From the NCBI GenBank assembly GCA_030374765.1, contig JARGXX010000115.1:1116001-1180000 (forward strand): a stretch of DNA of 64,000 bases, written 5' to 3'. This document shows, one piece after another, positions 1 through 64,000 of this stretch. Positions within the stretch are counted from its first letter, which is position 1, and every line of letters starts with the position of its first letter. Both the position numbers and the translations under genes were made by a program. The DNA comes from Agarophyton chilense. Its lineage: Eukaryota > Rhodophyta > Florideophyceae > Gracilariales > Gracilariaceae. The notes under the pieces were generated by a model. That model ran no database searches and was not told the DNA's origin. It was given only the letters and a program-made list of their open reading frames with translations.

Positions 1-161
1 TCTTGGAAGAGGAAGCACCGTCGTGAAGATTTGTTGTAGTGGTCCTCTTTGGAAAGGGTGGAATTGGTTTTTTTTTTGTTTTGTGTTACGTCATCCGTTC
101 TCCGGGAATCTCGTGATCGAATTTCATCGTTACCCCGAATCGTCGGTGTCGTGTCTGCAGC
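1..161 (+). other. Element 1 leader between 5' LTR and gag
   Basis: Untranslated leader of element 1. It holds a T9 run at about 69-77 and no LTR end or primer binding site, so those lie further left. The first ATG with a long frame is at 162. Confidence 0.5.
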
Positions 162-1926
162 ATGTCGCTGACTACCCGTGGTTCCAGGACTGGATCGAAC
201 CGTCAAGCGGATTCAGTGCCCCCGGCCCCGCCTAGGTCGAGGAGCTCAATTCCCGAAGTCCGGAACGATTCCGGTATCGATCCGGACACTCGGAGATCAC
301 CTTCAGTGGTTTCAGGTCCTCGAGAGGTCGTGGCTGTGGGCCCAGCTCCAGTGGTGGAGACCCCCTCAGCAGCACCGCGAAGTCGGGCCGACCCTGAATT
401 ACAGCGCCTGGAGACTCGAATCGATATCGCCAACGCGGCTCACGTCGAGCTCCTTCAGGAGGTTACTACCCTCCGCCGCAAGGTGGAGGACGCCCAGGTG
501 CGGGGAGTCGCCGATGACCTTCGTACCCTGAGGAGGGATGTGAACTCCCTTTTGGAAAGCTTTGGTACCCCTGGGGTCTTTATCCAGGAGTACCGGAGCC
601 TCGTGGAGGAACACCGCGTGCAAGCGGAACGCTTCCGAGCTCGGCTGGACACCCTCGAGGCAATTATCCGTATGGACTGGATTAATGGAGCTGAAGCCGA
701 CGAATCCTCTCTATCGGTAGCTGCTATCGTACCGCTATTACCGGTTGGATAACCCTTCGGGAGATCGAACATCCCGCGGAACGGGTAAGGTCAAGGACTA
801 CATCAAAAGGCTGAGCATCACCCTACAGAAGAGGGAGTTCACAGGAACAGACCCAATTCTGGTGCTCGATTTCCTTGCGAGGTTCGTCCAGGAGGCTGAC
901 ATCCTCGGTATGAGTGAAGCGCAAGCGTATCTTGCATTACCCTATTTCTTAAAGGGGATGGCTGAAGACCAGTTCAACTCCGTCCGTGGATCATCCCGAG
1001 CCTCGGAAGGGGGAGTCACGTACTGGCCCGAAGCGGTGCAGTACCTCTTGAGGTCATACGCTACTGGAAATGCGATTCAGGAAGCAATCCTTGCATTAAG
1101 GGATACGCGGCAGAAGCCGATGGAAACCGAAACGGTGTATTCAACTGGCTTGAATAAAGCGTTTCACCGATGCGGAAATGTATTCCCCGCCTACGAGAGA
1201 TGCACCATGTTTGTGGGTGGTTTGGACTCCTCGATAAGGGCATTGGTTGCCCGACATCGGGAAGAGAAGCGCAAGCTGACCTACTTGGAACTGGTTCAGT
1301 ACGCCCAGGCTGAGGGGGATACTCTCCGTGCCCGGCAGAACCGAAAGAGTCGGCCGACACGTGCACTCCTCGCCGATGGAGGTAACTCGTCCTTGTCACT
1401 CGCAGGAGGCCCTGCCCCTATGGGGGTTCATGATAACATTCACTTCATGGGAAGTAACCCCGAATCTATGGGTACGTCTGAGTTGCCGTCGACATCCGCT
1501 CCGACTACGGATGAAGACCCTGCGCTCTATACCCAAGCACGGAGGGTGCCAGCCGCATCGCTACCTTTTGCGAATACCGCTGCTCGGTTCTCTCGCCCCG
1601 GATGGAGGGATACAGCACCACGTCGCGTGGATTCACGTCCACAACCGAACCCGGCAGAGCTGATTTGCTATTTGTGTTACCTCCGTGGTCACAAAGCACC
1701 AGACTGCACATTTCCCCTGCGGGAGGGTTCACGAATTATCGCTCAGTACGAGACTCTGACCCCTGAAGAGAAAGCTCGAGTCCCTAGTAGGTCCTATGAG
1801 GAACAAAAGATACTCCGAGCTCACCTTACTCACAGGGATACAGAACTTGTACCCGCGAACGGGGAACAACCGGTCCCCTTCGAGGCAGCTGCACCGAATT
1901 CGGTGGGGTCCGCTTCGAAAAACTAA
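162..1926 (+). pseudogene. gag: Element 1 Gag, two overlapping frames
   Basis: Gag of element 1, the particle-forming nucleic-acid-binding polyprotein. The ATG at 162 opens a 196-codon frame with a Pro/Ser/Arg-rich start and a helical, coiled-coil-like middle; it stops at 752. The capsid-like part continues in another frame, open from 721 to 1926. The sequence just inside the second frame (YRYYRLDNPS) matches element 2 Gag (YRTYRLNDRS), where it lies in one frame with the N-terminus, so the change in element 1 is best read as a single indel; programmed frameshifting is not excluded. A CCHC zinc knuckle, C-X2-C-X4-H-X4-C, sits at 1666-1707. The capsid region shares FTGTDPILVLDFL-type spacing and an RCGNVF motif with element 2. 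Confidence 0.88.
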
Positions 1927-1928
1927 AC

Positions 1929-4900
1929 TTGGGAGTCTCCCCTGCGGGAGGGGCGTCTTCTAAGCCGGAGTTGAAGACGCCCGAGGCGCTCCAGCTTCGC
2001 TCCCCAGCTGTGACTATCCTTTCAAGGAGAACGGCTGACACCGACGTTAACTCGGGATACTTTAGTGTCCTCCGTCGCCCGTGGATACGGTCCCGTAATC
2101 TCCGTATTCCGGATCGAGTTATGGTAATGGCCAAGCGGAATTATAAAGTATTCGCCGACTTCGGCCTGTCCAACCAGTTTTTGGTTCGTCAAATATCTGT
2201 CCTGGATACAGGAGCCGCTCCTAACTTAATTCATGTTGAATTGTTACCCCCGCTGCTCCGGGTTCAAGTTCGTACCGGTCCACGTTTGGATATCGCCGAT
2301 GCGAACAACAACCCGCTACGGACACTGGGTACAATTTCCCTCATGGTGAGGTTAGGCTCCTATCTCGTTCAACTAGAGTTTATTGTATGCAAGTCACTTG
2401 CAGCACCAGTCATACTGGGTTGTGACTTTTGCGACCGCTTCGTGGAAGCCATCCGTCCTCGGAATAGAACTGTGGAACTCGAAGACGGGTCTACGATCCC
2501 AATCGTTCGTAAACCCTTACAGGGCGGGACCGAAAGCTCGGGAAGAGGAGAAATCTCAGGTGGAGAAGATGCTTAAAGCGGGCGTAATTGAACCTGCCCA
2601 GTCCGCTTGGGCCTCACCAGTGGTGTTAGTTCCGAAACCGGATGGATCGTGGCGTTTCTGCATCGATTACAGACGCCTGAACGAGGTAACCATTAAGGAT
2701 GTGTATCCGATCCCTCGGATGGACTAATACATCCACTCCCTTGGGAGCGCTACTGTTTTCTCTACCCTCGACGCCAATTCGGGCTACTGGCAAGTCCCTA
2801 TTAGGGAGGAAGATCGAGACAAAACGGCTTTCGTGTGTCATCAAGGACTTTTCCGATTCCGGAGGATGCCTTTTGGGTTGACAAATGCCCCCGCAACGTT
2901 TCAACGGGCGATAGACATTCTGTTGGCTCCCTTCAAGTGAGGGACGTGTCTAGTGTATTTAGACGACATTATTGTCTTCTCCAACAACCTTGATGACCAC
3001 CTCGAACACGTCAGGGACGTAATGAAGATACTCCGCGACGCGGGAATCACCTTGAAACTCAAGAAGTGCGTGTTTTTCACCGATTCGGTTAAGTATCTGG
3101 GTCATATCATCCGTCCCGGACAGCTTTCAATCGATGAAGTACGAGTGAAATCCTTGAAGGAAGCAAAACACCCGAAAACTCAAACGGAGTTGCGATCCTT
3201 CTTAGGTCTGTGTAACGTGTATCGCCGATTCGTCCCGAACTTTGCGGATATTGCCACCCCCCTCAACAGGCTTCTGACGAAGGGACAACCAGTTGAACTG
3301 GAACCTTTTGGCGACGCGGAAGCGTCTGCCTTCACGGCACTGGTGAATGCCGTAACATCACCGCCAATCTTGGCTCTACCCAATCCTGGGCTCCCTTACG
3401 AAGTGGACACCGATGCTAGTGCAAACCAAGCAGGGTGTGCACTGTTCCAATCCTCTGAGGATGGTGAACGTCACCCTATTGGGTACTGGTCACGTTCCCT
3501 GAATGTCCATGAAAGGAACTACTCGGTCTCCGAGAAAGAATGTTTAGCCGTTGTGTGGGCCTTGGCTACACTTCGCCCCTATCTCACGGGTACTCGTTTC
3601 AAAGTCCATACGGACCACGCATGCTTGCGTTGGCTCCTGGAGATCTTCGAACCCTCGGGCCGCCTTATGCGCTGGCGTCTCCGACTGTCGGAATTCAACT
3701 TTGAGATCCTGTACGAGAAAGGGAAGCTGAACACTCAGGCTGATGCACTATCCCGCTTGGGAACCACAGCGGAAACGGAACCCTACGAGGATGATGAAAT
3801 CCCATGTTTTATGGTATCGGACCTCGAGGGAGGAGCTCAACCGCTGACGGATGATGTTTGTGACGATATACTCGTCAACGAGAGTCTGGATTCGCCGACC
3901 GGCTCTTTTATACCTATCTCTCCAGAGGAGATGATACGCGAGCAACAGCTCGACCCATTCTGTACACGGATTCGGGCTCGCCTCAACGGAGGATTTCAGT
4001 TACCTTTCGAGGACGACGATCAGGGTTACCTAATCAGGACCGTTGGACCTCGCCCGAGGATAGTGGTGCCGCACACCCTATAACAGAGGGTATTACACCT
4101 CACTCACTATGTGAAGGTTGGCGCCTACCCCGGGGGAAGAAAACTTTACCTCACATTGAGAAAGGACTTTTACTGGCCGGCAATGGCATTCGATTGTTAC
4201 GCCGTCAGACGGGCCTGCGCCAATTGCGCCAAGAATGACGTCAAACTTCGGAAGCACTCTAAGAAGTTGACGCTGTTCCCGGCACGGGCTCCACTCGAAT
4301 TCGTGGCCATAGACATCCTAGGGGAGTTGATCAGGACGCCCCGAGGTCATCGGTATCTGCTTGTCATTTCTGACAGATTCTCTAAGCTAACGAGAACTGT
4401 GCCGCTGACGCGGATCACCGCCGCTACCGTCGCGCAAGCGTTCGTGACCCATTGGGTGTTCGTATATGGACCTCCGGTGCAGTTGTTATCCCACAACGGA
4501 GGGCAATTCGCATCAAAGTTCTTTCAGGATGTATGTCGAATCCTTGATGTAAGGAATTTATTTGTTACTACGTATCACCCTCAGGGGAATAGCCAGGTGG
4601 AGAGGTTTAACCGCACGATACTCAACGCTTTGAGATCGTATGTTGCGGATCACCCCAAAAATTGGGACTTGTACACAGACGCTATCACGTATGAATACAA
4701 CACCCAGGTACATCGGGTTACATCGTTATCCCCATTCGAACTGGTACTGTCGAGGACACCGCCGCCGGTCGCCATCGAGGCTCAACCAACGCTGTCGACG
4801 TACCCGTCACCGGGATTGTACCGAGAAGCCTGGAAGGAGTGGCTTACGAAGATGGTGCCGATAGCCCGGAAAGCAATGGACAAAGCTCAACGCGCCTACA

Positions 4901-5778
4901 AGAAGGACTTTGACAATCGGGTTCGCAAACCTCTACCTCAGGTGGAGCCCGACGAATTCGTCTTCCTTCGAAAGGAATACTACAATCCTGAAAAGGAACG
5001 TAGGCACAAGCTTTCGCCAATTGTGGACGGACCCTATCGTGTGGTTTTTGTAGACCTGGACATGGTGGTATTGGATATCGCTAACCGCCACGAACGGATC
5101 TCCAAGGACGGCATCACACGAGCGCCCAACCCAAATGTGGAAGTGGTGTCGGCACCAACGCCCTCCACAGGGGATGATTCAACGGAAGTTAACCCGTCAG
5201 GCGGAGATTCGAACACCCGCCCCGTTATACTTCCGCACCCGGACCGTGGTTTAACCGACCTACCGGAAACTTCGGATACTCCCGAACCTGGGCCCGCTCC
5301 CTCAAGGGCCCAGTCAACGAACTCTTACAGAGTTACTCCCCCACCGGAGGTAATCAAGCCTCCTGGCTCTCCGCCTAAGGAGGGGCAGGAGGACTTAGTT
5401 CCTTCGCAGCACGATATTTCGGCGTCAGCCAGTCGCCCTAACAGGGAATCTAGTTCTCACAGTGAGACGGCGAGCCCGACCGAGCCGGCGACAGATAAGT
5501 CACAACCCCAGCGTATGGGTAGCGACATCACCGCCGACCCAGCCGAGCACGACGTCAGAAAAGATGACGAAACCCCGCCTAGGGAGAGTCGTGTGGAGAA
5601 CTCCGCACCCGAAACGGCTACAGAGCCGACGATCACCCGCCGCCGCGGACGAGACACTGAGGTGTCGCACACTCAAACCCCGCTTTCTCGGGACAGAGCT
5701 GTGTCAGCGGACCCGCACGGGGAAGATCTCGACGACGAGGTTGACCAAATTTGGCTCTCCGTTATGGAATGGGAATAG
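1929..5778 (+). pseudogene. pol: Element 1 protease-RT-RNase H-integrase, disrupted
   Basis: The protease frame runs 1929-2576 with the retropepsin DTGA motif at 2205-2216 and an ILG-type flap end. At about 2505-2525 reading jumps to another frame and directly enters the RT N-terminus; the linker present in element 2 is missing. RT has NAPATFQ and YLDD (2956-2967). RNase H follows with DTDAS, TDHACLRW and ADALSR. In-frame stops interrupt it at 2725 (TAA, after the PRMD motif), 2938 (TGA where a Trp codon is expected beside the YLDD strand) and 4081 (TAA, before the integrase zinc finger). The integrase second zinc-binding His appears to be Tyr (AYPGG). The core keeps the first Asp (FVAIDILG) and the Glu (4600-4602) but has His at the second Asp (4492-4494). 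The C-terminus to 5778 is Pro/Ser/Glu-rich. Confidence 0.93.
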
Positions 5779-5950
5779 GAACTACTATGGAGACACTGGA
5801 ACCCTCAGGAATGGGAAAGAAATGAGTGAGACCCGTCGGGGACAGCTCAGGAGAGTGCTAGCGCGTGTCGAAAGCGCCACCTCACATCCGTTTGCCGAGT
5901 GGCAACCGGCGCCCGCGCATTTATGTGGCCCACGTCGAATGGCACCGAGC

Positions 5951-6042
5951 CAATCAAAAGGCTCTGACGACCAACCGTCGCGCAAACCGCCTCACTGAGC
6001 CCATCAAAAGGCTCTGACGACCAACCGTCGCGCAAACCGCCT
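5951..6042 (+). repeat. 50-bp tandem duplication in element 1
   Basis: Two near-identical copies (5951-5992 and 6001-6042, period 50) of a block containing TCAAAAGGCTCTGACGACC lie between the integrase stop and the chromodomain ORF. Confidence 0.9.
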
Positions 6043-6327
6043 CCATCGCACGGCGCGTTGCACAAGAGCAACCTTCGTCCCCGTAGCTCGGGTTGACGTT
6101 GAAGTCTTACCCCCCTGAGATTGGAGACGCTACCGCGTCGCGGTTTCTCAACCGTCATGGAATCTAAGAACACCGTTGCTATCGGGAAGATCTCAGTTTT
6201 AAGAAGAATCTAAAACTGGGCCGTTTTGACTCCGTAAACGGAAGTTACGACGTAGCCCACAGGCCACTCGGCGCCGTTTGGACGAAGTGCTGAGACCCGC
6301 TCGCAACACGGAAAAGAACCCACCGGG

Positions 6328-6618
6328 GTGTGTCTAGACCCTAAGTTGACACCCTCAAGGGAACTAGAGCGTTCCAAGATGGAAGAGAAGCCCGAACAGG
6401 GAAAAGTGTACCCGCAGGAATTCGTTATCGATCGCATCGTGCGTCACATCTACACCCCCGAGGGAGAAGTTCGCTACCAAGTTCAATGGTACGGATTCTC
6501 GCCTGATGAGGATACAGTGGAACCCATTGAGCACCTTCCGAGTTCTAAGGTTTTATCCTATCACCGACGCGCTCGGGTAACCTTGCCTCCAAATCTGGAT
6601 CGTGCCCAAGTCGGGTAA
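6328..6618 (+). CDS. Chromodomain ORF of element 1
   Basis: A 96-codon frame, same phase as integrase but 550 bp after its stop. Residues about 30-80 form a chromodomain: FVIDRIVRH, YQVQWYGFSPDEDT and EPIEHLPSS. In chromodomain retroelements this module sits at the integrase C-terminus and helps choose chromatin targets by reading methylated histone tails. The usual TWEP core is TVEP here, so one aromatic-cage residue is lost. In element 2 the module is still fused to integrase and keeps Trp. Either the ORF became separated by decay of the linker (which includes the 50-bp duplication), or it is expressed on its own. The ATG at 6328 is the only upstream Met in frame; an internal start at 6379 is possible. 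Confidence 0.75.
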   Translation: MCLDPKLTPSRELERSKMEEKPEQGKVYPQEFVIDRIVRHIYTPEGEVRYQVQWYGFSPDEDTVEPIEHLPSSKVLSYHRRARVTLPPNLDRAQVG

Positions 6619-7019
6619 GCCACCACGGGAACTGGTGTGGATGGGACCTTGACGTGAGGAAGATGTTGGACCTCTGAAGAGGAATTGAGGAGAGTATCCC
6701 GAATAACACTTATTGAGAGGGAATGTCTACTGGCCCTCGGCCTAGCGCCGTTAACCGGGGAACACAGCACCAGTTATCGGGACAGTTTATGATAAAAAAG
6801 GAAAAGAAGACCCACGAAGTGGAGAAGAAGATTAAGAAGAAGATTGGACCCTAGGAAGGGAAGAAGATGAAGACGAAGATGAAGAAGATCCTAAGAAGGA
6901 ATGAAGAAGATGAAGTAAAAGTTAAGATCCTAGGAAGGAAGAAGAAAAGAAGTTATGCAAATATCAGAAGTTTACTATTGTCTCCAAGCTATGGACTCTA
7001 CAATTGCCCGAAGGCGGAA
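6619..7019. other. Purine-rich 3' region of element 1
   Basis: Non-coding spacer between the chromodomain ORF and the antisense ORF stop. Bases 6786-6965 are a GAAGAA-rich low-complexity tract. The ORFs predicted in it are low-complexity Lys/Arg/Glu strings. Confidence 0.6.
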
Positions 7020-8915
7020 CTACGAAAAGCCCGAGGAGGGACCCGCCCCACCGTTGGGATTCTGACCCTGATGGTACGCCGAGGCGAAAGGCAACATCTG
7101 GCTCACATCCGTCATACCCGGGGTAATCGGAATGCCCGCGTTCACGAGGCCTTGTCGCACACTATCCGCTTGCGGAGTGGCAACCGGCGCCTGCGCAAGG
7201 GTGTTCACACCCCACCCGGGGAGAGCAGATGGACCGCCACTGGATGCATTCGCCGCCGCAGCTGAGGTCATTCCCACTGGTTGGAAGGGTGCAGATGGCT
7301 CCACAGGCAGTACTCCATTAGGAGCTGGCATGTCGTTATCAATCGCTGGATCGTCCAGGTCTACTGGAGGCTCGTACTCGTAATCGTCGGTATAAATGAA
7401 CCCCGTCGGGTGTCCCACCGGCATCGGTCGAGGCGAGTCCATCAGCGACCGTGCTTGCGACGCGCTGATGCGAACCCATTCGAAGGGATTGTAATAGACC
7501 CAGTTACCGGAGCCCGGATCGTACCGGCCAGGAGACTTGTCTCGCGCGGATCCTTCCCCTGCGGGCTGATTTTCCACTGGAACTCGATCCCATTGGGTGT
7601 TGTCGATCACGTCCAAGATTGGATACAGGTCCTGCACGTTGCTGACCGAACCCAACGCTGGGACAAGGTCGATCTGACGCATGATGGTCCGTAGCATCGG
7701 AGGAATATACCAGATACGGAAATGGTCATGAGCATCCCAGAGGAGGTGCGCCGCTACGCGGGCTGCCCACTCGGCTGCAACGAGGGCCCAGTATCCCGAG
7801 TTCGGGTCGTGCATCAAACGAGACCCGATATAGTAGATGCACGGGGGCAGTTCAGCAAAGCACCCTCGGGGGACCTCGACCTTACTCCACCAAGCTGGAA
7901 GGGGCACGAATCGCCCAACCTTCGCCGTGTTACGGATACGGCCCAGTTCCACGTGAGGAAACGGGAAAAGGAACCCGAAACGGGAGCGCGAGCTGCGCTC
8001 GAAGCGCACGCGTCGATCGAACCCATACTGGGTAAACTGCCGTTGAAGGTACCTGAATTCAGCCCGAAGGATGGGACGACTCCATTGGAGCATATCTTCT
8101 CGGAGAGGAAAACCCGGTCCGCGGAACTCGGCTTCGGGAAAGGCTGCCAGGTTATCCCCGTAGGAGACCTCACCGTACGTTCGGTAATAGGCGACATCGA
8201 ACCCGTACTCCGGGGGAACCAGATGGTCAAAGCGTGACCTCTCCAATCGCTGGTAGGCCAGAGCCGCCATCGCTGCGCGCGCCTTGTCCAGGGACTCCCC
8301 GAGACCGCGGTATAGATACTGAGGCTCTATGGCTACCCGCACCCTCCAATCGGGAGAACATACAACCTCGACAGGTAGGCCACCCGGCAATAAGCCGTCC
8401 TCCACGTAGGAGTCGATGAGCTCATCGTCGCGAACCGCTGTCGGATGGAACCACGGAGCGCGGGAATAAATCACCGGATCGGTAAGGGGACTCCACCTTC
8501 GAAAGGATTCGTTTGAGATCCAACCTCTGGAGTTTGCTCCGAAGGGCATCGCATGAGCGGAGTTCCACGCCACCGCGTTAATGTCCAAATTCTCCTGAGG
8601 ATGTCGGTTGCTCGCCGAGGGGGAAGGTTCGGTACCTGACGGAGCCGCATCAAAACCGGAGAAATATCCACCCTGCTGGGGAGCTTCGTTGTCCGCCGGC
8701 GCGGAGGCCGACGGCCCCGAGAGTGGGTTGATGACGTATGGGTTCATTCCCTTGAGAGGGCTGGTTGAGACTGCTGTTGCGAGAAGTTGCTTATCGCCGA
8801 AAGTCGGAGGAGTAGAAGAAAGTTGTACCGATGTGCCGGTTTTGTGGCGATCCTCAGAAGTGGTGAAGGACCCCATTGGGAGAGAAGTATATATAGTGAC
8901 TGGAAAGCGAGACAC
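7020..8915 (-). CDS. Antisense ORF of element 1, unknown protein (631 aa)
   Basis: A 631-codon frame with ATG at 8915, opposite in strand to gag/pol, lying between chromodomain and polypurine tract. Its start is 42 bp from the 3' LTR, so an antisense promoter in the LTR could drive it. By simple arithmetic (61/64 per codon) an open run this long is not expected by chance, and it is intact while gag and pol of the same copy are broken. Residues 1-130 are Ser/Pro/Gly/Ala-rich. About 150-400 is a folded-looking block rich in Tyr, Trp, Arg and Phe (AAEWAARVAAHLL, NTQWDRV, SGNWVYYNPFEW). The C-terminus is Pro/Ala/Gly-rich and disordered-looking. There is no membrane segment and no family I recognise. 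Element 2 has a collinear, diverged counterpart at 25461-27269. Confidence 0.75.
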   Translation of the reverse strand: MSRFPVTIYTSLPMGSFTTSEDRHKTGTSVQLSSTPPTFGDKQLLATAVSTSPLKGMNPYVINPLSGPSASAPADNEAPQQGGYFSGFDAAPSGTEPSPSASNRHPQENLDINAVAWNSAHAMPFGANSRGWISNESFRRWSPLTDPVIYSRAPWFHPTAVRDDELIDSYVEDGLLPGGLPVEVVCSPDWRVRVAIEPQYLYRGLGESLDKARAAMAALAYQRLERSRFDHLVPPEYGFDVAYYRTYGEVSYGDNLAAFPEAEFRGPGFPLREDMLQWSRPILRAEFRYLQRQFTQYGFDRRVRFERSSRSRFGFLFPFPHVELGRIRNTAKVGRFVPLPAWWSKVEVPRGCFAELPPCIYYIGSRLMHDPNSGYWALVAAEWAARVAAHLLWDAHDHFRIWYIPPMLRTIMRQIDLVPALGSVSNVQDLYPILDVIDNTQWDRVPVENQPAGEGSARDKSPGRYDPGSGNWVYYNPFEWVRISASQARSLMDSPRPMPVGHPTGFIYTDDYEYEPPVDLDDPAIDNDMPAPNGVLPVEPSAPFQPVGMTSAAAANASSGGPSALPGWGVNTLAQAPVATPQADSVRQGLVNAGIPITPGMTDVSQMLPFASAYHQGQNPNGGAGPSSGFS

Positions 8916-8943
8916 CAGCGGCTCGGAATGTTCTTCCTCGTCT

Positions 8944-8957
8944 TAAGGAGGGGGAGA
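8944..8957 (+). other. Polypurine tract of element 1
   Basis: AAGGAGGGGGAGA abuts the LTR start. This is the expected plus-strand primer position for reverse transcription. Confidence 0.85.
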
Positions 8958-9880
8958 TGTAGAGCAACGCCCAGTTAGGGCATGCTTGAAGATGCAACTC
9001 ATAGAATGAGGGTTGAACCCTCCGAGGGTTATGACTATGATCCCCTCTAAGGTGTGCTTAGGTGGCACGGTTTTCTGGTTAGAGCTCGCCTATGAAGGGA
9101 AGATTCGGATGGCCCATGGTTGGATTGGCCCCGTGATACACGTGGCTTAATTTCGGCACCGATTTTCGGATATTTGTTAGAACGTTGGACTTTTGGGCCC
9201 TGACAGTGGGATCTCCACGTGTATGGCCCTGAGCAGGTGTGCACTACTGTACTTAGTAGAGTTTAGTTAGTGGGCCCTACTTATGGAGACGAGATCTGAC
9301 AGTCCGAAGCTCAGAGTAATTGGGAACCAAGGTTGGTCTTCGATACCTTTAGAGGTTCTTCGTCGCCATCGTTTCGGCCTTACAACCCGGAACGGGCTCT
9401 GGTTAGCACCGCCTGCGTAGGGACACAAATCCACTTGGAGAGTGCCCACGTTTGGGTTCCGTGCAACCACCCCCTTGGGACCGCTCAGACGACCTGCGTG
9501 CACGATACCCCGTGGGGGTTCTGCTTACTTGTTGCGTGCTTTTTGTGTTTCCTTTCGAGGACATGTTTTCGCCCCTGTATTTGGTTTCTTTTGTTGTTTC
9601 GCCCCTTTTCTGGTTCTCGGGTCCGGTGCCTGTCAGTGCCCGACCCTCGCCCCGTTTTTCCTCTTCGCCGGATTTTCCCCCATTCTTTGGGATACCCATA
9701 CCCATTCCCGACCCAACGGTTTCTACCCCTCACCTCCGTCGGTACTGCCGGGATCCCCCGTGGGAGTTACACCCCACACTACGGGTGGAACGGAGGGCTC
9801 TGTCTCTGAGTCTGCCTCCCCCAGGGAGCAAGGCTTCGAACACCTTGAGAGCACTTCCCGTCGGCGGAGTTTGCTCCACA
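8958..9880 (+). repeat. 3' LTR of element 1
   Basis: 923 bp beginning TGTAGAGCA and ending TGCTCCACA; the ends are imperfect inverted repeats (8 of 9). It is the same family as the solo LTR at 48006-48919, which fixes both borders by alignment and by that copy's target duplication. Open frames inside it (for example 9333-9809 and 9452-10084) recur in the solo LTR but have no recognisable product. Confidence 0.95.
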
Positions 9881-9885
9881 TTCGT

Positions 9886-11556
9886 CTGCTTCGAATTTTC
9901 CGATATCTCTCAATGGATCTCTTATGACGGTACATGCAAAGAAGGAGGAGCGTGTGGTAGGTATCGCTTGATCATCATCTACAGAGCTCCCTGGGCCAAA
10001 CAAATACAACATCACCTGCTCAGCTTCAGTGAGATGCTGTGTTTCTTCTTCGTATGCCGTGTCGGGTGCATCGTCTACAAGTAAATCTTCTAGAATACCT
10101 TCCTGCAATTCTTCGGCTAGAGTCCCCTCTGGTACCAGTCGTATATGCTTGGATGCCACCTTCATGTGTGGGACACGATTAGAACGCCGAAATTTAACGT
10201 ATTAGGGGCTACATTCGATGACAACAGCTTTAACCAAACGAAGAGGTTCGTTTTGTTTGGAAGTATTGAAATACACCAAGACAGAATTACCATGTACTAT
10301 CGAATGCGGTGGTATCAAATGATTGTCGTGTGACTTCAGCGCTTTCCGAAGCGCCCGGACTGCTGCCGTACATTTGTGTGCTTTGAGGAGCTTCTCTGGT
10401 ACACGATTTGTTGGTACTCCGAGTAGTGATGGAGAGTACCCCCTCGCGAGCCGGAACGAGCTCAGGGTCGAATTGCCATGGAAGAGGTTTGTCAAGAACG
10501 ACGCACGAGCAACAAGTGTCGTAGGTGAGGCCGTCGTTACTTCTTTCGAAATGCGGGCGAGAACAGACTTCAACAATCCGTTATTCCTTTCTACCTTCCC
10601 GTTCTTAGAGAAATAACGGGCTGGGCGATGTTATATCTTGATATTGTCAGAAAACAGAAGCTTGGCGAGGACGGGTTTGGTAAAATCGGGGCCAGCGCTA
10701 AACGACTTCCGTGCTCCATGATGATATATCCATTCAGTTTCCAGCCTGTTAGTTAATTCATGTGCGTCTTTCTTTGTGACAATTACGCGCTCGCCATAGC
10801 TGGTTCCAGAGTAAATGATGTTCAGAACTTCATTCTTCTCGTCGCGAATATAAGTCACAAGGAAGTCTGCCTATATTGTTTGATTAAATGCTTCGTTCAC
10901 ATGGCTGATGGAGATCTTCCTACGCGGTGCTGGTCTACCGGTTGAAGTGCATATGTCGAAGCATCATAGATGGCATCGCATGTCTGCGAGAGCCTGTCGT
11001 CCATCTTATCTGCGTCGTCGAGTATGGCTTTCATTTCCGTTGAAGTGGCATGCGTGAAGCGGTGGATATTTCTCAAAGCGTTCTTATCTATATGCCGGCC
11101 AGAGTTTCCAAGCAGTGAGTGTATAGTGCACGCAACGTGCGGAATAATTTCTATACGAAGTCTGTTATTCTCAGTTTTGTCTTGTCCAATGTATGTAAAA
11201 AAATGTACGTTCAGCTGTATCAAATGGCCGTTTAAAGCAGAATGTTGGCGGGGTATCACTATTCAACATATTAGAATACTGCTTCACATCTAATCCAATT
11301 AAAAGTGGAGATGACCCATGGACTAGGTCAAAGGGAATGCTGGTCAGGAGACCATTAATGTCGTTGATCACAAGGTACCATGTACATACAATGGGCTTTG
11401 CATTTGCAGCTTCATCACCCCAGCCATGCATATACTGATCTTTTGGAGGGTCCAATGTGATTTCGATACCCAATGCGTCACAAAGTGCTGTTGCATTTTC
11501 AGTACAGCCAGTCGAAGTTGGTGCTTCTTCGTCTAGGATGGGATTGAGTTCGGGGT
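9886..11556 (-). pseudogene. pol: Copia-like protease-integrase remnant
   Basis: Decayed frames on the minus strand. Protease lies at about 11171-11556: an APTSTG segment occupies the active-site region but the Asp-Ser/Thr-Gly triad reads LDEEA, and LLIGLDV follows downstream. The GAG-pre-integrase zinc finger is at 10897-11259 (NIHRFTHAT, then QTC). The integrase core is at about 10300-10858 (VTYIRDE; SAGPDFTKP, where SADPEF-like would be expected, so the second Asp may be Gly; then KNGKVERNN with the catalytic Glu). The post-integrase linker is at 9886-10165. At least four frame changes separate these blocks, so it is not functional. Confidence 0.7.
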
Positions 11557-12277
11557 TGTAGTATCCGCTCTGACGGAGAGAGCAGACACCTGCGACAGCG
11601 TTCGGACTGCCGATGGGTCGGTTGCGGCGAAGGAAAAGGGGTGGTAGAGCTACAACACCAGCGAGCTGGAAGTGGGGTGTAAGGCCACTACTCGCCAGCT
11701 AGGGTGAACAGTGCAACTGTAAAACGTTGATGGAACGTAGGTACGAGACGGCTCTTGAAGTGGTTTGGGGGCTGACTATCTATTATAGCTCGTCCGGATC
11801 TCCGGTTAAGGAATCCCAAGCGAGGAACAGAATAGTCCTGATGCCCATGTGTCTCCTTTACTTGGAGTCGGCGCTCACCTCTGATACACTATATACTATG
11901 TACCAGGGTGAGTGCCCAAATAAATATATAAATAATACCCAGTGGTCAGCCACTTAGCCAAACCACTGTATGGGTATGGTCCCTAATGGACGTCTATCTA
12001 CAAAGGGTAGTAAATCCCTCAACGTGGATCTCCACTACATGCGCCGTTGCCAATATAGCATTCCCCTAGGAAGGGTCGCAACTTTGCGCGCGCCGTGGTA
12101 AGCCACTCGATCCATGACGCCACGTGTTCCACTAAGACATTCTGCCTCTAAACATCCTATGCGGGATGCCGTTTCATATCACAATACTGATGATATCACT
12201 CACTTATGAGTTCCAACCGCAACTTCGCGAAAAACCAACCTATCGGATTTCCCGACATAGTAGGATACTACAGGGGT
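11552..12277. repeat. Solo LTR (716 bp) with GGGGT target duplications
   Basis: LTR 11557-12272 starts TGTAGTATCC and ends GGATACTACA, a perfect 10-bp terminal inverted repeat. It is flanked by GGGGT at 11552-11556 and 12273-12277. Removing it rejoins the copia-like reading on the minus strand. The first bases resemble the element 2 LTR (TGTAGTATAG), so it may come from a related family; its internal sequence is different by eye. Confidence 0.9.
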
Positions 12278-12428
12278 GGAGCGCACTCGACCTCACTGCT
12301 GAAAAAGCGATGTAGACAGCGAATTCTGTTTGACTTCATCAGCTTTTGGTGGGTCAGTGTCAGCGACCCTGGATGACCTTGGTACTGAACCTTCGGAGCT
12401 TTTGTTTACTCTTATCTTCTCGCGACAT

Positions 12429-13397
12429 TCATATCGATCTTTGTATCAATGACCAGTTTCTCCACAAGCACGACATAAGGTTTCTTCTTTCAGTTTTTTT
12501 AATGAACTGGCTCCGGCTCGGATAGTAATGGCTCGTGCATGTTCCTAGCATAGAACCATGGGATCTATGAGATAAAACTGGCGTGATCTTCGGTTGAATA
12601 TCGTCCACGTGTGATAACGACACTCGTGCGTCCTCCATGGTGAACATCGGTGCATGGAAGCGTTGACGATCTTGGGTGTCCTTCAAAGCCTCCTTAAGTT
12701 TCTCCTGCACCGACCTGCAGTCGTTTTCACCAGTCTTCTCGGACATGGTTATCACATCTGATACGACTTTCAATTCTGTTCCATACAAAGCGATCTCTGT
12801 CAAAGTGTGTGAGCTCACTGGTGTGGCTTTTGAGATGAGCTGAAAAATGAGAGCATTCATCTTATCTGGGGTGCGATGCGCGTTACGAAGCATAAGTATG
12901 GCGAATTGTCGACTAGTGGCGTCATTAATCCTCGTCCTATTGTTCGTGTACTTTGTCACAGTACTTTTAAATCTACTAGCATAAAATGACACAGACTCGT
13001 CAGTTTGACGAATGCAGTTCGGCATAGAGTTCAGTAAGTCTACCTCTCGCTTGATGGTTTCCGTTAGGCTATCCTTTGCGATCGCATCCAATTTTGCTTC
13101 CACCAGCTTTTGGTTGTTAGTGTCATCTGGACTTCCGTCCAAACACAAAGTACCTGATCTCTCCGACTTCTTCAGCAAGTCTTGGGCAGATTTGTCACAG
13201 CACATATAGATAAAATACCCTGATTCTTCACAGATACCCTTCGCTTTCGTATCAATGTTAGAGAATCGGTTCATCATCTTCATCCAATGGCGCAAAGCGC
13301 CACGATACCGATATTCTGATGTCCTTTCAGTAACAAAATGTGGGGCTGAGTTGAAGTTTCCACTCGTCCCTGTAGATGCAATCCCTTGCGCGCCCAT
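12429..13397 (-). pseudogene. gag: Copia-like Gag (322 codons) with broken zinc knuckle
   Basis: The largest frame of the minus-strand copia relic. ATG at 13397 is followed by a helical Gag-like region: RYRGALRHWMKMM near the N-terminus, then a Lys/Glu/Asp-rich stretch with SVSFYASRFKSTV, typical of copia Gag helices. The zinc knuckle lies in a neighbouring frame at about 12430-12480 (CRACGETGH), so the end of the ORF is frameshifted. A TGA directly follows that His where Trp would be expected. The frame is otherwise long and stop-free, so the element is decayed but not ancient. Confidence 0.65.
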
Positions 13398-14150
13398 AAC
13401 TGTTAGATCCTATAAAATGTTGTGGGACATGTTGATTAAGAGGATCTCGTATACGTGGGGTACTATCTACCCATGTTATCTGACATAAGCGAACTCGTTA
13501 AGCACAAGACTTGGCCGGTCTCCTTTCTGCCGTTGCCATTCTTTTATTCCACACCCAGGCTAGGTGTCTATATCATTTTGCTTGTGCCCATTGACATGGG
13601 CTGCGTCTCATGCCAGGGCGCTAAAAATATCAACGGGCGCTATTGCCCACTTAAGCTTGCATTGGTGAATGCGGCATGATTCAGGCCAATCTCTCTCATT
13701 CAGCGGAGCACTATGCAAGTGCTATACGTTAGCTTGTACTGACTGTCTCTTACAACTGTACATCATACTTTTGTTCTTCATCAGCCACAGTTTTACTTCG
13801 GTTGATAGGCGTTATGCCACGAACTGCGTAGTGCAAGAACAGAATAGAAAAATTCAGATAAAATTGGCACCGATTCGTAGTCTCCGTAGCAAACAGAACA
13901 ATGCAGGGCACACCTTATGAAAAAGTTCATTGCGACGTCACTTGAAGTTGCCTTGAGCGTAGTCGTTGAAAGCATATATTAATAGTGCACCAAGAGGTAT
14001 CATTGTTACTTTTAGCAATACCAATGACTATTGTGAAAGATTAGAGAAAAACGTAGCTTACGATCGCATTCTGCACAGCAAATATGAAACGAAGTCTGAC
14101 AAACAGTATCGAGGACACGGCGTTGTGTCATACGTTAAAGCTACAAGGGC
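13398..14150. other. Intergenic, nothing assigned
   Basis: Probably contains the leader and 5' LTR of the copia-like element on the minus strand, but I found no paired LTR copy or target duplication to define it. Small ORFs here have no recognisable content. Confidence 0.4.
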
Positions 14151-14469
14151 ATGAAAAAGCAGCACACATTAAACGAGCGCTGCCAGAAATTAAAAGAATT
14201 TAACGTGCGCAACGGCTTTGAGCCGATCGATACAAGAACATTTCTCAATGCCCTATTACAAGAAATGTTTTACGGAACGACTATTATGTATTGGGTGACC
14301 TGGGTTTCGGAAAAGGAATTTACAGTACACAGTCAGTTGTAGAAATCTGTTCACTCCTTGTGGCCGAACTCCCCGAAAAAAGCCATTTGAGAAAAAATTG
14401 CTTCTCCAATGTCTAGGTCCTATAGCAAGGACAAATGTCCTCGAAATGGCGGGTAAATGGTAGATCATC

Positions 14470-14960
14470 TATTGCTGCAGGCGCAGGTGTTCCGGTTCTC
14501 GCACACCAACGTGTACAGCACATCCCTCTTTTCTACGAACGCCATTCATCCTCTCGATTTCTCCCCGTTCTGCCTCAAGCACCGCCACCCCCGCCGCCGC
14601 TGCACCGCTCCGTGCCACCCCCTGCTAGGAAGGGGACGAGAACGGATCAAGTACGGGGTGTAACATACGTAAGAAAAAGCGTAGGAGACATATTCCTGCC
14701 AACCACCAGGCGCAGGAGCTTGAGGAATATGGATCATCGCTTGTCAGAGCCGAATTTGCGCGCATCGAACTCGATCGCAAACGGTTCAAGTACGAAAAGG
14801 AGCAGCATGAGGTGAAAAAAGATGGAGAGAGCTGTCGAATGTGAGGCTGACCGACAGATAAGAAAGAAAGAGCGCAGGATGCAAAAAACCTCAACCTCCA
14901 GAAGCACAAGATGCTTATCGACGCGATAATCTCTAGAATTGACAAAAATCGGCCTTGTCG
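14470..14960 (+). pseudogene. Harbinger accessory ORF relic, basic and coiled-coil
   Basis: In one plus frame a Pro-rich stretch (PPPPPP) is followed, after a frame change, by a basic KKKRRR cluster and a charged helix (SSLVRAEFARIELDRKRF, then KYEKEQHEVKK). Harbinger accessory (Myb/SANT or trihelix) proteins commonly end this way. The DNA-binding domain itself is not recognisable here, and stops and frame changes interrupt the reading. Confidence 0.35.
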
Positions 14961-15097
14961 GCGCGTTTTTAGAGAGTTTGACGTGCTAGCGCGCAGCGTT
15001 ATGCCTCGGCTTATGCCCTCCTCGCCAACTTTCTCTTCGCTGCGCGAAGCTCGCGGCGAGATAGATTTTTCGTCTTCGGTTCATTCAAGGTGTATGT

Positions 15098-15727
15098 CTA
15101 GTCCTTATGGCTGGAGTACTCATCCAGGGACGGAGACATAAAAGCAAAGTAATGGAAAAGCGTATTACGATACACACAGTTTCTCAAGTTTCTCAATAGC
15201 ATAGCGCATAGGTTCAACGCTCCCACAGGAGACTTTTCGACTCTCATCTTCCTCCGATAGATTATTGCGCTCCAGTAAGGCTTGACAATCTTCATAAAGT
15301 ATTTTACTGTTACCCGGACGGACGACATGGACTTGTTGAATGCTTTAAAGTACGAACTGAGCCATGCATTTTGTAATGAAGTTTGTGGAAACGTTCTCTC
15401 GTTGTATTTCACATCCCCAAATACGCAAAAGTACATCCCATCAACATCCAGTAGAGACTTCAGCTATGTGTCGTTGTCGCTTTGCAATTATAGCGTCCAG
15501 TCATGCCTTTCACCTTCCATTGGTCTTGCGGCATGCAGAACCAACCCATCCGTGGCGGTGACGGCTTGGAGCTTAAGAGCATGCTTGCGCTTGTGGCCGT
15601 TGTAAGCCTCATTTCGCACTGCGGACTCGTTCGAACAGGCGATCGCTATCACTTTTCCGTCTATAAACGCTACGCAGTTTTCTAGGGCGTTGCATTTGTC
15701 GAACGCTGCCTCAGAGTATATCTGCAC
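15098..15727 (-). pseudogene. PIF/Harbinger transposase relic (DDE_Tnp_4 type)
   Basis: The frame at 15488-15727 reads CVAFIDGKVIAIACS, YNGHKRKHALKLQAV, DGLVLHA and MEGERHDW, the signature DDE core of PIF/Harbinger transposases (first Asp in FIDG, second in the ERHD block). A second frame, 15098-15436, holds the C-terminal part: FNKSMSSVRVTVKYF and SPSLDEYSS. The two frames are joined through stops and at least one frameshift. The enzyme would cut and paste the element at TA-rich trinucleotide targets; this copy cannot be active. Confidence 0.75.
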
Positions 15728-15780
15728 TCGCTCTGCTATAACGAAGGGGCTAAATTCTCTTATTATTAGATGCTAGGGTT

Positions 15781-17479
15781 CCTCCAAAGACCTCTCTACT
15801 CCTTTCCAAAATATTTATGAGGTGTGCCCCATGCTTAAAAAAACATATTCCAGGTCCCTCCACCGCAAGAGAGAGGCCAGACGACGAAGCACTACGCTGG
15901 TTACCAGCGCGGGGTCACAAGCATACCTAACTTGCGATGTCCTAGTGATGTTTAAAGGCCATTAAATAGCCGCTACTGAATGTGAAACGTCGCTCTCGTG
16001 GACGCGAAGGAGAAAAAGGCGGCCCAGATCGGTCAGAGCGATAAAGTTGAAAGAGAAGTCGCTTAGAGAACTACAATTTTTGCAGCAAAGAAACCTTTCA
16101 CCTTCTTCACGTTGCAGCACGTAGAGTTGCTCCAGTGACATCAGAGCTAAGGTCTTGCTAGAAAGAGACCACGGGTGTGGTCCTCCGTCGAGATATGGCC
16201 TTAACGATTGCCATCAACGTCTGTCGGCGCACGCATGCCAGTGACCTAGAGTGGTCTCGCAGTCAACCGGCAGGCATAGCTGCGGGGGTTTGGTAGGATA
16301 CGGTGCATGTGCGAAGTATTACAGATTACGAACGTGAAGGGTTGCGATCAAATACTCACAAGCTTGCCGGCAACAGTTATTGCGTAAGTGCCTATTCTGT
16401 CTGATCTTGTAGGTCGCTAGGGTGAGTCTTCTGAGTGAGGAGCGTCGTGGTCTCATTTTGAATTGAGATGCGCATGGCTTAATTTATTATATTTTATTAA
16501 GTCACACGGTGCGCTGTGCAAATTTGTGGCACAGCGCGCTCGCAACGCCGCATATATTGTAGCTCTCGCATTGCGCGACAAGACGGTGAGAGAAGAGAGG
16601 TAGCAAAAAGGAGAAATATCAGTAAATAAGGTCGTTAGACAATTTACTGTTCAAACGCGAAGAGACGCGTTTGTTCTCTCCCCTCGTTGCGCTCGCTTTT
16701 ATCACGTTGATTGTGCAACGTGACGATTGCAACGCACAACGAACCGCGTTCAAACGATAGATCTCGTACCGAAAATGGAACTTTCGCTGTAATGGGATTT
16801 GTCAATGCCATTACAACGACATGCGAAATGTGAAGCAGAAATGCTCAGGGTGTAAAGCGTTAAATGCCCAAATGTAAAGCTTTTTTCATAGAAGAACAAG
16901 TTCAAATGAAGGCTCTTTATACCGACAGAAGTCGCTGCAAAGCATCGAAACGCCGCTCACTCGTTCTAAAGTGGCCATTGGCCAGTTTTCAAAACCCAAC
17001 TTTGGCACTGACACGAAAAATCAATGAGAAAAGATCTCAAAAAAGAGAGCTGAAGATACGCGTCATATCAAAATCACTATTTTCTACAGTCTTATTTGGC
17101 TTTTACTTTAAAAAACACTCTCAATTTACAATTATTTACTTCAACTGCGAAAAGTGCTTCAAGAAACCTAAAAACTTCTCAGTAAAAGAAGGAAACTTCG
17201 TCTTGTTTAATCCACAATATTACCAGGCAATTTATTTAAAATCCAATGCAATTTAAATCTTTCTACACGCATGAATAGAATGTAGGCGTACAGGATGGTT
17301 TAAAATTTTTGGCAAAGACTGTCTAGATAGAAAATTGCAATACTGCCATGAAATTAAACACGCTGAACTTTTTTTTTCAAACAGAAAAATGGTACATTTT
17401 CAATGATGGTTTGGAGCTTCGCGTTACAATATGCGAAGGGTTCGTCATTTGTTATGAAGGTTAATATAAACTCAGATCC
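15781..17479. other. Intergenic, no gene supported
   Basis: No gene supported. Contains a 9-bp perfect inverted repeat, GCGCTGTGC at 16511-16519 and GCACAGCGC at 16529-16537. The 130-codon ORF at 16864-17256 is Lys/Phe/Asn-rich with no recognisable domain and is probably fortuitous in AT-rich DNA. Confidence 0.5.
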
Positions 17480-17484
17480 GTTTG

Positions 17485-18023
17485 TGTAGTATAGTGAATC
17501 CGAGCGGGTTGTCAGGTAAGAAGGGCGTGGTCAGGACTGAGTGCAAGTGGCCTGGTCGCACACGTGTGCGAAGATGGCACACCGGACGAACATGTACAGT
17601 AGGTTAACACGTAGCATAGTTGTAGGTAGTTGGCGTCCTCCACCCCGTGATATTTCCGCCACGTGGGTGCAAGCGCCTCCACGGACTGTAATGCGGGTTG
17701 CAGCTCGGAGGTGCACACTACTTATGCACCTCCGCTTCCCGCCACCCTCCAACCTAGTCTAAGTATCGTTTCTAAAGCAGACCTGAAGCTTTACTCCGCA
17801 CGGAATATCTACAGGTTTACAAGCTGTTCGGACTCTTCGCGCGTACCTCGATCGCGCCTGACGTTACCAACCGCCTAGTTTCCCTACGACCGCCCGGTGC
17901 TGGCGCTCGTCTCCACGTGTCACCGTTCCCCGACCGGCCTCGTGTGACACGCACGCCCCGCTTACGGACTCCGCACGGATCGCGCCTCTAGGAAACTTAC
18001 ACGCCTTTCGGCGCTATCTCACA
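17485..18023 (+). repeat. 5' LTR of element 2
   Basis: 539 bp, TGTAGTATAG to GCTATCTCACA. Its right border is fixed by the adjoining PBS and by alignment with the 3' LTR. Confidence 0.96.
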
Positions 18024-18024
18024 T

Positions 18025-18042
18025 TGGTCTCCCGACTTAGAA
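18025..18042 (+). other. Primer binding site of element 2
   Basis: TGGTCTCCCGACTTAGAA begins one base after the LTR. The pairing tRNA 3' end would read TCGGGAGACCA. It is not the common initiator-Met PBS (TGGTATCAGAGC); I cannot name the tRNA. Confidence 0.75.
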
Positions 18043-18097
18043 GCGGGATTCGTGTTTACCGAACAGGTTAGATCAGATCTGGAAAAGGAGTCACGCG

Positions 18098-20375
18098 ATG
18101 CAGTCCCGTGACGCAAACGTGGATTCGACCGCACGGGTTGATGTCGAAAAAGAATTGGCTCCGTCCGGCGAGCCACCCCCGCAGACCGCTTCGGGCACCG
18201 CTTCGGTTAGCCACCGCAGCACCCACAGCACTTCACCTACCCTGGAATTCCCCCTAGGGAACCCCGAGGTTCTCGTCCGAATAACCTCGAGGCCCCCTCG
18301 GCCCTCCGCTTCCTCATCCGCACGGTACGAAAGCCCTCCAGTGAGTTCGGCCGCTGCAGGGGCTGCCCAGCAGTCCCCCGCTCCGATCGGACAGAACCCT
18401 CCGAATAGCCCTCTGCGGACGCTTGCAGAACCGTGGAAGGAAATTGAACCGTATTGGCACTATAAGTTCAAGACCGAGATCGAGTCCCGTGTTCCCGTTC
18501 GGGTTGAGCGTTATCTGCACGAGCGCCTATCGGAGTTGCTCTCCGAAATGATCTCCCCGATGGTGTGCGAGACCGTCGAAGAGGTGCTGCAGCAGTTGAC
18601 ACCAATCGGGTTTGGAAAAGGAAATAAGGAAGACCGACCGGCAGTTTACACGGCAACAGCAACGTTGCCACCCCTCTCAAAGTTTTCAATTGGCCGCCCG
18701 GACGTAGCTCCAGACCACGAACCCGAACGGATCCTGGAACCACATGAAGGGGGACAGCAGAGTGCCCCAATGGTCCCAGCCCGTCCGGTTAATTCACGCC
18801 GAGATGATCTGAATGGAGATTCAGACGACTCTTCCTCTGATGACGTGGGAAGAGGCCGCCGCAAGAAGGGCGGTAGGGCTGATTCCAACTCCGATTCGGA
18901 TCGCCACCGTCGCGCGCGGAAGAGCCGTCGTCGTAGATAGAAACGACGCTCCTCCGATTCGGACACTGATTCTGACCGCTCGGATAGTTCGGATGCCGTT
19001 TACCGGACTGACAGTGACTCTGATTCAAACCGTTCTGATCGCAGAAGACGCTCCGACCGGTATCGTTCCCGTTCGGAGAAATCTGCACCCAGGCGCATCA
19101 AGCCGCTGAACGAACTGTTCACCAAGGTGGTGGACTACCGTACGTACCGGCTCAACGACCGTAGTTGGAAGTACAAATCGAAGGTAGCGCGGGGAATCGC
19201 GCGCTACCAAAAGAAGTTGAATGTCCAGATGTAGGGACATTCCTTCTCCGGAGCTGACGCTATTTCAGTTCTGAACTTCTTGCAGCGGTAGAAAACCGCC
19301 TGCAACCACAACGGACTGTCCGAGGGAGCAGTGCTCTGGTGCTTCCAATTCTACCTGACCGGACCGTCTCACGCGTTGATCCAGTCTCGCCTCTTGGGAG
19401 AAACGGGCGCCGTTGACGTGCGGCGCAGCGAAATTCTCCGTACGTACTCGGAAGTCCTCAACTTTCTGTTGACTACGTACGCCACGGATGAAGTCATTGC
19501 CGACGCCTACTCGGAGGTTATTCTGTAGCACCAGTCCTCGGGAATGTCCGAAACGGAATACTCTCAGAAACTGTGGACGAAGGCCCTCCGCTGCGGCAAT
19601 GTCTTTTTCCGACCGGAGGTTGAAGTCTATCTTCGTAGAGGGGTTGCTTCCCGCCATACGGGCGAAGGTGAGAAATCATCTCACGTCTCATCCCCACATC
19701 GGATACGACGCACTTGCCCGATACGCCGAGTCCTACGGGGTTACCCACCGCTCGGCTAGACGCCAGTCCGTCTGGACCGAGACACCGCCGGGCACGAAGC
19801 TGATCACTCCCCGGAGTTCCGCACGGAAAGTCCTGAGCGTGGGGACCCCAACGGAGTCCTTTGACACCGACTCGGAAGATGGCGAAGCCATTCTCGCCTT
19901 TGGACGTGGAAGCTCCACCCCGTCGGTCCCGACAACACCGTCGTCGTCGACCTTTTCCAACTCGGGCACATACCGCACGGCGCAAGCTATGACCCCAGGT
20001 ACCGGCCAGACGCCTTCGGTTAGTACGGCACCGCCCGGTCAGTTAGTGAATCGCCCGTGCCGGATTTGTCTCTCGCGAGAGCCCAACTGCTGTCAAATGG
20101 TACGTCAGGGCGTCCGGGAAGACTTACTGGCCGCACGGGAGAGAAACTACCAACTCCGTCGTGAAGAGGGATACTACAACCGTGATGGTACTAATGGCTC
20201 CGCTCGGGTCTCTACTGGCGTACGCTCGGGCAACCCTGCACGGGCTACCCCATTCCGCGCTAGCTCACCCCGGCCGGTTATGCTCATACAGAAAGAGCCC
20301 CCGCGAGCTACGAGTGGCGAGCTACCTCCAGCTCAGCCCGTTATGGAACAGGAAAAAGCCAAGGAGGGCGTGTAG
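18098..20375 (+). pseudogene. gag: Element 2 Gag, four in-frame TAG codons and a +1 slip
   Basis: ATG at 18098 opens the Gag frame. The order is a Pro/Ser-rich start, a helical middle, then a long Ser-Asp/Arg-Ser-rich linker (for example NGDSDDSSSDD, SDTDSDRSDSSD), then the capsid-like domain that aligns with element 1. Stops interrupt one and the same frame at 18938, 19232, 19289 and 19526; all four are TAG. At a T5 run near 19602-19606 one extra T moves the reading into the frame that ends at 20375: RCGNVF continues as SDRRLKSIFVEGL, matching element 1. The zinc knuckle region (CRICLSREPNCC) has lost the canonical His spacing. The C-terminus is Pro/Ser/Thr-rich. Confidence 0.88.
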
Positions 20376-23300
20376 AGGCGCACGACTCTCCTAGGCCGGA
20401 AAGCCTCACCGAAGCGGATTACACGGGTACGACCTCCGACCCGACGGAGCGACGCCCTGTAGACACTTTGGATGAAACCGATCCGGCCGCGCCAGGAATG
20501 TTGTTAAACAGTTTGCACTATAAAGTGAATTTCTCCGTCGGCTTCTCCCGATCGGTAATGTTTCCACTTACAGGTGTAGTGGACACTGGCGCGGGTTCGA
20601 ACCTCATTCACGAGCGGCACCGTCCTCCCCACTGGCGAGGGCACTTGCAACCCCGGTCGGCGGATTACGGATGCGTCTCGCAACCGAATGGACATATTGG
20701 GGGTCGTACCCCTCCTTGTCCAGCTTGGAGCGCTGACCGTCCGGGTTCAGTTTATGGTAGCCAGCAATCTCGCTGCCAGCTGCATACTCGGCACGTCTTT
20801 CATAGAAAAGTACGTTTTGGCGATACTACCTCCGAAACGAATTGTTGTACTACGCAACTCGCCCCCCGTGGCGATTCAATCCGCGTCCGGGCAGAGCTCA
20901 ACCCCGTCCGGGCAATCTATGCTACCAGCCCAAGCTACCGTTCGGGAACCTCCGTGGAACAAGATTCGTGTCGCCCGCCCGGTTTCTATACCACCAATGT
21001 CGGAATCTCATGTATTGGTAACCTCCCGGGTTGCTGGACTCATGTTTATCCAAGGACATCACCGCTCTGCTCATAAAGAAGAGTTAACTCTCTTGGCTAA
21101 CGGGGTAATGGAAATCCGACCGGATGTGGCATTCTACGTTCAGCTAGCTAACTTTTCCGATCGTTCGGTTCGCCTTCACAAAGGCAAAATCATCGGCCTG
21201 GCGTTACCCTCCCCCATCGCATTAATAACACCCGACTTTCCGTCTCGGAGCGACGAAACTAAGGAGGGGGGCCCCAACGACGCATCTATTTCCGTTTCGG
21301 ACGTGTCGAAGCCGACCGGACAAGAGCCAACGCCTGATGCAGAAGACGACTGGATCGCAAAGGTCCAGTTGTCCTCCGAATTCGAGTCCGAACGAGAAAG
21401 GGTCATTGAGCTCCTCAAACCGTTTCGGGACATGTGGAACGGCCATCTGGGCCGTATCGCGGCAGCGAAGCACAGGATCCAATTGGAACCTGGTACAAAG
21501 CCGATATACCAGATGCCATATCGTGTGGGTCCGGCGCGTCGCGAACTCGAACGCAAGGAGGTCACCAAGCAGTTGGAGCTCGGTGTAATTGAGCCTTCCT
21601 CGGCCGAGTGGGCCAGTCCGGTTGTGTTCGCTCAAAAGAAAGAAGGAAGTTTACGCTTCTGTGTGAACTACCGTCGACTAAACGCAGTCACCGTTCGGGA
21701 TACTTACCCATTACCGAGAATGGACGAATGCATCGATTTTCTTGGAGAAGCAAAAATATTCTCCACCCTGGACGCAAACAGCGGCTATTGGCAGACCGAG
21801 GTGGATGAAGCCGACCGGGATAAAACAACGTTCACGTCTCATATAGGACTGTACAGGTATGTTCGAATGCCGTTCGGTTTGAAGAACGCCCCCGCCACAT
21901 TTCAACGGGCCTTGGACATCATACTGTCCCGCGTCAAGTGGCAATACGCGTTGGTCTATCTGGATGACGTTATAATCTACTCCCACACGGTTTTAGAGCA
22001 TTTCGACCATGTTCGGACCATTCTTTCATCACTCCGATCGGCCGGTATCACTCTCCGTTTGGATAAGTGTCAATTCTTCAGCGGTACTGTCGACTATTTG
22101 GGTCATGTTATCCGCCCGGGCAAGCTGCAGGTCTCCACAAGGACCCAAGATGCTATCCGAGCGGCTAAACCCCCCACTTACCAAACCGAACTCCGTTCGT
22201 TCTTGGGACTGTGCAACGTCTTCCGACGTTTTGTTAAAAGCTTTGCCCGAATTGCGGCCCCGTTGACCAGCAAGCTCGAAAAGAACAAACCGTTCAACTT
22301 CGAGACCCTGACCGATACGGAGCACGAGGCCTTCGAGAAACTTTGCCAACGGTTAATACGTTCCCCCATTCTGGCTATCCCACTTCAAGATATGCCGTAC
22401 GTCCTGGATACCGACGCTTGCGATAAGCAAGTCGGTTGCGTCTTATTACAGAAGCAACCGGACGGTGATTTACTCCCAATCGGATACTGGAGCCGCTCGC
22501 TTAATAAGGCTGAGCGGTCATATTCCACAACCGAACGGGAATGCCTCGCTGTCGTGTGGGCAATACTGCACCTCCGGCCGTATCTCGAGGACGCCCGCTT
22601 CACCCTCCGTACGGACCACCACGCATTGAGGTGGATACTCAACCTGGCGGACGCTTCCGGACGGCTGGCTCGTTGGCGGCTCCGTCTCATGGAGTATGAC
22701 TTCGATATATTCCACCGGCCGGGCATAAAACACCAGGCCGCTGACGCGCTATCGCGAATCCAGACGGACGGAGAAGACACCACTCCCCTGGACGAGGAGG
22801 TCCCATGCCTACTCCTTGCGGACCGCGCGGAAGAGAACGACGACCGCGTTGCGGACATCACCGTCGACGGTGAGGTCAGGACAGACGCTGTCCTTGACTG
22901 GCACGACGGACAGAACCCGATCGGCTGCTCCGAAGTCATGTCCATCGTCGAAGAGGAGACGAACGTCCGACCGGTCACTCTGGAAGAGCTCATCCGAGAG
23001 CAGGCGGAGGACGAGTACTGCAAATCCGTGCGGAAGGACGTTGGTAATGGGATTACCCTCTTCGACATCAACCTTTACGGAGGTCTCATCCGTCGCTCCC
23101 CGCTGGACGGAGCCCTACAGAAGGTGGTACCCCGCTCGCTGGTTCCGCGCGTCCTCTATCTTTGGCATTATCCGCGCCTGGAAGGACACTCGGGCGGGAC
23201 TCGAATGTACTCCGAAGGGACTTCTACTGGCCGCAGATGGCTAATGAAGTTTATCAAACCGCTCGGGATTGCCGCTCGTGCGCCGCAATGCGCGGCACCC

Positions 23301-24570
23301 AAAACCGCTCACAGAACGGCTTAAGCTCTTTCCCGCTGCGGGGCCACTTGAGTTCGTGGCAATGGACATCGTCGGTCCATTTCCGAAGTCAGTCACTGGA
23401 CATGAGTACATCCTCGTCATCACCGACCGGTTCACAAAGCTCTGCAGAGCAGTTCCGCTACTATCCACAACCGCCCCGGTGGTGGCCCGGACGTTCTTAG
23501 AGAATTGGGCTTACCCGTACGGAATTCCGAACTATTTGCTCACCGACAACGGACCACAGTTTGTCTCGAAGTTCTTCGAGGAGATTTGCAGGGCGTTAGG
23601 TACGAAACACGTCACAACGACGGCGTACCACCCTCAGGCGAACGGACAAGTCGAACGGTTTAATAAGACGCTCGTCCAGCGCCTACGGCACTACGTTGCG
23701 GATCACCAGTCTAACTGGCACGCGTATGTACAGCCGCTAACGTACGGTTACAACCTTCAGGTACACCGAAGCACGGGCACCACGCCTTTCGATTTGGCCC
23801 TGACCCGCGTACCCCCGAACGTCGTCCTGGACGAACCCAGCTCCGCCACGGACCCAGCAACACCGACGCAGCCAACCCCGGGACAGATGAAGCACTACAC
23901 ACTTAGGCTTCTCAAGGCTACGCTCCAATCTGCTCGGAACCGCCTCACAAATGCGCAACAGCGCTACAAGGCGGACTTCGACAAATCCGTACGGGCAACC
24001 CCCACATTTGCGGCCGACGAGGAGGTCTTCCTTGACCGTCCTACGACAACTCCGACCGGTGACGTGCTCGAGGAGCAAGAACGTACCTCAGGGAAACTTC
24101 TGCAAAAGACCACGGGGCCCTACAAAGTCATTTCCGCGATGGACAGCACGGTCACGATCAATGTTGACGGGATACACGATACCGTCAGCATTGACCGCGT
24201 CACTCGCGCCCCCGCTCGGATACAACCCGTTCCGGTTACAACAGAACGCGCCCGTACGGTAACTTTTGATCCGGACGGTCCGTTCGCAGAGGAACCCGTG
24301 GCGGACACTATCTCGCCCCCTGCTGGAAATAATCACCGAGCGGAGCTTTCACATCCCGATTCGGCTAACTCTTACTCTACCCAACTAGACAGCATTGGCA
24401 TTGTCGAGCGAATCCTCGACCATGGGCTGGCCGACGACCCTCAGCACGGTCTTGTTTATCGCGTACGCTGGTACGGTTGCAGTGCTGTGGAAGACTCTTG
24501 GGAACCTCCCAAGAATCTTCCGCAACACTTTATTAGCCGATATTGGAAGCGCAAATCCCGAACGGCATGA
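20376..24570 (+). pseudogene. pol: Element 2 protease-RT-RNase H-integrase-chromodomain, frameshifted
   Basis: Protease begins in a frame open through 20376-20640 with active site DTGAGSN (Asp at 20582), then shifts frame at about 20615-20650. The following 878-codon frame (20688-23324) holds the protease end (ILGTSF), a linker of about 220 residues, RT (WASPVV, NAPATFQ, YLDD at 21957-21968) and RNase H (DTDACDKQ, TERECLAVVWA, TDHHALRWI, ADALSR). Two further shifts near 23210-23325 pass through the integrase zinc finger (HYPRLEGH, then CRSC in another frame). The core is intact in the last frame: Asp 23365, Asp 23545, Glu 23653 with 35-residue spacing. The chromodomain at about 24388-24561 ends the protein (YRVRWYG, DSWEP), keeping the cage Trp. 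Confidence 0.95.
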
Positions 24571-25460
24571 AACTGTACGCCGGGCGGGGCCGTCGCATCT
24601 AGAAGGGGGGTGGATACAAGCCGAACGATAGGAGGCATTCCCAAATCGGACATGGCCTCCGGCCGAACATTGCAGTTCACCTCCGATCGGCACTCACCAG
24701 CGTGGACTCACCTCCGATCGGTAACCACTAGCGTGTGCTGAACTACCGTGCGGCAAAGGGAAGAAGGGGGCGACTGTGTGCGACTCCGTCGGCACCGTAC
24801 CCCCCTGCGACCGGACATGGACATCGACCAACAACCCCCCGACGCCACTACCGTGATATAATCGGTAACTCCGGCACCGCAGCCGGCCTGGAGCCAAGCA
24901 ACACGCGTACACCGATTACAACACGGCACTCGGTGCCTGCCCGCGCCGGCGGTGCCCGCGTGCATACCTGCAACAAGCGTATACGCACTGCGCCCCACGC
25001 CAAACCGAGCGGTTACCTGCAAGGATAATCAAAAAAATCCGACGCGGAAATTACAGCCCCGTATGGTATCAAAAACGCGGAAAAATGTCTTGGCCGATAT
25101 CTCGGAAACGAAGCCGCCGCAGGCTCTGAAAATGCCCGATTTGGACTCTCCGCACGGCCAAAAGACTGGTGATTTTTTGAGCACACTCAAAGGCACACTA
25201 CGCGCGTTACTGTATACAGAATCGGATACCGACCTAGCCGGGCATTGCTGTAACGGCACGTGCACTCTAAGTCTGCAAACGCACCGGTCGGTAAAGCACG
25301 TGCGTGGCGCACGCGCGTGGCACGCGCCTGGCGCACGCGTGTGGCAATGCGCGCGCAAGCACCGCAATCTCGCACGCGTCGCTGCACCGTGGCCCGCGCC
25401 GTGAAGCATGATGGCGATGCTAGGATATTTTACTCATGTCCAACCGCGAGGCGGACTGAC
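24571..25460. other. Element 2 spacer between chromodomain and antisense ORF
   Basis: No supported gene. Around 25290-25390 there is a GC-rich stretch with repeated GCACGCG/GTGGC words. Confidence 0.5.
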
Positions 25461-27269
25461 TCACTTTCCCCGCTTTCCGGACGGAGATGACGCTTTCGAG
25501 ATACGGGAACTCACCGGAAGGGACGCAAAGTCCCTAACGCTACGACGCCCACCGCGGCGGCCTCCTCGCTGGCCTCTCAAAGCACCCCTGGCAGCAACTC
25601 CAGGAGCTGGTACCGGCGACGGGGAGCCCAAACGACGTCCGGACGGCTGAAAGAGGGCACTAACCGCCGTACCATGCGCGACCCTCCGAACGGTACGACT
25701 CAGAGAGAAAAGAGGCCCGGTCGGTACAGAGGCCTCGTCCGTCGGACCCCAGCCAGGAGTGGGCCCTTCGGTTTCTTCCTCCCCGCGCGGCGACGCAGCG
25801 GCCTGAGCCGCCGCCCTCCCTGTCGGTGAGTGCTCAGCATCCCCCACCCGGTCCGTCATCGATGCACCCGCCGCGACCTCAGCCGCCAGGACGCCGGAAG
25901 CCCCAGGCGCCGCGGAGAATGACACGGACTGTATTGCCGCTCGGACTCTCTGCAGCCACTCATGGGCGGCGTCGTTCGTACGCCCCACCGACAGGTCCAG
26001 ACGCCCAATAAGCTGGGACACTGTCGCGCCGCCCGGTCGGGTTGCCATGTCTCCAAAGGCATTGATGCGCTGCTGGAGGAGCTCAACGCAGACAGCACTG
26101 ACATATGACATCAAGTCGACAGTACTGACCATCTCCCCGCTCAACAGGCTGGTGAACGCATCCGCGTGGGGCACCCATACCTCAGCCGCCATTTCTAAAG
26201 ATTCGACGACCGACTCGGGGGGCTCTTCGTCATTCGCCCGGCAAACTTCCTGCAGCGTTCTCAAAGCGTCACGCTCCTCGCCGCCGTCCGATGCGGATAC
26301 CTGCACACCGGCATCTACCGTTCTCGGGGGACTTTCCGTTTGCATGCCCGTTTCGGTAACGGCCCTCTGGACCGTCGACGGTTCGTTCGCCTGAAGGGGT
26401 AGATCCGCATCGGCAATGGGCCCGTCACTGTCCCCACTTCGCGAATGGGGGTCCATGAATCCGAGCGGAAAGTAATCAGTGACGTCTTCGAACTCCCATG
26501 AAGGCCTCTCCGCCTCCGGGATCAGGCGATGGACGATGGGATTGTCACCGACGCGGAGGATGGGCATTGTGGGAAAACCGCCCGACCGGGGTTCGAACCA
26601 CAAGAAACCAGGAGTCGACCTCCAGTCCGTCATGACGGATAAAAAGAGCCACCTTCTCGCTTCTTCGGGCGTATACCGCGTTCCGCGGAGCACATTTCGC
26701 AGCCCCATCTGCATGATGACGCTGACTAGACCGTACGGTAACGGTAGTAACCTTCCCAAACCAGGGGGCTCGCGCGGACCAGGATCCCTTCTGTACAAGT
26801 TCAGCCGCGGATCCTCCGTTTTGGTGAAGACCCTCACACCCTCCGTTACGGCCTGAAGAAATGACATGAGGGCGCATACCGCCCACTCTGCGTACGCTAC
26901 GCGCATGATCCGTTCGGCTATCGACGTCCCACTAAGAACATCGTCGGAATAGTAGGCCAGAACTGGCGGGGTCATCACGGACAGATCTCGGGGCACATCC
27001 ACGTCGGGCCAATTCTCCGGAGTCCTCACGTACAAGTTTTCCCGCTCGGACACCGGAACGTCAAAGAACTCCACGTTATGCCACCCGTACATGAAACCAC
27101 CCAAGCCCGACCGGATCCGCGCTTCGGTCGCGACATGATCGCCCCAGCGGCGTTGGTTCAGGAAATAGAGCCCGTCGTACGGAGGGGAAAACATCACAAG
27201 CCCCAACGGATTACCGTGCGGATCGGGAATACTCTCATCTGACAGCATCTGCGTAACGAGGTCGCGCAT
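25461..27269 (-). CDS. Antisense ORF of element 2, unknown protein (602 aa intact part)
   Basis: A 602-codon uninterrupted minus frame from ATG 27269. The same frame continues upstream to an ATG at 27947 but with stops at 27639 (TGA), about 27500 (TAG) and 27285 (TAA), so an ancestral product near 830 aa has lost its N-terminus. It aligns loosely but collinearly with the element 1 antisense protein: RDLVTQML against DDELIDSYV; LVMFSPPY against VEVVCSPDW; VAYAEWAVCAL against LVAAEWAARVA; VMTDWRSTP against NTQWDRVP; GFLWFEP against NWVYYNP. The folded half is N-terminal here; residues after about 290 are acidic/Ser/Gly-rich and disordered-looking. No catalytic motif or membrane segment was recognised. 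Position and orientation match element 1 exactly. Confidence 0.7.
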   Translation of the reverse strand: MRDLVTQMLSDESIPDPHGNPLGLVMFSPPYDGLYFLNQRRWGDHVATEARIRSGLGGFMYGWHNVEFFDVPVSERENLYVRTPENWPDVDVPRDLSVMTPPVLAYYSDDVLSGTSIAERIMRVAYAEWAVCALMSFLQAVTEGVRVFTKTEDPRLNLYRRDPGPREPPGLGRLLPLPYGLVSVIMQMGLRNVLRGTRYTPEEARRWLFLSVMTDWRSTPGFLWFEPRSGGFPTMPILRVGDNPIVHRLIPEAERPSWEFEDVTDYFPLGFMDPHSRSGDSDGPIADADLPLQANEPSTVQRAVTETGMQTESPPRTVDAGVQVSASDGGEERDALRTLQEVCRANDEEPPESVVESLEMAAEVWVPHADAFTSLLSGEMVSTVDLMSYVSAVCVELLQQRINAFGDMATRPGGATVSQLIGRLDLSVGRTNDAAHEWLQRVRAAIQSVSFSAAPGASGVLAAEVAAGASMTDRVGDAEHSPTGRAAAQAAASPRGEEETEGPTPGWGPTDEASVPTGPLFSLSRTVRRVAHGTAVSALFQPSGRRLGSPSPVPAPGVAARGALRGQRGGRRGGRRSVRDFASLPVSSRISKASSPSGKRGK

Positions 27270-28340
27270 ACGACCCTGGTAGTCTTACTCCTCCGGGCAA
27301 CGGAGGAACGGCATGTCACAGCTGCCTACCGTTTCGTCCCCCTCCCGACCGGTTATTCGCGGAAGATGCCTCCATCGCGCACGCCACGCCTCGTGGCGCG
27401 TCCGCTTCGGATTCCGGCCGGTGCGTTCGAAAAACGTTCGCTGCTTCGGTATTGCGCCGAACCGCCGCGCGTCCAAGCATCCGCTCCAATCGTCCCCCTA
27501 GATCAACGTCTCGACCGAAAACGGGGGCTCTTTCCCGGTCGGCCCGCTCCTACGGCCCTGCGGTCGTCGCCAGCGGTGGTCGTGCTCCTGCCCGGGTAGC
27601 GGGTTTTGAAACACACCGGGCGAGCCCGCTCCGGGTGTTCAGTATCCGAACGGAGGCATCAGCACGCCCGCACCAACACGCCCCGCTATCTGCGGCTGTA
27701 AGGCACCGAACCGGAGAAACGAAGGCATGGGAGGGTTTCCCGACGACACCGGTAAAACCCCCGCCTGGCGGGCATCCCAAACCGCGCAGCCCCCGCTTTG
27801 GGCACCGAACGGAGGCTCTACGGGCGCTGCAGCGGGCGCGGTTACCGCTACCCGTCGCGGTATTGGTATATCTGCCAGGGCTGAAGTTGTCTGACGCCAC
27901 GCGTTCTCCTCTCGGTCACGGTTGACAGCGCTGTTGTTGTCCTCCATGGTTGAACCAAACGGACACGCGGCCTCTGAGTCCGTACTCTTCGGAACTGCCG
28001 CAACGGTCCTCTCTGGAGTCTACCCGTCACTCCGCCCGGGACATAGACGTGCTTAAATACACCACCGACGAACGCTTGCCGGCGGGCGCGATTTGACGGG
28101 CACTACCGAACGGCTGCGATATAACGTCTACTTCCGGACGGCTGCGCTATTACAGGCCTTTCCGAGCGGCTGTGGCACAATGCGGATCTCCGAACGGGCG
28201 CGTATAACGCGACCGGTCGCTTCTAGCGCGTTTCGTGTCGGTCCGCGAACGTAACGCCGTGTCCGCTCGGTGCGCGCTCAACCAGCTACCGCCTAGGATA
28301 TTGGCGCTCCGAGGACGTCGCGCGCTCTAGGAGGGGGGTC
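27270..28340. other. Element 2 distal 3' region and polypurine tract
   Basis: Holds the broken N-terminal part of the antisense frame (27285-27947), a 28-bp tandem repeat (28079-28217) and the purine tract GGAGGGGGG just before the 3' LTR (28331-28338, followed by TC). Confidence 0.6.
28079..28217. repeat. 28-bp imperfect tandem repeat
   Basis: The core CCGAACGGCTGCG (with variants) starts at 28106, 28134, 28162 and 28190, an exact 28-bp period, with a degenerate unit on the left. It lies about 150 bp upstream of the 3' LTR. Confidence 0.75.
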
Positions 28341-28903
28341 TGTAGTATAGTGAATCCGAGCGGGTTGTCAGGTAAGAAGGACGTGGTCAGGACTGAGTTC
28401 AAGTGGCCTGGTCGCACACGTGTGCCAAGATGGCACACCAGACGGACATGTACAGTAGGTTAACACGTAGCATAGTTGTAGGTAGTTGGCGTCCCCCACC
28501 CCGTGATATTTCCGCCACGTGGGTGCAGGCACCACCACGGACTGTAATGCGGGTTGCAGCTCGGAGGTGCACACTACTTATGCAGCTCCGCTCCCCGCCA
28601 CCCTCCAAACAGTAAAGGGTAAGCACCACCGTCCTAGTCTAAGTATCGTTTCTAAAGCAGACCTGAAGCGTTACTCCGCACGGAATATCTACAGGTTTAC
28701 AAGCTGTTCGGACTCTTCGCGCGTACCTCGATCGTGCCTGACGTTCCCAACCGCGTAGTCTCCCTACGACCGCCCGGTGCTGGCGCTCGTCTCCACGCGT
28801 CACCGTTCCCTGACCGGCCTCGTGTGACACGCACGCCCCGCTTACGGACTCCGCACGGATCGCGCCTCTAGGAAACTTACACGCCTTTCGGCGCTATCTC
28901 ACA
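28341..28903 (+). repeat. 3' LTR of element 2
   Basis: 563 bp, same ends as the 5' LTR. It carries an extra segment of about 24 bp at about 28608-28631 (around AAAGGGTAAGCACCACCG) not present in the 5' LTR. Confidence 0.96.
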
Positions 28904-28908
28904 GTTTG

Positions 28909-29723
28909 TACCAATGTGACAGTCTAGTTTAATTCTATGGTTGCAAGAATAAAATTGAAAACAATATCTTTCAACAAAACAATGCAGCGATTTGGTTTCT
29001 GTGTGGTCCAAAGTCCGGAGACAAACGAACACGAAGACGTTACGTATCTTCCCCTGCGGGAGGTAGCACAGCGATGAAGCCCCCGCAGGAAAGCACGACG
29101 AAGTCAGGGTGTGCGCCGGAAACAAACCGGCACGAAAAGCGATTAGAGTTGAATGGAAGGAATAAGATAAATAGTATTGGTACAACGGAGGCATCCAGCC
29201 ACGAAAGTGGGAAAAAGAGAGAAGTTTATAACGAAATGAAAGCGAATGGAGCGTAGGGCAAGGGAGTCAAAGGTAAAGAAATAAAACAACCCTGTTCAGG
29301 GCCTAAAATTCGTAACTTCATAAATACAAACGCTAACGACAGTAGCAATTCTCTTGAAGACACGAAATGGGTATGTTTATCTTGGATAAAACGGACAAAC
29401 CTCTGCAGAAAGTCGTAGCAGGCGAAAGCGGAAAAGACTTAGAGCCACAAGAACCCGAGTGGGGAAGACTTACTGAACGGCAAGGAGAGATCGCCAAGCC
29501 ATTATATAGTGTAGAATACCACAGTAGACTTCCTAACTTCATATAAATAACACAGATAATAAGATAGATAAAATAGGCAGTAGTGCTGTTTGCACATGTG
29601 TAAACCTCGAGTGCACGAATTGTCCGTTGGTGAATGATGTTTGCTAATAGATGAAACACTTATAACAACCCTGCAAGCAGTACAAACGCCTGAATAGTAA
29701 AAAATCACCTTCACTAAGGTTGC
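28909..29723. other. Intergenic between element 2 and a solo LTR
   Basis: No gene recognised. The plus strand is purine-rich (29060-29480) with short Lys/Glu-rich frames; it could be internal remains of an old retroelement but shows no diagnostic motif. Confidence 0.4.
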
Positions 29724-30621
29724 ATTTCTGAAGGAAAGTGCCCTTCAAGGGGGTTTCTTCCCAGGACTTAGAGATTTCGCTCGCTTGAGGACTAGCTTGG
29801 TCTGTGACAAGCTATACCGCTATTGCGTGCTGACGGCCGTATAGGACCGGAAGTGCACGCTGGTGGAACACGTGGACTGCACGGATGCCGACGCTCGAGT
29901 GCGAGGCGTGCCACACGTGGACCTGATTCTACCTAATGGTTAGTATTATTTAGTAATTTTTAGTATCTTTTTAGCTACGCTATCGCTATTTAGTGTCTAT
30001 TTTTCGGGCGCGTGCCCACTGTCAGGAGCCGCGCGCCTCAATACTTAGGAGATTGAGCACTGCTCCCCAGTAAACACCCTCTTAGGAGATCCGAAGGAGG
30101 GAGTCTTGGCTCTGAACTTTTCGCTTTCGGCGCATCTTTACCGCATACTGCGTGATCGTCCGTTGCACGTTAGTTCATCCACCCCTCTGTCAACCAGAGT
30201 GCTACCACCATCGTGGGTTCATATTTATTCGCCGACACTTGTCGTTGTCTCGCCCTTGTATAGGGTTTCGCCCCCGTTTTACTCTTGTTCTCCTTTTTGG
30301 CTCTCGTGAGTGACCGCCTCACTCATCTCGCTCGTCCACCTCATACGAGTGTTTCCTCGCTCCTTTTTCGACAATCGCCGTGGTACCGCTCCGCCTTGGA
30401 TTGGTCACACCCCGGACTGCGCCGTGCTCACCTAAACACTCTAGGTATATCCCGCCGGATTGGCCTCGGTCTTACACCCGACATCGTCGTTCCTTTCCAG
30501 AGTGGCTCTGTTTTTGTGCTCCGCTGGGACGCGTCTCCTCCGCCTGAAACGTGTCTCTCAAGAGAGGAAGATCCCGAACATCTTCGTGGTGTCTCCGCTC
30601 CAAGCTTTGTCCTACAATTTC
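29724..30621. repeat. Solo LTR (888 bp) with ATTTC target duplications
   Basis: LTR 29729-30616 starts TGAAGGA and ends TCCTACA (inverted match 6 of 7), flanked by ATTTC at 29724-29728 and 30617-30621. Its body has the same feel as the element 1 LTR (pyrimidine-rich, CGCCCC blocks) but is a different family. ORFs inside it (30106-30309, 30285-30692) are not genes. Confidence 0.85.
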
Positions 30622-32164
30622 ATAATCCCCTCCTAGTTGCGACTATAACATGCGTCATTGCGAGCAAAACAGCGAAGAACACGCAAATATAATACAAGCG
30701 CGGTCCCCAATCATGCCTCCCAGTCGTAGTTTCAAACAGATACCAGCTAAATTCAAGTCTTACGACAGCGAATCCTCCCAATCTTTTGTTTTTGTAGCAT
30801 TCTGGATTCACCTGTGTTCGACCTATCGAAAATACTACGAAGTCGCGATACGGCGTTCATAAGCTATTGCTTGGGCTATACTCGATTACGAGAAGTTATG
30901 AGAAGAATTACCTCATGGAAAGGTTTGGACAGGAGAAATTTGATTAGGAAGTACTGTATTTAGTGTACACTGTAAAGTGCTTTCACCAAATATTTTATTT
31001 GGTATTATTTAGATAATTCTTTAGTGGCACGCCACGTGTATGCCTTACTGTACAGTACTTGCTTTGCCCCTTTGCACATTAAAGAGCACAAGGCCCAGGT
31101 GAGGACGGCGAAGACCAACCAACAACCAACCAACTTAACACCATCTTGGTGAGTCCTAGAAATCCTGAAGTGGTTCACCACAATAGGGCAGCTATAGTAT
31201 TAGTTCTTAACCGTTCTGAGCTATAGTTCTTGTTCCGAGGATACCCTCTACTGTTGTGCGCTTACTGCTGCCCTTTTTCCATAGCTCTATGTGTGTGTGT
31301 GTGTGTTTGTGTGTGTGTTTGTTATTTCTTTGTTGTTTTCTCTATGGATAACTGGTTATTTGTGTTGTCAGAAGGGTTGTCGAGCCGGTCTCGTGTGCAT
31401 TACGTACGGCCGCACGTGGACATCTGCCTCGTGGATACACGTATTATCCCCATTGTTCAGGCACACCTGATTGCTTTCCGCAGATTCTCTGCTAATCTAA
31501 GAACCGTCGCTCGAAAGGCGACACCCGCTCTTCGCGGTTACTTCTGTGGATACCAACTGCACCAAGACCCCTGCATTGTTCAGTGGAATACCACATTTCA
31601 ACATGCCGCAGAGTTATAATTTGTAATAGAAATATTTACAATCCTACATGAACACACATGCTTCTGTAAATGACGCTGTTGGTAGTGCAAAAATGCCTGC
31701 AACTGACGACTTGCCAAACGCTTTCGGTGCCAAAAGTAAGATTTCATTTGTATCCTGAATAACGAGCAAAAGCATCGATTTGGACTTCGAAGAGAGCAAA
31801 ATTTGTTTATTTCGTAAAGACCAGGCCTTTCCTTGCAATAATGAGCATCTCATCCTTCTTTTGTGCAGCCTTAGAGCAAAAGTGCTTAGTCGTTGCCTCG
31901 TTTCAGAGAACTTATCAACAATGAAGTCTAGTATGTTTCCTTTTTTCTACACGTCTTCTTTTGGATCAGGAGAAAAGAATGAATCAAAGACAGACCTATT
32001 CCACTCTAACGACCTACTTAAATCTTCTTTATCCACGGCCAAGTGTTTCATGCCATGACACTCTTATTTTTTTACTGAGTCTTTGTTAGTGCAATAGTTT
32101 TTCAGCTTCATCGGATATTTATTATTACTAATGACCGCTGTAAATAACACCTCAACTATCTACA
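30622..32164. other. Intergenic with GT microsatellite
   Basis: A (GT)n-rich run at 31290-31322. The stretch 31030-31620 is LTR-like in composition but I found no matching ends or target duplication. No gene supported. Confidence 0.4.
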
Positions 32165-32969
32165 TAGAACTCTCCATCCATCCTTTAATCTTCCAAGTGC
32201 CTGCTCGATGTGGATCCTGTGCGACGACGACAGCATGTTAATACCCTGATAAAATTCGTCAAATTTAGAGATAAGCACCACTTCTGTTAACATTTCGTTT
32301 CAGATATACGTCTCATTTCCAGCAATCTAAAAACCCGGCGATAGTCTAATCTCGTCTAAAAACTTTGAAATATCAGAATGTGCGAACGCCACCGAGTCTA
32401 CGGTAGATATAACTCATATTGCAAAGCTATCAACAAAACGATATTTAGAGTTCACGGACGCCTGCATAGAGACACTAAAGCCTTCTTGTCGAGTGTAGTT
32501 TTTACGGAAAGTCTTCAGAATTTAGTACCGAGTCGTATGCAATTAAAAAAATATCGAAAATGGTATACATTGTTGATCTTTCTCGTTCAAACATAAGTCA
32601 CATATCCCAGTAGCTGGCTCCAGCCATAATTCGTAGAAAGATTGCCATCCTCCTCGCGGACTCGACGTCATGCTCTTTAATATGGGCTTTTGCTTCGTGG
32701 TATTCTTTATCGTCGTGAAAGCGACGACTAAATGGCTTAAGAAGCTCAACGAAAGTATAAAATGCAGTACCCGACATCTGGAAAGGTTGGGCGAAATCGG
32801 AGTCAATGAGGTGTTGGGTGACAGAAATGAAAGAACGACGATTAGATGTTCTTTTTTCTCGTCGAGTATTCTTCTTCTTTTTGTTGTAGACCCTCAAAAA
32901 TTTTGTGAACACCAGCATCATATATTGAAAGCGGCGACGTTTCCGCTCAATCATAACGGATAGAAACAC
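32165..32969 (-). pseudogene. PIF/Harbinger transposase relic
   Basis: The minus frame from 32969 reads FAQPFQMSGTAFYTFVELL then ARRMAIFLRIMAGASYWDM, the N-terminal helical region of PIF/Harbinger transposases. Further on, in broken frames, come QEGFSVSMQASVNSKYRF, SDISKFLDEI, AGNETY and INMLSSSHRIHIEQALGRLK with WRVL, matching the core and C-terminal Ser-Arg-Ile-Glu-Gln-Ala helix. Many stops and frame changes show it is dead. It is a different copy from the relic at 14151-15780; the middle with the first catalytic Asp is not readable. Confidence 0.65.
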
Positions 32970-34414
32970 TGTGAAACGGTCCTGACGTGACGATCAATGA
33001 ATCACGGCACGGCTATAGCGGCCTGCGAAACGTGACGAAGCTCTTCGTTGTCTTCGCGATTCGATCTGAAGTTGTAGTCATAGTTCAATAAAACTTGTTT
33101 ATCATTTTCAAAGCATTTCGTAATTGGCAATGAATGACGAAGTGGCTACCGTGCTTCTATGGTTCTGCACGAACGAACCTTTTTCCCTAGGACCTCCCAT
33201 AAAGCTGGGCGAATGCGGAACAGTGTCACCATTCAGAATGGTCTTCCGGGAAGCACATGGTATGCCTTCAGCATTCATTTCATGTGGAGGGCAAATCCGG
33301 GAAAGAACGGTGGGATTGTTCTTTGTTGATCACCTCTTATCTTTGTGCTTTCTTGCAGCTGGGCGGCGACTTTTTAGCCGTGTGCCACCCGGCCAGCGAC
33401 AGCAATCGGCCAGCGGACTAGTCATTTGGCCGAGTTGAGCAGCTCTGCGAGGCCCCAGGTGCCCGGGCGTGTTGAACGGCTTCCCGCGTCCTATCGACAA
33501 CGATAATAAAGCCCTTCAACGTGTCCGAAGGCATATTCCTCTCGAACGGGAACCTTCCCTCTCGTCGATATTCAAAACCGCAAGCCAGTTGCGCTCGTTG
33601 TCAGAAAATGGTCAACAAGGTTTTGCGTGTGACCTCCGTATGTACACAAACCATACACCATACAAAAAAGAAACCGTTCGGCCTGCACACCACATGGGAA
33701 CTTTTATAATGCCCAGATCGGAATAGATGTGGGAGATCTTGTGAATTCATGCAGTTTGAAGGAAAAATGATGTAACATTATCCATCCTGATGCACGGGGG
33801 TTTGGCTTTACTTCCTAACGCGTTGCTTCTAACTGGGCCTGCCCTTCACACGAGCGCAATTCGTTTGGTGTTGGTTGGGATTTGATGTCTCCCTGATAAT
33901 CTCTAAAATGGATCGAATACGCGCGATGTAGCCAAGCTCGTCCTTTCATTCCTTACGACGTAATGCGTTAGTCTTCACAACGAGCATCATAAACTATGTG
34001 TGCGAGCAAACTGCACCAAGACGCCATTATCAGTCATCCCACCCAACTTGGGCTTGCAGGCGTTCAAAAATTTGACAGCTTCCACTTCATGCAGCAGCGC
34101 AGATTTTGAGTGCGCGTAATATGAGGCGCATACAGAATCATCGACTTATCTCGTAGCTGTCGGGGCGTTGTCCTTTCCACGCCGCTACGTATGTTTACCC
34201 GATTTGACCGCGCCAGCTCGGTGCTCGTATCCAAGACTGAGGACTAAAGAAAATCATCCCCAAAAAGTCCGAGTACCACAGACAGAATACATATCCCACA
34301 TTGCAACTCGCTTGGGTGACAGCCCACACAAATTTACAACAGAAACACATAATTCAGAACCTAGTCGACCTCCTTTTCGAAGCTTGCCGCGCCTGAGATT
34401 AAAGAGAAGTAAAC
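32970..34414. other. Intergenic, upstream of HSDL2-like gene
   Basis: No gene supported; ORFs at 33124-33438 and 33469-33726 lack domains. The promoter of the dehydrogenase gene should lie in the last few hundred bases; no clear TATA box seen. Confidence 0.4.
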
Positions 34415-35311
34415 ATGCCCTTTGGGCTTCCTCTCAAGCAATTTCAAGGGCGAGTGGCAGTAATAACGGGTGCCAGCAGAGGAATTGGACGAGAAATCGC
34501 CTTAGCTTTTGCAAAAGCCGGCTGCAACGTGGTTGTAGTTGCGAAGAGCGTCAAAGAATCCCCAAATCTTCCAGGAACGATATACACGGTGGCCGAAGAA
34601 GTCCGCCAATATGGATCTAATGCCCTTCCCGTGCAGTGCGATGTTCGAAATCCGAAGAACATCCACAACATGATGGAGAAGGCCTACAACACCTTTGAAA
34701 GAATTGATTATCTTGTCTGCAACAGTGGTGCCCTTTGGTGGAAGAATGTTGAATCTACCCCAATGTCTCGATACGACCTAGTTCATCAGGTAAACGTACG
34801 GGCTACTTTTTGTTGCGTTCATGAAGTATTGCCAATCATGAAACGACAAGGATTTGGTCGAATTATTGTCATGAGTCCTCCAGTTGATTTAGGATGGCTT
34901 ACGGGTAAAGTTGCGTACGGAATCTCCAAGTATGGCATGACAATGATAGCCATGGGAGTGGCTAAAGAGGTAGCAGGAACTGGCATCAGTATAAACGCCC
35001 TATGGCCTGCTACCATGATAGAGAGTTACGCAACAAAGAACTTCAAAATGTCCGCGCGTAGTCAGTGGAGAAAGGCTACTATAGTATCAGACTGTGTAAT
35101 GAAGATGGTACAAGAGCCCCCAGAGGTTTTAAATGGGGAGGCAATAATTGACGAGGACTACCTGCGCCGCAGAGGTGTTACTGATTTTAAGAAGTACCGT
35201 TGCGTCGCGGAAATTGAGCCGAAAAAGGTTTGGCCGCCTTCTAAACTCGATGTGCTACTTGGAGCAACGAAAGCCAAAGGTGTTCCACCTGGAATAAGTG
35301 CTCGTCTCTAG
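34415..35311 (+). CDS. HSDL2-like short-chain dehydrogenase/reductase
   Basis: 298-residue SDR enzyme, NAD(P)-dependent oxidoreductase, closest in pattern to the SDR part of hydroxysteroid dehydrogenase-like 2. Rossmann motif TGASRGIG at residues 18-25, a CNSGA segment (103-105) in place of NNAG, structural Asn127, catalytic Ser154 (IIVMSPP) and Tyr168-x3-Lys172 (YGISK). The HSDL2-type GTIYTVAEEV and NALWP motifs are present. The animal C-terminal SCP2 sterol-carrier domain is absent, as in many protist and bacterial homologues. No N-terminal presequence; the C-terminus (SARL) is not a clear peroxisomal signal. ATG at 34415 follows a stop-containing leader and is the natural start. Single uninterrupted exon. 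Substrate unknown. Confidence 0.9.
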   Translation: MPFGLPLKQFQGRVAVITGASRGIGREIALAFAKAGCNVVVVAKSVKESPNLPGTIYTVAEEVRQYGSNALPVQCDVRNPKNIHNMMEKAYNTFERIDYLVCNSGALWWKNVESTPMSRYDLVHQVNVRATFCCVHEVLPIMKRQGFGRIIVMSPPVDLGWLTGKVAYGISKYGMTMIAMGVAKEVAGTGISINALWPATMIESYATKNFKMSARSQWRKATIVSDCVMKMVQEPPEVLNGEAIIDEDYLRRRGVTDFKKYRCVAEIEPKKVWPPSKLDVLLGATKAKGVPPGISARL

Positions 35312-35523
35312 TTTAGTATAAAAGCATGTTACAAATATATCTCCGACATATACGGTCTTTGAAACGAACTGCAACCACAAACTTCGAAATATTCCTAACA
35401 TACTATTAATCGAATACGTTTGCTTTCTTTTCCATTGTGGTGGGTCCGCGAATGTGATTTGAAACTAGAACTGGGGTCTTCGTCGTATCGTCAATTACAA
35501 TTATCAACACTTCTTTCATTATT

Positions 35524-38175
35524 TCAATTCATTCTTGTTGTATCTGCATCAGCTTCCAAAGAAAATGCAACAACCCTGAACAGCTTTCCGACCTCGAAAC
35601 CTAATTTCTTATCTCCCTCCAAAATCCGTTCCATAGCTTCACAATTGCGTTGCATTACTTCGATTGTTTGTGCGGGTGTTGATAAATACTCCAAGCGCAA
35701 AATATCGTCGAAAAAGGACTTCCAAACGCCTTCATGCTTCAGAGGAACAGGCCCAATATCAGTGTTATCGAGATCAACACCCAGCATTTTTGCAGCACAA
35801 GCCGCTGCTCCATGGCAATCAACATTAAAAGCCCAAGGCCGAGATGAACTAGAACGGTATTCTGGATCAAAAACTGAAGTGCAGCAAGTGGATGTAAAAC
35901 GCACAATATCATCAATGCTCGTACCTCCGACGCGCTTATGCAACACATCGATTGAGTTGTTGTAATCAACAAGCAAAACTCCGCATGAAGACCAGCCATT
36001 TTTTCCGCCAGCGCAATACACATCTCCCGTCAGCTCTACGGCTGTATTCCTTCGAAACAAAACATTGTCAAGCGTGACGTCCGCGTGAATGATATCAATT
36101 GCATGCAGCGTACACAACGTTTTGAGCAAATCCACAGTCAGAAACATAGCCAATGACTCTGGGAGCACGTTCTTTGGCATTATCTGCATTATTCTGGTTA
36201 GGCATGCTACGCCTTTGATATCTAATACCAAGAAAGAACTTTCAGTGCCATGGGAAAACCCAACAGCCATTGGTATGCTATCGGTTTGCATGAGCTTCTT
36301 CTGGAATCGTTGTTGAATGGTCTGATATATGTAGAATTCCCATATGTTAGATGCATCCGATTGTTTCAGAACAAACAAAGGAACATCTTCTTCATCTCCA
36401 GCTGAGGAAGCTTGTACTTCAGCCCCGCCAAACTCGTTTTCAATGTCCTCTACGAAAAAGACTCTTGAACGATTGTTAAAGCCAGAATACTGAGATTCCT
36501 GAACACAGAGAGTAACGGGAACACGCCAAGGTAATTCCACCACGCTATCTGGTTCTATGTCCACATCTGCTTCTCCAATGAACTGAAAAGATGGTTGATC
36601 AACAGCCCATATCTTGAGGTATCTATGGAGATCAAATTCGTCAAACTGCATCGGTTCTTGCCCTACGTCGTAGACTGGGGATAGGACAGCATTCTCATTG
36701 TACTTCGGATGCTCAGCTAAATCATCGTCTTGCAAAATTTGAAACGGTGCAGAGGTTCTCGGCTTGTCGTCATTCTCTAGTGAGGATAGGGGGCCGGGGG
36801 GCAAAGAAAACTCAGCATCAAGGTGCTGTTCCAATGGAAGTGAACTGTTGAACATGTCATCAATCTCTCGCATAGCGATTTTTGTGTTGATCGTTGGAGA
36901 TGGTGGCCGGTTATATTTATCTCCTTTTCGCGAAAACTCGGGGGAAGGGTCCCGTCTGGACGCTTCCGGGGATAAAACAGGAACGTTTTCATCGTTTGCA
37001 ACTGGTGAGGAAGGTTGCTCCATAACTCGACCCAAAGGAGACATCGCTCCTCGTTGATACTTTTCATCTTGATATATCTCAAACGAGGACATCTGCCGAG
37101 AGGAAATGCTTCTCTGCTTTAGCTTTTCTACCGCAGTTTCGTTTTGCGGAAGAGTCTCACCAGCCCATTGAGAAGGAAGTCGGCCACGGTCTTCTTTGTC
37201 GACGTCGTCAATCGTGGCTACTACTTCAAATGGAATGTCTTGTTCATGAGTTGACTTCGATTCGTGCTGAGAATGTGGATCTGTACCGTCAATGAATACC
37301 TCAAACTTATTTTCTTTGTTGGGAAGTCCCTGGCCCTGGACATGACTGGACTGGTGCTGTGCAATTGTGGCTGAACTGGAGGTGAAGGGACGAATCCCTG
37401 TCACAGCCTGGCGTTGAGATATTTCTCCCAATGCCGGGCGGACTCTGTGAGGTTTGTCTTCAACATTCTCGCTTGCAGTCGGTGCAGCGAGAATAGCCGT
37501 AGCCAAGGACGGTTCCGCCCGAGCAGTATTTCTTTCCTTCCGCGCAGCCTCTCGTTGCGCATGATCAAGTTTGCTTGCCTCTGCATCGATTTTTTTCTTT
37601 TGGTCTCGTTTCATTCTGGCAGCCATGCGACACTGAAATTCGCTCTCACGCTGAAGAATCCTATCGTGAGGCTGAGAGTTGACTTCCCTTGCACGCTTGA
37701 AAACCTTGTCCACCTCGTCATATTGACGAGCTGCTTCAAGGGTTGCAGCCCACGCCTCGTAGAACAGTGTCCAGGAGCATCCAATTCGCTTTCTGCTCAT
37801 GTAACGAAACACCTCGAGCTTGTCTCGTCGCATCTCAATGTAAAGAATCCATAAGCGTAGAAACCGGATATCATCGCGAAAGAACTCATCCTTCGCATGT
37901 TTGCGACAGGGGTCCTCGACTGCGCGAACAAGGTGCTTGGAGCCTGCTGGATAATGGTCGACAATGAAAAGGGCGTGATCCAAGTAAACGTCGAGTAGAT
38001 CCTTGGCGGGCTCATTACGTGCAACGGCGTCCTTGACGGCATTTTCTCGACGAATTCGCTCTGCCTCGATATCCTCTTTTGATCCCACCAGCGCCTTTTC
38101 GAGTAGCTTCGCGCGACGTCCGCGAGGGCGAGGCTGGATGTTCTCCTTGTGGGTCTCCCATCTGGGGGCGGACAT
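35524..38175 (-). CDS. BUB1: Bub1/BubR1/Mad3 spindle checkpoint kinase
   Basis: 883 residues in one exon. In the spindle assembly checkpoint this family binds Bub3 at kinetochores and inhibits APC/C-Cdc20. Residues 10-12 are a KEN box, followed by the Mad3/Bub1 TPR domain (about 45-190; LWILYIEMRR, GCSWTLFYEAWA). A second KEN box at 287-289 is followed at once by FEVFID (291-296), with FEIYQD at 365-370; both fit the Cdc20-binding ABBA motif. PTINTKIAMREIDDMF at about 427-442 matches a conserved Bub1/BubR1 segment. The C-terminal kinase has the beta3 Lys604 (FVLK), WEFYI (612-616), catalytic loop HADVTLDN (697-704) and DYN at 737-739 in place of DFG. One gene therefore combines Mad3 and Bub1 parts. 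Divergent from SerRS. Confidence 0.94.
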   Translation of the reverse strand: MSAPRWETHKENIQPRPRGRRAKLLEKALVGSKEDIEAERIRRENAVKDAVARNEPAKDLLDVYLDHALFIVDHYPAGSKHLVRAVEDPCRKHAKDEFFRDDIRFLRLWILYIEMRRDKLEVFRYMSRKRIGCSWTLFYEAWAATLEAARQYDEVDKVFKRAREVNSQPHDRILQRESEFQCRMAARMKRDQKKKIDAEASKLDHAQREAARKERNTARAEPSLATAILAAPTASENVEDKPHRVRPALGEISQRQAVTGIRPFTSSSATIAQHQSSHVQGQGLPNKENKFEVFIDGTDPHSQHESKSTHEQDIPFEVVATIDDVDKEDRGRLPSQWAGETLPQNETAVEKLKQRSISSRQMSSFEIYQDEKYQRGAMSPLGRVMEQPSSPVANDENVPVLSPEASRRDPSPEFSRKGDKYNRPPSPTINTKIAMREIDDMFNSSLPLEQHLDAEFSLPPGPLSSLENDDKPRTSAPFQILQDDDLAEHPKYNENAVLSPVYDVGQEPMQFDEFDLHRYLKIWAVDQPSFQFIGEADVDIEPDSVVELPWRVPVTLCVQESQYSGFNNRSRVFFVEDIENEFGGAEVQASSAGDEEDVPLFVLKQSDASNIWEFYIYQTIQQRFQKKLMQTDSIPMAVGFSHGTESSFLVLDIKGVACLTRIMQIMPKNVLPESLAMFLTVDLLKTLCTLHAIDIIHADVTLDNVLFRRNTAVELTGDVYCAGGKNGWSSCGVLLVDYNNSIDVLHKRVGGTSIDDIVRFTSTCCTSVFDPEYRSSSSRPWAFNVDCHGAAACAAKMLGVDLDNTDIGPVPLKHEGVWKSFFDDILRLEYLSTPAQTIEVMQRNCEAMERILEGDKKLGFEVGKLFRVVAFSLEADADTTRMN

Positions 38176-38664
38176 TTTGCAGAACTGCGGCTGATGGGCG
38201 GCGGAGCAGGTCCGGCGGTGTGGGTCGAGGAGCGCACTGCTGCTCGGACGGGGGAGCCCTTGTGCTTATCCGCGGAAGGCTGGGTACACCCAGTTCAAAA
38301 CGCATCCCGGATTGGTTTGAATTTTCAAACGGCGATTCACTGTGATTGTTCGTGGGAGGTGCACCAATTGGTTGTTGGCACAAACACTTGATCGCATGTC
38401 TCCGTGGCACACGTTGCACAGCTCATCACGTCCCCGCTATGCAGCGGTGGCGCGCTCTCGAAAGCATCACGCTCTGATGGACATCGTCGATTACAGCGGG
38501 CTGCGCCCGGCTGCCGTCCACGATCACTGCCGTTGTGTAACTTCTCCCTGTTTCCTACAAATACGCACATTCTCTCGCCATTCACATGCCAACAAACCTC
38601 CGCTCTCACCCTCTTCTTCCCGTCCAACTCTGTTTCTGCTTCTTACCTCAGCTGTCGTGCTACC
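38176..38664. promoter_or_regulatory. Shared divergent promoter interval, BUB1 and SerRS
   Basis: 489 bp between the BUB1 ATG (minus) and the family-consistent SerRS ATG (plus) must hold both promoters. It is GC-rich on the BUB1 side and pyrimidine-rich just before SerRS (38600-38640), suggesting a pyrimidine-type initiator region. No TATA box seen. Confidence 0.5.
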
Positions 38665-40059
38665 ATGTTGGACATTAATCTGTTTCGAGAAGACCGCGGA
38701 GGGAATCCGGACTTGGTGAGAGAGAGCCAGCGGAGACGATTCAAAAAGGAGAGTCTTGTAGATGATGTCATTAAGTGGGACAAGGAATGGAGATCCGTCC
38801 GATACGATCTCGACTGCATCTCAAAAAAGAGAAATGAACTCAATGGCCAACTAAAAGAGATCAAGATGAAGGGAAGGAAACCAGAAACAAATATTGATCC
38901 GGACGGTTCTAGGGAAGCTGATATCAAGCAACAAAAAGAAGGACTGGCCAAAGACGAGACCGGACTCAAGGAAAGACTCATCGCCATTGAGAACGAGCGC
39001 GATACTGTCCTGAAATCCATTGGAAACGTCCTTCATCATACTGTACCCGTGTTCGCAGACGAGGAACACAACCGCGTAGAGCGCGTATGGCCTGAAACTG
39101 GCGAACGACCGCCAGCGCCTGCAAAGGGGCTCACGCACGTTGATCTGCTGTACATGATTGGTGGTGTCGAGTACGCCAGGGGAGTCACCTGCGCTGGGAG
39201 CAGGGGCTATTATCTGATGGGACCAGCGGTCCTGCTCAACATGGCCATCATCCAGTACAGTCTGCGTTTTTTAAGCGAGCGGGGATATACTGCCATCCAA
39301 CCGCCCTACTTTATGGAAAAGGATCAAATGGCAAAGTGTGCACAACTTGACGATTTTGACGAACAGTTGTACAAGGTTTCTGGGGACGGGGAAAAATATC
39401 TGATTGCAACAAGCGAACAACCAATCTGTGTTTATCACGCAGATGAGTGGGTTGAAGAACGAGACCTACCACGCAAGTTCGCGGGGTTCTCCACCAATTT
39501 CAGGAAAGAAGCAGGCTCTCACGGACGTGATCAACTGGGAATATTCCGCGTTCATCAATTCGACAAGATTGAGCAATTTTGCGTGACGTCTCCTGACGAT
39601 AATGCGTCATATGAAATGCTCGAGACTATGATTCACAACGCAGAGGAGTTTTATCAGACGCTCGGACTTACGTATCAGGTGATTAGCATAGTTTCCGGCG
39701 CTATGAACGATGCAGCGTCGAAAAAGTATGACCTGGAAGCGTGGTTCCCGGGTGCCAGTGGAGGGAAAGGTGAATATCGTGAACTTGTTTCGGCTTCTAA
39801 TTGCAGTGATTACCAGTCGAGAAAGTTACAGACGCGATGCGGTATCAAGAAAATGGGGGACACGAACAAACGATACGTGCACATGCTCAACTCTACTCTT
39901 TGTGCGACGACAAGAACGATCTGTTGTATCTTGGAAACTTACCAAACGGAAAACGGTATCACGGTGCCAGAAGTGTTGCGTCCCATGATGGGCATGGATG
40001 AAATTCCGTTTGTGCGGGATGCGCCGAAGATGAAGGTGAAAGGTTCAAAAAAGAAGTAG
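38665..40059 (+). CDS. SARS1: Seryl-tRNA synthetase, cytosolic type
   Basis: 464 residues from ATG 38665; charges tRNA-Ser with serine using ATP. It starts MLDINLFREDRGGNPD, the usual eukaryotic beginning, then the long coiled-coil arm (about 20-115). The class II core has motif 1 around RGYTAIQPPYF, the serine-site TSEQPI, motif 2 FRKEAGSHGRD with FRVHQF, and motif 3 near LNSTLCATTRTICCILE. The lysine-rich tail (KGSKKK) is typical of cytosolic enzymes. The frame is open upstream to ATG 38404, adding 87 codons that are Ser/Arg/Leu-rich with almost no acidic residues; I chose 38665 by family length, but the longer form could carry an organelle presequence. Converges with U1-C; stops 52 bp apart. 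Confidence 0.96.
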   Translation: MLDINLFREDRGGNPDLVRESQRRRFKKESLVDDVIKWDKEWRSVRYDLDCISKKRNELNGQLKEIKMKGRKPETNIDPDGSREADIKQQKEGLAKDETGLKERLIAIENERDTVLKSIGNVLHHTVPVFADEEHNRVERVWPETGERPPAPAKGLTHVDLLYMIGGVEYARGVTCAGSRGYYLMGPAVLLNMAIIQYSLRFLSERGYTAIQPPYFMEKDQMAKCAQLDDFDEQLYKVSGDGEKYLIATSEQPICVYHADEWVEERDLPRKFAGFSTNFRKEAGSHGRDQLGIFRVHQFDKIEQFCVTSPDDNASYEMLETMIHNAEEFYQTLGLTYQVISIVSGAMNDAASKKYDLEAWFPGASGGKGEYRELVSASNCSDYQSRKLQTRCGIKKMGDTNKRYVHMLNSTLCATTRTICCILETYQTENGITVPEVLRPMMGMDEIPFVRDAPKMKVKGSKKK

Positions 40060-40111
40060 AACAAATAAACGACAGTTGCAAATGGACGCGATTGAGTGTC
40101 ACGAGTGAGCG

Positions 40112-40546
40112 TCATTCGGCCGGAACTGGGTTTCGGTTTTGAGGGGTAGCTATGGTGGGAGTTTGCGGTTGAGATGGCGGCGGTGCGCGCTGAGAGGCCA
40201 TGTCGCGGCTGGGTGCTCGCGCGGAAGAAGGGGAAGCGTCCTGCGGCATGACAAGCTTGCCTTGCGGGTTGGTAGCGTCGCCGCTTTCGTGTGCCTTTTG
40301 AAGAACGATCTGAGCTTTAACCACGGGCGGCAAACCGTAGGTAGGGCGAATGAGTCCGCTGGCTACCTTGATCTCGAACTGTTGCACTATGTCATCAATC
40401 TGATTCTGAAGCTGTTCGCCGATGTACTGACGGTAGTACTCGCAAACATTGAACTTGTGGCGATTGCCCTCATTGTGTTGCTTGCGCACGGCGACAGAGT
40501 CGTTGGTGAGGAAGACGTCGCAGTAGTCGCAGTAGCACTTGCCCAT
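40112..40546 (-). CDS. SNRPC: U1 small nuclear ribonucleoprotein C (U1-C)
   Basis: 144 residues. U1-C stabilises pairing of U1 snRNA with the 5' splice site. The N-terminal matrin-type zinc finger is complete: Cys6, Cys9, His24, His30 in KCYCDYCDVFLTNDS and RKQHNEGNRHK, followed by the conserved helix with YYRQYIGEQLQNQIDD. The C-terminus is Pro/Ala/Gln-rich, as usual. It is short, in a single exon. ATG at 40546 gives the standard start two residues from the finger. Its presence is consistent with the short spliceosomal introns predicted elsewhere in the window. Tail-to-tail with SerRS, so the two mRNAs probably overlap in their 3' UTRs. Confidence 0.94.
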   Translation of the reverse strand: MGKCYCDYCDVFLTNDSVAVRKQHNEGNRHKFNVCEYYRQYIGEQLQNQIDDIVQQFEIKVASGLIRPTYGLPPVVKAQIVLQKAHESGDATNPQGKLVMPQDASPSSARAPSRDMASQRAPPPSQPQTPTIATPQNRNPVPAE

Positions 40547-41888
40547 CGTTGGGGTCTACACGCGTCTAGAGCAGCCGCGCTTCGCTGATGTCCACAGTCT
40601 TGTTGATGCCCGCTTGGTACTCGGATGCCCCAAAACGAACGTGCGCGCCATTTTTTCACCCATTTTTAGTTTTGAAATTAGAACTTTTCATGGTGGCGGT
40701 TTTCAAATTACAGTGCAATTTGCGTTCCCAAATTAGTTGATCAAAACAATTGGAACTATGAATTGTAATTACAAGAAAGGCAATCGCTGAACATATATCA
40801 ATACATTTCCTAGCTAGGTCTCCCAAGCCTAGAAAATGTCGAAGACCATCTGATCAGCGTTGAGCAAGCTGAAATGGCGACTAGAAACACCGGATTCGTG
40901 GAAACTACTCGCTAACAATTCCATTATAGGAGATCATGGAGTTTTCCAGCACATTTCCAATTCTGAAAGAAAACGATACTTATTACTCGACAGCGTTTCC
41001 TCTTAGTTCTTCTCCAACAACGCCATGGCTGCCGACATAAAAGGCTTTTGCGGACGTTTGGGCCGTGTCGGATTGACATAAGCTCGATATTTCTGAGAAC
41101 CAACTGTATGGGCTATCAACATGGGCACAAAGAGCGTATGTAGCGTACTGTTGTCACTCATTTGGCCATAACGGTAAGGGAATGGGAGAATATACATGCC
41201 TGGTCGTCGTTGATATCTGGTAGACGGGATGAATATGCATCGCGCAGTGCGTCGCTTGTATTCAAAGCCTTTGCTTGATTGGTATTGTTATAGTCTCATT
41301 ACAAATGGACAGCGCCACGGACTAGTCTGTGTCCGGTGTCTCTCATAGTTGGTTTCTGGTGGTCGCTTTCGCTGGAGTAAAAGTACCACACGACCCTGAC
41401 ATGAGCGAGTGGGTAGTAGCAAGATCACAGCATTTGTTACCCATTCTCTCTTCCTAGACGAGATGCAACGTAACCGAGATCGACTAACAGAAAGGAGATC
41501 GACGCATTGCATCATATTGAGGGTTAATAATAACGAAAGGAAAATGTTGTGCAGCACCTTTCTTTCGCAATTTTTTGACCCAATTGACATAATTGACAAA
41601 GAACATGAGGGCAAAATCACTAAAATCAGCAGAGGGTACGAAGCGAAGCAGTCTGCCAGAGCAATCCTTGCACGTGTTGACATCATGTTGAGCCAATTGT
41701 GCAGTAGACAAGTGTATGGTAGGGCAGCTTTACTGTCCAAAGGACGAGAGGGTTGTGTTTAAAGTAGTTTTTTTCTGTTTTGGCGGCCGCAAGCTTGTGA
41801 TGTAAGCTCATCGAATGGCGTAATTCAGGGCAATAGGGATGGATACAGTGAACCAAACGGTCTTCGTGCGTCTCCTACAAAATACAAG
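40547..41888. other. Intergenic, no gene supported
   Basis: A 64-codon minus ORF (41003-41197) has a plausible basic C-terminus (RPKRPQKPF) but no recognisable family; it could be a terminal exon. ORFs at 41288-41762 overlap each other on both strands and show no domain. Confidence 0.4.
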
Positions 41889-42491
41889 TTAACAGTCACA
41901 GGCCGGCTTGCTGGTAGCCGATTTCAGAATTGGGTGAAGCGCAACAGCATAAATCATCCACCCCAGCGCATGACCCACAACCACGGCAATGATGAGCCAC
42001 ACGTTCATGGTCATAACAATGAGCATGGCCACGTAGTGAAGAAAAGTTCGGAACGCGTGTTGAAAGCTAGTGAGAATCTTCCTCACCATGTTAGACTCTG
42101 ACAGCGCGCGCTCTTCCATGTTGCGAATCACCTGCGACAAGAGCGTGGCGATGAGAGCGAAAATGAACGACAGTATAAGAGCACCCACAAAGGCGCCCGT
42201 CGATTGAATGTTGGCCTCTTTGAACAGAACGAAGAAACCTGTGGAGCGGATGAACAAAAACGGGCTCATCTGATGCCCGGCCATCATGTTATGGTCGTTG
42301 CCTGCCGCACCGGCGTTGGCGGCACTGCCGGCTGTGACGGTGGCGTTGGATGGGGGCGCGGCTTCGTCGCCCATTGGATCGTCGCCGGCCATTTGACCGT
42401 CGCCGGCCATGCGACCGTCGCCGGCCATGTGACCGTCGCCGGCCATGTGACCGCCATCGGCAGTATCGCGAATGGAAAAAGTATCAATCAT
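41889..42491 (-). CDS. CTR-family high-affinity copper transporter
   Basis: 200 residues; trimeric Cu(I) importer of the plasma or organelle membrane. The N-terminus is a Met/His-rich copper-collecting region built from GHMAGD-type repeats (residues 14-40), then NMMAGHQM. TM1 is about 97-120. TM2 carries the diagnostic M-x3-M (Met156, Met160) in VAMLIVMTMN. TM3 has G-x3-G (Gly173, Gly177), and the protein ends in CDC, the copper-handoff Cys-x-Cys. ATG at 42491 is the only Met before the repeats in this frame. The frame reads on upstream through 25 codons to a TGA at 42567, beyond which an in-frame ORF to ATG 42764 encodes a signal-peptide-like hydrophobic stretch (VALLGVTAFLAVAACC); an intron removing the stop is possible. 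Confidence 0.9.
   Translation of the reverse strand: MIDTFSIRDTADGGHMAGDGHMAGDGRMAGDGQMAGDDPMGDEAAPPSNATVTAGSAANAGAAGNDHNMMAGHQMSPFLFIRSTGFFVLFKEANIQSTGAFVGALILSFIFALIATLLSQVIRNMEERALSESNMVRKILTSFQHAFRTFLHYVAMLIVMTMNVWLIIAVVVGHALGWMIYAVALHPILKSATSKPACDC
42372..42452 (-). repeat. 18-bp tandem repeat encoding GHMAGD units
   Basis: Four to five near-perfect copies of an 18-bp unit (GCCGGCCATGTGACCGTC on plus) encode the Met-rich repeats of the copper transporter; copy number could vary between strains. Confidence 0.85.
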
Positions 42492-42566
42492 GCTGGCAGC
42501 GCCGTTCGTAACGCCGATGCAGTCGCGGAACGTGTCAAAACTGCTATCGTTAGCACCACCGCAATC

Positions 42567-42764
42567 TCAAACGCACGGTCGACGGGAAGAAGATACTGAG
42601 AGCACTAGGGCGGAAGGACTTGCGGAGCGCTCAGCATGGTTATAAAGCAGAAACTCAGGACCAGCGGCGCGCGTACAGCATGCCGCCACCGCCAAGAATG
42701 CAGTTACGCCCAACAGCGCCACACAATCACGGCGCCCATATTCAACGGCCGCGCCGCACCGCAA
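42567..42764 (-). other. In-frame upstream ORF with signal-peptide-like segment
   Basis: 65 codons in the same phase as the copper transporter and directly upstream, ended by TGA at 42567-42569. It starts MRCGAAVEYGRRD followed by a hydrophobic run. GT at 42619 to AG at 42566 (minus strand) would be a 54-nt, frame-preserving intron removing the stop, but the donor GTCCTTC is weak next to the GTATGC and GTAAGC donors elsewhere in this window. Confidence 0.35.
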
Positions 42765-42917
42765 CGCATTTCATCGCCAAGGTTGCGCGCAGCGCCCGAC
42801 GAGCAGCGCCGCCGCTCGCGCGATGCATCGGGAAGGTGGTGCGAAGCGGCCGCGCTTGCAATGCACCGTGCCGATTGTGCAAGGTGCCAACTGCGGCGCA
42901 CACATGCATGAGGTGCC

Positions 42918-42996
42918 CACGTGTCTTTCGTTGTCAGCTTTGCCACGTGGGGTGAGTGTTCCACGTCTGCCCTTTCGTTGTCAGTGGTGACACGTG
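42918..42996. promoter_or_regulatory. Repeated CACGTG (G-box) cluster
   Basis: Three CACGTG palindromes at 42918, 42944 and 42991 sit in an imperfect 47-bp repeat (TTTCGTTGTCAG at 42926 and 42973). They lie about 430 bp upstream of the copper transporter ATG and 750 bp upstream of the Cys-rich gene. CACGTG is the binding core of bHLH and bZIP factors; which gene it serves is unknown. Confidence 0.5.
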
Positions 42997-43616
42997 GGTG
43001 AATTGTCCACGGCTGCCACGTTGTACACGGGATGAGTGAACAGCCGTAAACAAGTGCAACTGGAGGAATGCAAGTCAACAACGGGCGTCAACTGCTATGG
43101 CTGCGCCGTTTACGAACCAGTCATAGTGTTTACATGGCTCGATCGTGTACAGTGCACGGTCATCATGTCACGCTCTTCGAAGGCCTTCTCACTGGCTACG
43201 TATGTCGCACATAATGACACGCCCGATGCACAATGTCTCGCATTAACTGACAGTCAAGGAGCCAGCGCATTGCTCTAACACCTCCTTGCCATTAATGCCG
43301 CGCGAAAGACGCAACATGCCGCAGCAGCTTGTCCCGGTCGTCATCAATTTAAGTATCAACTTTCCAGCAGCGACTGCTTCGCTGCTGGCATGCCCGCTGC
43401 TCTGCCGTGGAACGTGGCTGCTTTCTCTGCATTCCGTCTGTGCAGTCCTCCGTGCCCGCCACCTCGCGCTCCGCTTCAAACCCGAACAACGCCCAACACA
43501 TTTGGCGCGCGTATCGCCCTCAACTAATAACAAAAATGTGCATTCTTCCTCAACCTTGTGGCGCTCAATCCATCATTAGTTCAACTTGGGACCGTTCGCA
43601 AATCTATTCTTTCTCC

Positions 43617-43624
43617 ATATAAAG
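43617..43624 (+). promoter_or_regulatory. Probable TATA box of the Cys-rich gene
   Basis: ATATAAAG lies about 120 bp upstream of the ATG at 43743, followed by a C/T-rich leader. Confidence 0.5.
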
Positions 43625-43742
43625 TCGTGTATCGCCGCCATTGCGGTCCTTCCATCCCTCACTCATCCTCCAGCACCTCAACGTCCTCACAATCTTCCAG
43701 GCCCACCCTTGCCAACGTCACTCGTAACATACACCATTCACA

Positions 43743-44111
43743 ATGTCTCTCATCAGTAAAACTTTGCTGCTCACCCTGGTCGCCACGCTGTCGCTCACCA
43801 TCTGCACCGCCTCACCGCTCCCCACCTGCCCCTGTCGCGAGGAGCAGACGCAGAAGGTGTCCATCTGTGCGCGTCCACTTGGAGATCCGTCCTGGTGTGC
43901 CTTCCATATTTGCGCCCCTTCCTTCGAATGTATCGACCTAGCCTGGTCCACTCACACCTGCGTTCGCACAAGTACTGTTGGTACCTATCAATGCCTCTTG
44001 TCTGAATCTGGTATGGTTGTGAAACCGCGCCCGCATGAGGACACTCGCTGCAAGTGTGAGCACCTGGCAGACCGCATTGTGCACCATGTCACGCCCATTG
44101 TCACCAACTGA
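43743..44111 (+). CDS. Small secreted cysteine-rich protein, unknown function
   Basis: 122 residues. The N-terminus is a clear signal peptide (Lys6 then a hydrophobic core to about residue 22, cleavage likely near TAS-PLP). The mature chain of about 98 residues has eleven cysteines, including CPC near the start and CKC near the end, implying a disulfide-bonded extracellular or wall protein. The start fits: ATG 43743 follows a TATA-like box and a C-rich leader (CATTCACA). An AATAAA-like signal lies at about 44274. I recognise no family. The gene lies on the edge of the gene island, next to AT-rich transposon DNA, and faces away from the copper transporter. Confidence 0.6.
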   Translation: MSLISKTLLLTLVATLSLTICTASPLPTCPCREEQTQKVSICARPLGDPSWCAFHICAPSFECIDLAWSTHTCVRTSTVGTYQCLLSESGMVVKPRPHEDTRCKCEHLADRIVHHVTPIVTN

Positions 44112-45625
44112 AGTATCGCTCTATCTGACGCTTAAACCGCACGCTTCGAACGCTCTGGGAAGATATTGTAACTTACTTGTGCACCTATAGTTCCGTTTTT
44201 CCCTAATCGTAACAGCGCTTGCCGAAGACGAAGTGCGTGTAACGTCGACTAGCACAAATTGCTTCCATCTGTCAATAAACTAAGTGCCTGGATTTGTCTG
44301 GCATACGGCACATCATTTCATTGCCTACAATGCTCCAAAGCGGTGTAGACTCATCACGCCTCAAATGCTTGCCACAACCTACCCTGCTCGCTTTTTTTTA
44401 TCGCTCAACAATCTTTATTAGTTACGTATAATACTGTACACACGTTCTCACTAAACCAACAATCCCGTGAACAATATACACGTGTGTAATACGTCGTGCA
44501 AGAGATGACACAATCACGTGATATTTTGCACGAGATAGTTCTTGGTCACTGACGTTCGCTAGGCTAGGCTGAGTTAGCGGTAGGATTTCTGCCAGTCAGT
44601 GCACAACACTCCCCCTAAACACATACTATCGCACACGAACCTTATTCTCTCAGTCAAGCGAACCTTGTTGTCGCATCTTGTTGTCGATTGCGTCCTTTCT
44701 GCACCTCTGCAGCGAGGCTTCCGAATGAATACAGTCCAAAAGAGAGGACTTGCCTAGTTCAGTCGGACGAAAGAAGCACGTCCGATTTTCCATTGGCGGA
44801 GAGGGTAACTTATCCTTAGTTCCTTGAATTTCTCATTTCTATCCCTTGGGCGTGTTATCTTCATCGTGTACTATCAAGGGCTAATACAATGATAAGAGTT
44901 GCTTCTGATTACATGCCCAGGATGATTACACATCAAATGATCTATCACATCGGATGATGTGAAAAGGTACTCGTAGGAAAGAAACTTAGTTGAAACAACT
45001 TGTTCTCATTTCCTACGACTTTGAAAATCTATCGAAATAGGCGTTTTCGGTTGTAATTTTTGCTGAAAAGGGGCAAAGATAGACTATGATCGAGGACAAC
45101 ACTGTGCATTGCCAACTGTGACTCGATCAAAGTACTACTTAAAAGACGCTAAGATGCAACAATAAATTATGTCATTTTTGCAAGTTGCCAAACCTGGCAC
45201 TTCCGTCTTCTTCAATAGCTGGTTTTCTGTTCGGCCGCCGTAGAAGCTATGGTACAGTGTGCAAAATTCAATTAAATCCACCCTTACGTTTGCTAATGCA
45301 CGCCACATCTTTCGTGTTTCCTTCAAACAAATCTCTTGCAACGTTTAACATAAACAAATAAAACACTTCAGACACCATTAATAAAGTTTTCCTACTTACC
45401 TAAAATATACAATCCGTCAGTATTGGCCGAATTCTGATTCTATTTGGTAAACTGTATTTTTGGGGCTGCTCGCATCTATTACAAAACCACAAAATCTGCG
45501 GCGCCATGAGCACTGTAGTTACCACTGCCCCTGCATCGCTGTCGAAGTCTTGCGACACAACAGCGCCACACTCATCTTCTCTCGTAGATTGCAAGCTACA
45601 GTTTTTTTTCTTAAGCTACCATGTA
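44112..45625. other. Intergenic, no gene supported
   Basis: Contains the probable 3' UTR of the Cys-rich gene to about 44280. The minus ORFs at 45135-45341 and 45400-45594 have no domain. An AT-rich gradient leads into the Tc1 elements. Confidence 0.4.
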
Positions 45626-46910
45626 AAGTCTGTTTCAAAATCATATCCCTCGCGCAAAATTTCCACAAATCGACGTTTTGGCTACAGTTAAACTAACAAA
45701 ATCAGTGTGAAAAAATTTTCAAGTAAAAAATCTGTTTCAAAAACATAACCTTTATTGCATCCTTTTTATTCTAACACGAGTTGAGAAGTTTATTTTTGCT
45801 CCTCTAGCCTGTATAACACTTATACAACGCTTTGGCATTGATTCTATAAAAGAATTGATAGCATTACAGTCAGTCTTTGATACAATTTTTTAGATCAAAA
45901 AATGTATCAAATTGCCTTCCTTGCCCATAAACCATTCTAGCCAACATTCTCCATATGTTTTTGATAGGGTTAAGGTCAAAAGAGCGTGCAGGCCATTCCA
46001 TAACGGACATATTCAGAATATTGAACCACTGTTTCATAGAATTGGACTTATGCACAGGTGCATTATTTTGCTGAAAAATGAATTCTTTTCCGTGCATACA
46101 GTATGTAAAAGGTGAAAGATAATTATATAGAACCGCAGCATACTTATCAGAGTTCATTTTAGTTTCAAAAAAGCCATATCAGTTGCTCTTTTCGTTGATA
46201 TTCCAGCCCAAACTATTACTGATGCGCATCCTGAATGCCTGGTCACAAATTCTTTCTTTTCATTTCGTAGATCATGCCAATAAAATATATAGCAATCTGG
46301 ACCATCAAGGTTAAACTTTTTTTCGTCGGAAAAGATAACTTTACTCCATTCTGTTTTCCGATAAGCCTTTTGAGCACACCATTCAACTCGATTTTTTTGT
46401 TATTATCTTTTAAAAAAAAGTTTTCCTCATTTTTGTGTACTTGAGCAAATTTTGACGGTTGACTTCACGTCATATTGTAGATCTTGATAGAGGTAAATTT
46501 AGATTTTTGACAATTCTTCCGCAAGATGAAATGTTACAGCATAGTTATCGCGTACTTACACGCTTATCAGCCGGAGATAGTGACGTGGGACGGCCGGTTG
46601 AACGCTTTTTTCCGTATGTAGTGGGGTTTTTGATGAAGTTGCTGATTGTTTTTGGACTGCGCTTGAGTTTTCGGGCTGTATCTGCTGGAATCATACCCTG
46701 AACTACTTATTATATGATTTCCAGTTGTTCAGAGCGTGTCAGAGATGCGCCAGGAGCAATAATAGAGCTAATGATTTTATAAATGATATACTTTTGAAAC
46801 AGTGTTATTGACTTAGTGGTTTTTATTTTTTGTAAAATGTGCTCTACAGTACGGGAAATGCCTTTTTGGCGCAGTTTTCGTAAAGGGATATGTTTTTGAA
46901 ACGCACTTTA
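45624..46910 (-). mobile_element. Tc1-like transposon with IR/DR ends
   Basis: 1283 bp (45626-46908) flanked by TA on both sides. The left end reads AAGTCTGTTTCAAAATCATA and the right end in reverse AAGTGCGTTTCAAAAACATA. A second copy of the motif lies about 100 bp inside each end (TCTGTTTCAAAAACATA at 45731; reverse CTGTTTCAAAAGTATAT near 46792-46808). Two direct repeats within each inverted repeat is the IR/DR arrangement known from Sleeping Beauty-type Tc1 elements. Confidence 0.8.
45800..46725 (-). pseudogene. Tc1/mariner transposase, inactivated
   Basis: The minus strand encodes, in order, the Tc1 helix-turn-helix (IPADTARKLKRSPKTISNF, then STGRPTSLSPADKRV), the first catalytic block (VIFSDEKKFNLDGPD, Asp present), WAGIST, then after a frame change in a T run MNSDKYAAVLYNYL, FQQNNAPVH (Asp of QDNAPxH replaced by Asn) and DLNPIKNIW (Glu of DLNPIEN replaced by Lys). 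Two of three catalytic acids are lost, and stops or frame changes occur in the middle and N-terminal regions. It would excise and insert at TA if repaired by evolution; as it stands it is dead. Confidence 0.85.
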
Positions 46911-47045
46911 TGTCGTCTTGGGCTTTTCAATAGGCCTTTGAACTTGCGCAAAGGTCTGTAACTAAACCCAAAAGCTTCAGCGAATTTCCAACATTGATTT
47001 AGAGCCACACTAAAACTTCTTGTCGGTTTCTGGGTCAAATTGTCG

Positions 47046-49231
47046 TACAGTGCGTTTCAAAAACATATCCCTTCTTCGAATCGGGCCAAAAATGTTTTCT
47101 GTACTGTAAAGCCAATTTTTCACCGAATGAAACCTTTTGAAGTGCGAAACCTTGTTTCTTAAACTTATTCTTTATACGATATAGAGTTTCATTATGACTT
47201 GTGTAACGCTTATGTCTCGCCAAAAATATATGAAAATTATTAGATTGGACCACAAAGGCATGATCTCAACTTCTATAGCGCAAAATCAAATAAAAATCCC
47301 AAAAAAGACTTAATATAAAACAATCTGTTTGGTATGATTTCAAGCAATGTTTCAGCCATAACGCATTTTTTCTAACCCAAAAACGCGTGGAAGAAAAAGT
47401 TATCTTTTCTGTGATACGTCATCGTGAAAGAATACTTGCAAAAATACTGTATTTGAATGTAAAATGTTCTAAAATATGACGCAACTTAAAAAAGTCAAAA
47501 TCGGGTAAACCATACAACAACATCAAACCATTCTTTTTAAAAATGTACCATAAACGCAACCGTGCCATTTGTTTCTCAGAAAAGACTCATTAAAAAAGAG
47601 TATGAAGAAGATATGTGTTTAGACCAAAAAATGTGAATAAGGACAGACCAGGTTTCTACTGCTTATATTAGCACGATTATTTCAAAACAAATTTAAGCTT
47701 TGTAAGAACTTTCATTGGTTTAAAATCTGAGATGATTTTAGATGACATAACTAAAGAAACACCAACTAGAATGAAGATTTTTAAAGCTGTTGTAACTAAA
47801 TCACGTTATGATAATGTGTTAAAAAGATATGGGATACCGTATTCCTTTTAGCAGTATGAAGCGCTTGTAAAAAAGTAAAATGTTAAGAAACAGTATATGA
47901 ATGGTTTAAATAGGACTGATACGGATGTCCCATGACGAATTTTTGATGTAAACATTAATAAAAACACGTATGGAGTGCTATATTAGAAGATTTATGTGCA
48001 TATTTTGTAGAGCAACGCCCAGTCAGGGGATACTTGAAGATGCAACTCATAGAATGAGGATTGAACCCTCCGAGGGTTATGAGTATGATCCCCTCTAAGG
48101 TGTGCTGAGGTGGCACTGTTTTCCGGTTATATTTCGCCTATAAGGGAAAACTCGGATGGCCCATGGTTGGATTGGCCCCGTGATACACGTGGCTTAGTTT
48201 TGGCACCGATTTTAGGATATTTGTAGAACGTTGGACTTTTGGGCCCTGACAGTTGGATCTCCACGTGTATGGCCCTGAGCAGGTGTGCACTACTGTAGAG
48301 TTTAGTTAGTGGGCCCTACTTAGGGAGATGAGATCTGACAGTCCGAAGCTCAGAGTAAATGGTAACCAAGGTTGGTCTTCGATACCTTTAGAGGTTCTTC
48401 GTCGCCATCGTTTCGGCCTTACAACCCGGAACGGGCTCTGGTTAGCAACGCCTGCGTAGCGACACGACTCCACTTGGAGAGTGCCCACGTTTGGGTTCCG
48501 TGCAACCACCCCCTTGGGACCGCTCAGACGACCTGCGTGCACGATACCCCGTGGGGGTTCTGCTTACTTGTTGCGTGCTTTTTGTGTTTCCTTTCGAGGA
48601 CAGGTTTTCGCCCCTGTATTGGGTTTCTTTTGTTGTTTCGCCCCTTTTCTGGTTCTCGGATCCGGTGCCTGTTAGTGCCCGACCCTCGCCCCGTTTTTCC
48701 TCTTCGCCGGATTTTCCCCCATTTTGTGGGATACCCATACCCATTCCCGATCCAACGGTTTCTACCCCTCACCTCCGTCGGTACTGCCGGAATCCCCCGT
48801 GGGAGTTACACCCCACACTACGGGTGGAACGGAGGGCTCTGTCTCTGAGTCTGCCTCCCCCAGGGAGCAAGGCTTCGAACACCTTGAGAGCACTTCCCGT
48901 CGCCGGGTTTTGCTCCACATATTTAACAGTTCAGTACAGTTTTTCATTCGAAAATTTGTATCACAAGATACGGTGACAAACTTATCTCTAATTTAAATCA
49001 TTCTTTTATTAAATAACTGATAAGACACTCTTTTTGTGTCATAAGGGTGAAAGAAGCGAAAACTAACTACTGAAAGCGCATTATAGAAAATATGTCTGAC
49101 AAAAGAATATATTTTTAAAACAGTATTTTGAGTTGATGTTTTTCATGTGTTTTTTTTATTGAGTGTAATTTAGTCGGAAAGGCAATTCACGAAATCTTTG
49201 TGCAAGGGATATGTTTTTAAAACAGACTTCA
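47046..49231. mobile_element. Second Tc1-like copy, split by a solo LTR
   Basis: The left end after TA (47046-47047) reads CAGTGCGTTTCAAAAACATA; the right end at about 49205-49229 read in reverse gives AAGTCTGTTTTAAAAACATA. A second motif lies about 100 bp inside the right end (near 49104-49126). Subtracting the inserted LTR and its duplicated 5 bp (919 bp) leaves about 1.26 kb, nearly the length of the neighbouring 1283-bp copy. The right TA is CA. No transposase motif is readable inside; short frames at 47700-47850 are unidentified. Confidence 0.6.
48001..48924 (+). repeat. Solo LTR of element 1 family, TATTT target duplications
   Basis: LTR 48006-48919 (914 bp), TGTAGAGCA to TGCTCCACA, closely matching 8958-9880 along its whole length. 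Flanked by TATTT at 48001-48005 and 48920-48924, so it arose by recombination between the LTRs of a full insertion at this site. Confidence 0.97.
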
Positions 49232-50025
49232 TTCTGCTTGCCGCAACTTTTTTCTAATGTCTCGAAGGTTTATGAACCCTCTTTCTTGCCCTACAGCTTA
49301 ATATTGATCAAATTTGTAATTCGAAAAACACAATGAAATGCAATAAATTAGATTTGCAAAGAAAACAGAGCCCTCGACGTCAAATAAACCAAATCGTGAG
49401 TTCTTCATGATAACTCTGTGTCGTATAGTTGCAGAAGGTCTGACCTTTGTGGTTGTCAATATACTACACTGACTTTGTAGGTGATGGATGCGAGGGATCA
49501 TCGGCCATGCAGCTCCGGGCGAGCTACCATCTAGGTCTTGTCAGCCACGTGTAGTGTTGACATGTACATTCTGGTTGAGTAACTGTTAGTAATAGTAATT
49601 GCAATTATATGTATTTTAGTACAGTAGTTGAGTGGCCACCTGGCACTATAGCCAGTGCTGGCCAGGTCTCTGACACTAGGTCAGAGACCGTGCCTTGCTG
49701 GCACCTCCCGGGTCATCTGGAGAGTGCAATCCACTGCATATAGGGAACTGCACCTCCCCCATCCTTATCTGATAAAGACAGGCATCACTTGGGTCACGAC
49801 TATACCTTTTGGTTCATTGTTTCTCAACTACCACACAGGCTTTCCCGCGCGTCGACGTCTACCATCGTTCACCTACACGGTATAGGCTAGTTGCCCCGCC
49901 GTTTGGCCCTGGGGGTTTTCACGGTGCCCTGTTACCATCCAGGTTTACTACGTCTACCTTCTAATCTTGAGCGTCACCACGCTCCCTACAGTTGAGCTTC
50001 ACTACGCTCCCGAGACAAGACAGTA
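49230..50025. repeat. Intergenic; candidate solo LTR 49550-49976
   Basis: A segment from TGTAGTGTTG (49550) to GAGCGTCA (49976) is flanked by CCACG at 49545-49549 and 49977-49981. Its composition changes sharply against the AT-rich surroundings. The ends are not good inverted repeats and CCACG-like words recur nearby, so this is tentative. Confidence 0.3.
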
Positions 50026-50500
50026 TCACACCCCAGAAGTGATTGTACGACATTTTGTATCAGTAAACTGCCTTACATTTTCGTAGCCTGCACGGGATAT
50101 AACTCCCCATACATTCTCGATCGAGTTCAAATCAGGGCTGTATGCAGGCCACTTTATTACATCAATATTTAAACCATTCTTCTGCATATTTATAGCGATG
50201 TATAGCAACAGTTTCCTGCTGAAAATTCGAACTCATTTCGTAAACGCTTGAAGAGAGTGGTAACAAATAGTTTTTTGAAGAATTGAAATTATCTATATAA
50301 TCTTATTTTCGAATGATATATCTAAGTAACTGTTTACGTCTTCGCAAAATGTACCCCAAAACACATCTAATTCTTTTTTGGTCTATCCCCAAAACAAGAA
50401 TTTTTATTCGTTTCGTTAATCGTTCCAAAATTAGTGATACTTATCAAAACCATCCACGTTGAATTTTCTTATCAGAACAAATAACCTAAGACTATTGTGC
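50026..50500 (-). pseudogene. Tc1/mariner transposase relic, different copy
   Basis: Reading leftward: KFNVDGFDKYH with FWND (first-Asp block region, near 50430-50470), then FQQETVAIH near 50220 (normally QDNAPxH, so the second Asp is lost) and [16 protein letters not shown] at about 50080-50140, where the Glu is kept. It is split by stops and a frameshift. Diverged from the relic at 45800-46725. Ends not found; AT-rich DNA to about 51000 may belong to it. Confidence 0.7.
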
Positions 50501-52129
50501 TATGTAAAACCCGTGTATTTTTGTGCCTACTCAAGTATTTTTTAAAAAAGTCTTGACATCAATTTTCGTGCGTATTTTCTTCATATACTTAACAGTTGTA
50601 AGTATATTGAATTACTGTTGCACAGGTTGATTTCACATAGCTTAAATGTGATTGTTATAGTTAAGATGTAAAAATCTGTTTCTTTGCACTTTCACAAAAA
50701 AAGAAGAAGGTAAATTTTTTGGCACCTTACAATCATTTTCCGTTTTATAGTTCTTTCTGTATTTTATTTTATTCTTTAGATGAGCTGCGACGATTTTTTG
50801 GCTTCGATTTGTTTTTTTAGCAAATTTGTTGAAACAAAAGTTTTTTTTAACAACGAGAAATGCTACTCTACACCTTTTATGCTGTTTAAAGAACTACAAT
50901 TGTAAAACAAACATACATAATGTGCATTGAATTAGTTTAATTTGTCTATTGATAAAACTTTTGATAACAGCGGTCATAAAAATCTTTTAATTCTAATTTC
51001 GTGGTTTAAGTAATCGTTTCTCATTTACCAGAGTAAAAACCCAATCGTTTGGTTTCTTTTTGTTCCCTTTTGTTTTTATAAAGTTGTGAGACGACCGAGG
51101 CTGTCGCTTATGATTACACAGGGCGAGATATGGGGTTCGAAGACGGAGGCAAGAAACAAGTTCAGGAATCAAGTTGCCTGCGCGTTCGTCACTGCTCCCG
51201 TGATAACTTTATTGCTTCAGGACTTGTTTGCTCCGTCCTCTTATACATGCTTCTCCGAGTCTTTTCGCTTCGGACGCGCTTGAATTGCATTATGTTCGTG
51301 ACCTTTGCAGTTAAAACGCGCCCATTTAAGCTGTTACCGCAGTTGCATTATGCTCTTTCAGTCGTTGCGCGCGTGCTGAATCTAAGCATTGTATTTTCTG
51401 TATTGTTGATGTCGTATCGCTACGTGCAACATCAGTTCTTGCACTCCAGTCGCGTCCGTGGTAGTTTACCTCACCTCTGAGTGTCTTACTTCCTTACAAC
51501 AGTACAGTATTGTATGGCTAGATATCACTTTATAAAGCTAGAAATGGACCCAAATAGTTTAAAAACAAATGTATAGTTTATTCTACTTTCGCTCACTGTA
51601 TTTTGTGGGCTTAAATTGAACTAATTTTGACTATCGATAGTTTGTCAGCTTGCATTTTTCTAAATATTTTTAATGTGGCTTTGAAAATCCGTAGTCTGTT
51701 TTATAAACGCACTGTTTTTATATTTTTTCACATCATTGTAGTCTTTGTATGTTGATTAAATCATTCATTAGGATAAAAGACTCAATTTACAGCTGTTGGG
51801 AGCATCTCTACCGTTTTTATTCGCCATTTTTGTACTAAGCTGTTTTGTCTTTAATTGAGTAGCTTTAGGGTCAATAACGATTTCAATACTATATAACTGA
51901 CACTTCTGCAAGACGCAATCCCCCATTCAGTTTTTATCTGTTCAAAAAGAGTACTTGATCTTTACCATGAACGTTTTGCAATAAAAATACTCTAGCGATG
52001 ACGAAAACGTTTTTTAACTTATCGCAACATGTATATTGTCTGAGACTGGAACAAGCGACAAAAAAACCTCACAAAGAGGTTCAATACAAGTAAAACTTCC
52101 GCGCATTTTACGTTATTTTGATAGCGCGA
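50501..52129. other. AT-rich intergenic, nothing supported
   Basis: Very AT-rich to about 51050, then an ordinary stretch. The ORF 51130-51480 is hydrophobic but has no recognisable domain or start context. Confidence 0.4.
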
Positions 52130-52345
52130 CTCAACGAATCTACTAGAACTACTTCTTCGTGGACGCTAAATATTACCAACAAGCATTCCAAAGACGCTTT
52201 CGAATGCCAAGAGCTGTTTTCGATCCAATATATACGGCGGTGGTAGGAAAAGATGTGTTTGCTCGAAGAATTGGCGCAGCGTGCAGGCAAGGAATTCATT
52301 TTATGCAGCGTATAACTGCAGCACTACAAATTTTGGTCTATTGAG
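52130..52345 (+). pseudogene. Harbinger-type transposase N-terminal fragment
   Basis: The frame from 52159 reads YYQQAFQRRFRMPRAVFDPI then QGIHFMQRITAALQILVY. This matches the N-terminal segment of Harbinger/HARBI1-like transposases (F-RRFRMPR-VF followed by K/R-TAAL-LAY). The frame stops immediately after; no catalytic core found downstream. Confidence 0.5.
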
Positions 52346-55300
52346 TGTACTGTTTCGGCTTTGGCGCCAACTCCCAGCCAATGTCGTGGCTTTGTATGGC
52401 AATTCTATTGAATAGGATAGGAGCCAATCTAGGCCTATTGATGGCTTCATTACGACCGAAGCGCTTACTATTTGGTGCCAATTACTAACGGATACGAATA
52501 GATTTTTCCGGTAGAGATGCGTTTCGTCCCTATTCTTAAAAATTTTTAAATAGCCTGTCCGGTAGATATGCTCTGATGGAAGCCAGGAGAAAAAGGGTGG
52601 TGGGTGTATCAAGATTTTGCGCACTGTAAGAGGTAGTGAGAGGGAGAGAACCGCTTGCCTGTCTTTTTTATGGCTTCCTGATTGAGACTCAATCTCGACT
52701 TTTTTGTTACGGATTAGTGTGCTCGGTTCGAAATTTTATGGGAATTCGAGGCTGCTTTGCAGCTGGAAACGCTTGTGAAGCACACAGCGATCAGAAATTT
52801 CGGAGAAGATCAACTCCTTCGATGGTGTCATGCATGCTGTCAGAACATTCAGAATTTTCCGATATTAAGCACTCTTTTCGAACGTACACGTGCATATTCC
52901 GTGGAGAACGCGTCATGCCCAGCTGACAAGTCATCCCAATCAATAAGAGATTCAGTAATGCAGTGGAGAAAAGTGGAGCATCACGCTGTGCATCACGCTG
53001 TGGCTCCCAAGTTGGGGAGGATGCTCTCCCGTGAAGAATATCGGATGAATTCCAGAATAATCTGCACGCTCCAAGATGCGGGAGCTGTAGAGGACCCGTG
53101 GACCGGTTGTAACATTACCCGTTTGCCCTCCAGACCGAAGTCCTCGTCCTCGCCTTCCACTCCGGTACTGTTGGCCTCGCCGTGATGAATCACAACGTAA
53201 CAGATTTCGACCGGCGCCATATTAGATACGACCAGAACCGTCCTTCAAGCAGTCAGCTCAAGGGCGAATATTTTGCAAGTCGACTTTTAACACTCTTCCA
53301 AGAAGCATAGAGACCAGAAATGGTGATACTTGGCTTGACAAGAAACCTACCCCATGGAGGCGGTAGCTATGAAGCAAGCTCTTGTAAGTTACAGAGACTG
53401 CCTTTGCAGCTTTTAAGACCCCACGGCATTGGCTCATCATAAGCGATGTTTCGGCTTTGATAGATTTTTTTTCCAACTTGCCTTACATACCAGCATGCCA
53501 TGGAGCTTTTCATCGCTCAAGGAATGGATTCTGACCTTCGAATCCTTTCGTGTACTGTGGCCTGACCACAGAACAATTGAACTCCTCATACCCTAAACCA
53601 CTCACCGCAATGTCGAGTGATACTCTACTCCAAAACCACAAATGTCGATGGCCGAGATCGTACTGTTGTATTTCTCCAACAATCTTACTTGCTGAATATC
53701 AAATCTCATATCCTTTTTAGCTTTCTGTGTAAGGGTTGTGTTCTAACTTACTATTTTCACCCTGAACTGACAGGAGCGGGGCTATCTTATTGAGACCAAC
53801 CAGAAATCGACTAGTTACTGTGTCGGATATTGAGACAATGACGATTGTCGAAACATGGCGACCATTCGTGAGGGTTAAGCCAATACTCGTCATTGTTGGC
53901 TTTTCAACCCCACATAAATCTACCGCGAAGAATGAAAGTTGTTTCGAGAAGTACATTTTTCAATTTCAAGTGTATTTGCTGAAAGAAACCCTGTCCCTCT
54001 GGATTGAGTTTAACGAGGCTTTCATAATTTAAAGAACCGATGCTTTACAACGTTTCTACAGCCATCCACAATATTATCCAAGCTCATGTCTTGTTAACAG
54101 CTTCCACTCAGCGAGTGTTGCAATCGTTTTTCCTTGATTCAATCGTCAGAAACGGGCGCAATGTCTGCAGAAATGACTGGGAATGTAGATCAATCGCTGT
54201 CAATACTGATGAACGAACCGGATTTAGCTGTATAGTTAGCAGAAAGATCTCAGTTAAGAGTCTTCAAGGCCGCGATACACTCACCATCGCTGCGTGGAGA
54301 TGAATGGAAAATGCGCCCCGACAAGCTCCATGAAGAGCAGTGATCAAAACTAGCTGATCATTAATGAAATATACGTAGATCTGTTTGCATTCAGTCTACG
54401 AAAGACAGCGAGCGACCCGATTTATCCTCTAAATCATCGATCGCGGAAGAACGTTTGGGCTGTCCTACCTGAGTCCTCGAACCTCCTGTCATGGTTTTCG
54501 ACCCAAAAATATTCATTCTAGTAGACAAGTGATTCATGGTATTGAGACCGGATGTTTCTCTCGTCTTGGTGCTTTGGAATATCGACTGGAGAAGGAGAAA
54601 AAAACTTGAAACAAGGAAAGCCTTTTGGCAAACAAGATACAGGTGAAGTCGTATACTCTGGTGTCGAATCTGTAATAGACCATGACGGAACTAGCTCGAT
54701 TTGGCATTTGGCGTAGCAGGTGGAGAAATGTCTGCGAGCAATGCTCTATTTTTGTTGTTCACCTTGCTGTTGCTTTTATGTGTTGGAAAAAGAGTTAGAT
54801 GTAGATCACCAACTTGTTATCGAGCATCAGATAAACACCACAAACTCACAGAGGTATGCAACATGATCCAAGCTGCATCCGAAGAGCTGTGAGAGAGAGT
54901 TCAGATGAATGATGAAAGTCTTCATGACTCTCACAAAGGAACGAAATGCATGTAATAAAGAGAACATAAATTGTCGCCGTCACAGCGTTTTCAAATCTTA
55001 AAGCATAGCCTCAAACCCGTGTCGTTCTCAAAGTATCATTCCCACAGTTTTTGCCGGTTTCAAGTCATGTTTCACGTGAACTTTATTGACAAGTGCATGG
55101 TTTTTGGAACGTTCTTTTGAAAACTGCTTGAGCCAATGCGCACATATTTCAGTAGGTCCAAAATCGCTGCTGAAAAAAAAAAGTCAGAGCAGGTAGATCT
55201 ACGAAGTCGCAAAAGAACTCTGTCGACATCTTAAATCGAAGTTCTTCCTCTTTTTTCCCATGCCGAGTGAATATAAGGATTCGATCACACCGCTCGGGTG

Positions 55301-58300
55301 CAGATATGAGAACTCTGTCCCGATTCAAAAACTTGACGAGTGCGAATATCGGAGTATGCCCCGATATTCGCACTCGAAGAATACGATATCAGTTCGGTCC
55401 AGCTGATTATTCACAGTTTCCTTATTCACTCTGGCAAGAAGAATGAATGGCGGAAGTTTGCCAGCGGTGTGATAAGCATGTTATGTTGAAGAGAACGCGC
55501 AGATATCTGACCACAAGCTCGACAACATAACTCGTACGCACAAAAACTTCGGATTTCAACATTGAACTTTGAGCATCTGACTCGAGAATAAGCCGTAGGA
55601 TGAACATCAACGACGAGAACTCTTCTTTTGGATACTGTACTCATATACTTGTCCTGAAATGATGCTCTCAAAGGCAACCAACAAAGATCCACCAAATATT
55701 CTATTTTAGGATTAAGGGAATCATCAAACAAACTTTCATTGGGTGCAGCCATCAAGCTATTTGGTAATTGGTTGAGCTTCTGGTCATTCAGCTTGCGAGA
55801 CAGATAGTCATTTTGAGGATGCGTCAGAAGGATTGTACAGTACACGACAAGTTGAATGAAAACAATGTGTTCTTATTGTTTCATGGATGGCTTGAGAAAC
55901 CCGTATATTGATGGTCCACATTCTTTCAGCTCAGATGAATTATCACAATACTGTCGACACCCCATCAATGTTCCTTTCTTGACTGTTATCATCCCAAGCT
56001 GCAACGATAGAATCCAAGCAACTCTTGAAGACGTAATTAAAATTTAGAACTGGGTTTTTGAGCGGTTTCTGAATCTGTTGAGTTCAATTCATAAACGTTC
56101 CCAAATCATTTATATACGATTATTTCTAGCTCTACTATAATTTTGGTGGGATATCCATATAAAAAGCTTATTCTAACACCCATGCAGGTGACTGATGAGG
56201 GTCTTTTCAGCTCCCTTCGGCACTTTAAAAGAAAACCTAGTAGTAGAGACGAGCTCAAAGACCTACTGGGGCTCATAGACACTTCTCCTTTTGCAAATAC
56301 AGGCCACGTGTCAACTATTTGACTTCCTCGCTGGCTTCCACAACGACTCGGCGACCCCCGAGAAAAAACCTCAGCCGCTTCCCCGAAGGATTGGGAAAGA
56401 TGGCTATACCGACGGGCCACAATAGTTCGTTCGATGCGACTTCACGCAAACCCGAAACCTTCGTCGCAATCTCTGCCTTTTCGCGAACTACTTCGCCACG
56501 CTTCACATACCCGGCTCAGCGCCTCACTGCTATTACGCTCACGCGATCACACCGCTCTCTATGTGTATGAGGAAGGGAAATCCAGCAAGATGTTCAGTTT
56601 CTTCTGGAAATTTGCCAAGGGTTTTCTTTATTGGATTTTTGTCAAATGTGTTGCCGATAACGGAACACGAGAAGACCCTAGTCTCAAACGAAACTGATCC
56701 TTTGACTGGCAAAATTTAAAAACTAGTTTCTGAACATTTCCGCAACGGTGACGTTATATGACATCTTTTCTTATGGAGCTGGGGTCAGTGGGCTCTAATA
56801 CCTTGTGCAAACATTTCGCTCGAAACTATTTTCTCTTCGAAAGAAGTATTGGTCGACAAGTCTATGAAAATGAACCGCTTCGCAAAAAGTCTCAAACAAC
56901 ATGGGCTTTTCCTGTAGGCACGCTTCAACCAACCAGCGACAGCCATGTTTTTCTTGAGGAACCACCAATGGTCTTCTAGTACAATGGAGGGGAGAGTTCT
57001 CCCTTCAACATTATACTGTTCTGTAAGGGAAAGGTTATCGCTCACCTACATAGGGTCATCAGAAACGAGATATGATAGTTCTGTCTTCAACAATTAAACT
57101 GACACTTTAGTCCTCGCTTACTGGACTTCCGTCACGGTGGCTGAACTGTATCTCCCGCAAAGATGTGAGAAAGCGGCTTCTTTGAGGCTTGGTGAGGCTG
57201 TTTTGATCAAGCTGCATTTCCGGTGCAATGAAAGTATTTTTCTGGGGAGAGCTTTTGAAATGGTCTAGCAGGCCGGGCGAATTGCAATGTATGTGTTCTT
57301 TTGTACAAAGAAAAAAAAAACCTAGACAAGCGTTTGAAGCTAATACAGGTGTACATGGGCAGTAGCTCACTGCCGGTGAGTCCATTGCGAAATAACTCTA
57401 TTGAAAGTTAAGGTTCACGTCAAAAAGAAAGAGCAACGGAACAATGGCGCAAGAGAGAATATCTGCTCGCGCAGCCCAGTCAAGGTCAGAAAATTGATCT
57501 GTGTGTGATGCCGGTGGAGACCACAACAGCCACGTTAAGCTTTTAATCGTCATTATCAATGGATTAGAAATGCCACCTTTCTCTTGAATGCATCACAGCT
57601 GGGCACTTCACATAGAGCCAATGGGCCGCTATCCTCAGTCCGTTTTATCCGTGAGAATACAGACATGATCAATCACCCAATTGTTTTTGACTGTCTCCAA
57701 TGCCGTCTGTGTCATCTCTTCAAAAGAGAGCGTTGCAGTTCCAACATTTCTGGAGCAGTCGTTCACTTCGTCCGTTCCTTGTTGAAGATCCGGAATGCCA
57801 CTCTGCACATCTGCCCGACGGGACCGAAAATCTTCGTCAGCATCTCGGAATTTATCAAATTTCAGTGCTCAGGTGGAGGGCCTCGGAAAGAAGACCTAGC
57901 AAAAGACGTGTCTAGAGAACGTGTCTGATAACGTTATACACGTACACATCATCAATCAGAAAGTTTCGAATTTGTGGGTTGCTCATATGCGATTGTTTAC
58001 CGTATAACTTTCTACTTGCTTTCTGCCAAGAAAAAGTTCACTTCCAGTCCTGTCGACTGGTGGCTCATTCTTCTACGTTGTCACAGACGAGGGTCGAGGT
58101 AAGTTGCGCAGAGCAACAATTTGAAAATGCCAGTTGGCAAGACCAAGCTCTTATCAAGTATTGAATTCTTGGACGCAGACTGTTTTCGTAATGGTATCCC
58201 ATCTCATCCAGTTTTCTTATCGTTTATATTTACTTCTCTAACAAACGAATAGAGATCTTTCCTCGAACGGATGTTAACAAATTGCATTTTTTCTCCTTTC

Positions 58301-59383
58301 TTGCAAGCCTGCATACGTCATTATGTCACAAGGTGTCGGGTACTTCATCAGCCCTCACGACCTTAGATGCACACTCATCTTTCCGTGCATGATGGATGAC
58401 ACTGCTATTGAACAAACGTGCTACGCCCCTCACCGATTACATTTTATCGGGAGTAAGTAGATATTACACCAATAAGATGTTTTGGATGCGAGAGCATTTA
58501 GAAACCGATATTCATCGCCTTTCCATCCTTTGTTTCTACACGTGCACCTTTGCGTTTAGCTTCTCCAGAGCTTTTTGGCAGGGCTATGCATCATGAGAAA
58601 TATCCGATAGAGTCCTGTGACATTCGATAATATTCATTGATCAACCTTTTAATGTTGAAGAACATGTACATTATGTTCTCCATTTCCCAGTTTACGGAAA
58701 TATCTGGATACTGTGCAGAGCTTAGTTCCGAGGACTTCCAGGAACAAACAAGAATAAATGCAAATCTTTCCCAGAGCTTTTTAGCCAGCGGAAACTTGAT
58801 GGTTTCCGTAAAAATACGTGTGTAGTCTGGCTAAGAGAGGGTTCTATAGTTTGAAGGCAGGAAGCCTCTCTGATAAACAACAGTAAGAGAAATACAAATT
58901 CAACTCCCCTACAACAAAAACAAAACATCTTGCCACGATTGCTTTGTTTCCTTAACAGTGCGCAAACTACATGATGCACGTCGAAGAAAGATTCACTATT
59001 GTATTAAGGTTTTAATTCATCGGGTTTTCCCCAAAGAATAAAACTTTGCATTTGCCTCTCTCATCACAGGAAAAAATGAGACTTCAAATCTCATATTTTC
59101 CAGTGATTATCGTGCAGAGGATACTAATCATATCCTCGTTTCTTGTTTCCTGCATTTGTTCTTAAATACTACAAGCTTATTTTTTGTCCACTTCATGTGC
59201 ATTCTTTGATGGACATATTTGTTTGATATAGGAGAGCAAAATGCAAATTATCTGCGATGAGAGGGAACAGATGATATTCGTATACATGCCATCTTTCGAT
59301 GGTGTGTACTTGACTTGGCGCGTCAGAAGTCGATTATCACTTGAACCATCTCGACAAGAAATCAAAGGGAAGGTATTTCAACC
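52346..59383. other. Long intergenic stretch, no gene supported
   Basis: About 7 kb with only short ORFs on both strands and no domain I recognise (for example 52757-53185, 53790-54032, 55426-55845, 57584-57928). A 16-bp perfect inverted repeat lies at 55337-55376. Genes split by short introns could hide here, and I cannot exclude decayed DNA transposons. Confidence 0.4.
55337..55376. repeat. Perfect 16-bp inverted repeat, 8-base loop
   Basis: CGAGTGCGAATATCGG (55337-55352), spacer AGTATGCC, CCGATATTCGCACTCG (55361-55376). It would form a stable hairpin in DNA or RNA. Confidence 0.9.
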
Positions 59384-59882
59384 ATGTGGCTGAACTTTTT
59401 TCGATACGGGTTGTACGCTTTTGAATGGTGTGCAGCCATCGTTGTATGGGGAGGGACAGGTATGCTCGCCACTCGCCTCTCGTTCTTCACAATCACTACT
59501 AACACGATTTCCGATGAAAGCCGATAAACTGAATCCGATAAACAACTGCTACTTTGGAAATAGGATGAATTGCGCCGCAATTATATTCTTTGGAGTTACA
59601 GGATGGATATTACTCAGCGCAGTAATTGGCGGAGCCATATTCTGTATGATGAAAGGAAAATATGAAATCCCTCCGCGGATTGAAGCCAGCATTATGTTTG
59701 GGCTCGCTCTGGGATGGTTGTTGATTGCAATCATCGCCACGGTCGGTAATCCGGCCAAAGTTAATGACGTAGGAAAAGCAGTGATCGGGTTCTCTTGGCT
59801 CAGTACGTTTGCTTACTCGGTTAGTGGAGCTTTGATGTCTGTTGAATCTAGAAGAGGGACTGAGTATCTGATACACGGATAG
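59384..59882 (+). CDS. Predicted four-TM (MARVEL-like) membrane protein, two exons
   Basis: Exon 1 59384-59459, intron 59460-59520 (61 nt), exon 2 59521-59882; 145 residues. The intron starts GTATGC, has TACTAAC at 59497-59503 and ends AAAG, and joining keeps the frame (Thr-Ala junction). The protein starts MWLNFFRYGLYAFEW with TM1 in exon 1, then TM2 (FFGVTGWILLSAVIGGAIF), TM3 (MFGLALGWLLIAIIATVG) and TM4 (GFSWLSTFAYSVSGALM). Length, four evenly spaced helices and short loops fit MARVEL or synaptogyrin-like vesicle/membrane-apposition proteins, but no residue signature proves this. Without splicing, exon 2 would have only a weak start at 59421. It lies tail-to-tail with the cyclin gene. Confidence 0.65.
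59460..59520 (+). other. Predicted 61-nt spliceosomal intron
   Basis: GTATGC donor, TACTAAC branch site 17 nt before the AG at 59520; frame preserved. Confidence 0.7.
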
Positions 59883-60341
59883 GGCATGTATTTTCGTTCT
59901 GGGGAGTATTCCAGTAACAGTGTACAAGATAGTCACCCTAGAAAGAAATGATGAATGTGAAAGAAGAGTGCAACAGGATACAAGATCGTTGCAGCAAGAC
60001 CAGAACAAATGATCGTTTATTATCGTTGCATATGACGCACAAGCAGGAAGAAAATGACAAACTGCAGCCTTGGTGTACTTGGAACAGAGATCTATGACAA
60101 TAACCCTTAAACCTGCACAATAAAGTCGTGAGAGTGTATTGTTGTTCTTGCGGGCATAATTAATTATGTGGAGAAACACGAACCTTTTAGGATGCAGAAA
60201 AGCAAGTTGGCAGTCGCGCTGCGAACGCACCGTAGAAGACTTTCCAGAAACCTTTCTGGAACAACAGAAGTATCTTTAAAAAGATTTCGCAATAGATGAG
60301 CTCTCAAGTTTAATCCGTTGACAAGATGCCAAAGGTAATTT
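59883..60341. other. Convergent 3' interval between MARVEL-like gene and cyclin
   Basis: Holds both 3' UTRs. The minus ORF 59610-60230 is an antisense shadow of the MARVEL-like exon. Confidence 0.5.
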
Positions 60342-61076
60342 TTATGGGTGTCCTGACACCCGACAGCTTTCAAACTGAAGCCTTTTGTTCTGATCGTGAC
60401 GACAAACACGAGCGGAATAGGGAAAACAATCTACTGCTTTAGAATTTTGAAAAGCAAGAGTTGGAGACACAGTTTGTAACTGTGCATGATAAGTAGCATA
60501 CATGGCTGGAGACACAAAACATTCGTAATCAATGCTTTTGAAGAACAACATCTCTAGACGGTTCATCTCCGAAACAGAACCAACACCACCGACTTTTGCA
60601 TAATGCGAAGATGAACAAACAATATCATCAGTGTTCTTGACGGCGACGGTAAGTGCGGCGAGTAATATTCGATGCATTGAATGGGGTACAAACTGAATGG
60701 TGTTGGACGTTTTGAGTCGATCAATGTAGATGAGCATCACAACGAAGGCGGAGTTTGAACAGGCTGTATATTTCACCAAACGTTCGATGTATTCATAGGT
60801 TGAAATTGGTGGCATGGAAACACTGAAAAAAGCCGAAATAGGATCACATGGCGAAGGAAATAAAGGGGGGTCCGGTTGCAAACGAGCATGAATAGAGCTT
60901 GTCAAAGAAGCTGTGAAGCTGACAATCTGTATCGGAAGCAGAGTGTTGAGAAGAAGTGGAGGAACTTTCTGCGAATACGACTTGTTTGGTTCAGGGGGAT
61001 TCTGCGGAATCACAACTCGCATAGACATGATGCGGGGAAAGAAAAGATGGGTGTTGAAGATTGCAGAGGGTGGCAA
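60342..61076 (-). CDS. PHO80/cyclin P-U type cyclin
   Basis: 244 residues. One N-terminal-type cyclin box at about 80-205: PISTYEYIERLVKYTACS, VVMLIYIDRL, then HRILLAALTVAVKNTDD, HYAKVGGVGSVSEMNRLE and FFKSIDYECFVSP. The YAKVGG-x-E-(M/L)N-x-LE block is diagnostic of PHO80-like (plant cyclin U/P) cyclins, which activate PHO85/CDKA-type kinases in nutrient signalling or cell-cycle control. The N-terminal 75 residues are Pro/Ser-rich; Mets at 61076 and about 61028 are both possible starts, and the second (MSMRVV) would remove 16 residues. The tail after the box is short and basic. Single exon. Confidence 0.85.
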   Translation of the reverse strand: MPPSAIFNTHLFFPRIMSMRVVIPQNPPEPNKSYSQKVPPLLLNTLLPIQIVSFTASLTSSIHARLQPDPPLFPSPCDPISAFFSVSMPPISTYEYIERLVKYTACSNSAFVVMLIYIDRLKTSNTIQFVPHSMHRILLAALTVAVKNTDDIVCSSSHYAKVGGVGSVSEMNRLEMLFFKSIDYECFVSPAMYATYHAQLQTVSPTLAFQNSKAVDCFPYSARVCRHDQNKRLQFESCRVSGHP

Positions 61077-61770
61077 AAGGACGGATGGTTGTATTGCCTC
61101 TTATGTTTTAAGTAGTAGTGACAGCCGTACGATGTGACGCTTCTACCATGTCACGGCATTGTTGTACTCTGACAGATCTGCAGAACGAATGCGTATCACA
61201 TGGGTACTTCATATCAATGAAGCGAAACAGTGTCGTTGCAGCGAAAAAAAATGTCAACAACCCAGACCCGAATGCTCGTCAACAGCGCTGTTTTATGCGT
61301 GAAGCATTTTTTGAAAGCGAGTTTGAAACACAAGCCAGACAACCTCGATGCGTTGGCACCCTGTATTTGCCACATCACTTACATGTTGCATGCGCAGCGA
61401 GACTAACACCTCAATTGCACGCTCAGCTTTACACGCATAAACCAAATATTTTCATCTTTCAAGAATTATTTTTCGATACAGTGCTGTGCACATAATGCTA
61501 TACGAACGCGTGGAAACGAACGTGGACACATACACAACTGTCCACGCATTAAACGTGTGTACATGCGTCGAGCACGCTTCGAGTTCTGTTCCATCCAACA
61601 CGCGTCACGCGACGTTCACACGTGCAACACACAGATGCGTGACAAGTCGGCACGCGCAAACGCTCGCGCGGCACGCTGCCCTTCCTTCATTTGACTCTGC
61701 AGCTCCGGCGCCATCTTCTTGTGTGCAACTTCCAAACGCTTCTCCTTCCGCCCCGCCGAACCCTTGAGAC
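61077..61770. other. Divergent interval between cyclin and Myb genes
   Basis: About 700 bp carrying both promoters. The ORF 61118-61495 has no domain. ACACGCGT/CGTGTG words recur at 61500-61650; no TATA box seen. Confidence 0.4.
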
Positions 61771-62709
61771 ATGCAGCGCACAAGAAATCCATCTCCCGTC
61801 GTTGAAGACGCACGTCCATCGCTTTCGCGTCGTCATAGAATCTCCGTTCAGGCTCTCACACATTCTCCACCGCATTCTCAGTCATCTTCTGTTTTTCACT
61901 ACGCATCACAACCTCCGCATCATCCACACCAACTTCCCCCTCTCTCGATTCGACATAGAACCTATGCAGCCTTTGACACATCGATAACAGCACTACCTCC
62001 GCCTCCGCCTCCGCCTCCGCCTCCGCCCCCGCCCCCACCTCGACTGCCGCTCCGCCCCGTATCATCCGTCACTTTTTCTCCGTCTCCATCATCATCATCT
62101 GTCCTTTCTGCATACATTCTCCCTCCCTTCATTGCGCATCAGGCTCACTCGCAGCCTCATGTGGCGCTACCGCCGTATACAGAGCCGCATTCGTTACAGC
62201 CCGCGCCGGTGATGTATAGAACAAGTTGGTGCCAACCATGTTATCCTTCTATTCGTCTTTTCAACACGCCATACTCAATTACAAAACGCCCTCGAAAGAG
62301 GGGCACTGTCAAGCGACTGTGGACACCACAGGAAGATGATCGACTTCGACGTCTCGCGAAACTACGTCCAGAGAATTGGAACGTCATTGCAGAATCTCTG
62401 CCGGGACGAACTGGCAAGCAATGTCGAGAGAGGTGGCTCAATCATCTGCAGGACGGTAAGCGAAGCTATTTCTTCCTTACATGACATTCTGTTCCTATAC
62501 ATCCTTCTAACAAACATCGTCGTTCTCATACAGGAATTCGAAAGGGGTTCTGGACGGCCAAGGAGGATGAAATTATCATACTAGAACAGGCTCGGCGGGG
62601 AAACCGTTGGAGCGACATTGCAAGACTTTTGCCTGGACGTAGTGACAACGCTGTGAAGAATCGCTTCAATGCCACTCTCAAGAAACAGCATATATGCCAT
62701 CCGTACTGA
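61771..62709 (+). CDS. R2R3-type Myb transcription factor, two exons
   Basis: Exon 1 61771-62455, intron 62456-62533 (78 nt, GTAAGC donor, TTCTAAC branch site at about 62503-62509, CAG acceptor), exon 2 62534-62709; 286 residues. The Myb DNA-binding domain is C-terminal. Repeat 1 (R2-like) reads KRLWTPQEDDRLRRLAKL, NWNVIAESLPGRTGKQCRER, WLNHL with three regular Trp. Repeat 2 (R3-like), split by the intron after DG, reads GFWTAKEDEIIILEQ, WSDIARLLPGRSDNAVKNRF; the third Trp is Phe, as usual in R3. The N-terminal half is Pro/Ser/His-rich with a run of 15 prolines. Nuclear sequence-specific regulator; target genes unknown. If unspliced, exon 1 would read into a stop at 62484, truncating within the domain. 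Confidence 0.9.
61995..62042 (+). repeat. CCTCCG/CCCCCG repeat coding poly-proline in Myb
   Basis: A hexanucleotide microsatellite in frame within exon 1 encodes the 15-Pro run; prone to length change. Confidence 0.85.
62456..62533 (+). other. Myb intron, 78 nt
   Basis: Phase-1 intron between the two Myb repeats; removal joins Asp-Gly to IRKGFWTAKED in frame. Confidence 0.88.
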
Positions 62710-64000
62710 TTCCTAGCTCCGACCTTTTTGTAGCAGTGCTTTTTAATTTATGTGTTTCTGTCGAACTTGTTTTGACTAAAGGCAGTTGCCGTCTAGATGT
62801 TATCACATGAAAGAAACTTGATACTTATTGTGCCCCATTATTTAAAAAGCCCCTCTGGAATCGCTCCGTACGTAGCTGCAACGTTGGCGCCATCAGAGAC
62901 TCTAGGCAGCGCTACCGCCATGTTGAATTGAGGTGCTTGCTTTCAGTGCACGGTTACCACGGGTCTGTTAGGGAGTCCAGCCGCAAAGCACGTCAATCTC
63001 AAAAAAGTAATGTATCCATCGGGCCAGTACCGTTTGAAGCAAACCGCATCAGCCGGACTCAGGGGCCCTTGCTTACTTCATATTCCGCCTCTGCCACAAA
63101 GAAGCCCGGTCATTTTGATAGCTGAGCCCAGATTAACTGCGCCAGAAACTTACATCAGTCGAACGTAACGATTAGCACAACCTATGTGCGCGTGGCCTTA
63201 CATTGTTCTTTTCCCGTTTTCTGCCCGGTAGGGACGGGGTTAAAGGGCTGAACGAAGGGAAAGGAAGAGTGGGAGGCGGGTCGATCATCTTTGTGCCCAT
63301 GTTACAAACAGCCGAGAGCCTTCTGTAACGAAGTCATCATATGGATGGTGGTGGACGCCGTTTTTTTAATCTGCCGTGACGAGCGCGCATCACGCGCGCG
63401 CACGTGAGATATGGCGTGCTCGGTGTCTGCGACCCGTATCCGCTCTTCTCCAACAGACTGCTGTACCAGAGTAACGTAATTATATCCCATTCGATGCCGC
63501 AGCAACGCCAAAGTTGTCTATCCGCCTTCTCCCACTTTTGCTTGTCTCGTTTCGAAAGAACTCTAGCACGGAGTGGTTCATACTTGTCTTCTCTTGAACC
63601 ACGCATAACGTCCATGACAGTGTCTGATACAAAAACATGGCCCCTAAAAAATTCACTTCAATGAAGCAGTCCTGGAAACAAGTGCAAACGCTGCTCACGT
63701 TGTACCATCCTTCTTCATCAGTATGGAATTCTCAAAATCCCATTCAGTTGCTGGCTCTCGGTCCAAGCGAAACAACTCCCAAAGCTGCGTCATTTACTTT
63801 AGTGTACACTGAATCAGTTGGCGACACTGCGGCCACCTGTGGCCAACCACTGCCCAACTTTCACGTAACATGCCCATGGAGATGATTCCATCTCAGGTGA
63901 GCGAACGATCACAACGTATTCAACCTTCTCCCGGCTGACCCTTTCTCTCAGTACTCATGTTGGCTGTTTGGCTGTTGAGATCCACTACCAAACACGTCGC
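62710..64000. other. Right-end region, no gene supported
   Basis: Plus ORF 63637-63885 (82 codons, MAPKKFTSMKQSWKQV start) could be a first exon of a gene running off the window: a GGTGAG donor-like site follows at about 63895. No domain recognised. Other ORFs overlap on both strands. Confidence 0.35.

Follow-up and report, generated by a model that had tools for sequence, protein, structure and literature searches.

A putative accessory gene, read antisense to pol, in diverged families of Ty3/gypsy LTR retrotransposons

The stretch of DNA analysed here (64,000 nucleotides, hereafter the window, to which coordinates refer unless a locus is named) carries element 1 (E1) and element 2 (E2) beside host genes that encode a Mad3/BUB1 protein, a seryl-tRNA synthetase and a Ctr transporter with a weak DUF6535 match. 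This set of host genes suggests a fungal genome and, through the DUF6535 match, possibly a basidiomycete one. E1 is a Ty3/gypsy chromodomain element with an antisense ORF between pol and the 3' LTR. Its 5' LTR stands a short way upstream of the window (L067, G000:C115:1115013-1115935) and is 97.8% identical over 923 bp to the 3' LTR (8958..9881, plus strand). On the same strand follow gag-like and protease-like ORFs (745..2576; weak Pfam matches, below cut-off), the C-terminal part of the reverse transcriptase with RNase H (2953..4083), the integrase (4111..5778), a chromodomain piece (6256..6615; PF00385, E 3.5e-08) and a polypurine tract recognised by eye (8945..8957). In the window copy gag/pol is split over several ORFs, and the pol frames in other genome copies of E1 are open for up to 1,559 codons. 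A second copy of the E1 LTR, apparently solo, is found at 48006-48920 and is 95% identical to 8958-9881.

The E1 antisense ORF (7020..8915, minus strand) reads opposite to gag/pol and comprises 631 codons from a GTG without an internal stop, just as the original prediction had it. It takes up most of the interval that runs from the chromodomain piece to the polypurine tract, and the distance of 42 bp to the 3' LTR given for it proved exact (8916-8957, a gap that includes the polypurine tract, with the LTR beginning with TG at 8958). The first ATG is codon 14 (8876-8874), from which 618 codons remain; across 30 copies this ATG is present in 27 and an ATG at codon 57 in 29. The motif TATATA, kept in 24 of the 30 copies, stands about 20 bases upstream of the first ATG, and because this distance is so short the true start of the antisense gene is uncertain. 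The ORF is indeed intact in a copy whose gag and pol are broken, but this is by itself weak evidence of selection because the LTRs of E1 are still 97.8% identical.

E2 has its 5' LTR at 17485..18023, reverse transcriptase, RNase H, integrase and chromodomain in two ORFs at 20688..24570, a polypurine tract (by eye) at 28329..28340 and its 3' LTR at 28341..28903, all on the plus strand. An ORF of about 600 codons had been predicted in the same place and orientation as that of E1. This ORF is real (25461..27269, minus strand), but it is only the C-terminal part (602 residues) of a longer gene (25461..27947, minus strand), which in the window copy, read from its ATG (27947), meets three in-frame stops ahead of the 602-codon part. 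Elsewhere in the genome the gene has 852 open codons, 828 of them from the ATG. A search with the E2 ORF returned 11 near-full copies at 93-100% identity with open frames of up to 852 codons, further copies, split or partial, at 76-96%, and a large number of matches at 31-40%.

A candidate TATA box, TATTTAAG (28052..28059, minus strand), stands 112 bases upstream of the E2 antisense ATG. It occurs at -112 in all ten E2 copies in which the ATG was located (11 loci were looked at), and it is unchanged in the diverged copies L045, L047 and L050, each of which is short of exactly one 28-bp unit. Upstream of the TATA candidate, four CCGNNCGG sites are arrayed at an exact 28-bp spacing (28106..28197, minus strand); of two additional sites, one lies upstream of this array and the other falls between the TATA candidate and the ATG. 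The six sites in this 380-bp stretch were equalled by no Markov shuffle out of 2,000, for a motif that was chosen after seeing the sequence. CCG..CGG pairs presumably resemble the binding sites of fungal zinc-cluster factors. The gene had been described as LTR-driven, a view that is not supported; in E2 the best promoter candidate falls outside the LTR, in the gap that separates the polypurine tract from the start codon. A sequence candidate for a promoter of the gene's own was recognised in E2 only. In L045, the end of an E1-type LTR (by eye) lies inside the promoter region of this E2-family copy, which may be read as the insertion of one family into the control region of the other.

The matches of E2 at 31-40% led to a third family, E3 (L061 and L062; 65 match rows), and to a degenerate fourth, E4 (L064-L066); a 161-residue piece of E4 used as query gave 150 matches and revealed a fifth, E5 (L082; 61 match rows). 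In all, more than 200 copies of the antisense family were scored in the 80-Mb genome. By alignment, no fewer than five diverged families of elements, E1-E5, encode a homologous antisense protein. For E2 and E3 (hhalign E 3e-19) the comparison puts homology beyond doubt. The proteins have proline/serine/alanine-rich ends of low complexity and an aromatic-rich core, conserved over about 250 residues; in E1, the core held in common with E2, E4 and E5 is encoded at 7578..8000 (minus strand; approximately residues 306-446).

E1 appears as the outlier of the family. Its direct alignment with E2 scored 80, and that with one of the E4 pieces, which involves the same E1 residues as the E2 match, scored 68; none of 1,000 shuffles was as high in either case. 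Direct comparison of E1 with E3 did not rise above shuffles (the better E3 copy was beaten by 10 of 400 and by 328 of 1,000 in two runs), nor did that with two of the three E4 pieces; direct hhalign runs of E1 with E2, with E3 and with both returned probabilities of 14, 0.5 and 9%, and E1 was not lifted above shuffles by a seven-row profile that left out E5. Because of these failures a naive claim of direct E1 homology is weak, and the weakness is overcome only by E5. The E5-E1 alignment scored 148 over about 400 residues, against 46 +/- 6 for shuffles, and E5 scored 303 with E2, 220 and 213 with E3 and 147 with E4 (shuffle means 31-47, E5-E1 included; none of 300 shuffles as high in any pair). 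E1 compared with a profile of E5, E2 and E3 gave an hhalign E of 1.5e-6 and a probability of 90%. At the level of sequence similarity, the bridging family E5 settles the link of E1 to the rest. The two window proteins, for which an alignment no better than chance was conceivable at the outset, thus align directly (none of 1,000 shuffles as high) and clearly by way of E5; the profile-profile comparison that had been suggested for them is weak when done directly with hhalign, but clear through E5. Three of the four short matches on which the original prediction relied are in register in the family alignment, while the fourth, SPDW/SPPY, is not.

The position of the gene, antisense and between pol and the 3' LTR, is shared within the family. 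The LTRs of E1 and E2 were located at the window, and for each of E3, E4 (as remnants) and E5 the single copy read has pol beyond the antisense stop, encoded on the other strand. In L062, the edge of the E3 3' LTR and a polypurine tract, both recognised by eye, precede the open frame by about 200 bases and its first ATG by about 400. The order reverse transcriptase-RNase H-integrase with a chromodomain after the integrase was found in E1 and E2, and in E3 from RNase H on; the E5 copy has an integrase match only, with no chromodomain match. The identities of the antisense core and of the integrase correlate only loosely across family pairs (Spearman 0.6, p 0.088, for nine of the ten pairs), so a single vertical origin of the antisense gene is likely but not proven. 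Three further observations concern single copies. In L061, about 445 bp (708-1156) are inserted into the E3 antisense ORF, within its N-terminal part. The same stretch, inverted and at 89% identity, precedes the ORF in L062 (464-905) and is perhaps a small mobile repeat. Beside an E4 relic, L065 has a 258-residue open frame without a Pfam match (1-774, minus strand).

The first reading of the sequence had recognised no protein family, and the searches bear this out: no Pfam match passes the cut-off and no PDB match is significant. Pfam, searched at E up to 10 with HMMER filters that drop most matches above E 0.1, returned no family for the antisense proteins of E1, E2, E3 and E5 or for piece L066; among the antisense proteins there was likewise no match to Transposase_28/TRP28 (PF04195). 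A match of PF04160 to the E4 piece L064 (E 0.0095; 16.4 bits, with the cut-off at 25) was taken as chance. PDB sequence searches yielded insignificant matches only (E 0.26 or worse), and a search of IMG/VR yielded no relative of the antisense protein. AlphaFold models of the two window proteins, a check proposed together with the original prediction, had a mean pLDDT of 30.7 and were useless for reading a fold. Basic stretches are found near the C-terminus in E2 (RRRVR and KRRK) and E3 (PPKKRAR), and none in E1; because E1 is without a basic cluster, the proposed nuclear location is not extended to its protein.

At least 70 near-full-length copies of the E1 ORF are present in the 79.8-Mb assembly, the window's own and 69 at 93-95% identity, and 40 of the 70, as counted from the match table, are free of internal stops. 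Because only the best candidates were scored, 70 is a lower bound and is biased towards intact copies. In order to look past this bias the E1 integrase was used as a second query, and it matched 78 places. At nineteen of these an antisense ORF is listed 1.14-1.29 kb downstream, always on the strand opposite to the integrase; no same-strand pair occurred. For the first 14 unpaired integrase copies, about 400 bases were taken at the predicted position of the ORF; one position fell off the contig and 13 were read. ORF DNA was found in all 13, two of which have deletions in or beside the ORF: L080, with a plain internal deletion, and L077, in which the ORF starts about 1 kb too early, meaning that sequence is missing in or beside it. 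In the other 11 copies the ORF DNA is at the expected place (seven open over the stretch, three with a stop, one with a frameshift). Far from being absent from most copies, DNA of the ORF thus accompanies every E1 copy sampled, and it was for E1 that presence in all or most copies, a trait of the plant aORF-3R genes considered below, was found.

That the antisense gene is kept by selection across diverged families is supported by dN/dS between diverged copies, which lies well under 1, although within the young E1 copies the ratio is 0.69-0.85. Comparison of E2 with three diverged sister copies (dS 0.27-0.54) gave omega values of 0.24-0.29 in the N-terminal and 0.36-0.47 in the C-terminal part of the gene, against 1.06-1.70 in the other frames of the same strand, and the differences between E2 and one sister are distributed over the codon positions as 41/41/99 and 32/29/63. 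The mirror frame of the other strand also has low omega in this comparison with one sister (0.28 and 0.37), and it contains 11 stops in E2. The sister copies share a deletion that breaks the frame in the antisense core and so serve as a natural control: among three of them omega is 0.79-1.04 in the N-terminal and 0.51-0.76 in the C-terminal part, and this rise, clear in the former and partial in the latter, indicates constraint before the frame break and its easing afterwards. The E3 copies gave an overall omega of 0.47, with 0.15-0.32 for codons 201-500 and 0.56-0.58 towards the end; codons 1-200 stand at about 1. Among the 30 E1 copies, which are the best-scoring ones and hence biased towards intact ORFs, the observed/expected N/S amounts to 0.85 among singletons and 0.69 among shared variants, with smaller classes scattered between 0.57 and 1.23 and values of 0.98-1.14 in codons 1-160; stops number 12 against 20.4 expected among singletons, and 1 against 4.1 among shared changes. 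The changes among these copies are mostly post-insertion. As the N/S of the other strand's wobble-sharing frame is nearly equal (0.86 for singletons, 0.73 for shared variants), the E1 set alone proves little about selection, and E1-only dN/dS was dropped as a proof, being too weak and drawn from the biased sample.

Genes of this layout have precedents. In passages of PMC7264820 and PMC11963269, ancient antisense ORFs between pol and the 3' LTR are described for maize Grande (gene23), rice RIRE2, Silene Retand and Phaseolus PvRetro13, and these plant aORF-3R genes are said to occur in most copies of their elements. By a passage of PMC7264820, gene23 of Grande is transcribed from a promoter upstream of the gene and its protein is nuclear; excerpts of both papers place tandem repeats often in the pol-3' LTR interval of Retand, and part of PMC11963269 reports that every recent Retand element studied has antisense coding regions, and proposes a regulatory role. 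The functions of antisense accessory genes in LTR retrotransposons are still unknown according to passages of the same two papers (PMC7264820, PMC11963269). The genes described here are like the plant aORF-3R genes in layout, antisense reading and, for E1, presence in most copies, and the repeats beside the gene in Retand and the upstream promoter of Grande recall the candidate array of E2; they differ in that the aORF-3R hosts are plants, that Retand belongs to a non-chromovirus lineage and that a TRP28 match is lacking here.

Zhao et al. reportedly described, in 2011, Boty-like retrotransposons with an antisense gene, brtn, in Botrytis and Sclerotinia. Compared by description, brtn is alike in being an extra antisense gene of an LTR element between pol and the 3' LTR, and differs in having been reported from those two genera. 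A passage of PMC7264820 names Boty as a fungal case of an antisense ORF, and one of PMC8365987 cites brtn as an additional antisense gene. HBZ and APH-2 of HTLV are, in excerpts of PMC11963269 and PMC7264820, antisense-encoded nuclear proteins, and the HTLV antisense promoter sits inside the 3' LTR (PMC7264820, in part); the likeness, again by description, lies in the antisense reading frame and, on the side of HTLV, the nuclear product. The open-licence literature searched held no basidiomycete case of such an antisense gene, which does not prove absence. The layout matches that of the antisense ORFs of Grande, RIRE2, Retand and Boty, as would, by analogy, the likely role. The antisense protein family itself appears new as far as the searches reach.

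An open coding frame, homologous between families, constant in position and under selection, is what the computation establishes. We hold it to be reasonably probable that this is a genuine accessory gene of Ty3/gypsy chromodomain elements, with a probable antisense promoter and a product that is most likely a trans-acting nuclear regulator; use of the promoter, nuclear site, action in trans and regulatory role are what we infer. Transcription of the gene would probably begin at an antisense promoter located at the element's 3' end, in E2 at the candidate internal TATA box behind the 28-bp CCGNNCGG repeat array rather than in the LTR. The product would most likely act in trans in the nucleus and regulate the element through transcription, RNA handling or integration-complex access, an action pictured like that of the aORF-3R proteins of plants and the antisense proteins of retroviruses. 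Such a regulator, acting in trans and probably nuclear, is favoured because the position, the antisense reading, the promoter candidate and the adjacent repeats resemble those of the plant aORF-3R genes. Very doubtful is the more specific idea that the antisense protein binds the 28-bp CCGNNCGG sites of its own element, balancing antisense against sense transcription and thereby copy number, with intact copies policing broken or competing ones.

Alternatively, the antisense unit might matter as RNA, its complementary transcripts feeding RNAi or blocking the sense RNA, with the open frame being secondary. Any antisense transcript would be able to pair with the 3' portion of the genomic RNA, E2 offers a candidate promoter, and protein and dsRNA roles of antisense units can coexist, as a passage of PMC7264820 states. 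We regard this as unlikely, however, since the codon-level constraint between diverged copies and the protein similarity across families both need a protein. When all six frames were compared, the top cross-family score fell in the antisense frame in five of the five pairs tried; the scores of the antisense and the best other frame were 303 and 84 for E5-E2, 213 and 82 for E5-E3, 397 and 121 for E2-E3, and 148 and 57 for E5-E1, the contrast being thin for E2-E1 only (80 against 73).

It is distinctly unlikely that the product is a structural or packaging partner, an env-like third particle protein that happens to be encoded backwards. Env-like ORFs do occupy the same pol-3' LTR interval, though in sense orientation (PMC7264820, in part), and the E1 protein without a basic cluster would suit such a function; antisense coding, however, prevents expression from the genomic RNA, and no Pfam family, env-like or otherwise, matches above cut-off.

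A passenger, that is, a gene of the host or of another mobile element that was captured long ago and has since brought little benefit, seems very unlikely. Constraint among the E1 copies is weak, and a sister group of E2 (L045-L051, seven places) has multiplied without an intact ORF. The members of this group have in common a frame-breaking deletion of the antisense core (junction letters were seen for six of them). Splicing was rejected as its cause: by eye there is no GT-AG at the junction on either strand, and because the junction sits on a shared CCGGTGT a simple deletion is indicated. The fact that the group still multiplied implies that the protein is either supplied in trans or dispensable. 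L045-L051 is possibly a non-autonomous lineage. Against a passenger stand the retention of the gene in five diverged families and the omega of 0.24-0.47 between diverged E2 copies. Long antisense open frames can arise opposite compositionally biased coding sequence, but a chance or composition-driven frame is virtually impossible here and was ruled out by the selection, by the E5 homology and six-frame scores, by the fact that no sense gene lies opposite and the antisense frame is the sole stop-free one in E1, E2, E3 and E5 (9 to 33 stops in the others), and by the longest open frame in 6001-8957 (2,957 bases), which at 640 codons exceeds the 306 reached at most by 300 mononucleotide shuffles.

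An accessory gene with a probable antisense promoter and a trans-acting product thus remains our preferred reading. One protein family is found in at least five element families of one 80-Mb genome, with more than 200 scored copies and measurable selection, with a broken-ORF sister group as a natural control and with a candidate dedicated promoter in E2; the function of such antisense genes is therefore testable. The finding also gives annotators a reason not to class such ORFs as hypothetical host genes.
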